In this document: positions 1 through 64,000 of the stretch, piece after piece | How the letters are laid out: the number at the start of each line of letters is the position of its first letter | Position numbering within the stretch: position 1 is the stretch's first letter | Assembly (NCBI GenBank): GCA_002224055.1 | Contig: AZLU01000049.1 | Coordinates: forward strand, 40,544-104,543 | DNA: 64,000 nucleotides | Direction: 5' to 3' | Source: Pezizomycotina sp. ARF18 | Lineage: Eukaryota > Ascomycota | Translations under genes and position numbers: made by a program | Notes under the pieces: generated by a model | The model's input: the letters and a program-made list of their open reading frames with translations, nothing else | What the model was told of the DNA's origin: nothing | Database searches by the model: none

Positions 1-835
1 AAAAAAAAAAAAAAAAAACCGCAACTCATTTTCCTTTTACTCACAATTTTTTCAATCAAATCCGATAGAAATACACCAACTCTTCTAAACAACAAGAACA
101 TACAGCTTTACCTCCTAACCGTCGCTCACATTCTACACGCTTACACGTCGCGAAAGGGGAGAAAAAACACGTCTTGGTTAACCATCTAACATATCTCATA
201 TATAGTCGTCATCTCGTCACTACATTTTTTTCTTCTTTTCTTTTAGGTGCAACTATCAGCACAGCACGTTTTGGATCTTCAAGAACGATTTGTGAAAGGC
301 GAAGCGAAAGCTCGCAAAGCGGAAACCATCTTATCGCATTCGAAACCCGGAGAATTCCCGTTGGTCCTTTTTTTATTACGAACCCTTTCGAAAAACCGGA
401 TTTGCGTTTTTTGGAACAAGGGAGCGAGAACGCGAACGAAAGAACTCGAAACCCTTTTTTGGCGAAACGACGAGGACTTGGTGATTACCAATTATGAAAG
501 GGAGAAGGGAAGAAGGCCAATTAGTCAAAAGTACTTTTGCGAAAGGGCAAAAAGATTGGAGGAAGATACGAAGCAAAAGTATTGAAGATAAAAATTCTCC
601 TACATATCGCCGAATCTTACATAAAGGCGGAGAAAAAAAAAGCAGTAAGAATAGAGGAAAAAAAAAAAAAATCTCACCATCTATTCCCTGCTCCTTAACT
701 ACGGAGGAAAAGACAAAAGTTTGAAAAATTCGAAAAAAAGAAGGAAAAGCAAAGGACTGCAGGAAGGGAAGAAAAGGAAAAAAAAAAAAAAAAAAAAAAA
801 AGGAAAGAAAGAATCGAAAAGGACAAAGAGCAAAG
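1..835. other. Upstream region of the SCH9-like gene, no assigned gene
   Basis: The window opens with an 18-nt poly-A run. The stretch is AT-rich, with purine-rich repeats (GAAA, GGAAA) from about 600 to 830 and a 21-nt poly-A at about 780-800. An open frame at 247-585 follows a possible intron acceptor (pyrimidine run then TTTTAG at about 241-246), so it could be a 5' untranslated exon or a coding exon. I do not recognise its product. It most likely holds the promoter and leader of the downstream kinase gene. Confidence 0.4.
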
Positions 836-3800
836 ATGGTGTTGAATATCAACCTGTTCACGGCTATTCGTCATAGTAGCACGAAACAGCAAAGCAATAA
901 TAGGGACAATAAGGACAATAAGGAACTGCAAGGAAAAGGAAAAGAACGGTACCAAGAACGACGGGAGCAGCAGTAGTACTTCCAATAACGGTGGTAATAA
1001 CGTTGATGTGAGATGCACCTCCGCCTCGCCCCCGATCCTAAACAGCAGCAGCATCTCTCTCCTCTTTCTTCCTCCGCTGCCAACACAACAACCACGAAAC
1101 CCACTACAGCTACTACGACATCCACCACCACCACCAATACATCCTCTCTCAGCTCTGTTCCGACAACCCCAACATCCACGACTCCACCATACTCCTTCTC
1201 CTCCTCTCGCAAACAATCATCACCGTCGAAGAAAACAGCAGCAACTCCATCCCTCACTACCGTTAAACAAGCTGAACCCACGACAGCAGTAGACATCGAG
1301 CACTCGATAAGAGACCTCCAGCTATCATCTACTACCGTCAACCAGTCTGGGAGCAAGAGATCTTCCAGGAACTCCTGGCCGCACCACCGCTATCCAGATC
1401 GACATCCTCTACTTTACAGCAACTTGGACAGGAGAGAAAGCAGTCTAATACAACTCCTTCTAACGCCACTGCGGCAACGTCAAACGTCGTTGCATCTTCA
1501 CACAAACCTCGGCTGTCCGTGAACGCTGTTGAGAATTCAACTACAGCGACAGATTTGCTTCGAATGGCCATGGCTCAAAGGTATGAACTTTTTTTTTTCC
1601 TTTGCCCAATTTCCCCGCCTTTGCCACAGATTATTATAGGCCTTCTCGTTGCACAAAAAACAACTCCCACAAGGATGGTTTCTACCAACTTATAAAAACT
1701 CGAAGGAGATATATGTCGATCAAGAGCTTCATTCCTTTTCCCTTGGAGTAATTTCTATTTCATCAGCTCTTTTCTCCACTGCTTGACAGAGTTTATCAAT
1801 ACAGCGTATTGAAATACCCTTCTCGGCCCTCATTTCTTGGCTTTTTTCCCTCCCGCCAAAGAATTTTTATTATAGTGCCCTATCTCTGTGCTATTTATGA
1901 CACCCGTCAGGCACAGCTTAGGCGACATAAATTCTGCAAACAGGAATATGTATAAACTTACATCTATTCGGTCTTTCTCGATACCTTGAAGAGCGATTTA
2001 CTTCATTGGAATCCCTTTCACACTGTTCTTTCTTCGAATATTGTCGCTTGAATACAATTGTGATTTTTCCCCTCCTTCTTAGTCAATCCATTTTTCCCCA
2101 CCTTTCATTATTTATTTTTCTGCTTCTCTTTTTGCCCCTTCGCTTGTTTTTGAAACAAAGTTTAGCTCTCCTTCTAGCTTTTGATTATCCAGAAAAATTC
2201 CTTCTACCTTTGCCCTACAAACCTTTTCTTTCCCTCTTTTTTTTTTTTTTTTAAATTTCTTCCGGAATTTTCTAGTTTTACGTGATGACGTTGTAATAAA
2301 GTATCGCTAATAACTTCCTTCTACCCGACAGTGGTGGACTCTTACATAGTCGGACGACGAGGAGCGTCTGGAGGAACCTCAACACCCCGTCCGGATATGG
2401 TAGATAAGAGAATTCCTGGGATCATGCATACTTTCCAGCAGGTCTGTAACACCGGTTTTTCAAGCCTTTACTCTCGCCGCAGACGCCAGCTGAGGAGATT
2501 GGAACAAAAGAAGATGCTGCAGTCACAATCTCTGTGGTGCCTCGTTCTGCCCCTTCACTATTTACTCCTTTTTTGAAAGATTTTCTCCGTGCACTTCTCC
2601 GTCCGTGTCTTCTTTTCCGGAGACCAAATCACCGAGCTGACAATACTTCCATCATCTAATTTGAAGGATACTCCGCCTGCTACACCTCGGGCAACTATAT
2701 CGGCGGGATCCGAGGCAGCTACACCTCCGGAAATTCCACCCCCGCCACTAACGGCGCCATCGTCGACGTCTTCCGGACGCAAACACAGCCGCGCCCACAA
2801 TTGGCGTCTCCAAAGGCCGCTTAACCGTCAGGATCATCTCGGCTCGAAACTTGAGAACAACCCAAACAGTCCAATGGCCCACAAGATCCCTATGTGTCTG
2901 TACATTCGAAAGCAATGAGTTTATTTCCAAAGTCCACAAAAGCCCGGAGACTCAGCTACCAAAGCTATGGGAATTCCAGGCCAAAAGGCATCTCTATACC
3001 ATGCGCAGCGTCAAAGCTCCAATTCCAACCTGAAAGAGCTTGCTGGCAAGAGGGATCACAGCTCCGAGTTGGGACCATGAAGCGGTCTTGTAAGTTGCCA
3101 TTGTTCATTATTTTTTTATACGCGCATACATTACTTGAAGAGAAACAATACTGACCGTTTGTTTCAATCAATAGCGATGTCGTTCAAGAACATTCCGAAA
3201 TAGGGATCACTATATAAAGAGAAGATCAGGAATCGTTCTACGGGACCGTTCGCATATGTCCGGTCCTAAAGCACGAAGGCATAGTTGTAGATGACTGGTT
3301 TCTCTTCAGGCACGCTCTGAGGCGGAGAAATCTCAGGTTAGCGGAGAAATCCAGCTTCGAATGATTTATGAGAAGACATCGAAGAGGCATTACGGACCCG
3401 GTGACTTCACAATCTCCGTCTAATCGGTAAAGGTAAGCGTTTGGTGACCCTGAACTTTCAAATTGCGTGTAAAACTGTCGCTGATCAAAAATCAGGTACC
3501 TTTGGTCAAGTGTATCAGGTGAGAAAGAAGGATACGAATCGGATTTATGCTATGAAGGTGCTTTCGAAGAAGGTCATAGTCCAGAAGAAAGAAGTTGCCC
3601 ATACCATTGGGAGAGGAATATTCTCGTCCGAACGGCTACTACGGAATCTCCGTTCATTGTCGGCTCAAATTTTCCTTCCAGACGCCGACTGATCTATACC
3701 TCGTCACCGACTACATGTCTGGTGGAGAGCTGTTCTGCATCTGCAAAAGGAGGGTCGCTTCTCCGAAGCGCGTGCCAAATTCTACATCGCGGAGCTGATC

Positions 3801-4782
3801 CTCGCTCTAGAGCACCTCCACAACCATGATATCGTTTACCGAGATCTGAAGCCAGAAAACATCCTTCTGGACGCCAATGGCACATCGCACTTTGCGATTT
3901 TGGCCTCTCCAAGTCGAATCTTGCTCGAATATGACCACATACTTTCTGCGGTACGACTGAGTATCTCGCCCCGGAAGTTCTGCTGGATGAACAGGGTTTA
4001 CACGAAGATGGTCGATTTCTGGTCCCTTGGCGTTTTGGTGTTCGAGATGTGCTGCGGATGGAGCCCATTTTATGCCGAAGACACCCAGCAATGTATAAGA
4101 ACATTGCATTTGGCAAGGTCCGGTTCCCTAAGGATGCTTTGAGCAGGAGGGCGCAGCTTTTGTCAAGGGGTATGTAGTCCACCGATTATTTATCATTCTA
4201 GAGATAAAGCTTGTCACAAATTGTCTAACCGATAACACCCCCTCTGGAAATAGTTACTTAATTAGAACCCGAAGCATCGTCTCGGTGCGACACGGGATGC
4301 AGCTGAACCTGAAGGAGCACCATTCTTTACGACGTTGACTGGCAAGCTCTTCTTAGCAAGAAGAGCATCCCTCCATTCAAGCCAACACCTAACCTCGGAA
4401 ACCGATACCTCCATTTCGATCCTGAATTCACGAATGCACCCATGACCGGGTCACTCAATGCTAGGGCTGCAGCCGCAGCAGCCGGAAACATAGCTTCTAC
4501 TCCTCTCTCCCCGACAATGCAGGCGAATTTCCGTGGCTTCACCTTCGTGGATGAGAGCAGTATTGACGACCACTTTGGGCAATAGATTGCCGACGTATGG
4601 ACGAAGACACCGACAACAACGGTTGGGGCAACGAAGATAGGTTGATACTCCAAAGCAACTAGATTCAGATGATGAGGATTCCAGGAATTTCAACAGAATG
4701 AGCGGCATCGTCAAAACTGGGGAGCACGACGACCTTTTCAACACCGGCACTTTGAAATATAAAATTTTTCTGCAGTGCAAGA
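836..4782 (+). CDS. SCH9: SCH9-like AGC-family serine/threonine protein kinase with C2 domain
   Basis: This is a nutrient/TORC1-responsive AGC kinase, the fungal S6K/Akt-like regulator of growth. A Ser/Thr/Pro-rich N-terminus (about 960-1580) leads, after a long intron (about 1582-2330), into the family signature [16 protein letters not shown] (2380-2430). A C2-like segment follows ([11 protein letters not shown], about 2820-2850). The kinase domain (3430-4330) shows the glycine loop GTFGQV, the VAIK lysine in YAMKVLSKK, the catalytic loop YRDLKPEN, the activation segment [11 protein letters not shown] and [14 protein letters not shown]. The AGC tail carries turn motif TPLSP and hydrophobic motif [11 protein letters not shown] (about 4500-4560). 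Further introns lie near 3089-3174, 3432-3494 and 4170-4254. Many one-base frame breaks interrupt the ORF, for example around the DFG motif near 3895. The start ATG at 836 is the best guess, because the N-terminus of this family is poorly conserved. The stop is also approximate. Confidence 0.88.
1582..2330 (+). other. Unusually long intron of the SCH9-like gene
   Basis: The donor follows the codons for MAMAQ (GTATGA) and the acceptor is CCCGACAG just before [11 protein letters not shown]. At about 750 nt it is several times longer than the other introns in this window (60-160 nt typical). It is T-rich towards its 3' end (16-nt poly-T at about 2238-2253) and contains no recognisable gene. Confidence 0.55.
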
Positions 4783-4807
4783 TATTGTTTAATTGCGCAG
4801 CAGTTTG

Positions 4808-4839
<32 letters not shown>

Positions 4840-6774
4840 TAATTGAAACTTAAGCATTGGAGAATGGGAAGGTAAATGGGATAACCTTGGGTCTAAGGGC
4901 GTATCCTTTTGAATAATGTATCGAGGTCCTCGTATTCTTACTGATATGGTTGTAATTTTGCTGCAATATCGCTTTTTTTTTTTTTTTTTTGCGTCGTTCT
5001 TGAGCTTTGGGTTCCTTCCGCTCCTCCCATTCTTTTTGTACTACCATGATCACAAATCCTTTCTTTTGACTATTGTAATGCCCTCGTTCCCCCTTCTTCC
5101 CCTATTTTTTTCTCTCTAATTTATTCTCCTTTTGTATATTTTATTCTTATATTTCTGTTTTTATGGGTTCTTCCTTTACAGATGACGATGAACAATGCGC
5201 ATGACTTTAACGTATCTCCTTGCTCTTATGTCTACTTTTCTTTTCTAATTACTTGTTCCAATAATCCTCTAGTTCACTATTAGTATATGCATTGACAAGG
5301 TATCATGTTTTAGTCTTGATTTAAGAAAAGAAAACACTTTCTGGTTCCGCTTATGTTTTCCAAAGTCACTACTGTATTTCGTTTTTCTCACACTAATTTG
5401 TCTTTGGACTTGTTATCACAATATCACAATATCACAAACGTCAACTAAAAAACACAAAAAATGCCGTAACGCGAAGCATCAACAGATATACACGCCTATC
5501 TAAAGAAGTTCGTGAAGGAAGTTAGAGACCGTTCCAGTAATCTGTTTTTCCTTTTTAATTCACGCTCTTATGTATTACGCACCCTTCCATGGCACTACTT
5601 TCTTCACATTTTTAGTAGTTTTTTTTTTTTCCTGTATACTTAAGTAATTACCAATTAACCAAAAAAAATATTTAAAAATGAACTTGGGTTTTATGACCTC
5701 CAGTGTCGGTTTGTGCAGTCAGTTATACGACTATTGCCTTTGTTTGTTTAATTTATAATATATCGTCGGATCTTTGAGTATCTTCTCCGAGTATTCTGGT
5801 ACACATATAGCTTTAATATATATATATATATATTTAAGACGGGGATTTTTTTTGCAATCAACTGGGGAGTTTGATAGATCCATATATCCGGGGTTACAGC
5901 GAATATTTTCGATTTATAATCACGCGAAACGTTGAATTTTTTGTTTTTCTAGTCAGGGTTTTTTTAAGCGAGAAGCGAAGATGCACTAACCTAAGCGAGA
6001 ATGACGGCGAATTGCAGTCGAATTTTTTTTTTTTTTAATACTTTTCGATTTATACTTATATACCATGAACCCCAAGTATCTATTATTTCCTGGATGATTG
6101 GAGATAATAGGGAGAATATAATAATATGTGCCTCAATTTCATAGCTATAATATACTGGTTTAACAAAGGCTAAAAAAAAAGAGTGACATTCAATATAATA
6201 TCCAAGGGGGAAAAAATAAAAGAAAAACATGTTCGTAATAATCATGGATGCCAAAGTTATCAAGGAAACAATGCACGCCAAGAAGGAAAAAAAAAAAGAA
6301 AGAAAGAAAGTGGTATGGACGGATTATAAAGTGAAGGGAAAGAGGGTATTTGACAAAGGGTGAAAAAAGGAGAAATACATCCAAAGATTACCGTCATCGA
6401 CAAAAAGGTATGGAGAAAAAATAAAAAATTAAATCCCAATAATAGAGATATTGTTAAGCACGATCAAGAAGATTGAAACAAGAACAAATGACGATCCAAC
6501 TTCCAAAAGAAGTAAAAAACAACCAAAACAACACCATCGTAAGACCAGGGGCGAATGCGATTATGAGTACGGTGAGGATAATAAATGTTAGAATGAAGAA
6601 ACGGACATTATGGATCAATTTCCAGCATAAAAGGATCCGCTTGCTGCGAAAAGCGAACCGATAACACAATTATGACGCATCGCATTTTAACGAAGATGAA
6701 AAGCCTAACGCTCATGAGAAATTTGATTCCATTGTCAAGATTCCCGTTTGGGTCGGAACCAAAAAAATACTTGC
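4808..6774. other. AT-rich intergenic region between convergent genes
   Basis: This lies between the 3' ends of the SCH9-like gene (+) and the DUF2415 gene (-). It begins with a poly-A run of about 27 nt (4808-4834) and includes a poly-T at 4973-4990 and a (TA)n tract at about 5816-5834. Short open frames are Phe/Lys-rich by-products of the base composition. No gene, RNA or mobile element is recognised. Confidence 0.6.
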
Positions 6775-9230
6775 TTATCTGGGACACGTGATTGGGAAAA
6801 CTTTGCGGCTGGTTAAATCGATAGAGTATTCAACGATGCCGGCGGTTGTAGCCACATACCTACAGAAAGTTGTACCTATCTCAGCAATTGATCCCCCGTC
6901 GAAATTTTAGAGGTGGAGTTAAAACTTACAATTTTTTGCCATCACAGCTTAGTGTGCATCCGGTGATGTCAACCTCGTCGCCGTGCAAGTCACTTGAACT
7001 CTCGTGGACAGTGACAGAGTGAACCCTTCCGTCCCTTTGAGAATGGGAGGATCGAGATGCGCTGCTTCGCTCGAGAAGCGGACCCCTCCTAACGTACTCA
7101 TAACGTGCAAGGCGATGCCGCGCCGTCCTGGTACTCCTACTGTCGTTTTGATTTCCATTACGTTCGTGCTGCGCACTGCCAGAGGCTCCCTCGTTGCCCG
7201 ACCTCGTGGATACCAGATGCCACTGATACGGGTAATCATCCGAATTGCTCGACTCACCAGCCGTAGGAGCTACCTCACGCCGACGAGACAATTCTCCGTT
7301 GCGGCGACGCGTGCGTTCGAGGTATTCACGCTGAAGGAATGACGAAGAAGGAGGCAACGTTCCGGACCGAGAGCTTTCTCTAGTTAAGTTTGGCGTCAAG
7401 GCCGACGCCGAAGTCGAGGCCAGAATGTGCCGGGTCAAAGCGGACGCTGGCGTCAGAATTGCCGACGAAGCGGGCACGGACGACGCTGATGATATCGCAA
7501 CAGACGATGAAGGACCATTTGCTGTGGTAACAGTGGACCGGTAAACGCCTGTGCCGGCTGAAAAAATGGAATCGTGGATGGGGCAGTCTCACTAGAGGAC
7601 GGATCACGGGAATAGCGATGCTTTCTGCCGGCGAAGAACGCTCAGATGAGACGATACTGGCGGGTCGCTGCTGAACTGCACGAACGCTTCGATACCTGAA
7701 GTACGCTTCGTCTTCAGCTTCGGCAGAACCGCTGTGACCATCGTGGCCTTCTTCATCAATATCGTGGTGAGAGTGATGACGTGGATCTTCAATCGTTGGA
7801 GAATCCGCAGCCGCATCCTCAGCGTCTTCGAAGAGACCCAAAATTTCCCTCTCGATGATATTTTCTCCTTCAAGCTCGACCTCAATCACTTGGCGCTTGT
7901 AGAATCCTGACCTGACGTCCACGATCGACACGCGTCCGGTATGCTCGGCCCAAACAAGTAAATCCCAGGGCTCGGTGAGAACTGAACGCTCCTAACAGCC
8001 CCGACCTGAGTTTTCGGACGCGAGGAGAGGATAACCTCGAGAACAGGCGATTTACTACCGGAATGACGAACATCGTGTCGTACGTCTCTAGAAAACTTTC
8101 GGGTATCAAAGATGGTGATTGTTCCTTCTTGAGATGCCACTGCACATAGCGTAGATGAAGGGGAGAAGCTTGTAGAAATAAGCGCTTCGGTGCCATTGCT
8201 GGTCGAAAACGGGGATGCGATGACATGACCCAGTTGCTGCAGGTCGTTGGGGAGTACGGTAGGCCCGGCAGGTTATCTTCAGAAGCTAAAGAGTTTGGTG
8301 AAGGGTGGTAGAAGTGAACCTTGGGCGAGTCTCCGACGACGACGAGATGGCGGCCGTCGGGAGATATCGATGCGTGGTTTGTAGCAAATGAAAGGCGAAG
8401 TGTCGTCAATATTTCGAATTGGGAAAGGGAGAAAATGCGAACGACTGATCATTATTACTAAAAAAAAAAAAAAAAAAAAAACGATTCGTAAGCCAAGAGA
8501 AAAAGTCAACTACATATAGAAGAACATACGTGATAACGGCGACTACATCCTCGTCGCTTTTTGTGATGCAGGTTTATGTAGCGTGATCGAGTTCACAATG
8601 CTGCCACCGAGCTCGGCAATGCGGACGTATTCGACATTTCTCTCGGCACATTCGTTCTCCGAAAGGAAGTGAACGAGTCCAGATTCATCTACGTAGATGG
8701 AGAGGTCGACAGGGTTCTCGCAAACAGCCGCTAGGGTCGTTGGTTGGCCTTGGCAGATTCAGCGTTAATGGACGATTGGTCTCCAACGCGAATTGCCGCA
8801 AACTGCCCGTTTTCAACTCCCCAGCACATATCCAGCCATATTTCGCTCCGAGACACCTAGGTTCGAAGGGTAGAACGGCAATGAGTTTTCTTTCTCTGTT
8901 TCCGTATTAACGAGAAGACTTTTGAATCGTAGGATAGTACAGGATGTTCGGGAAGGCGAGCAGAGTAAGGATCGTAGCTGCCAGTGTCTGGAAAAAAGGA
9001 AAAGAAGGGAAAATTAAGCTCCAGAATTCAAGAGAAAAATTATACGCCGTCATCAGACAAAAGAGAGATGAGGAGGGGAAGGGGAGTGGGGAGTGGGGAG
9101 TTAAACTCGCTTCAAACACCCCAACAAGACAGACTGCCACTTACTTGAAGGGTATAGGTGCATTGTAGTATATTGAAGAAGCTTGTGTTTGGAGAAATGA
9201 CGTCTCCTGTGAACTGTAGACCAAAGGAAT
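6775..9230 (-). CDS. WD40-repeat-like protein with DUF2415 domain
   Basis: This fungal protein of unknown biochemical role has an N-terminal beta-propeller-like half and a DUF2415 half. Recognisable pieces in order: HWQLR and NILYYPTI (about 8987-8930), PRCLGAKYGWICAG (about 8840), AELGGSIVNSITLH (about 8600), NNDQSFAFSLSQFEIL then HASISPDGRHLVVVGDSPK (8457-8340), the DUF2415 core IVDVRSGFYKRQVIEVE and GENIIEREILGLFEDAED (7930-7800), a disordered Ser/Arg-rich linker, and the C-terminal strand block VDITGCTLSCDGKKL joined to YVATTAGIVEYSID. Introns are seen at 8988-9144, 8458-8529 and 6860-6929; the last one joins cleanly in frame to a TAA stop at 6775. One-base losses break the frame repeatedly. 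The first exon (9145-9230) is uncertain and its ATG was not found. Confidence 0.82.
9075..9098 (+). other. Putative G-quadruplex in intron 1 of the DUF2415 gene
   Basis: Four runs of four G lie at 9075-9078, 9081-9084, 9088-9091 and 9095-9098, separated by loops of 2, 3 and 3 nt. This satisfies the strict intramolecular G4 pattern. It sits on the template (+) strand of the minus-strand gene, inside the intron at 8988-9144, so the pre-mRNA carries the C-rich complement close to the intron's 5' half. Confidence 0.6.
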
Positions 9231-11625
9231 GTTAGTTCTTTCCAAATTTTTCCAACTTTTCCCCCCAATTTATAGGGTTTTAAATGGTGGATGGGTAACT
9301 CTCAGAATGAGGCTGTCAGGTCTCCCCAATCTCTTGTACTGCCAACGGTTACGGGGGTATGATGTATAGAAGCAAAGATTAATGGGACCTACAGGGTTCT
9401 TCTATCGTCATTTTCTTTCCCCCAAACGATTTGCTTAAGCCTCCTCGAATGAGTTTTTTTTTTTTTTTGAGAAACGAGTGACTATCCTCGATGTTTGAAA
9501 ACTTCTTGGAAATTTTCTAGGTACTCTGCCTTGAATTCATAGAGTTGAAAGGCCGGATGAACTTGAGGGAACTATGTGGAGTAAAAGAGGTGGATGGGGA
9601 CTTGGGATGGGCGTATTCTTTCTTCTGGGTGGAAATCGACCTGTGATGAAGAGAAGGTGGAGATGGAGAAGTGCGTAGAGAGAGAGAGAGAGGGAAGAAG
9701 TGATAATGAACGAATCTGTGAGGTGGTGGTGTGAGCTGGTTAAAAATATATATATATTAAGTATTTTATTACTATTTATTTATTTATTTATAATTTTTTT
9801 TAAAGTTGGATGGGCGAGACTCGCCAATTTTAGGAATTAAATAAAAAATAAATTTTAATAGAAGACGTATAATATGAGAGGCAAGGCAATGAACGGGAAA
9901 TCTGCTCTTTCAATCTTCTTCTCTGGTCACCCAAGTTTAAATACCCTTTGTTATATAACCGCTCCAAAAAAAAAAAAAAAAAAAAAAAAAAGGTGTATAT
10001 CATATAAGTAATAAAGTAAGTGCTGGAACAGCTAAGATCGATGGCAAAAAGGAAAATTTGTCCCCATCTAAAGGAAAAAAGGAAAAAAACAATACGAAGC
10101 GGGGGTGGGAAGGGAGGAGTTCTGATTTTCGCCAACGGTTTAAGGTGAAGGGTTTAAAAAAAAAAAAAAGAAAGAAAGAAACACTCCCGAAAGAAAGGAT
10201 GAACACTTTAGCGCTTCAGTCAGAAGACGAACAGCAAATACTTAATAGTTCCTGCCAATTGATTCATTGCCTCTAAGCTGCTAAGCATGCGTTCAAGAGT
10301 ATCCTAAAAGTTTACAATAACCTCAGTAAATTTTTGCTCGCTTCACCAAGAAAAAAAAAAAAAAAAAAAAAACCTTCTCGAGAATACAGTTCCAAGTGAG
10401 TGGTTTACTTTTTTCTTCTCTTCCACAGCAAAGCAGAAACCGCATGAACAACGAACCCTACCCAATTGCGACGAGTTGTTGTCGGCTTGCTTGGGTGGGG
10501 AGAGTGGAAGCAGATCGCATGCTTCTCGCCATTATTGCACAAAGGTTTGAATAGGTAATGTGTAGGTGGCAGACAGAATGGGGTTGGTGGCTATCTTTTT
10601 TGCTGCAAGGTGTTATTGCCTCTCAGAGTCCATACAGCAAAGTGGGAATAGTAATACTGCTACCCTTTAAGTATGTGGTAGCATGTAGGTGTACCCCCGC
10701 CCAAAAAAAAAAAAAAAAAAAAAAAAAAAGGAACCGGAACACCTACCTACAGGTCGAATATACCACAACAACCGCCAAGTATTTTCTATCCAGTAAAATG
10801 GGAGCGCTTTTTCCGAATAGATATAAAGACGGCCGCGATGTCACGGCGTTTAAGGCGTGATCGTGCACGTTTTCCAATAAATCTCATGGGAGCTGGCTGC
10901 GTTTTGAGCGCTTTAAAAAACGACAAAACGAAAGTCTTCTGCGTGTCGTGTAAGTCTTCCCAGGCATCACCTCTCGAAGAAGACTGCAGCGTATAGGAAC
11001 AGATTTCGAACACCTCCTGCATTGTGCAACGTAAGAGAGATGGGAATTTGTAGGAAGCCCGACGTCCTGGCTTGATCGCGCCATTTTCTGTCACCTCAAT
11101 TTAAGTATTATTGCGAGAATACAAATTGAGGCTCAGCGGGGGACAATCACGCGAGGGTTTCGGTAGTTGACAGGAATCTGCTGAATGTGGGATTGCTATC
11201 ATGATGATAATGTTTTTGCGGAACAGATATACTGCCGCATATCCTTTCACAGAGGCCAATGCTTTGAAAAAAATGACGAGATATGCACCGTGCCCTCGAG
11301 GCCCAGTTTGAGTGTATTTTAATTTGTAGATATCGTTAATACGCAAGCAATTTCGTCGAAAGAGAAGTGATGCTTGATTGTTACTGTCAGACGCAAATAT
11401 ACTTAATTAGCTCCATCTACTAGATGCAAAGTCAGTAGAACCAAATAATTCTTTGACGGGTTAATTGGCGAGGTAGGTAGAAGAAGCCCTGCAATAACCT
11501 CGTGGGAAAAGGGTACTAGTTCAAAGCGCAAAGAATATCTTCAACTTCAGAGGTCCGGTTCACCGCTTGGAGGAAGAAGGATTAGGCTTGAAGCGCCGCT
11601 GGTAGTCGAGTATCTAGCTCTTTTG
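9231..11625. other. Long intergenic region, no gene recognised
   Basis: AT-rich DNA with poly-A runs at about 9966-9991, 10350-10371 and 10704-10729, a (GA)n stretch near 9677-9692, and TTTA repeats near 9770-9800. The open frames here are 60-100 codons long. The longest, on the minus strand at 10786-11094, has no recognisable motif and is not supported by any intron or homology signal. Confidence 0.5.
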
Positions 11626-12102
11626 CTTAGTGTCTTTTTCTCTCCCTATAAGAGAAATAATTGCCCTTCCTTTTTTCCTTTACCTGCCCTTCCTTGCTTC
11701 TTTCCGTCTCTTTCCACGGTCTTCTACGCTGTGTCGGCGGGGATTCGAGATTTTTCCTTTTTCCCACTCCGGAAGAGAGAAGAGGCCTTTTTTTTTTAAA
11801 GCTCGGCAGGATAAAAGGGCACATAAAAAAAAGAAAAGAAAAGAAAAAAAAAAAACTTCTCTTCGACTGCTCTCTCTCTACTTAAACCTCGAAATTTTCA
11901 TCTCAATTATTTTCTATCAAACCTCCTCTTTCCCACTATCGTCATACTGACACTTGCCTTTCCCTCTCTCCCCTATCTCTCTCATTTCATCTCATATCTG
12001 TATATTGTACAACACCGTCGCCTTCTCCTCCTCTTCTTTTTATCTTATCTTTTCTTTTATTTCCCGTTCCTATATTACCCGAATATATACCATTCATTCA
12101 CA
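11626..12102 (+). promoter_or_regulatory. Pyrimidine-rich promoter/leader of SSC1
   Basis: From about 11630 to the SSC1 ATG the plus strand is strongly C+T biased, with repeated CTTTCC, TCTCTC and CCTCCTC blocks. CT-rich tracts just upstream of the transcript start are typical of highly expressed genes in filamentous ascomycetes. I looked for tandem nGAAn heat-shock units and saw no convincing array here. Confidence 0.5.
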
Positions 12103-14377
<2,275 letters not shown>

Positions 14378-15242
14378 ATTAATCGTAATCGCCTAATTTT
14401 AGAAATCTAGTATGGCTCTCCGAATTACGAACACCAAGTACCTTTCTCCTATTTCCTTCAGAAATTTGTATTTCTACGAAAGTTCTTTCCCGGTTTCTTC
14501 TCAAAAAATGTATATATATTTTTTTTCAAGCGCTTCACTTTTCCTAAGTTTACTCTCGATAACTAATATTTTCCTGACAACGTGTTATATTTCAGCAACC
14601 CTGTTCTTTTTCTTCTTTCTCAATCTTTTCTCGCTATGATTACCCTAAATAAAATTCTATGTCTCCATTCACCTATATCATCTTTTTGACCTCACTCTTC
14701 AAAAATCTTTGTACATTTTTCTTCTCTTCTATTCATTCGTTCACATCAACTAGGGACTACAAAAAAAGCTTTGGGTTTTTATTTATGTTTATCTTTTTAT
14801 TCTTTTTTTCTCTTAAGTCTAAGGTATTTTCTATTACTGTAAATTTGCATCGGAATCTCCCTCGCACAGCGGGAAGGGAAAGGATCTGAGAAAAGAATAA
14901 AAAATCTCCCTCTTGTATTATGGAAAACCACACCATGATCTCTTAGATAGAATAGGTATCTAGAATAAACTGAATATAAAAAAAATTGTCAAGTAGTCTG
15001 AGATGTCTATATATAGTGTACCTAAAAAGATCTTTAATGCTTATTACCAAAGTTATCTTTGCTAATATTGTCTGTTGTGTCCGGCTATGCGCTAACGATA
15101 CGCTTACATTAAGGACGAAGAGAGAAAAACGCTTTAACCTCCAAGGTGCTTGTATATACAGTCAACACCTATATATCCCTAATATACCACCATATTTACA
15201 CGTAGCGCATCCTGTACATTCAAATTCCTTTCGCCATCAAAT
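14378..15242. other. 3' flank of SSC1, convergent intergenic region
   Basis: T-rich DNA between convergent SSC1 (+) and the small membrane-protein gene (-). It probably contains both 3' untranslated regions; AATAAA-like signals occur (for example near 14649). No gene is recognised. Confidence 0.5.
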
Positions 15243-15659
15243 TTATTTCGCACCCTTAGCAGCAGCGCTCCTCAACCTCTCCATCTCCCTCTCCATCTCC
15301 TTGTCTTGTTCAGCACCACTTCCTCCCCCGTGTCCCCTGTAGCGCGGATCCTCCTTGTCTATGACGTGGATCTTCGGGATTATAGACTTTAAGCCTTCTT
15401 GTCTTCCTCGGTAGGGACCATGTCGAAGGCCTGCTCGGCCTTGTCCGTCAGGTACGAGCCTGCTAAGCCGTAGGCTATCAGCCCGCCGCCGATGATAATG
15501 CGGTACGAGGGAGAGGGAGGTGAAAGACCTTTTTGTAATTAGGAAAAATAACGTAGTTTTAGTCAACGTTGTATTTTACCGCTTGATTATTGAGTTCAAT
15601 TTACACTCTTTTAGGGAGGAATAAATCGAGGAATCAACGTACTTCCATAGCGAACTCAT
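15243..15659 (-). CDS. Small single-span membrane protein, probably mitochondrial
   Basis: I do not recognise the family with certainty. The body reads YRIIIGGGLIAYGLAGSYL, a Gly-rich hydrophobic span of about 18 residues. It is followed by TDKAEQAFDMVPTEEDKK, a basic Ile/Lys segment (KSIIPKIHVIDKEDPRY) and a charged C-terminal helix (EMEREMERLRSAAAKGAK). A short first exon MSSLWK is proposed from the ATG at 15659, with a GTACGT donor at 15642 and an acceptor near 15530. The join is not in clean frame, so a base is probably missing near 15405 (AAGAAGG) or at the exon junction. Total is about 110 residues. Shape and length resemble small inner-membrane assembly or subunit proteins, but that is inference. 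It is divergent from GLO3. Confidence 0.6.
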
Positions 15660-16426
15660 CTCCTGGTTGGAATAGCCGGCCGTACTAGTCGTAGAGTTGT
15701 TGCGCAAGCTCTTGTAAGCTGGGAATATATGCGCAACTCTAATTCCGATTGTCCTCTAGACCTTCGGAAATTGATCTTCCAAAGCAATGGAGCCCTCAGA
15801 ACAAGTGATATGCAGCTCTCATTATATCGTGCATCTGCTCGTTGGTCGCGCGATCTGCTAAAGCGTCTGTCGGCGGAGGAAGATCTAGTTTTGTTTAGAT
15901 TGAACGTTTGGGTAGCTGCAGCTGATTGGCTCGGGGTGCGCAAATGTTCTAGATGTTGCGTGCAAGGGAGTGTTTTTTCGCATTCAAAGAGAAAAAAAAA
16001 AAAAAAAAAATTTGAGACCAAGCTGTCTCTATTGTATACAAAAGGCCCGACACACAACACACCTTATTTTTATTGAAAGCACTCCTACAAGTCAAAACAA
16101 TATATATACATATATACATTACTCCTGCTCTATTTATATACCTTACTTATTCTCATCCCCTATAAAATCTGATTTTTACTTTCATTCCCCCTTGCTATTT
16201 AGAGCTCATCCTTTTCCTCCCCCCTTTCCTTTAGTCATTTGCAATTCCTACTTCTTCTTTTCTCTCGATCTCTTCGTATCCCTTTTATCTCGAGCATCGC
16301 CTATATCCATCTCTCGAGGAGGCTCCGAATCCGTTGATCCATCCCAAAGAAACAAAAAAGCTTCAAATTCTCGCCACTAAATTCTCTCTCCCGACTTCAA
16401 CAAACCCGAAGGAAAAAGAAGAAAAA
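15660..16426. promoter_or_regulatory. Bidirectional promoter region between the small membrane-protein gene and GLO3
   Basis: About 770 nt separate two divergent starts. The GLO3-proximal third (about 16140-16330) is pyrimidine-rich. Poly-A at about 15991-16009 and TATATA-type sequence near 16100-16125 are present. The overlapping open frames at 15656-16076 on both strands have no recognisable content. Confidence 0.4.
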
Positions 16427-18288
16427 ATGGCTTTAGCAGACAAAACAGAGTCCCAAAAGATTTTCGACAAGCTCAAGTCGAAGCCTGCAAACAAGGCAAG
16501 TTGCGAATGGCGCCCCCCGATACTCGAGTCAGTGAAAGTCAGCAGCAGAGAGGCGAAGATATACTAACAAGTTTTTTTTTTTTTTTTGCTCTTGGTATCT
16601 TAGGTCTGCTTCGACTGCGGAGGTAAAGCGCCGACGTGGGCTTCGGTGCCGTTCGCAATATACTTGTGCTTGGACTGTAGCGCGAACCACCGCAACCTCG
16701 GTGTCCACATTTCCTTCGTCCGCTCGACTGTCCTAGATCGTACGTGTCCCAAAGGAGAGAAGCAGTACAAGAAGAATGCTTGGCTACACGGAAGAAGCCG
16801 AAACATTAAAAGCTAACAATTGTGTTGCTATCAAGAATGGCAATGGGACCAGCTTAGGCTCATGAAGGTCGGCGGCAACAAATCGATCCAGGAGTTCTTC
16901 ATCGACAATGGCGGCTCGGCTGCGCTCAGCTCGAAGGATCCCAAGGTGAAATATACCTGCAACGCCGCCGTGAAGTACAAGGAAGAGCTCAAGAAGAGGG
17001 CTGCAGATGACGCTAAAATGTAAAACTTCCAAGCTTTTAACACGCATATTTTTATTCCAATTACCGGAGATGCTAATGACTTCCTTTTTTTTTTTTTTTC
17101 TCTCACAGCTACCCGGATATGGTTGTAGTGGACGAAGGTTCGTCGGCTGCTCCAGCTGAGGAAAAGGAGGAAGATTTTTTTGCGTCTTGGGACAAACAGC
17201 CATCAAGCGGCCTAGTAATCCGCCTTCGCGCACCGGAACCCCGCCCGCCGTCGGCCGGACGCCTTCTCCTTACCTGAAAGCCGGCGGTGAACCTCCGGCC
17301 CGGTCAAAGTCCCCACTCTCAGGAACCTCATCAACTTCCAAGGACGGCACCATGTCACCCCGGCCGCGAGCACTACTAGGACTACATCTTCTGCGCTGCT
17401 CAAGTCGAAAACGACGACCACAGGTGGCGTCCAGGGAGCCCGCGGCCGGGTGGGAGTGCTGGGCGCCAAGAAGGCACAGAAGGTCGGCGCGAAGAAGATA
17501 GCCGGCGGCGACATCGATTTCGACGCTGCCGAGAAGAAGGCGAAGGAGGAGGCCGAGAGGATCGCTAAGCTCGGGTACGATCCCGACGCGGAGGAAGCCG
17601 AAGCTAAGAAGGCGGCTGCGTCATCGTCGACGGCGTCTTCCGGCATCGTCAGCCCCACGCGATCGCTGCTAACAGGGTCCCGCAAGCCGAAGGCATCGTC
17701 GGCTGATACAGAGCGGCTTGGCTTATCGATGGGCAGGCTCGGTTTCGGACAGGTGGTATCGAACGCGCCGAAAGCGCAGCCGAAGAAGGCTGGAACTGGA
17801 GGCTTCGGGTCCGTAGGACCGATCCCTGCTGCTGGTAAGTAACGAGATATTCCGGTTATATTTTCGCAACCCGATATCTTATTTAGATTTAATCCTGAGT
17901 ACTAATTCACTCTCCTTATGAATTTTAGCCGATGAGGAACGTTTCGCACGTGATAAGTTTGGTAGCCAAAGGGTATCTCGTCGGACGAATTCTTCGGCAG
18001 GAACCAATTCGATCCGAACCAACTTGCAGAGGCGAGGACCAGGCTGGGCAACTTTGACGGCGCGACGTCCATCTCGTCCAACCAATACTTCGGCCGCGAG
18101 GAAGAGGAGGCTGCTCAAGGGGGTGCTAACGTGGACTTTTCCGATATGAGCAGCATAGAAGCCACCGCCCGCGACTACGCTAGGAGATTAGCTAACACTG
18201 CGGAGACGATCTCGAGAATATCACGGCGGCCGTGGGACAAGGTGCCGAGAAGCTACAGAGCTACATAAGGAATTACCTGCAGCAGTAG
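16427..18288 (+). CDS. GLO3: ADP-ribosylation factor GTPase-activating protein Glo3 (ArfGAP2/3 type)
   Basis: This COPI-associated ArfGAP stimulates GTP hydrolysis on Arf1 during Golgi-to-ER retrograde transport. The zinc finger is [20 protein letters not shown] followed by CLDC (Cx2C-x16-Cx2C spacing). [17 protein letters not shown] contains the arginine finger, and [17 protein letters not shown] follows. The C-terminal half has the Glo3-type repeats: [19 protein letters not shown] and [15 protein letters not shown] with [11 protein letters not shown], then an amphipathic end [11 protein letters not shown] before TAG at 18288. Introns lie at 16496-16603 (GC donor), 16740-16835, 17020-17108 and about 17835-17928. 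Frame slips occur in the Pro/Ser-rich middle (about 17170-17450) and near 17970 and 18205. ATG at 16427 is preceded by an A-rich context and gives the expected [16 protein letters not shown] start. Confidence 0.93.
16496..16603 (+). other. GC-AG intron in GLO3
   Basis: The coding sequence ...AACAAG stops at a GCAAGT donor and resumes after CTTAG as GTCTGCTTCGACTGC, giving NK|VCFDC in frame. A perfect TACTAAC branch site lies at 16562-16568, followed by a 17-nt T tract. All other elements are canonical, so GC rather than GT at the donor is either a true GC-AG intron or a single substitution. Confidence 0.7.
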
Positions 18289-18700
18289 TGGAACAATTTT
18301 GATACTTTGCTCTTTCTTTATGTACCTTACCTTTCAACAGCTCTATTCTTTTTTATGATACACACGGTTTAATATGACATTATGCAAAAGAGACGCAGAT
18401 ATATTTTACTTTGTTTTAGACGCAATCTTGGGAAGGAAATGGGAAAAGTGCGGCTACGTTTGGCTCGATACCTGCTTTCTTTTATTTCTAATCTTCTCCT
18501 GTACCATTTAGGCTTGTTGTGAAATTATTTCCCGTAGTACAAATCGAATTTTTTTTTATTTATCAAACACCAAGATGTCGTGAGCCTTGTTGCGAACAAT
18601 TCACCAAGCGCTCCGTATTCTCAGTATCCGTTTTTTTCACATCAAATTGTACACTTCTTAATATCACATGTCAAAAAAAAATGTTTACTTTTGAAAACTT
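18289..18700. other. 3' flank between GLO3 and the PHD-finger gene
   Basis: T-rich sequence between convergent 3' ends with no recognised gene. The C-terminal coding end of the PHD-finger gene may extend to about 18715, where readable fragments (DEHRSWP, then VKMSTVPGRKY) continue in shifted frames. Confidence 0.4.
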
Positions 18701-18714
18701 TATGGTACAGGCTT

Positions 18715-20160
18715 CCCCGTGGCTACACAATATTTACGGCCAGGAACGGTGCTCATCTTCACTCCTGGCTGATACGGATCTGCTTCACCGTACTTTGGAT
18801 GCCACCAGTGACTTACTGTTCTCGTTGGCGTCCTGCTCCACGACGGCGGCAGTTCCTTTCGTTCCTTCCCCTCTTTCTTTTCTCTTCCTTCGCTGCCTGT
18901 ATTGAAGCCACAATCTTTTCAGTCTTATGAGGATAGATGGGGAGGTCGGGATGTAGCTTTTCGCAGTACAGGAGGAGTTCGATTAGCTTCGCTGCGGTAG
19001 CATTTCTAAATAATACCGTTTCTGCGTAGAAAGTAAGAAAGATGGTTAAGTCGAGAATTAAGCTAATAAGCCGTAATAAACATTGTAGGAGTAAAGGGTG
19101 CCATGAAAGGTTCAAAACATTCACGTACAGTCTCCGGACTTAATTTTTCACCGCTCATTCCGCTCCAGACCGGTGCATCTGGATCCTCGCCTTCTCAATT
19201 TCTTCAATAAGCTGTTCCTGCCTCTCCTTCATGCAGTGTCCGCAGAACCAATCCACTTCGACGGCGTCGATAGCCTCCGCAGCTACGTGCGGGATGTGGC
19301 AGAGCCTGTGGTATGGCTTATTGCACCCGTCGCAGAACACGATCTTGTTCGCGTCCTCCCACCTGCCGTTCTCGCATATTACGCATGCTTGCGTATCGAA
19401 CTCCAACGCCGTGACTTTTGTAGTAGTAGCTTTAGTTCTCGTCGGATTCGCTTTCTCGTGATGTGTGTTTGATTTCTTCTCGACGGCTTGTTTAAAACGG
19501 ACTTTCGTTATGAGTTTTTTCGGTGTCGGTGGGCCAGTAGTAGTACTGGTGAAATTTTTTGCCTTGACCTTCTCTCGAGCGTGGTTTTGGCATGTAGTTG
19601 AGAACTTGAGCTTGAGCCTCGTGTAGTTGGACCTCGTTTGGACGCCGACTACATCTTCTGATTCCTCTGACTTGACCCGTGAGCTCGTTTGTTCGTCTTG
19701 TCGAATTGCTTTTTCAGTTGGTACTCTGCGCCGTTTTGCTCGTTGCTCAATCCTATTGGCATGTTCTACAAGGTAAAAAAGAAATTTGTTTAGCGCCTTT
19801 CGTACATTGACAAATTCAATTGTGTGAACAACGAACGAAAAAAAAAAAAAAAAAATTGAAGACAATTTATAGAGATACTAAGTAGATCAACAGGGAAAGA
19901 GCAAAGAGCAGAGAACAAGTATGTAAAAGCTACCTCCACCAGAGATTTGTCGTTTTCGTGAATTCCTTCTTTCTCCCCTGGCATCGTCTGAAGGTCTCGG
20001 GTGAGGCTTTCAGCGAGCCTTCTCGAGTTCGTTTTCGAGTACGCTCTAATTCTCCATCGTTGCGTTCGTTCAGAACGGATGCTTGCGGCTTTATCGTTAT
20101 CCGCACCATCATTGGAACGCGAAGGTCCAATGAGACGATCTTGGAGCTGCTGGTTCTTTC
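18715..20160 (-). CDS. PHD-finger domain protein
   Basis: A nuclear chromatin-reader-type protein. The PHD finger lies at about 19390-19235: CVICENGRWEDANKIVFCDG, then CNKPYHRLCHIPHVA and DWFCGHCMKE, giving the Cys4-His-Cys3 zinc ligand pattern. Upstream is a basic, disordered region (RAKRRRVPTEKAIRQ, VGVQTRSNYTRLKLKF). Downstream is a helical segment (RQEQLIEEIEKARIQMHRSG), an intron (about 19024-19131), and a conserved block resembling LIELLLYCEKLHPDLPIYP. The first exon is basic (RTRKRTREGSLKASPETFRR, about 20040-19990) and ends in a donor at about 19933. Its start codon is uncertain. Frame breaks occur at both ends. The family is a Pezizomycotina PHD protein without a standard symbol. Confidence 0.8.
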
Positions 20161-21217
20161 AACGTAGCGGCTACCTCTTCAACAACATTAGAACTCCTAT
20201 CCGTCTCCTAGGCGTATATATTTCTTTGACTGTTAACGACAGTCTTTGAGGTAATAAGTATTTATTTTGTAAAGCCTGTTATAATAAAATAGGCATTAGA
20301 GCCACGCAGTAGCTTTTATTCTGGACATCCGTAAGAGGTGGAGAATAAGGCTCATCTCGTTCGTATACCTATTACAGACCACCGTCGTTCCCAAAAAAAA
20401 AAAAAAAAAAAAGAACAGAACAGAAAACCAGAGAACCAGAGAACTTAAAATAGTTCCATGCATCTCGTTCCGACGAAATAAGCAAAGTAGTGTTTATTAT
20501 ATTTCTTGCAAAAGCAATTTCCTACTTAAGTATTTACAATTTCCTTTTATTACCATTACATGTGTACTCGGTCCAGTATCGTCGTTTGAACCCCTTTTAT
20601 ACAAAAAGCACATTTGCGGCAACAACCACGTTTTGTACTTGAATTACTTAAGTAACTGCGGTGTTCTGCCCATCTAGTATGGACATTCATGTACATCGAA
20701 TGAAGGTATACCTCTCTCGGCTAAGAAATAATGGCTCCCAGGAACTGCTTTGCTTTAATTAGCTCAAGATCCAACGTGATAAGAAGGTCTTTTCCAACCT
20801 GTTTGATATTAGGAGAGCAGCTTGAACCAAAAACTGGTAAGAAAGAAGACTCGATTGACTCTATAATTGAACCAGAGCTTGCTTATATTTCCAGCTTCAA
20901 GGTTCAATTCTTTACGGTAGAAACAGTTAAACCCCCGGTATAGACCACCGCCGAAGCGAGTTTTCTTGTTTGTAGATGGGACGGAAACTTGCCGCGCTTC
21001 AAAGGGACGTCAATTTGTTGCCAAGTTTGCCACAACTTTAAACCCTCCCAAACGACACCTCTACCTCAACCTCTCCCTCAATTGCGCCTAAACACTCCTA
21101 ACACCCAGAACAGAAATCACCACAAAGCCCCATCGTCACCTAACCATCTTTCAATACTGGCCTATTTCTTAAATATTTTCCCCCTTCGTTATATAGTCTA
21201 TTTAAATCTTTGAAACA
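20161..21217. promoter_or_regulatory. Intergenic region between divergent PHD-finger and UFE1 genes
   Basis: It holds a poly-A run at about 20393-20412 followed by short GAACA/GAGAACCA repeats, and a pyrimidine-rich leader (about 21040-21200) just upstream of the UFE1 ATG. No gene recognised. Confidence 0.45.
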
Positions 21218-22484
21218 ATGACGGACCTAGCTCCGATCTTCAACGAGGAGCTTACCAAGCTCAGCGCACCGGCTCTGCGACCTTACAGGCGGAGCGAAAG
21301 CACAGATGAATTCATGAAAGAAGCATACGCGATAGTAATATTTTCACGAGCCCCCGTTTCCTGGGCTACATTCAATTTTTTTTTTTTAAAAAAAAGCAAA
21401 AGCTAAAGAAAAAAATACTTACTTTTATTTTTATTATTTTAGGTAGCCCACATAACAAGCCTAACAAACTTCCTCCTCTCGATACGGCAAGCGTACCTCT
21501 CGACCGTGAAACCGCCGCGGCATCTGAAGCAGCAAGTCCAAGGCGACTCGGGTAGCCGGAAATACTTCACCGACGAGGAGCGGGACGACATCGACTACCA
21601 AGCGAAATCGATGATCCGGCAGCACATGCAAGTAATAAAAAACCTCGAGGAGGCAGAAAAACTCCGCGTGCGGACGGAGCAGGAAGCTCGGAAGCGGGAT
21701 ATTAGCATCAGGCGGCTTATACGGGATATCCGCCGCGGTATGGACGACGAAGCCAGCGAAGAGGAACAGAAAGGAAAGCTACTGGCGACGCATAGGGAGG
21801 GAGTACTGTGGTTACTGAAGAATAAGTTGGAGAGGCTGAGCGAGGTACAACGGGAGCAGCAGGAGACGAGGTCATGAGGACGATAGAGAAGAATAAGAGC
21901 ATACTGCAAAAGTCCGCCGTCGCCGGCGGGAGCAGTAGTAGAACGGTTGCGGGTAGTTCGGTGCAGCAGGCAATGGCGGCGGCGATAAGTCAGGAGGCAG
22001 CACACGATCGGACGAAGGGGCCGGTACGCGGTGGGATGGCGCCGGAGCTGTACGAGGGCGAGGACGTGGAGAAGATGCTGTCGCCGGAGCAATTGCAGAT
22101 ATTCGCCAAGGAGAACCACGATATGCTGCAGCACTACGAGGACACGCTGGATCAAGTCAGGTAAGTCTTTCATAACGCAGCAATTGCATATTATGCTATG
22201 CGGTTGTAGTTGTTATGCGATGGCTGATAAATTCTACGTAACAGGGCGGCTGAGAAATCCCTGGTCGAGATATCGCAGCTGCAGTCTCAGCTCGCCGCGA
22301 ATCTGGTAATCCAGGATGCGACGATCGGCCAGTTGGAATCAGATTCGATTCTGACGGCTGACAACATGACAAAGGCTAATGAGCAGCTGAAATCGGCTGC
22401 GGCAAGAGGGTCTTCAGCGAGATGGGTGTTCCGTATCTCAGTGGGGTTTTGCGCATTTTAATATTCATGGATCTCATAATGTAG
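21218..22484 (+). CDS. UFE1: ER t-SNARE, syntaxin-18/Ufe1 family
   Basis: A tail-anchored SNARE of the ER, needed for fusion of retrograde COPI vesicles and for homotypic ER fusion. The N-terminal syntaxin-18 domain (MTDLAPIFNEELTKLSAP, then EFMKEAYAI joined over intron 21335-21442 to VAHITSLTNFLLSIRQAYL) is followed by a helical bundle (DDIDYQAKSMIRQHMQVI, LLKNKLERLSEVQ). The SNARE helix follows (YEDTLDQVR joined over intron 22161-22244 to AAEKSLVEISQLQSQLAANL, then DATIGQLESDS). The C-terminal anchor reads WVFRISVGFCAF, with one lost base, then LIFMDLIM and a TAG at 22484. About 330 residues, as expected. Frame slips lie near 21872 and 22400-22460. Glo3, also in this window, acts in the same ER-Golgi retrograde route. 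Confidence 0.88.
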
Positions 22485-23185
22485 TATTTTTTCCGCCTTG
22501 GTATTCTGTTTCTCTCCCTTTCTTGTTTTCCCCGGTGGTGTATTTGCATATTTCGAAGCGAGCGTGTCTGAATTGTACTATTCTCAAATAACACTTGCAT
22601 CTCAGAACTTGATTTATGACCCGACTCCAAAGACTATCTACGTTGTGGGTCTGTCGACGTTTTTTATCATCTTTCAGAGGAACGGGTTACTATCATTAAT
22701 ATTGAAATCGTCGGTAGGTCTAATGTGGTTCACTAGCTAGTATATCCTGCATTCCAATAGCGAGACAGGCCTAGCTTTGTTTTGCTGAATGTGAAGTAAT
22801 AAAATATTCTTGGAATACAATTTTATATCCACGTGAACATACGATGCTCGCCGTGTTGTTCACAGCTAGGAAAAGATACAAAAGATTCCCTGGGTAACGC
22901 AATATATATAGACTGCAAGAACAAATAGCATTTTGGCGCAAGTCCGTGGTTTGTAAGCTGATGCAAGAAGATCAAATGACAGGAAGGAATCAGGCTAGCA
23001 AGCTGAAGCTACAGAAAAGAACGAAAATGTTTTAATTATATAATGTATAGAGGAGGTCCTCAATGTTGGTAGAATGGGAGCATTGATCGATAAAACCAGG
23101 GCAATATGGAGAAGGTAAGAACAAAAGTGAAACAATAGTCGCTGAAGAACTGTAGACTTGGAGATTTTTTAATCAGAACATTCGC
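22485..23185. other. Convergent 3' flank of UFE1 and BCH1
   Basis: AT-rich spacer between two 3' ends with no recognisable gene. It should contain both terminators; AATAAAAT at 22798-22805 is a possible cleavage signal. Confidence 0.45.
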
Positions 23186-25940
23186 CTAAGCATCACTACC
23201 ACTCGAACGGAAAGCTGCACAAATAGAAGCGTAATGATGTGTCAAGTCGAGTGCAGGCTGAGGAAGGCTCTGTGATTGGGTAGATTGGACGATGCTTCTG
23301 AATTTGATAGCTCCTTCCTCGGCGATGAGTTTGCGAACCGAGTATAATAATGCCGGAGAAAACTGAATGCGTTTACCAGTTAGTTTTTGATCACTTTACA
23401 GCAAACTTGAGCAGAACGTACCTCAGAATACCAGCGATAGTTCCACGCGGTTAGGCGGATAATGGAGTCCAATGCTCCTCGGTTATCTTTTACGGACTCT
23501 TGATTCGTGAGCAGGCCCCTCAGAGCTCTCGCGGAAAAGGTGATGTTGAGGCAGTGGATGTATGCTTCCCTAGCTTCATTCTGTAGGAATTGACGAAGAC
23601 ATGGTCAGCGGTCATCGCAGTTCAACACAAGAAATTTTCATCGACGGATCTTCTTACTGGATGATGTAGCCTTTCGGCAAGTTCGCCGTGAACTTCCATT
23701 CGGCAGCAGATTTCTTAACCTGCATATTGTTCATCTTCTGTCGCTGAAGCTCCGAGCGCCATATCGTGTACACTCTTAGGTCTTCGTAGAGGACATAAAG
23801 AGGTTATCTAGCCATCGTTCGCAGAGGCGTTTGTTTTGGAATTGGGTGTAATCCTTCGTTTGGGAAGCGGGATCGGGTGTTGCCGAAGCCTATCAAAAAT
23901 CGGAATTCAGCACCCTAGCAAGGAGATTTAACGTTGGGAATTGTAAGTATGAGCTATATACCTCATCGCCACCACCAGCTTTAGCTTCCACGGCATCAAT
24001 GACTTGCTCCGGTTTCGAGAGTTGAGGAGTTTGTACCGACGCTAGCTTCTCGTCTTCCGTTTTCGATTCGCCAGCCTCAGCTAAATCCACTTCCTCCGAT
24101 TCTCCGTTAGTTTCGGCGTTGTCGGAACCCGCTGAGTCTTGAGCGCTTTCCTTCTCCGATTGATCTTTTGGTGCTGCATCCTGCTCATCGTCGCTCTTTT
24201 CACCATTCTCGTTCACGCTGCCCCTTATCGTTGTTGTGCTTGCGTTCTTCTCCTGTCGATACTCCTCTTCCATAACGAATACGTTTGACCGATACTTCAG
24301 GAGCACATCCCACCCAACTCGAGACGTAATCTCGGTCAAGAGGCTGTACGCCTTCGCAAACGTTCCCTTCAAAGATGCAGCAGGAAGCTAAAGTGAGGAA
24401 GTATTATCAGTTTTCACAATATCTTCGAATGACAGCTCCAAAGGATCCTTCAGGTACGTACAGGGTCAACTTTAATGTCGTAGTCATCCATAGGCTCGTC
24501 AATAACTGATTCTGGGAGGATTGGAAGGTGCATCTTTTGTGGTTGCGGCATCTTCGTCAAATCGCGATCTTGATATGTGAACATAGGGCAAGAGTTCAGT
24601 GTGAGAAGTGCCTGATATCCAGTCAGCAATGTCCCTTACCAAAATTGAGGCAAAATAGAACCTACCAACTCATACTGCTCAAAGGGCAATATATATCTCA
24701 GCTAGCCTGCACCAAGTAGTAAACTCCGAAGGGGCCGAGTTGACAGCGCGCTTGGCGCATTCTAGAGCTAGGTCGTTTCTTGCTTTGCTCTGGCAAAAGC
24801 CAGCCTGAACGTCTAAAAGCGAGTAATCCATAGGCAAAATCTTTATCGTCTCGTAAAGAAGGGAACTGCCTTGACCTCCTCGTCCGCATCAATAAGCACC
24901 TTTGCTAGCAATGAGGCAACTTCCGGCTCCTTACACCTCAGCTTTTCGAACAGGTTTATGCCGCTCGCAAATCTGCCGGTAGTATGAATGTATTTAGGAT
25001 GCCGCTGGTAAGGTGATTTGACACTATATTTGGAACTTGTATCTCGGATCGGATCCAAGCTGCCAGCCTACCAATTTCAGAGTCCCACAGTGTCAATAAG
25101 AATCAAGAAGGAATACAATTGTCAATTAAATAGTCGACATACCCTTGAAGAAGAGCTTTTCTGCAGCTTCTAGGAACCTGTGCTCGGCCTCCGTGCTAGT
25201 GATGGGTTGAGCCTTCGGCAACCGATAATTCTGTTCTGGTAGTCATCGGCGTAGGCAAAGGCCCTGAGGACACCGCAGAGGTACGTTTCTAGCCACAGGG
25301 CCTCCGTTGCAACTCTTTTTTCTCCGCGCTCATCAACTGCGTAAGCTTCGACACTCCCAGGGATTTGACATCGACGCGCATGTCAACGCGGGAGAACGCA
25401 TTGTAGCAACTTTTAGCAATAGGATTCCGTTAGCTCCTAAGAAATAGTTTGCGCAGGCGGACGAGCTTGGTTGCCATACCAATAAATCCCCGCATGTATC
25501 TTCCACGACGTCGGTTTCCCGAACCATATCTGGTTTTCTCCTAGCGTGTACGTCCAAAGTATTGATATAAGCTGCTAGCGATGCCGACGAGGAAGCATCG
25601 ACCCCGTAACGTGATGATAGGTACCGATCTGTGAGAAAACAAGGGCGATTTTGTTAGCTCAAAGAAATAGGCTGCGGTTCCAACACCAGCTGGGAACGCC
25701 ACCTCCTTCAATCCGGATTTTGGTTGGCCTTTGGTTAGGTGCACGAGATCTGGAGGTCCGAGCTGGCGGATGGTCATCAGAGATTCGGTCCTGGTCTCAA
25801 CCGACTCGTGCATGTCGACCTCGACAATTCTGAAGAACGGCGATGCGGATTTTCTTCGGTCAGCTCATGTTCACGGGATATCCTTGCTCACGGAGCCGAT
25901 TGAATGTGAGAGAACAATTGGCACTTACTCTGGCACAGCT
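23186..25940 (-). CDS. BCH1: Chs5p-Arf1p-binding protein (ChAPs family, Bch1/Bud7-like exomer subunit)
   Basis: The TPR-containing exomer subunit binds Arf1 and cargo at the trans-Golgi and sends chitin synthase and other cargo to the surface. Readable blocks in order: QLGPPDLVHLTKGQPKSGLK (about 25770), DTCGDLLVWQPSSSA and YFLGANGILLLKVAT, MDPIRDTSSKYSVKSPYQRH, TTGRFASGINLFEKL, KEPEVASLLAKVLIDADEEV, MPQPQKMHLPILPES (about 24540), KGTFAKAYSLLTEITSRVGW (24372), an acidic Ser/Glu insert (24250-24000), RVYTIWRSELQRQK, and the C-terminal signature RLTAWNYRWYSE, FSPALLYSVRKLI. It ends THHYASICAAFRSSGSDA with TAG at 23186. Several introns of 50-90 nt and many one-base losses divide it. The N-terminal exon is uncertain; MVLPAVPE with a GTAAGT donor at about 25930 is one candidate. 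The UFE1 gene converges on it. Confidence 0.9.
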
Positions 25941-26546
25941 GGTAGAACCATATCTGCGAGAGGGTAGCGCTATGACGAAGCGCAAGGGTTACAGTGTTGC
26001 GGGTCTTTTGTACTCAGAGGAACGGGGAGGGCTGCGGTTCCGTCACGGTAGAGAGAAAGACACCACTATGAACATTTAATATGTGTACGCAAGTAATTAA
26101 GAAAATAATAATGTCTGGTAGATAATAGAACACCAGTTGAGAACTGCTCCCCCCTTTCTTCTCAAGCAGCAGGAATTTCTTGCTTTTTTGTAGAGGTTTT
26201 TAGTTTGGTTAGGAGAATTGGCCGCAAGTAAGTAATATATCTGATTTTGTTTTTTGGGGGTTACATGCAGTTAGTTTATTTTCCCTCTGAGCGTCGGCGG
26301 CTCCACCCTGTTCTCTATTTTACTTATTAGTATTTCGCAGCTTTCCACTACAACGAACGTTACCTACTCCTACTACCCTAACTTCAACTTTTAAACGCCT
26401 TTTTTTCTGGCCAGCGGGGGGGAAGAGAAAGCAATTTGGGTTTGGGGGGAACCTTCTGACGTTCTATCTGGGCACTGCAGGCCTTGGCACGGCAATTGAA
26501 GCTGTGGACGGTGCGACCGCGTGAGAGAAAAAAAAAATTACTTGAA

Positions 26547-26574
26547 AATAAAATAAAATAAAATAAAATAAAAT
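26547..26574. repeat. (AAAAT)n microsatellite
   Basis: About five to six tandem copies of AAAAT lie in the BCH1-HIR3 intergenic region. Confidence 0.85.
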
Positions 26575-26872
26575 TATATTTGATGGGAACTTGGCGTCGC
26601 CATTTCATGTAGGTTTTACAACAACACACATGAAAAGGTCAAAGAAAACACGAACACAGAACACAAAAACACACTCGCTTTCAAACCCTCCAGAATCCCA
26701 AAATCCACGAAAGGATCCCTCCATCGTCGACACAGAAGGACTCTCAATACATATACATCATTGCAGAAGACTGACAGAACGAATCAACATTTTCACTAAG
26801 GCACAACCCTCAAACCGCGATTTCCCTTGGGTCCTGTCGTGCCGGCACCTCTTGTGCTACTCTGCGAAGCCT

Positions 26873-26873
26873 T

Positions 26874-26908
<35 letters not shown>

Positions 26909-26921
26909 TAAAAAAAAAAAA
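26873..26921. repeat. Poly-T/poly-A foldback
   Basis: Twenty-one T residues are followed without a spacer by about 15 A, one T and 11 A. The arrangement is a perfect A:T foldback just upstream of HIR3. Confidence 0.8.
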
Positions 26922-26976
26922 TCTAGAACACAATCGGATCTAGGGCTTCAGCGAAGCTTTTCGTCTACTCGCCACG

Positions 26977-29900
26977 ATGGTATATTCATCCCAGCACTAA
27001 ATCTGGACTTTGGTTACGACGTATTCTTAGCATGCGACTCCTCATTAACTAACGTGCGTGTGCATTAACTCTTCAGGCGAGCTGGACGGCGCTCAACATC
27101 TTGGACACGACCGACTCCGCCTCCGAAGTCGCGGACAACACGCTCGAACTCCAGGTACCGTAATAGCTTTTGGACAGTTTGGCTTATTGATACCTCAGCA
27201 AACCGGGCGATTTCTGACTTGCCCAACGAATTCTAGATCGAAGAGGCGTTAAAACTCTACAGAAAGCGCTGAAGCACCACTGCGACAAGGAATGGGACGA
27301 GGCCGCCAAGACTTACGAGGAGCTGTTTAAGTCCGAAATATTTCAGCAAGGCGAAGATGAGGATGTAAGAAGACCTTCGCCTTTGACTCACACCACGCGA
27401 CGGCGCCATAGCTAGCGCGGCGGGCTTGCTTGCTAACCTTTCGTTTATTGTGGTATTTTTTTTACAGGAACCGCACCTCGATAATATTCTCTACCTCGCC
27501 TATAGCGGTCGCGCGGAATTTATACTCGATCGCCTAAAGTCTCAAAGGCAGGACACGTCGCCGGAAGACGCCTACAAGATTTTCAGAATGGCTCTGGACT
27601 ATTTTGTAGAGGCGCTTACTCGAGACAAGAACGATCCTCTACTTTGGAGAAAAGTTGCTCAGCTAGCGAAGATTGTGGGGTCATCCAAATAGCGAGGTTA
27701 GCCTAGAGGGTGTAACGGATCCTAAAACCGGGCCTGCGCCGTCGCTGTGTGGAATTCGTAGTCCAGACGAATTGGTAGCGTTATTTGAACTCAAGGATGT
27801 GAGTAACAGCAAAGCAGCAACGTTCTATTATTGCTCCCTCTAATATTTCGGTTCTAGATGCTTGAAGTGGTCTCCGACAACCCGCGCTCGAACAATCGGA
27901 AGCGCGACTGATATCGGAGAAGCGGCCGACCCGACTGCTGAAGCACTCGGAGTTATACCCTTGGGCTGCCGAGCTGCTAAAAGAATTTCATCCCGAGGCT
28001 GCCAAAGAGGAGCCACCAGTAATTACGTTCGAATCACGGACTTGGGCCGCCGCCGGTACGGCTTTACAGGAATTCATCTCAGAACTTGAGTCATCTGATT
28101 CGAACCATGTGACTGGTCCAATCACGCTTACGTTTCCCGGCTTCGAAAACTTGGCGGACGACAACGACGATCAAGCACCGCCTAAATCTGCCATGACGAA
28201 CGGCGAAACGGATGGCGCTGCCGTAGTTGACGAAGATATAGCAATGGCTGAGGTGGACGGCGCGGCTCCCAGTGCTTCTCGCCCTGCAACACACCGACGC
28301 AGCACTTCACTTTCGAACAAGCGCAAGTCTTCGGCCTCACAGGCCGATGCTGAGGGAGGAAGCGTGCGCCTTAGCAAGCGCGTAAGGAACCGGGAAGCCA
28401 ATGCGCAAGCTGCAGCCGCGGTAGCGCCGCCAATGACGCAAGCGAGAGATCATGTCGCTACAGGAACGTCTCTTTACCGTTGCGGGTAAATGCTTCGAGC
28501 AGTTGGGGCTCTCAATAGGAAATGCGGCATCACTTAGGCCGTGTACCGCTAAGAAGGATGACGACGAAGAGGCGCCGCAGAGCCCTGGCGATGCGGAGAC
28601 TTTCGTCAAAGACTTCAAGACAATTCTAATGGAATGGGACGATGAAAAGGGCAATGTGGTGCTGTATGGCGAAGGAATTCCAAAGTATGTGAGTTTGCGT
28701 CTTTTTTTTTTTTTTTTTTTTTTTTCCCGGAATGTTAAACTAACGATCAAATGGTTAGACCAGATGAAGGAGCGCCGGGGATGAGTACTTTCGATTCTAC
28801 ACCACACAGGAAATCTTCCAGCCGACGTATACTCGATGATGACCAAGGCCTTGTGGCTTGGATGAGAGGCGTAAATAAATCAAAGCTCCACATTAACACA
28901 GTTGCGCTGTCGTTCCTCCTAGCGCTTCTCAAAAGCGATTATACACTGTGTGGGAAATCGATACTAGCAAAGATGGCCAATCAAGCTACAGGCGCCACAT
29001 ATGGCCGGATGCTCTGAAAGACGTAGTAAAAACGTTGCTCGAATTGTGTGAAGACACCATGTGGAGTTCTTCAAGGACTATTACAACGGGAAATGGGATT
29101 ACGGTCTTAATGATGTTGAGTTTGGCGACGAGGATCACGCTATAGTGGAATTGGCCCAAACAATATTCGAGATTACCTTGGACCACCTAGCTTCAAGCGA
29201 AAGAGAAAGAATCACACTGGATTCGAGTAACATTGATATATCCTATAAGAAGGATAGGGTGCGTAGATGGAGCTACGTTATGGCAGACGTCACTCAGATC
29301 CGACCCCGAGACTCTAACGGTCAACTCCCGTACGACACGCTCACTTTCCGATATCTCTGGACCGCTGTTTTGTCATCGTCGTTCTTCCAGAAAGGAAGAG
29401 ATTTTATGTTGGACGGTTTTGACGACATTAGGGAGCTGCTAAAAGTAGCGGTGGCATCGGCCATTGAGCTACCTAACTGGTTCGTATCGTTCCTCCCCAT
29501 CGGAATTGAAAGCCCCTAACAAACTATAGTGCAATCATACCTGAGATATCGGTTACCCGAGCTGAAAGAGAGATATCGAAAGTCAAAACCATGGACTTTT
29601 TCGCCAGTATATTTGCGTCAGCTCTTGATAACGAAGACCCTGAGCAAGTTATTGAGGAGCTGGAGTTGGTTCTCGACCCAAAAATCAGCGAGTATGAGAT
29701 CGACGAAGAGGGCATCAAAGGCATACACGAAATGACAAAGTTCCTTGATGGGTCTAATGTACTCTTCAAGCTTTTACTTTGGCAGAAGCTCCGAGAGGTA
29801 AGTACTCCAAAGTATCGTGGTAGAGACTCCGCTGATGGCTCTTGTAGGCTTATGAAAGTATGGATGATACGACAAACGTAATGAGGTGCAGGTTTCACAG

Positions 29901-32900
29901 CCTTGGCATCATTATGGGCGATATATCCAGCGAACATATGGGAGAGCTCCCAAGAACACCGCTTCTTCGTGATCCTAAGAACACTTCATTTGGTATGTAC
30001 TCAAAGAAAACCGCCTCAAACGGACTTTTCTAACAGAAGGTTAGCTCGAAGATATCCTCGCGGAAGCAGCAAATGATGCCGTAAGGGTGCCCAAGAGCAT
30101 CGAGGAGACAAATCCAGAGCTCCTACACGCTACGATGAAGTCAATGTGTCTCATTCTTAGACTGCTACATGTCTATACTCTCCACGAGGATGCTGTAGTT
30201 AGCACCGAGATAAATCAGTCGTCTCTTCATTCCTACCGCCTCCTCGTATCCAAGTTACGACAAATGATTGTCCGAGCTTGGACTCTAATGTACCTGCTTT
30301 ACAAAGCCTCGCAAAGCGGTTTGAAAAATGTGGGCGAGGTGGACAAGGCGAATAAATGCACGGAGCTCATCTCTGCTATACATGAGGAAATCGGCATCCG
30401 AAACTACTGCAAGCTTTGTAATCGTAAGTGCTCTTCTCGCGGTGACTATTTAGCTTTCGCTAATTTTGCGCAGATATTTTCCTCAAAGTCCTACAGGAAG
30501 AATTATTGAGATTCGACATGGGAGGGACCGAATGCGAGCTTGTCCAGTGTCTTCAATGCCGATTTGGACTGGACCTCTCGGTAAGTTCCCGTAATCTTGA
30601 TGTGACAGAGGCACGCTGACTGGAGTAGACGGACATATGGACCCTTGCAGACCATAAATCAGATCTAGAAACCGTTAGACAGAGATACGGCAATCAGAAT
30701 AGTCTCATTCTTTATCACCCTGGTGGACCAAAAGAAAAGCTCTGCAGGCATGAAGGCCGATCTAAAGGCTGTGATGGATAAGCTCGTCAACGTCATAGGA
30801 GAGCCTCCGGACACCAATAGTGAGTATCAACCGCTCCTAAGCAATTGAGCATGAGACTGATATCTCTTCAGCACAAATTAGATATAACCGCAGCTTGCTA
30901 CGAGATTTCCTCAATTCGCCAATCCAACCACTCAGTTTCTTCAATTGTCTCAAAGGAGAGGCAGTCCTTAATAGAGCTACTGTCAGAGCAGACTACGCAG
31001 AAGGTAAGTGTTCAATACTCTTCTTCGCATAGTCCATGCTCACATGACCCTATAGTTGCCGAGAAAGGTTTGTATTTAGAGCAAGCCACGAACAGCCTTA
31101 CCAAGTTTCGGTATCTCAAAAAGACGAGCAATCCCCGAGTCGAGAGATTGAATTCGCCATCAGATTCTTCAAGCATGATTTGGTTTGCGACAACACCGAG
31201 AACTGGGAAAGCTGGTACAGATTAGCGCAGTCTTACGAGCATCTGCTGGAGGATGACATGACCTGGAACGCTGAGAAGATCAACAATAAACGAGACGATT
31301 TGATAAAGCTAGAAAGGGTAAGTGTACTCTAATCTGGACGTGTATAGCCTATCTAACTCTTGTAGCGCATTATCTTGTGTTACATGATGGCTGCCTCTGG
31401 CGCTGCTCGGGACGAGGATTTTTCAGACGAAGAAATGAGTTCCAAGCAGTCAATGTACACGGATTTTGGGATACGCCTGTACTCGTCGATTAGACCTCCA
31501 CTGAGCGCCGGTGCATTCGCCTAGACGACCATCTTAAGTATTACAGCGCCTACGATGGCGTGTACCAAGCTTACCCACATCAGTCCGTCAGCCGAAGAAA
31601 TGTTCTCGACATGGCAGTCATTTGCCTAAACAAATCGATCGATATGGGTTCCAACGATTGGAAGTCTGTCTCCCTCACTTAACCTAGGTTTTTCAAACGC
31701 TGACAAAACAGAAATTACTACTACCTCGGAAAATGCGAGGGCAAGCTGGAGCACTCTCCCGACCAGGTACTCGAGTGGTATGCTCAGGCCATCAAACACG
31801 CACCGGCCAGAGACCGGAATAATGAGCCTACTTTCGAACCGCACCACCGCTTGATATCCGCGACCTACAAATACGTAGAGAAGAAACGGTTAACGGTAAG
31901 CATTCCCTTAAATCTATGGAGCAACAAGTGCTAATACCATGCAGCCTGAGGAAGCGTGCAAATTCTTAAAAGCAACACCGTTTTGCACCGAAGAGTTCAG
32001 TGGAGATGAAAGCCAATTTAGCGTATACGTTGCGGATATTTGATTCGTCTACGGAAAGAAGACAAAGCGAAAATGGCATCACAGGATGACGCATCGAGTA
32101 AGGACCCAGCTCCCTCCTACGAGCAACTTTTGCTGACCTTTTTCAGCTTGCATGTTTGTATCTCGATCAAGACAACGATGAGCAGGCGTTCAAGGAAACG
32201 AGCCTCTTTTTCAGCAATAAGAACAACGTTTTGAGCATTTGGAAGCCTGATAATGAAAGGTAGTATATCCCGGCCCACGTATGTTCCTCGCTAACGTCTT
32301 GAAGACCCGGCCGACATTTTGTATACGGCTATCAGTACTTGAAGTTATGGCTCGAGCTTCTTTCGTACAAAAATGACAAGGCGACGCTTGAGCATTTGGC
32401 CAAAAAGCTCAAGAAGGGACTGACGGTATCGACGTGGCGGCCGTTCGACATTTGGGCAGATTGCGTGAAGGCATACACCAAGGTGCTGCGGCAGGTCGGC
32501 GAAGTCCCCGAAAACAACGAAGAGAGCGCGTTCCAGAACGTGTCGTACGACGAGTTCAACACGTACAGCCAGAAGATCGAAGAGCGGTTCGACGTCAAGG
32601 AGAACCAGGACCACAAAACGTTCGAAATCCTCCGGGACACGTACGACCTCAAGAAGCTCAATACCGGCCTCGCTAAGACCATGGCCATCGAAGATCTGCT
32701 CGCGGACTGCTACGCCAAGCTTTACTCTGAGATCGTTCCCGAGATGATCAAGCAGGCGACTGCAGCCGCGGAATCTAGCAAGGCTGCCGCTGCGAATCCC
32801 ATGTCGCTGAAGAACCTCATGTTCGACGACAGCGAGTCCGCCAGCGCTACGACGAAGAATCCCATCGCCCTCGCCGCCGCTCATTCGCGCATGGATGACA

Positions 32901-33581
32901 TGATCGGGCGCGGGAAGATCACGAAAGTAGTCCGCAAGGATATCATCCAGAAAGTCAATTCTCTGTTTAAGAATCGCACTGTGAGTTAAAATTTTCTAGT
33001 TTCTGAAAGTATTTAATGAGCATCGACAAACATGTAAATGTGCTACGTTTGTCGCACATATTTGCTACCTTTGAAATCTTCCTCCTGTAATGTTTAGGCG
33101 AATCAACTTTGCCTAGTAACTTGTTATACTTTTATCTTGTCTTATTTATCGTTGCCTCATAGTACCCTTTTCGAGAGGCCTCTCTTATTTCTTAGTACCT
33201 ATGTTGTTTCTTCGTTATCAATGATGCTAGAAATCTATCTAGCCTCTTACATTCTTCGAAACCATCAATATTATGCTTTTATGTCTCCTATAAAACTTTC
33301 TTTATCTATTATTTCTAATATTTTTTTCGTAACATTAGGCCGCCGGTGCCACCGCCGCAATGGTAGCCAAGATGGGCTCCGTCGCTATCGGTCGCGAAAC
33401 CGGCAAGTCCATGACGTCGACGGCAGCCGCTTCTCCGATGGATACTCCCGTAGGTAGTCCCGGGCCTAGTAGTCCTGCGCAAGTGGCCCAAGGCGAAGGC
33501 GAAGATACAGGCATGGATACTCCCAGGGATGCCGATAGGGAAGATAATGCGGATTCTGAAGCTGTCATGACGCCGGGTTGA
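26977..33581 (+). CDS. HIR3: Histone transcription regulator 3 (Hir3/Cabin1), HIR histone-chaperone subunit
   Basis: The large scaffold of the HIR complex, which deposits H3-H4 outside replication and represses histone genes. The start is proposed as ATG at 26977 with an intron directly after it, then ASWTALNILDTTDS, IEEALKLYRK, EEAAKTYEELFKSEIFQQ-like helix, NILYLAYSGRAEFILDRLKS. A basic patch LSKRVRNREANAQAAA (28370-28420) matches the position of the SKRIRxRE motif of the family. Repeated helical TPR-like segments follow, including WESWYRLAQSYEHLLEDDMT, YYLGKCEGKLEHSPDQVLEW, HHRLISATYKYVEKKRL and GLAKTMAIEDLLADCYAKLY (about 32670). After a 358-nt last intron comes a Ser/Pro/Asp-rich tail ending SEAVMTPG with TGA at 33579-33581. 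More than ten introns, most 50-70 nt, and frequent frame slips are present. Total is about 1,900 residues, typical for filamentous fungi. Confidence 0.86.
26980..27076 (+). other. Intron immediately after the HIR3 start codon
   Basis: ATG (26977-26979) is followed at once by a GTATAT donor. A CTAAC branch-like site lies at about 27048, and CTTCAG at 27071-27076 precedes GCGAGCTGGACG. The coding exon would thus begin with only the Met codon. An alternative is that the true first exon lies elsewhere. Confidence 0.55.
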
Positions 33582-34604
33582 AAGTGGAAAAAGTGCACGT
33601 GTGTATGTACTTGTATTATGTAGGAAGGCGCTTTGTTAGATAATTCACTTTTTTGACAACATACCTGTTGAATGTACGAGGAAGCGTATAATTATGATAA
33701 TTTAAATACTAGAGATATGCTTAGTTAAATGGATTAGTGATCTAGATCTAGTGCCACAAGTACCGAACTATAAGTATAATTTAGACATTCAATGCCGCGT
33801 AAATTACTTCCAAATAACAATAAGTCGTTGGAGAAATGATTTTACATAAATATCCTAATATTGCAGAAAGGTCGATTTTTTTAAGCTAGCTAATTATAAT
33901 GGGCCCGAGACGTATCATTGCGGGTTCCACCTTCATATGCTTACTTACCATTAAATTACAAGGACTGAAGCAGATCCCAAAAGCAATCAACATTTTTTTT
34001 ATTTCACGGCGGTGTATATATCGAGCGTTTGATTTATGTGAGGTTTTAACAGATTTATCAATCAAGTGACTTGGAATCGAGACCAAAGGTTGAATCGTCG
34101 GGGGTAAACATCGAGAGATATAAAGCGACTACCATAAAACTAAGATAGCACAAATCGGTCAACTAGTCGATTTTAACGTCACGTTTGTGTTTCCGCATCG
34201 CTATTGCTCAAGTATCACTGTAGCTCAATCTAGGACTGTTCCGAATTACTTCAACTTCTGTAACCAAAGCTTACGTTTCGAAATTACTGTTAATTGGTAT
34301 ATATTTATTGTCTCGCGTCTTCCCGAAAGCACTATAGGGCAAAGAGTTGGGTACGAGATAAATATTTATAATAAACTTAGTGCGATCCCTGTGATGTCGA
34401 TATCGATATCAAGACATTTACATATATATATATTGCGAGGAACGAGTATTATCTTTTGGCAATAGCGCTGAAATCATACAATTTGCCAAGATTAAGCGCC
34501 CATGTGACTGCCATTCTGACATAAGCATGCCTGCTTGGCGCGAAACAAAACTCGAAACAAACATATACAAACCTCCATTCCCATTACATCTACGTATACG
34601 CGTT
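33582..34604. other. AT-rich intergenic region downstream of HIR3
   Basis: No gene is recognised. The sequence is AT-rich with TA-rich patches (for example 34425-34437). The first 150 nt should hold the HIR3 3' untranslated region. Confidence 0.5.
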
Positions 34605-34930
34605 GGCGCAGACTGGCAGCGCCGCAGGCAGGCAGGGGCCTGGGGGATGCAAACCCCAGATACCTTATAATACACGTATACCGATGCATGTACAGGCGGG
34701 GCCTGGGGGTTCGCGACCCCCAGTATTATACAAAGGGGCATATTATTACTATAGTAAATATATATAAATTTATACTAACAGACAACGGGGGTCTGGGGGT
34801 GTAACTACTATGCATACCAAAAAAAAAAAAAAAATAGCGCCGCAGGCCAAAGGGGGGGTCTCTCCCAGTACTATTATAATTATTTATAAAATATAGCCAT
34901 ATATAAAAAATATAACAGTAAAAGGCACAT
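34605..34930. repeat. GC-rich hairpin cluster in AT-rich DNA, mitochondrial-like
   Basis: Four GC clusters are embedded in AT-rich DNA. CTGGGG...CCCCAG forms a hairpin at 34640-34659. CTGGGGGT-TCGCG-ACCCCCAG forms a perfect 8-bp stem at 34703-34723. A GGGGGTCTGGGGGT half-site lies at 34787-34800. The 12-mer AGCGCCGCAGGC occurs exactly at 34618-34629 and 34836-34847. Between them are runs such as TATATATAAATTTATA. Alternating GC clusters and AT spacers are characteristic of fungal mitochondrial intergenic DNA, so this may be nuclear mitochondrial DNA (NUMT) or a dispersed hairpin repeat. Confidence 0.6.
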
Positions 34931-35273
34931 GCTTACCTCGCCTCTTTAGTGATAAATATCAGTATTGCTTGTCTATCATTACTGCCAAAGTGTTGCACTA
35001 TAGCGTATTGTGTTCTGGAGAATGCAGCCCCATGTCTCCCGCCTGGAAACCAGCGAACTTAACCCTATCCTGTTCAAAGAAAGCAAAAAGATTTCGATTT
35101 AGTCTGCCAAACTTAATACCAAGATTAAGCGAGAAATCAACCAATCATAGTTTATCTTTCATATATAGCGCTCACAGCACGCACACACACCCAATTTCCT
35201 AATTTCCACAACTCTAACCTTTACAGCAATATAAATACAAATTTGAGTTAATTTCTCAACGAACAAACAACAT

Positions 35274-35365
35274 GTCACTGTGGCCGAGTGGTTAAGGCGT
35301 TCGATTAGAAATCGAATTCCTTCGGGAGCACAGGTTCGAGGTATATAGTTCAATTCCCACTGTGC
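35274..35365 (+). tRNA. tRNA-Ser(AGA)-like sequence with abnormal 3' part (probable pseudogene)
   Basis: The 5' two thirds is an excellent tRNA-Ser: GTCACTG acceptor strand, D-arm and A box TGGCCGAGTGGTTAAGG, anticodon stem TTCGA/TCGAA around the 7-nt loop TTAGAAA (anticodon AGA), and a long variable arm TTCCTTCGGGA typical of serine tRNAs. The B box begins correctly (AGGTTCGA), but the following bases GGTATATAG replace the expected AATCC. The 3' acceptor complement (CAGTGAC) is absent, and CACTGTG appears instead as a direct rather than inverted repeat of the 5' end. The sequence is therefore either a tRNA pseudogene, a tRNA-derived (SINE-like) head, or a misread gene. Confidence 0.5.
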
Positions 35366-38300
35366 GCAATGTCAAATTTCTGATTTCAAGTTGCTAACTC
35401 GTCGACTTAGTCCTGTCGGTGACGATATAACAATTTTTTTATTTTTATTTTTATTTTTTAAGATTTTTGTGAAGAACAAGGCGCTTGAGCTCAGTACAGA
35501 TTGATATAGCTCTTGCTCTGCACCTGCCTGCATACTACGAATCCAAACGTCTCTATCCCATATCTTCGTCTTTTTTTTTTTTTTTTTTTTAAATCAAATT
35601 CTTTTTTTACGACCAAAAGGCTCGGGAAGAGCATGCACCTACTATCATAAGCTGTTTATAAGTATAGTTTTGTGGAGGAGCAAGTGATAGCGATGTCTTG
35701 TCTACCTCTTCCGGCTCTGCCTCCGCTGCTGCTAGCTGCTCCATATCGTGTAGTGATTCGCCTTTTCTCTTTTTCCTTTTTTTTTCGGCCCTTCCCCACG
35801 ATGATTATATTGCTCGTATGCCTCCCATGAATATAATTTGAATAGAATTCTATTAGATGAATCCATTAAGTATCCTTGTAACCCTTAAAAATAGTGTGTA
35901 ATTAGCAGCACTTTTGAAACGAGTCAATCGTAACTTGGTGGGACATCGACTGAGCCCAAGTCCTTAGTATCTGAACTCTCACGCTTAGAAGCCAAGTTTG
36001 CGAGCCTTTGATTGATCTTGTTCGCTGATACATTCCTTCGAGGCCCGTTTCATTGGCTAGAAAAACATATTTCGTTGTGGATTGCAAAGGGAGCCTTTGA
36101 GGGACGGCTAAACGAAGCCTTCGTAAAACGACTTGATGACTTTTATATAGGGGGAAATATCCTAACCCGGGGGAAGGTTTGTTATTAAAAAAAAAAAAAA
36201 AAAAAGTAATACGGACCTTCTTTGTCGGTAGTTCATAAGCTCCTTCGTGGAGATGATAAATGGACGATAAATGACGAGGAGAGTAAAGAGGATATTGCAA
36301 AAATTTTCGAGGGACCTGCTTCAAGCCATCGGTACGTTGCATAAATTGATTCTGGGTTAATTTGGGCGCCTTGTTCGAGCGTCGATAGGTCCCCTTGCAC
36401 AGGCGTTTTACAGGAGGTTTCCATTGTCGCGCTCTGAATATGATTACCACTCGAGTATACGAAGTCGTAAACACCACGCCTCCAAATCAGCCTTCTCGAA
36501 GCGCTCGAAAACCCCTGCGATACCCGCCCCCAAGACGATTTTGCGTAGTCGACACCTCTTCCTTTTTTTTCTCTTCTTTTGTCAACAGGAGTTTTATTTC
36601 GAGGTGAGCGAACAATAAGCTCTATCTCGATTCCAAGATGCGGCACGAGAAAATTTCCTCTCAAACATTCTCGAACAGACGCACGTCTTTTTCGACATAC
36701 TTCTCCTCTTCCTTCCATTCTTCCTCTCCGAATACGTTCGAAATTGCCCCCGGGCGCACGATCAGGCTAATGTCACGTTTCGCTCCGCTCCCTTTGCTTT
36801 CTTGCCCTCCTGCCTTTTTTTTCCCTTTTTTTCCTTTTTTCCCCCCTCTTCTCCTTCTCCCTCTTCCCCCTATAGCCGTACTCCTCGTACCGGCAGGCGG
36901 GCTCGAGCGTGGGCTCAATCAGCTTAACAAATATAGGACATGGCGGTGAGGGGGCCCATAGGACCGTCTGAGAACCGTGGGGCTTTTGTAGTTTCTCGGC
37001 GATATAATTTGCGGGATATTGGAAGCAGCTATCCGCTTCGCCTCTTGAAAATAAATTTGAAGCACATGCAACATTCCCCGTATGAATATCATGGCATCTG
37101 CACCGTTTCCCGCTCGAAAATGTATACCTATGCCGAAACCGCTGGGAACGTCTAGTCGTCTTCATTTTGAGTTGATGGGAAAGAATTTGAAAATATATCA
37201 GTGTAGGATAACGGGCCAAATCACCATGTTATACTTAATGGATGAATTTCTGTTTTTATGGATTTGACTTACCCCGAATTAGATCTTGGTTTCTCTTATG
37301 CTTCTAAGCGTGGCCTCGAAGCCATTTCTTGAAGAGCCGACCTGCTGCTCTATAGAACTCGAGTATCCACGGAACAAGTTTCAAAAAAAAAAAAAAAAAA
37401 AAAAAAAAACAAGTAATTAATACTAGGGTAAACAATAATAAAAAGGTAAGGAAACACTGGCTCTCTTGACTATTGTGCTAGCTGTTGATAACGGTTGTGT
37501 TTGGCTGCCCTCCCTCATTTGACGGAATCCCCCCTCCCCCCTTCTCTTTTGCTTTCTTTTTTTTTATTCCTATGACACTCGCAGTATCGGTCTCGTAACG
37601 GTGCCAGGGTTGCTATATAGCGACTCGACCTCGATGATTCGACCTTTAAATGATCGGACTAGAAATCGCCTGCATACTTCTCCGTGACGCATGGGCAGTG
37701 GCCGCTTTTGAGACAACACATGGGCTGTTGAGCTACTTCCAAAGCTCTGAAACCGGGGAGGTTCTTTGCGGCTTCAGGTTTAAGCGTGCGGCTGGTAAGA
37801 TTGATCCGAGTATATTTCCCAGGCAAGGCGATTCTCTGATCATCCGCTAACTCTATTCAGACCGACCTGAATATTCACAATGGAGGCACTCTTCTCTTGT
37901 ACTCCCGCCAGTAAAGAGGTAATTCTCTCCCCCGTTCTCCCCAACGGGGAAAAAAAAACTGTACGTACAAGGAGTTCAGTATCGCCGCACCGCAAGCCTA
38001 TGTTCCCCTAAGTTGCTAGTTACTAGCTTGAAAATGTTAACGATATCGCGTCTGAGCCTGTCTAATTATACCGAACGGATGATTTGCTTTGGAGTAGTCT
38101 CACCTAGAGAAGCGGAAATTATCAACGATTTGTTAGGTAAGAAAAAGAAGAAGAAAATGAAGAGGGATTTAAAGTGAGATATAGAGCAAAAGGCATCGGT
38201 CCAGCGAATCACATATATAATGAAAGAATAAAATAAAAGATTCTAAACCCCTATAAAAAGTCCCGAGCTCCAAAATAGCTCTTTAGCTTCAACGCGTGCT

Positions 38301-39251
38301 ACAAATTGGGTGAGATGATTAAAAATGAAAGGGGTATTCCTTCTCAGCGCAGAGGCCAATGTACTTTACAAGATTTTTCTTCTTTTGTATAGGGCCGCGG
38401 GCAGCGTATCACCCCTTCTACAATGCAAAGTCATAGATAGAGGTCTCGGCTGTTAACCGGAATAGGAAGAGGAGGGCCAAGGAAGGACAAGACTGGCTTC
38501 GCCTGAGGCCATGTACGTAATCTTCGGTAATCCGAGATGCTAGGATTCCGCTCTAGATTGCGGGCGTTCGTTCTATCACAGAGATATTTCGCAGCCCGAT
38601 GTTGTAATGTCTTTTTCAATTTTTACAGTCAACGTTGCTACTGCAGCTACAACCCGTGTACATAGCGCTTTTTTTTTTTTTCTTTTTTTAATTATTTATT
38701 AGTCATCGTTGTGTGAAGCTCAAAACCGATTGTACAAGTGTTGAATGATCACTAGACACCAAATAGCTAGCATTGTATATTCCGCTAGATGCAGAGGGTT
38801 TTATTTTCGACAGCGGACTATCTCAGTAGGTTGGGAGAAGCAAAAAAATGTCAAACAAGACGACCAGTTCATTATTCTTCCCCCCCCCCCTTTCCCTCCC
38901 TCCCTCTAATTCTCTCTCCTTTTCCCGTTTACGGCATTAACAACTGATATTGTGAGAAGGAAAAGAAAAGGAAGAAAATATAACTGTATTAAAAGATCCC
39001 TCGGAATTTGATTTGATCCACGTGAAATCCGGAAGTCGAACATACGCTTATTGAAAGATAGTAGACAGGAAAAAGAAAAAAGAGTTAAAGAGATAAAATA
39101 ACAGGAATTAACATTAGTCTAGATTCGGAGGGTTCTAGACTAAAATTAACAGAATCTAAAAAACGAGTCATCAAGGAAATCGTCCTGACCAAGAGGAACA
39201 GATATTCCAGAAGACAGGCAAATTACAGAACATGAGCCTAACGACAGGTAA
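35366..39251. other. Gene-poor region, no assigned gene
   Basis: There are poly-T runs at about 35572-35590 and 38671-38681, poly-A at about 36188-36205 and 37382-37409 (about 28 nt), a C run at 38881-38890, and ATTTTT repeats at 35438-35460. The longest open frame, on the minus strand at 35902-36477 (191 codons), contains a Phe run from the poly-A tract and no recognisable domain. A second overlapping minus frame at 36233-36718 is equally featureless, and the frame 36661-36918 is basic then acidic. One of these could be a fragment of a fast-evolving gene, but I cannot support it. Confidence 0.45.
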
Positions 39252-42200
39252 TTACCCTCGGGTTGGGGCTTTAATTTCAAAAATTCGATCCCATTTCAAA
39301 TTGTTTGTGAAGCCTTCAACCTTAGACATCTTGAGCATTGACGGACCTTAAACGTTGGCGTAATCTGAAGCCGCTTTGTGTTTTTGGGCGTGCAAGCGAT
39401 CCGGAGAGCAACGATCGTCTTCTTGAGATCAAAGTCACCACCGCCGATCGACATGTAACTCAAGGGCCTTCCGGCTGTCTTCTGTACGCGATACAGCCGT
39501 CTGTTAGACAATCTTCTTCGGCACAAATGCCTTTGTCCTCCGGGACAAAGCCCCCGGGCGCGACGGCTTGTGCTTTTTGAAGAATTGAATGGCAGTGGGC
39601 AGAGTATCGACGCCAAGGTCGTCGTCGACTCGAGAAACGTTGGGGAGTACAGGCGGATGACCGTCACCGTGTCGCCATCTATAGAGAGCAAAGATAGTCT
39701 TGTGAGTAATAGGGCAAATCGAAAGCCAATTATTGAGGATATTATTGAGGAGACTTACGTGCCGTGGTGCCTATCTCTAATTTCTCCGATGATGTTGTGT
39801 GCCTTCTCCTTATGGGTCAGGGCCTTTACGAGGCTTAGCAAGATCAGCCTTTGATTGAGACAATCTTCGGGATCGTACTTAAACCCATATATAGGTTTGA
39901 AGTACAAAAACCGAGGCTTCTTGGCGGTGAGGTCCTTCGAGCCTTCGGCAGCAAATTCGAACTGTTCCCTGTCCTTTGAGCCTACGACAGGCAACGGGGG
40001 AGGATTCGTTTTCTGGTTTTTGAAGTGTTAGCTTTGATCTTTCTAGTTCGTCCTAAATTTTCCCGTAGACACTTTTTTTGTACAAAATGACAATGGAAAA
40101 AGGAAAAACAAAAAAAAAAGGAATGAACGAAAACTCTTCTCTGTTCTTTTTTTCCTTCTAAGAGATAAGAGAGGGACAGGGAGTGGTGTTAAAGAGATAG
40201 AGAGTTAGAGAAAGAGAGAGATAAAGAAAAAAAACGGGAAAAAGAAGCCATACTGTTCGAGCCCTCAGACGGTACCATGACCACTCTGTTTTGAATTGTG
40301 TTGTGGTATTCTCTTGCACAAGGCTCACAGGCGCGGGTTCTCCCGGTTGGGTAATGAAATCTGCTTTGACCTCGTGGCCAGGAAACAAACAAATAGGACA
40401 GTTTATTTCTTCGGTGACGAGGGCAATACCAGTGACCGTGAAGTCCGCGTATGAAGTAACGCGGAAGTCATCACCTTTCGCCGCTAGCTCTTCCTCTTCA
40501 GTGTCAGGACCCGAGTCGGGTTCCGGGTTACACGGGCTCGGGTGCTCCCGCAACCATTTGGCCGGAGCGCCGATATTTATCCTGATAGCATCTGCTGCCC
40601 ATTTGTAATTCGTTTCGAACTCCCGGCCCCATGCCGTTTTACATGGACCTCTTGCGGCACCTTGATATTGTAAGTTGTCAAAATGGACACATTTTCGCTT
40701 ACAATGGGCATTCCATTGGCTCCATTTCTGACAAGACAACTGCATCGAGTAGGCCGTTCATTCGCTCGTCGGAGACTTTGCAAATTCTCGTTCCCCTTCT
40801 TGACCGTCGTTTTCGAGGCAACTTCGCTCCAATACAGGCTCGCTAACGCGAGATGTTTTTGCCAGCGTTGCTCACCTGCATGGGCTTTCTCTTCAAAACG
40901 GTATACAGTCAGTCCGCTCCCGAGATGTTCGAAGGAGCACCAGGAGGGATTTCATTGGGCGCCTGGTGGATTAGACAAAATTTAGTTAGTGAATTGGATC
41001 ACATTGGATGCTGAAGAGGACACTTTTATGAATAAATCAAAGCAGTAGGAAGAAAGGAAAGGAAACAAAAATAATATCATGCTTTGTATATAAAGAGAAA
41101 GAGGGAAAGGGGGAAATGATGGGAACTCGCATTATCAGTGTCCGTTGGAGTTCCGAGTGCTTGTATCTGCGACCACACGTTATCGGCGACGGAAGGAACA
41201 TTATTGCCGGAGAACGACAGGTTTTTGAGACCCTGCTGCGGGATAAAAGAAGGCCCCATAAACGCAACGCTCTCAGGAGTAGACTCCTTGCCTGCGACAG
41301 GAAACCCATCGGGAGACACTTGTGGAGATGAGGAAGACTCAGAAAAGGCGATCTTCTTAGGGACGAAGGGAGGCTCAACATAAGCTGTATTGGTAAAGGA
41401 TAATCCGCTACTGGGGAGAGGATCTCGCGAATAAAGACTATCTCCGGTGGAGAGGAAGACGGCTCAGTGGAATTGAGCTGAGAAGAAACTTCCCTGTCGA
41501 CGACAGGACCAACAGTCTTTTGTGGCAATGAGGAAGCGTCAACAAAGATGTCTTCCAGAAGGAAGCTCACTGTCAGCCACATCCGATCCACCAGGAACAT
41601 GGTCGAAAGCAGTCTTCTTAAGAGCTGAAGACTCGGTAAGGAAGCTCCTCTTGAGGGAAGTCTTGCCATCCCGGACAGGCAAGAGTTGGGGCTTAGGAAG
41701 AAAGGTGGCCTTCTCGAGGTGTATCGTCGATCTTATATTTGATTTTAAGATCTATTGAGATAAATAATATTAGAAGCTATTCACGTCTCAATCAAAGGAG
41801 AGGAAAAGAGAAGAAAGGGAAGTAAAGGGGGAGGGGAAAAGGAAACATACCTTGTCTGTATCATTTCGTAAGACGAGAGACATATCTTCAGAAGAAGATT
41901 CCCCGCCTTCGACAGGAGAATACTTAAGCTTAGTAAGGAATGTGTTCCTTCCGTGCCGTTTTCTCCTTCTTGATTTTGAGAGCTATCGAGATAAATTATA
42001 TTAGTATTGAGCTATCGAAATCTTAATGATACATAGGAAAAAAAAAAGGGAAAAAGAAATATACCCGCGACTTAACGTCTGTGTTGCTTCTTGAGACGAG
42101 AGACATATCTTCGAGAGAAGAATACCCGCCTTTGACAGGTAATGTTCATTTTTAGCAAGAAAAATGTCTATTTCATGCTGTTTCGTCTCATTTGTTTTGG

Positions 42201-42669
42201 GAGCTATTGAGACAAATGATATTAGTATTAAGCTATTGAAATCTCAATGGTATACGGAAAGGAAAGAAAGAAGACATACCCCATTTGTTGAATCCAGTTT
42301 ATCTGATCGAAAGTTGACTTTATCGAAGTGTTGACGCTGTGAAGTAGATCGAAATCGATTTTAGTACGAACCACTAACGTATTTGATAAAACGGAGAGAG
42401 GGAGGTTAAAAAGGAAGATATGGGTATACGTTAAGGCGCATTGCGCTATCTAGTTTGTTTTTGAGGTGTCCGAGTTCCATTTCCACGTAATCAAATTTCG
42501 ATAACATGAACTCTTGATTGCGATTCATGGTCGCCACCAAGGCATGGCCTTGCTGCCCCAACAAAATTTTTACTTGAGGCAAAACAATACTTGCAAGAGC
42601 TAGGGAAATGGAATCTCCGATCGCACTTTGAAGCTCCTGGACGAAGCTTCTGCCTTCATGTGAAGACAT
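39252..42669 (-). CDS. Unrecognised multi-exon protein with duplicated exon modules
   Basis: I do not recognise a family. The first exon (42669-42430) encodes a helical N-terminus starting MSSHEGRSFVQELQSAIGDS and a coiled-coil-like segment (FDYVEMELGHLKNKLDSA), ending at a GTATAC donor. A series of small exons follows, each preceded by a similar acceptor (TCTCAATAG or TCTCGATAG at about 42200, 41980 and 41750) and encoding related text, for example FLAKNEHYLSKAG, FLTKLKYSPVEGGESSSE and FLPKPQLLPVRDGKTS. A larger exon (about 41750-41100) has EPPFVPKKIAFSESSSSP and SPDGFPVAGKESTPESV. Further exons carry KWAADAIRINIGAPAKWLRE and NCPICLFPGHEV (about 40600-40380), then PPPLPVVGSKDREQFEFAAE and RFLYFKPIYGFKYDPEDC (about 40000-39870). 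The C-terminus is LKMSKVEGFTNNLKWDRI with TAA at 39252. No signal peptide is seen. Whether this is one gene or two cannot be decided here. Confidence 0.5.
41740..42260 (-). repeat. Tandem intron-exon module, three copies
   Basis: The blocks at about 42200-42255, 41979-42034 and 41750-41800 share the plus-strand core GAGCTATTGAGA (or TATCGAGATAAAT) ATTAGTATT...AGCTATTGAAATCT, at spacings of about 220-230 nt. They mark the 3' ends of three successive introns of the minus-strand gene. The exon sequences that follow are also alignable: CTCCCAAAACAAA, CTCTCAAAATCAA and ATCTTAAAATCAAA. Confidence 0.7.
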
Positions 42670-42927
42670 AGTTGATGAAAGTAGTAGACAATCGTAAGAA
42701 GGGGAAAGAACGAGGTTCTACTATTCTGAGGCAAACTGAAAACAATCTTTAACTTTGTAGAGGAACAGAGAGTTTTTGAGGGGGAATAGTGTACGAGCTT
42801 TAAGAAGTAACAGTAGTATTCCCTCTCACTCCTGGAAATTTGGTTGTGGTTTGCTCTTGGTTGTTGGAAGAGTAGGGGAGTTGAATATTTCATCAAGAAA
42901 GGAAAAATAATAGGTGATTAAATACTG

Positions 42928-42960
<33 letters not shown>

Positions 42961-43073
42961 GGAGAAAAGAGAAATCAATAGCAAATAATAAGGGAACAAT
43001 GAATAGTAACAAGCCCAACAATATTAATAACTTATTCCTTTTCTGGGTCGTGTACCCCCCCCCAAAAAAAAAA

Positions 43074-43106
<33 letters not shown>

Positions 43107-44100
43107 TAAAGATAAGAGCGGGGGAGAGGTTACCTCTATTATCAATGTTATGATGAATATGCCATTCAACGGAGAGATTCATAAATTGGGGGTAACCTAT
43201 TGAATGACCCGAGTAGGGATATTAGAAAAGATTTCATGAGCACTCGTTTAGACACTCCTGGGAAAAAAAAAAAAAAAAAAGGGTTTTTTTAAAGTAAGAA
43301 ATTAAATGATGATGATAATCCGTACAAAGTTATGCTTTAATCATTGGTAAGTGTTCCTCTACGCTCATGAAGATCTAGATGATTGCATCAGTCGTTTGCC
43401 TGTCAAAACACCATTCTTTCATATAGCCTTTCCTTGTCACTGGGTACAGAGTCTCAGCAAACAAGCTCGAAAATTTAGGATGTATTATTGATACGTCACA
43501 TTTCACTTATCTTAAGAAGCACTACTTCTAAGCAGATATATTCTTATGGCGATTATTAGTAACTATTCCTTCTTTCGAAACTGCGGCAACAACTGCTACT
43601 CTCGTACTCGTTTAGATATCTATATCGAGCTGCCTCGCTTAATTGTATTTCGATCGTGCAATCGACGTTGGTCAAGTGTTCTTTTGCACGCAACATTTTA
43701 TTTTAATTTATTTTATTCTATTTTTAAGAAAAGACAGAAAGAAAGAAAGAAAAGATGGGGCCGAGCGTCGGGAAATCCAAGGCTTAAGTGCTTTATACCA
43801 TCAAGATAAAAGTAAATATACTCAACGTTGAAGCCTGCGACGTAAACGCTTACGCTAAAACTCTTTGGTATTATCATGTCGCGAAAAGGAGACGACGAAC
43901 ACGCCAAGGAATACGATTACTTAAGTACCCGTCTTTTCCAACCTCTAGTATGATGTGAGACCGCTATACTACTAAGTACGATGATACTTACTTAATAGAG
44001 GGCCATGGCTCGGAGCACGTCCAAGGATAGCTAGGCGGGGACCTGTCTTCACGTACAACAAAGCACCCAAAACCGCTTGGGGTCTCAAATAATATATATT
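42670..44100. other. Spacer between divergent copies, microsatellite-rich
   Basis: This holds a poly-T of about 25 nt (42936-42960), a C9A12 block followed by (AAT)n at 43056-43107, poly-A at 43262-43280, and (GAAA)n near 43736-43755. No gene recognised. It would be the shared upstream region of the minus-strand gene and the inverted fragment. Confidence 0.5.
43072..43107. repeat. (AAT)n microsatellite
   Basis: About eleven tandem AAT/ATA units follow a C9 and A12 homopolymer pair. Confidence 0.9.
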
Positions 44101-44103
44101 TTT

Positions 44104-44325
44104 TGAAAATACCACCTTCGAGCCGAAGAAGACGATCGTTGTTTTGCAAGATCGGCTGATCGCGTACACGCCCAGGGTATGAATCGACTTCTGATTGCGC
44201 CAACGACTAGGATTGGTCATTATCTCAAATTGTCCAAGATTGAGGGCTTTACGAATAACTTAAAATGGGATAGAATTTTGAGATTAAAGACAAAATCCGG
44301 CACGAATAGCCTGTTTCTTCACTAG
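44104..44325 (+). pseudogene. Inverted partial paralog of the 39.3-42.7 kb gene (C-terminal block)
   Basis: On the plus strand this reads FEPKKTIVVLQDRLIAYTP, then after one frame change RLLIAPTTRIGHYLKL and SKIEGFTNNLKWDRI, ending SLFLH with TAG at 44323-44325. The minus-strand gene has DLKKTIVALRIACTPKN, KRLQITPTF and SKVEGFTNNLKWDRI at 39440-39280. Across the shared 15-codon block the two copies differ in nine codons, eight of them synonymous and one Ile/Val. No N-terminal partner exon was found upstream, so it is either a truncated duplicate or the last exon of a paralog whose other exons I cannot recognise. Confidence 0.6.
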
Positions 44326-45646
44326 TATCCTATCTCTTCACCGTAGTTTCCACTATCCTATTTTCTTTTGGTTATCTTAATACTTCCTTATTTTCTCTTT
44401 TTTGAAACTTTATCGGGAAGGATTGGAAGGAGACAAAACTTTTGTCTACAATCAACTTCATTCATTTCGCTTTTACATGGCAGATTTCGTGACTTTGTCA
44501 CGATATGAACTATAATACTAGTACGAGATATCGCCATAAAAAGCAAGGTAAAACAGAACCGTCAATATTTCCGTAAACAGGTATACATCGGCCTCTAGGA
44601 CATCCTTTTCTCGATCGACTTATATTTCTGATGGACTGGCTATACTTCTCAACTGTTTAATATATCTCGAAGTTGAGGGATGTATCTATATATATTTAGG
44701 CGTTCCTGAGCGTTTGTCATTTCGGTTCTTAGAAGGCGCTTAAGCAACAATGGTATCACCTAAAGTAAATATTTTCTTTTTTTTTTCGCTCTCTCTCTCT
44801 CTCCCCCTTCGTTATTTCTTCTCCTCTTTGCTTAACGCCGATCTTTCGAAGCCAAATATGAATTTTAATAAAATAAACGATGAACAGGCGTCTACTGAAA
44901 TTTCCATGAGTGTTTACACAGTTATACATCTCCCTTTGCTTTTCAGTTACAGGCCGTTTTTCTTTTTAATTCTTTCCTCAAACTACTTTATATATGCAAG
45001 CGAGGATTTTCCACAACAAGGGATAGATAACATGCAAGACTGCAAGGGTGTACATCTCGGTCGCGTTCTCAGTCCTTTTCCTTGTTTCAGCCGGTCTACT
45101 GAATTGGCGGTTCTCCAAAGCCAAAAAAAAAAAAAAAAAAAAAAATATCGACTTGTATTCTTTCTATAGATTGATTAAATTTCTAGAAAAAAAAGAAAAA
45201 AAACGTCCGGAGCTATCTCTATTTCATTTCCAAACGGCCCACAGAAAGGACAGCCAAAAACAGAAAAAAAGGGGGAATAGGAAGACTGTTTCTTTTTTTT
45301 TTTTTTTTTTTTTTTCTATCTTTTTTTGCCTAAACTTCTTCCCGTTTCCACTTCTTTCGCGTCTCCACAAATTGTAAACCAAACTAATGCAGCTGCCAGC
45401 AGCGCCGAGAGTTTGGGTCTACTTTTTTCTGCTGCGAGTTACATGGGGGTTGAACTTGTATTCCAATTTTTCCGACCAATTGGATGACTGTGGACACGAT
45501 AGGCCCCCTTGTACTTTGTATTTTCATCGGTTGAAGGCTGCCGAGAAATTGCAATTTAGCAGCGGTGGACCCCTTTCTCTACTAATTTACAGGTTATGAC
45601 TACTTATGTCTTTGTCTACATCTTATTGCTCCTGCTTGAGCACCAA

Positions 45647-45679
<33 letters not shown>

Positions 45680-45917
45680 CCATCTGCTGTCTTTCGTCTT
45701 CTCTTTTGAACCACGCTCCTTTTGTTTTTTGTTCGTTGCTCTTCCTCTTGTGTTATTTTACCTATACCGGAGATTTTGTTTTCTTGTTGTTCTTTACGTT
45801 CTTAAAGTAGTAATAATACTATTCTTATCTTAAATGAAACGCGGATCTTAGTCTATCGTGGAACAAAAAAACGAATCGCCAAACTCTCGGGCCTTTGTAC
45901 GCTGACAAGGAAGCTTC
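44326..45917. other. Intergenic region upstream of the GH47 gene
   Basis: T-rich, with long homopolymers at about 45122-45144 (A), 45293-45316 (T) and 45653-45679 (T), plus (TC)n at about 44791-44802. The open frames at 44750-45377 are runs of Phe, Ser and Lys made by these tracts. No gene recognised. Confidence 0.5.
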
Positions 45918-48339
<2,422 letters not shown>

Positions 48340-49672
48340 AGCGGAGAAGTAGAGTTTGGGAAAAAATGGTGGTGGGTGATGTGTGAACGAGACCTTTTAA
48401 AATATTAATGTATATATACTATATGAAGACTGGCCTTGTTTTTCTCTTTTGTGGAAAAGGGGTTTATCTTGCTTTTTATTTTCGCTGTTTATATTTTTTA
48501 TATTGCATGTTTGTTACATTTTATTTTGTTATATGCATGTGTATATCATGGAAGGGCACTTTATATCACGGAGACGGCAAGTAATGTGGTTCTTTTTGTA
48601 ATGAGATATCTTAATCGATTTCCGACTTTAATACTTCTGAGTACTTGGTTCAGAAAATCCGGAATTTGCTAAGACGTATAACAGCACTTTCTCGACACTC
48701 TCAACTTAATATCAATCAATATACTTAATGCGGCAGGCACGACTTCACGGCAACAGTTAGACTGTTATTTCTTTCGTATATTAATAAAAATTTCTTTGAT
48801 ACTACAGATAAAGAAAGTAGAAGGGGAAAAGTAAGCATAAAGTTAAAAAAAAAAAAAAAAGAGACGTGAGAAGATCCTGAAAGTAAAGATACCTTGGCTA
48901 CGTATTCTCGGGACGGAAGTGTGATCACATAAGAAAGGAACAAAGAGAAGGGAACAAAAAAGAAGACAAAATAGGGACAAAATAGAAAAAGGTGACGAAC
49001 CAAAAAAGTAGATAAACAAAAATAAACAGATAGACGAGATAACTGAAAAAAGTCGAACAGAAAGGAAAAGAAACATAGGAGAAAGGGAGCACCAAAAAAA
49101 AAAAAAAAGATCAACAAAAAGGGAAGGACAAATGGAAAGACTAAGAGGTAACAAAAATAACATACAGAATAGAAAGAACAAGATATGGATAATTGAAAGG
49201 AACTAAGAGTTGGAAGCGGAGGTTTAGGATTTAATATTACGTTTAAACGGTTCTTGATAGAAAAAAAATAAAAAAGGTAAATCGACTAAAATAAATAGAA
49301 ACAAAAACAACAACAGTATCCCCTTTCGATGCCTTCGTCAACAAATGAAATCATATGTACATGAATGTGATGAACGATATTTTTTGTCGCTAAAATGGGA
49401 ACACGAAAACAAGAATTATTACCAAAGGCCGAAAGAAGAATGATAAAAAAGTAAAGTAATAAAAGATAACAGGGTAAAATATTGGTAGTTGGAATCGAGA
49501 TATAGCAACTCAGAAAGTGAAGCTTTTGAAACGGGTGTTTAGAAATAGTTTGTTATTTTTTTAGGAACTCCTGGTGTTACCAAATGTATGTGCATGAATA
49601 GAGGTGAAGAGAAGCGAGAGAAGTGGGAGGGGGAGGGGAAAGATGAAGGGCGAATAGTAAGAGAAGCCGCAA
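48340..49672. other. Convergent intergenic region between GH47 and BEM1
   Basis: AT-rich 3' flanks. The stretch 48850-49300 is very purine-rich on the plus strand (AAAGAA, AACAAAAA types) and produces long Phe/Leu/Ser open frames on the minus strand, which I do not regard as genes. No RNA or mobile element recognised. Confidence 0.5.
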
Positions 49673-51692
49673 CTAAACGAGAGCACCAGCTTTGGGTTCC
49701 TTTGTATGGCAGTGTTCAAGTCGTTGTCACTAATGAGATTGTAATACTCCCCAGTCTGTTTGTCGTGATACTGTATATAGTCTTCGAGTTTTGTATCTAG
49801 GCGTTGCTCGAGCCTTTCTTGCAGCTGCTGGAGCGTAATATCTGCCGGAAGCCTGATGGCGATCAAATCGTCGTGGAACGCACCTTGACCTTCATGAACG
49901 AGCTCGTGTTTCCACCAGCTGATCCCGCCGACGCCGCAGTGTTGGAGCTCATCGAGCTGTCGGCGCGAAGCATGCGGGGCGGCTGTAATTCCGAGCTACG
50001 GCCGTACGAGCCGTGGCCGTTTGCACCAGTGCTAGAAACGCTGGGCGGTTAGGTTGATGCTGTGGCTGATACTGTTGCTGTTGCGAAACACCTTTCTGTG
50101 CTGTGGTGGAGACAAGATCGAAGGGTAAGAACCGTTGCACGCATGTTGCCGTTCAGGTCCACCCTCGAGCCTTGGCGCGAAGGACCCGGTGAAGAATCCG
50201 TAGACTGGTGGGAGAGCTGCGAATCCCTATTCTGAGCAGCAAAATCGGGCCGGGTTTCCATTGTTACGGTGTAATCCTGTGGCCCAGTAACTACATCCCC
50301 GCCCGCGGAGCAAAGAGTTGTCGGACTAGGTGACACTTTGATATTTCAGGAGGCGTCATCAACAGTTGCTTAATAATTCGTCCAGGCTTGCACGGCGCTG
50401 GCTTGAGATGGTGTCCGTCACATATGTCACAGGCCCCGGCATGTAGGGCAAAGTGCGCTTCCCGCTTGCTGACCAGCTTCCTTTGGAAATGCGTGAGCAG
50501 CGCAATCTGGAAGTCGTAAAAATCCTCGTAGTATCTGCACAAGCTCCAGTGGCGCCCATCCTCCATCTGTGCGGCGAGCACATACCAGTATCGGCCGTTC
50601 TCAAAGTGGTACGAATCGACGGATGCCTGAATCGGCGCGAGCAGTTCTGGGTCGTGCTGTGTAAAGCGAAATTTGAGTACGTGTTACACAAAGTTTTGAG
50701 GCAAACTTTGATCGACAGAATAAAAAACTTACATTCTCCATGTGGTTACCATCGGCGACCGACATGTTCGCCATCGACTCGGCCATGGTTCTATCAAAGT
50801 CAAATTTCCCAAGGATATGCTGCTGTTCTTATACTCTGCAGCTTGCTTCTTCCACTCTTCGACTTTTGGCACGTTTGCTCTTGCGATGGCCTCCTCCGGA
50901 TTCTCGACCGGCCGTCCCGTTGCCATGTCCCGGATTTCGATGAAAGATACGGGGATGAGACGGGCCCGCCGAGCCTACCGATCGGTTTGGCCAAGAACCA
51001 TTCCGCGTTCGACTGAGCTATGACTATTATCGCTTCCCAGCGGACGCCTGCAGTTCGTCCGGTCGCTCCGCATCAAAGTTGTAGATTACTATTCCGTATA
51101 GCGGTCCTCCGGGTTTCGTCGAAATACTCTTCCTCGACGCTCTCTGGTCCGAGGACGAGGTCGCGCTCGGCGAATATCCGGAGTCGTCCGTCCTCTTGCT
51201 ATCGCTACCGCCAGAGCCACCGCTGTCGCGCGTGTTCTTCCCCAGAATCTGGAAGTAGCTCACCGGTACCATTCCCCTCGCGTTTGTTGCCGGATTACAG
51301 GCTTCATACCACTCCGGATCATCGTCGCCCCCTACAACGTGAAAGAAATCGCCTCGGCTGAATCCTAGCTCTTGGTCGGAGGCTGGCGTATAATCGTAAA
51401 TCGCTCGGATTATCTGGGAACGGTCAGAAACGAAAGTTTAGCGCAACAGAGAAACAGGGAGCAGTAAAAAAAAATTAAGGGAAGGGTTCCTCTCCGGCGT
51501 ACCTTTTTGGGGGTATGATAGTGACTCCAGACTTTGGCGTTGGAGGCACACCATGGGTGATGTTGGTGTGCTTGTCACCCTTTATAGACCTTCGCAAACC
51601 CTAGAAGACAAGGAATGTCAATGAACGATAACACCAAGGCTGCCTCAGGGCCAAGAAATAGGAAAAGAAGGATGGGGACGAACCTTGATCAT
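49673..51692 (-). CDS. BEM1: Cell-polarity scaffold protein Bem1 (SH3-SH3-PX-PB1)
   Basis: This scaffold links Cdc42, its GEF Cdc24 and PAK kinases at growth sites. The ATG at 51692 opens a 9-nt exon (MIK), then GLRRSIKGDKHTNITHG and GVTIIPPKK. The first SH3 is IRAIYDYTPASDQELGFSRG, DFFHVVG, GMVPVSYFQIL (51450-51240). The second SH3 is GIVIYNFDAERPDELQASAG through WFLAKPIGRLGGPGLIP (51100-50960). The PX domain is SFIEIRD, GRYWYVLAAQMEDGRHWSLC, RYYEDFYDFQIALLTHF (50600-50480), and CHLVRQLFAPR. The C-terminal PB1 domain is LIAIRLPADITLQQLQERLE, EDYIQYHDKQTGEYYNLISD, NDLNTAIQRNPKLVL (49866-49690). The frame runs on to 49561. I place the stop at 49673, assuming one lost T after KLVL. Introns include 51601-51683, about 51415-51502 and about 50660-50738. 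Confidence 0.92.
51601..51683 (-). other. Intron after a 9-nt first coding exon of BEM1
   Basis: Coding starts ATGATCAAG (51692-51684), then a GTTCGT donor. GTCTTCTAG at the 3' end precedes GGTTTGCGAAGGTCTATAAA, giving MIK|GLRRSIKGDK in clean frame, the expected Bem1 N-terminus. Confidence 0.7.
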
Positions 51693-52097
51693 AGTGGCCG
51701 TGAAGACTGTATGAGATCTCAGTCGGAAGTTAAAATATATAGGAACAGATACCTGGTCCTTCAGAGTTGTTTTTCCTCAGTCTCCTTGCGGGAGAACTAA
51801 AGAAACGGACAGGAAGCTTTTGTTAAAGTCTGTCGAGGAAGAGAAAATTAAGTCGATGGTCGGAACGGCGGCAAGAAAAAAGGCTTTGAAATTCCGGGTT
51901 TTCTCGTAAGGATGGGGATCGCTATCAGGTTCTGCTTCTTACTCCTGTTGAATAGGCGGATGGTTAAGAGTAGGAGGAAAAAGTATGCCTCGAAAAGATG
52001 TTCTTGTCTGTTGCTCCGTCTCTCTTTTTTGTCCTTTTCGTCACTTTCCTCGATCGTTATCCGTCGGTGCAAGTTTGTTCAGTGATGGCGATGTTTG

Positions 52098-52131
52098 ATG
52101 GTGATGGTGGTGGTGGTGGTGGTGGTGGTGG
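52098..52131. repeat. (GGT)n microsatellite in the BEM1 leader
   Basis: About ten GGT units preceded by imperfect GATGGT units. On the minus strand this is (ACC)n, which one frame reads as a His run. It lies about 400 nt upstream of the BEM1 ATG. Confidence 0.9.
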
Positions 52132-52522
52132 GGTCGTCGGAACTCTGTAACACGCACGGCCAGAAGCTGAGAATCCCCGACGCCCTTTTTCTTTCCTTCT
52201 TGTTCTCTCTCAACTTTCTCGCTGTTGTGTAATAGTAAAAATAAACAAAGCCCCCCCCCTTGCTTCCCTAATCCTTTTCGCTTTTTCCTTCCGGCGCCTA
52301 ATAGCTGAAGCAGTAGAAATGCGAAGAGTTGCTCTTTCCGTGGGTAATGGGAAAGAAATTGTAAGTAAATATACACTGGGTTTGGATCTTTTTGACGTTT
52401 ATTCCTTTTTGTGCGAAGAAGGAAGAAGAAAAAAAATATTAGAAAGAAGTTTAGAGAAGATACGAAAAAAAAAAAAAATTTTTTTTTATTAATGTCGTAG
52501 TAAAGAGACCCACCGGACTCCC

Positions 52523-52579
52523 TTTTTTTTTTTTTTTTTTTTTTAACCTCAGAAGAGAAAAAAAAAAAAAAAAAAAAAA
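52523..52579. repeat. T22/A22 inverted homopolymer foldback
   Basis: About 22 T, a 13-nt spacer (AACCTCAGAAGAG) and about 22 A form a potential all-A:T hairpin. Confidence 0.8.
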
Positions 52580-53110
52580 CGCCGTAAAAAACGACTTGAC
52601 TTCTTCTCATAGGGTGAGAGAAAAATAAGAAATTGTGTACTTTATAAAAAAAGCAAGAAAAAAAATGGAAAGGGATCTACGGTACTTGTCCCTCTTTTTT
52701 TTGTCTTTCTTTCTGAAAGGGGGGAAATAGGTATGAATGGTGAGCGTGGGTTGGGGAGATTGAACAGAAAAAAAAGAAAATATTAAATAATAAATAAAAT
52801 AATAAAGATTATTTAAGTTTAAGTATCGCTTTTTATATTTTCCTGATTCTTCCCTTCAGATCAGTGTTGATGAACCGCAACACAAATTCCTTACCTTACT
52901 TACGACCAGCAATCATATATTATTGTCAACTGCTAATTACTTACTTACTTAGGTATCAGCAATTGAGTGCTGTTCTTATTATTGTTCTATTTGATGATAT
53001 GATCGGTTCAAAAGTTGCTATCACACTGCTATCGCACACTGGACAAATTTGTTCACTCCAGACGGGTATAAAATTTCTCTATGAAGCACGTGAAGATGGA
53101 AAAAACAAAA

Positions 53111-53151
53111 AAGAAAAGAAAAGAAAGAAAGAAAGAAAGAAAGAAAGAAAA
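53111..53151. repeat. (GAAA)n microsatellite
   Basis: About nine tandem GAAA units, the first ones imperfect. Confidence 0.9.
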
Positions 53152-54202
53152 ACACAGGTTCTGAATACACTGATAGAACAATAATACAATACAGCCTGAA
53201 ATATCCCGATATTCAGAGCACGTTACGAGATCGCTTTCTGAGCGAGCGGGGAATATACTTCTACTAAACACCCGCTGTTATCCTTTTTTTTTTTTTTTTT
53301 ATTCACCTGCCAAAAAAACGATATTTCTTATAATTTACAGTTATATTAGATTGCGATAACGTCTTTCGGTCTTCATAATTTGCGCCACTTTTTACCCCCA
53401 GGTCATCATTATTATTTTCCCTCTCACGAGGAAATCCGATAGGGTTTGTTGTTTCGTGCAAAAGTACTGCTTACTACATCTGCGACATGGTGCTTCTCCC
53501 TAACTGTCATCACTTTCACATCTTATTTTCGCTCATATAGATCAGCTACAGTGCTTTTTTTTCTCTTTTTTTTTTCCTATTCTGCAGTACCTTTCGCTAC
53601 GTGACTGCTTCTCTCTCTCTCTCTCTTCTGGTTTTTATTTTTCGGTCTCCGTTAAATCATCTCCTTGAAGAAAATAAACAAAAAAAGGACCTCGACCAAC
53701 TGCCCTGGTCGAGGGGATAAAAGAGCGTATACTACTTACAAAACGATCCAAAAGTGCTTGTATTCGTCTCTCACAGGCCAGCCAGGCAAATTAGCAATCT
53801 GAGAAATACGCCTAGTAATAGGCTGAATCGGTTCCCACTCCCAAGTTTAATATATTAACTGTATATACCAAGAGAATATTGCTGTTGAGTATTTCCTTTT
53901 TCCCCTCTTGGCTATCTATTGCCGTATTACACTGACCAACAGCCCAACTACCTTAAAACGTTAAATGCATTGTGCTGCAGGTTGCAGATGAAAGGGAATA
54001 GCCGAAAGAAAAAAAAAAAATCTAAAGACTGAGAGACAATACACAAGTGGCTTCCACATTTTTTATCTCACGTTTTTGGACACAACCCTGCTTTACCTCA
54101 CGCATGGTCGTTCTGGTCCAATAGTTCCAACCACTAACCGATCCTCCTCAGGAGCACATTTTACGGAATAGGAATGAGGGATGCAACAGTGCAGGTGGAT
54201 GA

Positions 54203-54219
54203 AGAAAGAAAAGAAAGAA

Positions 54220-54251
<32 letters not shown>

Positions 54252-54270
54252 AAAAGAAAAGAAAAGAAAT
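54203..54270. repeat. (GAAA)n microsatellite
   Basis: About fifteen GAAA units with a few GAAAA interruptions. Confidence 0.9.
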
Positions 54271-56147
54271 AAAGAAGATTCTTTGTTACTTCTATTGTTT
54301 TTAAGCTGAATGGGTTTGTCGTGTCTCAGACACACACGACACGCAATAAATCTTAAGATTGTTTTTAAATCTGCCATTCTGCTCGTTTCCCGAGTCGCTG
54401 TGACCAAAGGTCTATCGACGTAAGTACATTTTCTAAATCAAATCCCTGGCTTCCCTTTATTGGAACTTTTGATCGTCTCCAAAAAAAAAAAAAAAAAAAA
54501 AAAGGGAACATTGCCCGAAGGGTGCCGTCGTTACTATTTTCAGCATCGCGATCTTCATACCGTTTTAAGCGCTGCTCAACGGCGCGTATCTGTAGACCTA
54601 GCCGGAAATCTCTCCACTCCATATCAACCACATGGCATCATAAAAAAAATTTTTTTTTCTAAGCTAAAGCCAAAGCTGTGCACAAAGCGCAAAGTGCTCT
54701 TCTGAACGATCTTTTCATCCAAACTTTTATTCGGTCCCGGATCAGGATCGGCGATTTCTCTCTTTTCTTTTTTTTCTTCTTTTTCTGTTCTCACTTAGTA
54801 TTTATAGGAAAAAAGAAGAATTTATGAGAGCATATTTATTTGTCTTATATTCCTAGCTTGCTACCTGGTAAGAAAATTTTTTTTAAATATAGATCGCAGG
54901 TTCTTGAGCAGGATTCCGCTACTGGGCGGAGTATACTCCAAAGCTGCACGGTAAGGCATATGCTGGTGTCAGAGCCCCAGCTTCGAGAGCGATGACGGTT
55001 AAAATGATTCAGAAAATGATACGCGAATTCGAGCCCTTTTTTTTCTTTTTACATATCAAAGCCCATTATTGCGATTAGTTAAAGACAATAAGGGTTCTTC
55101 TTTAGCTATCATACGAGTGTGACACAAAAAAAATTAATTTATCTAGACAAGGTATATATATAGAGTAGTGTGGAACTAAATTCCAAAATATAGTAATGCT
55201 CGAGATTCATCGGCTCCGCGTCATAGAACACAATACGCTGTTGGATTTGAGTTGGCAGATGTGAAATTTATTTATAAAGATATATTATTGTGTTACTTTT
55301 CATCGCTTTATCTTTCTCTTTTGTTTCGTAAATGGCCTTACGGCAGTTGTTATCCGTTCCAAAAAGAAGAGATGTAATATAGCAAAATTCGAAAGCGCAC
55401 AGCAAAAATAGACGTGAACGAAAGTAAACAAGGGGATATAAAAGCACGAAAAAAAACAAATATGAAGCGAAAAAAAAAAGAATAATAGAAACGATGCTAT
55501 ATAAACCCAAGGGAATAAAGAAAAATGAGGTAAAGTACAACGAATTTGCAGGAACAAATAAAAATAAAACATGGATCGCAATCGCAATTAAAACTGACAC
55601 CAAAACTCCTCGAAAGTAAGGCCTAGGACATCATGAGACCATCCAACCTCCATACCGGTACTAACTCGAAACTGAAAATTAAAAGGATATAGAGAAGGAA
55701 AGAGGGGGAAAGAAATTCAGGTTTCCGATATTATTAGGCTAAAGTAGGTGTCTTTTTGTTTATGACCAGTAAAGGCGCTCTAAAAGAAAGAAATGGATTC
55801 GGCTCTTTGCGACACGTTTCCAAAGGTCGAGAAAAATGCATGCGTTCTCCATCCTAATCGTAAGGATGTCTATAATGAAGTCCCTTTTTGTACGCGCGTT
55901 CGAGAGAGTGAGAGAGAAAAAGTTTCCGCCACAGATGATTTTTCATAGTTGTGGTATGCTTTTCTTCTCCGCTTTGATAAGACTTCTCTCATATGTGTGG
56001 TCAAGGTCCAAAAAGGCGAGCGTTCGACCATTTACTGAGTGATTTTTTCTGGCTTACCGTTAATCGATTTAAGAAAGATAATAAAGAAATAAATAAATAG
56101 TGTTCCGAGGCATTGTAACTGAGTATAGAAAATTTCAAAGATCAGAT

Positions 56148-58037
56148 CATATTTGACCCTTGATGTCGACTTTCCTGTGCGCTGCACCTTTGGCGGCTTC
56201 CAGAGTTGCCATTGCTTGGGCAGTTTGTAGTCTCAGGCGAGCCGTCAGGCTTTGCCTCTATAAAGTCCGTGCGTTGTGACCTTCAAGGAAAGTTATCGTT
56301 TCTTCGTCGTTCTCGAACCCAATTTCTTCGGTTAGGTGTCGTATCGGATATCGGGACGATACCTAAAAATAGCACATTAGCGAGCGAACTAGACGAAAAA
56401 CATACTTTGGCGTAGAAAAGTTAAAAACTCACGCTTTACAGATAGTACAGATAGCAGATAAACGTTCCTTGCGATGAACGAGTCCATTAGATAGGCTCCA
56501 TATTTTAGGAGCATCCAGGTAAAGCTTGAAAAACCGGTGGTAGTTGCCAGCGCGACGGCAGATCTTACGCTGAGGGCGTGCGAGATGAACGGGTTTTCTT
56601 TTCTGTAGATGTTAAGTCTGCAAAAGATCCTTCATTTCGGACAGGTTCCTGGTGTGGATGAGAATAAACACGGTACGCTTTGAATTCCATGGGGTGGCCA
56701 CCTCCAATCTTTTCCGAATACAGCGATTAGAGCTGAGACTGGCATGATTATACTCACCAAGGTCGCCCTAATAATAAAATGCGTTAGTAAGGTTACTCTT
56801 TTCTTAGCCGTCCAAAAGGTAATTGTGCGAAAGGGAAGAAACTTACTTTCTCGAGCGCTATCCTGGCATGGAATTTCGTACACATTCACGGTAATTCGTT
56901 TTTTAATATGTTGAACCGTTAGATCCTGACGAAGGGACTTGAACTGGTCACAAATGTAAGAATAATTATTTTCGGCTTTCCACTTTGCCTTAGAAACTCG
57001 AGCGTCTTCTCCAACACGTGCAGTGGTCGGACCGTGTCCGGATGTGGCGCGGCCGTCAATCGCAGATATCTCTTCTCAAGGTCCATGCAGCGACCCACGA
57101 CGGGCCCATCTGTAGGGAGTGGTGTCGAAGGTTTGGTGAGTGGTGATGAAGTATGTGTTTTGACCAATTACGTTCATATCTTTTGTTAAGTCGATCAAAC
57201 GCATCTGGCCTTCATAATTTCACCATTGTTCATCTCTTGGTTTTCTGTACGATCGTTCACTTTCAACGGAATCCCGGGCCGGCTTGGGCTTGTAGTATCC
57301 CACGGTTTACCTCTGTTGATTTTAAGAGGAAAATTATTATTAGCAGATGATGATTAAGAATGAAGGGTGAAAGGGTGAAAGGGGAGAAAGTGAACGTACA
57401 GTTTTCTTTTCGTCCCCTTTGAGTGGCTTCCATCTCCATTTAGTTTACGTTACTGAATTTCGTGCTTGGTATTGGAGACTCGGGTGGGGAAGAAGTTATC
57501 AGATTGACTTGCTGTCCCTTCTTGGCCGTCGGCAGAGGGAAAGTATCCCAGTCGATGGTCCACAACATTTTCTCAAAAGCATCCGTGATGATCCTCTTCA
57601 ATTCAACTTCTACGGCTTCTTTTTTCCTCAGAAGGGCAATTTTCGAACGTCCGGGCAACGTAAGCTTTCAAGGCGTCAGGAAAATGGGTCTTCTTTGCTT
57701 GGCTATTCTGACTTGCTGTTTTGCCGGCGTTGGTGGAGGAGGGGTGGACTGGGTATAGGTTTTTGTCTGTAAATCCGAAATTTCAGTTAGTACTACTGGA
57801 TTTTTATAAACCAAATGAAGAAAGGGGGCAAGAAAGGGGATCTTACCGTCGTAAAAAATGGCTTGGACACACTCTTCTTAACATTAACTGAATTATAGCC
57901 AGAATCTGAGGCTCTGGAGGATGCGTTAGCGATGACCGACTTGTATTTCCGACGTGGTTGTATACAGCGGGTGGGCACTGACTGTAGAATCCGTTGCCTG
58001 GTGGCACAGTTCTCCATGGTGGAGTTGACGTAGCCAT
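56148..58037 (-). CDS. THP3: SAC3/GANP-domain protein, Thp3/Leng8 family
   Basis: A nuclear mRNA-biogenesis factor whose yeast member works with Csn12 in transcription elongation and splicing. The Pro/Ser-rich N-terminus starts [20 protein letters not shown]. Then come [13 protein letters not shown] and [13 protein letters not shown] (57600-57530), and a charged linker. The SAC3/GANP domain has [60 protein letters not shown]-like strand, [61 protein letters not shown]. It ends [14 protein letters not shown] with TGA at 56148. At least six introns, for example just after the ALEK-equivalent at 56846-56773 and at about 56625-56607, and many one-base losses. ATG at 58037 is the first good start. 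The length with frames joined is about 440-470 residues, as in other ascomycetes. Confidence 0.88.
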
Positions 58038-59361
58038 CACAAATGATATTTAAACGAGAAGAGATGGAAAGAGAGGATGAAAATAATGTCTTCACAGTCG
58101 AAAAGGAAAGAGGGAAGTAAATAGCGATGCCGTATTATCAAGAGCTAATGAAAAGTGATAAGATTTGAGATTGAAAGAAGAGAAGAGAAGAGAAAAGAAA
58201 GGTAAATAAGTGATAATGATTTATCCTATGAGAGATTAATAAATAAATATAAAAAAAAAAAAAAAAAAAAAAAAAAGAAAGAAAAGGGTTAAAGTAGCTC
58301 GAAATCGTCCGGGAACTCAAGCTCGAGAAAACAGTGTTAAAAGGCAGACTCGGAAAGCGAGCCAAAGATTATGCGTGTCCGACTTCGAACGATGCAGGTT
58401 GCCGCACGGTAAAAAGAAGGTTGCAGACTTTTACTCCGATGATTTGAGCGGCTGGTATACCTTTTATGCAACCCAGATAAAGGACTTTGATAACGCTGAT
58501 GATATTTTTATTCGAGAAATATTTTTTTGAGACTTATAGGTGATGAGTAAAGAAGAGCGATGTCTCGTGAGTTGCTGTAGTTGTTGTTGCTATTTGTTGT
58601 TTTCTTTGATCACTTATTGGGGGACTGAAGAAATATATTTGTGCGCTGGCTGATTACTTGTTCCTTTGTTCCCCTTCGATGACTCTTTTTTTTACCCTAG
58701 ACTCACGCTCCCAAGGTACAGTTGAAAATCAAACGTTATTGAATGAGATCTCCTCAGAGGCAATAAGTAACGATAAACAAGAACAGAAACAAGAACAGAA
58801 ACAAGATGAATGAATGTTAGTAAGTAGAAATCCTCGATGATCGTGATACGAGTGCTGAAGAAAAAGGATAGGAAGGACGGAGAGGTTGGTGATAGGTTGT
58901 TGGTCAGAGGGAGGAATAATAAAATCTTTTGAGGGTAAAAATTTTTTTTGAGGCGATCATCCCAAAGAAGAAAATTAGAGAGAGAAAATAGGACAATTTC
59001 TACGCTTTATCCAGTATATTTCGGAGCTCAGTCATGCCAAGCTTTTTGTAGGCCCGTGACCTATATATCATTCTGTATTATGTATATGCCTATATATTTA
59101 CACGCTTTTGTTATCTATATCATTTCTCCAGACAGGGAAAGTTGGGAAGGGTCCTCCATGCAATATTTACCAGCATGATCTAGCCGCACAGTTCATGGTG
59201 CACTTCATGGTTCGCAAAACCGTGCGCAGCTTTCGTCCCAATCGGAACTTCTAGCTTCAAAACCCTCGTCCATTGCTAGACGAATTCGTTCAAGGTACCC
59301 CTTTTAAAATATTAGTACCTTCCGCCGGCTTTCTCCAAAACCTTGTAACTATAATTAGGCG
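58038..59361. promoter_or_regulatory. Upstream region of THP3, no other gene
   Basis: A poly-A of about 25 nt at 58251-58275, a TTTTTTTT run near 58686, and three copies of a 12-nt ACAAGAACAGAA unit at about 58774-58806. Open frames are short and featureless. Confidence 0.45.
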
Positions 59362-60482
59362 TTAGGTCATCGTCTGTGCTTTGATCTCGGCTATGCCGCA
59401 ACTTCTTGTGTCGCCGGTGCTGCTGCTTGGCAGGGCTTGGAGGAAACGTCTTCCGGGTACCGATAGCGACCGCGATCTTACTACGTCAACGTAGCGGCCG
59501 CTATCCGCTTCACGGCCTCTAGGCTTCGATGGCGACTTTGACTGTGAGCGTACTCTGTGCGGTCGCGAGGGGCTCCCGGTACCGTCATCGTCGTACAGCT
59601 CCACAGGCGTCCTTGGATGTTCGGGCAGGTGGATGTGGATGTGATGTTCGTCGCACTTTATCGTGAGGTGCCGGACATCCTTCCCTTCTTCTCCTTGCTG
59701 GTGGTTGGATTCGATCTCGAGCTTTTGAAAAATCGCGAGTGACCTCTTTGTCGACCATCGCAGATCTGTCGAAGTTGTATCCCTGTCGCGGGGCCTCCGT
59801 GTCTAAGAACTTTTCCGTGATACCAAACAGTGGCGGCGGCGACGGAGAGGAGGTGTCCGTTACGTCCAGGAACTTCTCCGTCGTCTCGTAAGACATCGAC
59901 TGGTTTAGTTTGCTCGGTGAGGTTCTTCCGAACGGTGGCAGTGCCAGACCTTAAAGTCGATGGGCTTCGATACGGGACCGCGGGCGAAGGATGGGTGATT
60001 GCACTTGATGCCTTCTGGAGGACCTCATGCTTCCCGGCGGAACGCTCGATGATCTTTCATAAACTCGATCTTCCGAAAACCGTAGCCCGGTCTGAAAAAC
60101 GCGGTCCACCGGGGAGAGTAGTTTGCGTTCTGGGAGCTATTTGTTTTCTTTCTATTTGTATCTCTAATAGGCATAGGGCTAAATAGGAATGGCGTGCGTA
60201 GGTCGCTGGATTTCCTTCCCATCTATTTCCACGGCTAGATGGGTTTCCAGCTCCAGTTGCTGCTTGTTCCATGCATCGTAGTCTCTCCTTGATGCGAAAC
60301 GGGGCAGTCTATCTGAAGGTGGGTCCTCGTTTGGTATATCGAAGAGACCATAGATGGTGACCTACCCAGTGAGACGCCGCCCCCGAGCTCGCCTGGAGAT
60401 AAACCCTTCAGGAGTCCTGTTCGGGGCGTCGTTGTTTAGGATCCTCCTTTTGAGGACTGTGATGTATTCTGTAAATTTTCAT
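59362..60482 (-). CDS. Unrecognised Ser/Arg-rich fungal protein
   Basis: I do not recognise the family. Coding character is supported by readable text that continues across frame slips: VLKRRILNNDAPNRTPEG (about 60460-60410), YGLFDIPNEDPPSDRLPRFA, RRDYDAWNKQQLELETHLAV, EIDGKEIQRP (60350-60200). After a probable intron (about 60185-60131) come RFSEDRVYERSSSVPPGSM and RSSRRHQVQSPILRPRS. A pair of repeats follows, TTEKFLDVTDTSSPSPPP and ITEKFLDTEAPRQGYNFD, then HIHIHLPEHPRTP, and a C-terminal SR-rich tail (RVRSQSKSPSKPRGRE, VDVVRSRSLSVPGRR). The start at 60482 is tentative. The disordered, basic, Ser-rich composition suggests a nuclear or RNA-associated role only by analogy. Confidence 0.45.
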
Positions 60483-60803
60483 GGTAAAGAGAGCCTAGTT
60501 GACGAAGATCTAAGTGGAAAGAAATAGCTTCGCAAATCGACAAAACAACGCAGTAGCAGATAATCTGAGTAAGTAGGATTTTAAAGCTTCTTGTATAATA
60601 TATGGTTTCTCGTGGTCTCGTAGAGCTTTGGAGGGTTCGAGACCTTCTAGTCTGTGTTTATGAGATGTTATTTTATTTTATTTTATTTTATTTTATTTTA
60701 TTTTATTTTATTTTATTTTATTTTTTTATTTTATTTTATTTTATTTATTTTATTTATTTTATTTAAATTCATCTATCTGAATAATTGAGGGATAAAAAAA
60801 AAA

Positions 60804-60839
<36 letters not shown>

Positions 60840-61441
60840 GAAGAATTTTCATGAGAGAGAGAGAAAAAATTGCCAGTAGTTGTCGACTGTTTCCTAATGC
60901 ATTGGGCAATTATAAACTTGTCGCGATGTACCAAATTCAAAACGCAAAGAACCGTTGGTAAAGGTGTATGAGTTCCCAAGTGGATACTTTTACTTTAACT
61001 TCCTTTATTACCCCATTTTTTCGCTACTTCTTCCCCTAAAGCACAATGAGAGCTTTTCCTAGTGTATATGTACAATCCTTTCCTCCCGAAGGCAACCTAA
61101 GATGAGAAACTGACCACACCCAGATAAATATGCAAATATTTTTTGTTCGTAAAATACAGAAAAACACAAAATAGAAAATACTAGGAGAAGAGAAGAGAAG
61201 AGAGAACAAGATTCCAAATAGGCAAAGCAGGTTCTGCATGCTAGATGTCTTGCAGTCTGAGTAAAGGTAAAGAAATTATAAAGCATTCAATCGCCGAATT
61301 GGAACATGGTACAGCAGCAAGTGAAGGAATGGTTACTTTTTTTATATGTTATAGCGAGACTGTTCGAAAAACTACCATTCGAGTTTCTGTTTCTTTGCTT
61401 GGGGAACTGGTACCGCTTCGACTTTTACTGGTCTTTCCTGT
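60483..61441. other. Intergenic region with TTTTA satellite
   Basis: Apart from the pentanucleotide tract and adjacent poly-A (about 60795-60837, nearly 40 A with a TT interruption), there is nothing recognisable. The LEU1 3' untranslated region should lie just left of 61442. Confidence 0.5.
60668..60765. repeat. (TTTTA)n tandem repeat
   Basis: About eighteen units of ATTTT, with one T-expanded unit at 60720-60727 and ATTT variants at the right end. This is the longest simple repeat in the window. Confidence 0.95.
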
Positions 61442-63694
61442 TTACCTAGCCATGTAACCAGCACCTTCTAACCAAGGAAGTCTCGGACCGCTTCCTCTCG
61501 TACTTCTCGATCTTATCTTCATGCTGTAACGTGAGGCCAATGTCGTCAAGACCGTTTACAAGGCAGTGTTTGCGGACGAGTCTACATCAAACTTGGCAAG
61601 CACCTCACCGTTGGCGTCCTTGATGCACTGCTCGGGCAGGTCAATCTCGAGTTCTTTGCCGGCTTCGGCTTCCTTTGCTAAACGATCTACGGTAGCTTGA
61701 TTCTCGATGGGATTGGAGCATGCCGTTCTTGAATGTATTGTTGAAGAGATGTCTGCGAAGCTAGGAGCTATAACGCACTGATACCAAAGTCGAGCAGGGC
61801 CCAGGGGCATGCTCACGACTAGATCCGCAGCCAAAGTTATCGCCGGTGCAGACAAGGATCTTGCATTCCTGTAGGGTTCCTTGTTAAGGATAAAGTCGGG
61901 TTCCTCTTCATCCTTCGTGCCGGGCTTGTATCTCAGAGGGTGGAAGAGAGCCTTGCCGAGACCTGTCCGCTTGATTGTTTTAAGGAACTGCTTGGGAATT
62001 ATGGCGTCCGTGTCGACGTTGGCCCTATGCAAGGGTGCAGCGATACCTTTCCAAATTGTGAACTTGGTAGACCGCTACGCCTTGATCTTGCTTGTCCGCC
62101 GCCTCGGTTATGGTGGAGATTCTCACCTGAGGGACGTCCATGATCTTGTCGAGGTCTTCTTCGTCGCTCGGATCTCGTGCCGCCCTCCTGGGCAATAGCG
62201 ACGTGACCTCGCTTTGCCCGCAGCTCACTATCACCAAGGTCTTTAGGGTCTTGGAGTTCGCGGACGTCGGCGAGCTTACCAACGATGGCAGCAGCGGCAG
62301 CCATTGCAGGTGACATTAGGTGTGTCCTGCCGCCGGCGCCTTGGCGTCCTTCAATAGTTCCTGTTGCTTGTGCTGGCGCAACGTTCCTGAGGGAGGGATA
62401 TCCGGGTTCATGCCGAGAGCACGATACTGCAACCGGCTTCCCTCCACTCGAAACCAGCATCGATAAAGATCCGGTCAAGTCCTTCAGCTTGTGCTTGTTT
62501 CCGGACGAGACCAGAGCCAGGGACATCATAGCACGCTTGATATTCGGGGCTACTTTAACGACCTTAACGATCTTCGAAGCAGCCGCCAAGGTCTTCTATG
62601 CGGGCGTTGTTGCAATGAGCCGATAAAAGATCTTGTCCACCTGAACGTCTTTCATGGGAGTGTTCCGGCTCGAGGCCCATATATTTGAGGGCATCCTCGA
62701 CGCCCTTTACGCTTGCAGGATCCTCAAAATCTTTCGGGTCTGGAACCTTGCCGGTGATCGCCACGACATCTTTGAGGTGATGTACCCCACGAGACCGTTG
62801 GTGCGATATCCTTAGCGTCGATGTAAACTTCCTTCTCGAACTTTGCGTCCGGGTCGGTTTTGGAGGGATCTCCAGTACTTGACGGCACGGCCGCCAGTCA
62901 GCGGAGGCATCAAACCGGAGCCAGCGGTCTGTTCTTGAGGTATTCAAAGGTGATATCGTCGGGGCGATCAGCCGGCTCGGGCTCCGCCTTCGATGGACAT
63001 GTGCACACCGACATCCTGGCTTCCATGCTCCAGCTCCTTGACACAAGAACCGCAGAACTCGATGAACACATCCAGTACCTCCGGCATGGGACCGATCACG
63101 CCGATGGCATGCAGGATGGCATCTTTCGAGGTGACTCGCGGGGTTGAGAGCACCGTCGATCTGATCTTCATGTTCTTCGCCTTCTTTGTTATGATGGTCT
63201 GAGTTGCGAGGACGTGCTCGAACCTCGCTGGTTTCAATACCGAAGGCAAGGGCCCCGAAGGCGCGTGTGTGGAAGTGTGGGAGTCACCGCAGACGACTGT
63301 GGTACCTGGCAGGGTGAAACCTTGCTCGGGCCCAATGATGTGGACGATACCCTGGCGCTCATCGTCGAGGCCAAAGTAAGTGAGCTTGTGGGTTGATGTT
63401 GTCCTCGAGGGTCATGCACTGAAGCCTCGAGTCGTCTCCTCGATTAAGGATTTAACGTTCTTGTACGATTTCCGGCTGGAGGTGGGGACATTGTATCGAC
63501 GGGATAGCGAGGGTGCAATCCGGCCGCCGACACTCTGTTAGCGTTCTTCAGGCCCTCGAATGCTTGTGGAGAGGTGACCTCGTGCACCAGGTGCCGGTCA
63601 ATGTAGATGGTAGTGGTTTGCCTTCAGAGAAGACGACATGGTCTTCGAAGACCTTGTCGTAAAGTTGTTCTCGGTCCTTTCTCACACCAGGCAT
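61442..63694 (-). CDS. LEU1: 3-isopropylmalate dehydratase (isopropylmalate isomerase), fused large and small domains
   Basis: This [4Fe-4S] enzyme isomerises 2- to 3-isopropylmalate in leucine synthesis. Fungi carry the bacterial LeuC and LeuD parts on one chain. The start [20 protein letters not shown] at 63694 is followed by IDRHL-type text, [11 protein letters not shown], and the [20 protein letters not shown] equivalent then SHT (63370-63290). Next are [49 protein letters not shown] and [18 protein letters not shown] carries the region after the cluster cysteine (about 62610), and [16 protein letters not shown] comes at about 62300. The small domain has [70 protein letters not shown] and [20 protein letters not shown]. 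It ends [10 protein letters not shown] with TAA at 61442. No intron was found. Many one-base losses are present. Total is about 750-770 residues, as expected. Confidence 0.95.
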
Positions 63695-64000
63695 GGTTCC
63701 TACTGAGAGATAGATATATATCGGAGAATTATTAAAAGGAAGAGGAATGAACGTAGGAAGAAAATGAAAGAAAAAATGAAAGAGAAACTAATGTCGATTA
63801 TAAGAAAACCCGGCCAAAAAAAAAAGCTCGAACCTCTAGTATTCAGATCTTCCCACAGCAAGAAGAACAAGAAGAATTCCTTTAAAAAATAAAGAAATTA
63901 TATAGAAAAGAATGCTTCTCTTCCTAAATTCTCTTTCATAGCTTTTTGGACTCTTCGAGGTTCGAAAGGATGGGATTTATATAAGGAATCTCACTGTTCG
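63695..64000 (-). promoter_or_regulatory. LEU1 promoter region
   Basis: About 300 nt upstream of LEU1. A palindromic TTATATAA lies at about 63978-63985, and AT-rich A-tracts lie near the start codon (63700-63820). I looked for the Leu3 site CCGGNNCCGG and did not see it; only a half-like CCCGGCC occurs near 63810. The 5' end of the transcript may be outside the window. Confidence 0.4.

Follow-up and report, generated by a model that had tools for sequence, protein, structure and literature searches.

The window analysed here, a 64-kb stretch of DNA taken as fungal on account of its gene content, short introns and TACTAA-like branch signals, holds two copies of a short sequence that lie about 4.7 kb apart in opposite orientation, and this pair is genuine but ordinary, being probably an inverted partial duplicate of the 3' end of an orphan gene. 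The homology of the copies, their occurrence at two reported places, a core that differs mostly by silent changes and the lack of relatives in the searched data are established. For the fuller account, in which a single-copy, fast-evolving orphan gene on the minus strand had part of its 3' end copied in inverted orientation to positions 44116-44299 and in which the frame breaks are mainly assembly errors, we see about an even chance.

According to this account, the gene would run from 42669 down to about 39250 on the minus strand, with several short exons and internal repeats, and its last 175 bp or so would have been copied to a place about 1.4 kb upstream of the gene start. The plus copy would derive from the minus copy as a fragment that perhaps served temporarily as an exon or a small open reading frame and would now be decaying, and in the core selection would have preserved a short C-terminal peptide motif, the remainder having drifted. 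The breaks in the reading frames would be attributed mainly to indel errors of the assembly.

Two inverted copies of a short stretch

The minus copy, at 39259-39434 on the minus strand and thus at the 3' end of the probable gene, aligns locally with 44116-44299 on the plus strand, which lies within a stretch that stays open for 72 codons (44107-44325). Identical bases make up 130 of the 174 aligned, 26 of the 44 mismatches are transitions, and the gaps of this local alignment (174 columns) comprise 9, 1, 1 and 1 bases. The pair was also found by blastn (118/166 identical, E 2e-17), was recovered as the inverted arms I1 and I6, and is one of the three self-matches kept in a self-comparison of 84 kb (71% over 166 nt), in which seven low-complexity rows were dropped from ten matches. 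Searches of the genome with DNA and peptide queries (46,361,250 bases in 408 contigs, the window lying on contig C49) report the minus and the plus copy as the only two places among the best candidates scored, very common words being skipped. The earlier note had proposed a search of the rest of the genome, and its claim of a family rests on these two copies.

In the 200 nt that flank the copies no DNA homology was detected, as 256 of 1000 shuffles scored as high for the 3' flanks and 708 of 1000 for the 5' flanks, which gives the plus copy the appearance of a fragment. What had been called an inverted gene pair therefore stands as an inverted pair, while "gene pair" says too much. Comparison of the copies as peptides returned the known block at E 1.6e-11 and 1.5e-4; the remaining matches have E values of 0.002 or worse, and most of them are short or of low complexity. 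One of these weak matches, a hydrophobic run of 26 residues at E 0.002, lies just 3' of both copies where the DNA itself does not align, and could hint at a longer homology between them.

Apparent selection on a 15-codon core

Within the aligned stretch lies a core of 15 codons, SKVEGFTNNLKWDRI at 39282-39326 on the minus strand and SKIEGFTNNLKWDRI at 44233-44277 on the plus strand, for which the two copies give the consensus SK[VI]EGFTNNLKWDRI. Nine of these codons differ, eight silently and one by an exchange of Val for Ile, exactly as had been claimed. A pairwise codon model, for which blocks were joined across indels and frames picked by hand, gives an omega of 0.051 for the 17-codon block from LK.SK to DR (LR 14.4, p 0.0001). 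Omega is 1.02 in the 31 codons that precede this block and 1.10 in the 38 codons that do not belong to it; over the full 55 codons it is 0.48, which is not clearly below 1 (p 0.057). The proposal that both copies were translated and selected as protein is thus supported in the core, with its omega of 0.05, and loses its footing in the remainder, where a dN/dS near 1, which the earlier note itself had named as a ground against its proposal when found over a longer alignment, is what was obtained.

When neutral evolution was simulated, a 15-codon stretch with at least eight silent changes and at most one replacement arose in 4 of 5000 runs; the simulation scanned six frames and hence takes into account that frame and stretch were chosen, though not that this locus was picked out of 64 kb. 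Given the choice of frame and stretch, the core pattern is beyond chance. If the plus copy had evolved neutrally, the 17-codon core should have gathered about 7 to 10 replacements, yet it shows 2 (P 0.003 to 0.025), and if both copies had done so, two or fewer would have a P below 0.0001, although these Poisson figures are liberal, as they ignore the transition bias. Since the replacements are too few for a neutral plus copy, constraint on both copies is favoured. The selection signal is real but small and confined to the core, which may be a conserved peptide motif.

Reading frames and probable assembly errors

The earlier note had treated the motifs KKTIV, RL.I.PT and SK.EGF as a single block, and this does not hold, as no single open frame contains all three in either copy. 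The minus copy carries KKTIV and RLQITPT in one frame and SKVEGF in another; the plus copy carries KKTIV in one frame and RLLIAPT together with SKIEGF in another. A reading with EDDRC..DR.HAQ and SK.EGF sharing a frame in each copy is possible and was rejected, because it puts stops in the minus copy.

Conserved housekeeping genes of this assembly are broken as well and show about 4-15 apparent frameshifts per kb. In the window, mtHSP70 (12502-14323, plus strand) has 7 in 1.82 kb and LEU1 (61488-63664, minus strand) 21 in 1.41 kb and 6 in 0.58 kb, and on another contig a further HSP70 gene (C70:64300-66085) has 15 in 1.79 kb, a count that includes one intron. The counts come from a simple custom aligner, to which divergent stretches may add spurious frameshifts and whose sole control, E. 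coli DnaK against its own gene, gave 0 frameshifts. A query with E. coli LeuC matches a single place in the genome, with all four of its matches on C49, and because there is one place only, error explains the frame breaks better than decay. The simplest reading of the broken conserved genes is that the assembly contains indel errors, roughly 4 to 15 in each kb. Over the 360 nt of paired sequence this rate predicts about 1.4 to 5 indels, and three gaps of 1 base are observed, so that the frames of the two copies speak neither for intactness nor for decay.

A paper on unpolished long-read fungal assemblies with indel-broken genes stresses homopolymer errors of nanopore reads (PMC7500977). The assembly studied here resembles those in the frame breaks in conserved genes, and differs in that its frameshifts are not linked to homopolymers: for the 34 frameshifts of mtHSP70 and LEU1 the mean longest run is 2.62, against 2.48 in controls. 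Because of the apparent indel errors, reading frames and exon limits in this assembly are unreliable and must not be taken at face value, and claims of a pseudogene, a frameshift or a new family made from the window need polished reads.

Coding evidence for the probable minus-strand gene and the plus-strand fragment

The probable orphan gene, or the remains of one, was read piecewise on the minus strand between 39250 and 42669, with exon limits set by eye from GT..AG and TACTAA-like signals. A first exon beginning MSSHEG would lie at 42430-42669, followed by pieces at 41851-41982, 41542-41751, 41380-41552, 41134-41406, 40577-40951, 40260-40640, 39771-40009 and 39513-39691 and by the 3' stretch. 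Among the best candidates scored, a DNA search with 39240-42720 recovered the region itself and the plus-strand fragment only, and the pieces used as protein queries were single-copy in the genome, one of these searches having been made with the second exon in a frame later judged less likely.

Codon usage was scored against medians of 0.20 for coding pieces of 40 codons and -0.31 for open non-coding pieces, and pieces were called coding-like above both the 25th percentile of coding and the 95th percentile of non-coding pieces, each 0.09 at 40 codons. The nine pieces of the minus-strand gene score between -0.08 and 0.16; two of them (0.12 and 0.16) are clearly coding-like, and the other seven, at -0.08 to 0.03, lie where coding and non-coding sequences overlap. 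Within 41752-42300 on the minus strand, inside the gene, exon-plus-intron units are repeated in tandem at a spacing of about 220-231 nt, with 97 of 128 bases identical in the exon part (75.8%) and 128 of 155 in the intron part (82.6%). That the exons of these units are conserved no better than their introns offers no support for a constrained gene. The minus strand thus offers a possible orphan fungal gene whose coding status is weakly supported. The motifs PKK and PV.G recur by eye at 40009-39771, 41406-41134 and 41751-41542 on the minus strand, some of these pairs also appearing in the peptide comparison, and suggest a degenerate internal repeat in the gene.

For the two copies themselves the codon usage is mixed. 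The plus core (44230-44298) scores -0.30 and is non-coding-like, the piece with KKTIV in the plus copy reaches 0.36 and is coding-like, and the minus core piece scores 0.10; the minus KKTIV piece, which had been scored in a frame other than that of KKTIV, was left out of the comparison. A possible ATG at 44179 in the plus copy would give 48 residues. Plus-strand coding scores do not exceed 0.01 in any scoring window between 42720 and 44040, with a training set that was partly in wrong frames (37 stops), and the structure predicted for the 72-residue plus-strand reading frame is uninformative (mean pLDDT 39.9).

Searches for known families and relatives

Pieces of both copies and of the minus-strand gene matched 0 families in Pfam and NCBIfam (7/7, 6/6 and 10/10 pieces and one protein of a set of five), searches whose sensitivity is lowered by indel errors; of the four other proteins of that set, which come from elsewhere, three matched GH47. 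In the PDB the pieces gave chance-level matches only (one at E 1, two at E 1.3) or none. Viral and prokaryote relatives were rejected too: none of the pattern stretches obtained in IMG/VR with two pieces (14 and 55) or in GTDB with one piece (299) encodes a relative, in collections where a fungal gene is hardly expected. An RNA element was rejected as a candidate, with no Rfam match at the gathering score in 38000-46000. These results bear out the earlier statement that no known domain is recognisable in the pieces, and neither a known transposon nor a known family, which had been named as grounds against the proposal, was matched in Pfam or NCBIfam. The further step to an undescribed protein family agrees with the lack of a known family and leans on two copies in one genome; to call the core such a family is premature. 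That SK[VI]EGFTNNLKWDRI would be the C-terminal motif of an undescribed fungal family, represented by a full gene and a minimal, still-translated copy on the opposite strand, we regard as improbable.

Weighing the explanations

The account of a partial copy of an orphan gene's 3' end is drawn from the two copies reported genome-wide, the unaligned 200-nt flanks, the omega of 0.05 in the core against 1.02 before it, and the codon usage of 0.10 in the minus core against -0.30 in the plus core. It is weakened by the small number of replacements if the plus copy were neutral together with the score of 0.36 of the plus KKTIV piece, by the seven weak pieces of the minus-strand gene and the tandem exons, and by the weak peptide match 3' of both copies. 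The first of these points belongs to a reading in which both copies are expressed and functional members of an undescribed family under purifying selection, the plus copy serving as a last exon or as a small reading frame of its own. The low omega of the core, the 4 of 5000 neutral simulations that were as extreme and the 72 open codons of the plus frame also agree with it, but the omega of 1.02 to 1.10 over the remainder, the non-coding-like score of the plus core, the low plus-strand scores between 42720 and 44040 (obtained with the partly misframed training set) and the presence of only two copies argue against it, and we hold it to be unlikely.

Conversely, both copies might be what remains of an old duplication, neutral or in decay, the silent core being a chance run picked post hoc from the 64-kb window. 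This would fit the omega of 0.48 overall (p 0.057) and of about 1 outside the core, the tandem exons that are less alike (75.8%) than the introns (82.6%) and the weak coding scores of 7/9 minus-strand pieces; however, the core pattern arose in so few neutral simulations, two or fewer replacements would be so rare with both copies neutral (P below 0.0001) and the minus core scores 0.10 in codon usage, which leaves chance relics a doubtful explanation, if one with some claim to attention. Far less probable still is that the pair forms the terminal inverted repeats of a DNA transposon, old and about 5 kb long, which carries the minus-strand gene. The inverted arms do enclose a gene, and ACAGG/CCTGT occurs near both outer ends, but no target-site duplication was found (39215-39265 and 44290-44345 share no direct repeat longer than 5 bases, and that one does not sit at both arm ends, although an old element may have lost its duplication), no transposase family was matched in Pfam by pieces of the copies and the gene, and the element is single-copy in the genome among the best candidates scored, with very common words skipped; on these three grounds transposon ends were rejected.

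Comparison with known systems and surroundings

The minus-strand candidate resembles orphan (lineage-restricted) fungal genes in having no recognisable domain, short exons, internal repeats and a single copy, and differs from them in the weak support for its coding status. Like other duplicated gene fragments, the pair consists of one 3' stretch copied locally and in inverted orientation with 200-nt flanks devoid of DNA homology, whereas the changes in its 15-codon core have remained mostly silent. Conservation of the core in related fungi would mark it as a small undescribed domain.

A gene of the GH47 (alpha-mannosidase) family adjoins the pair at 45906-48138 on the plus strand.
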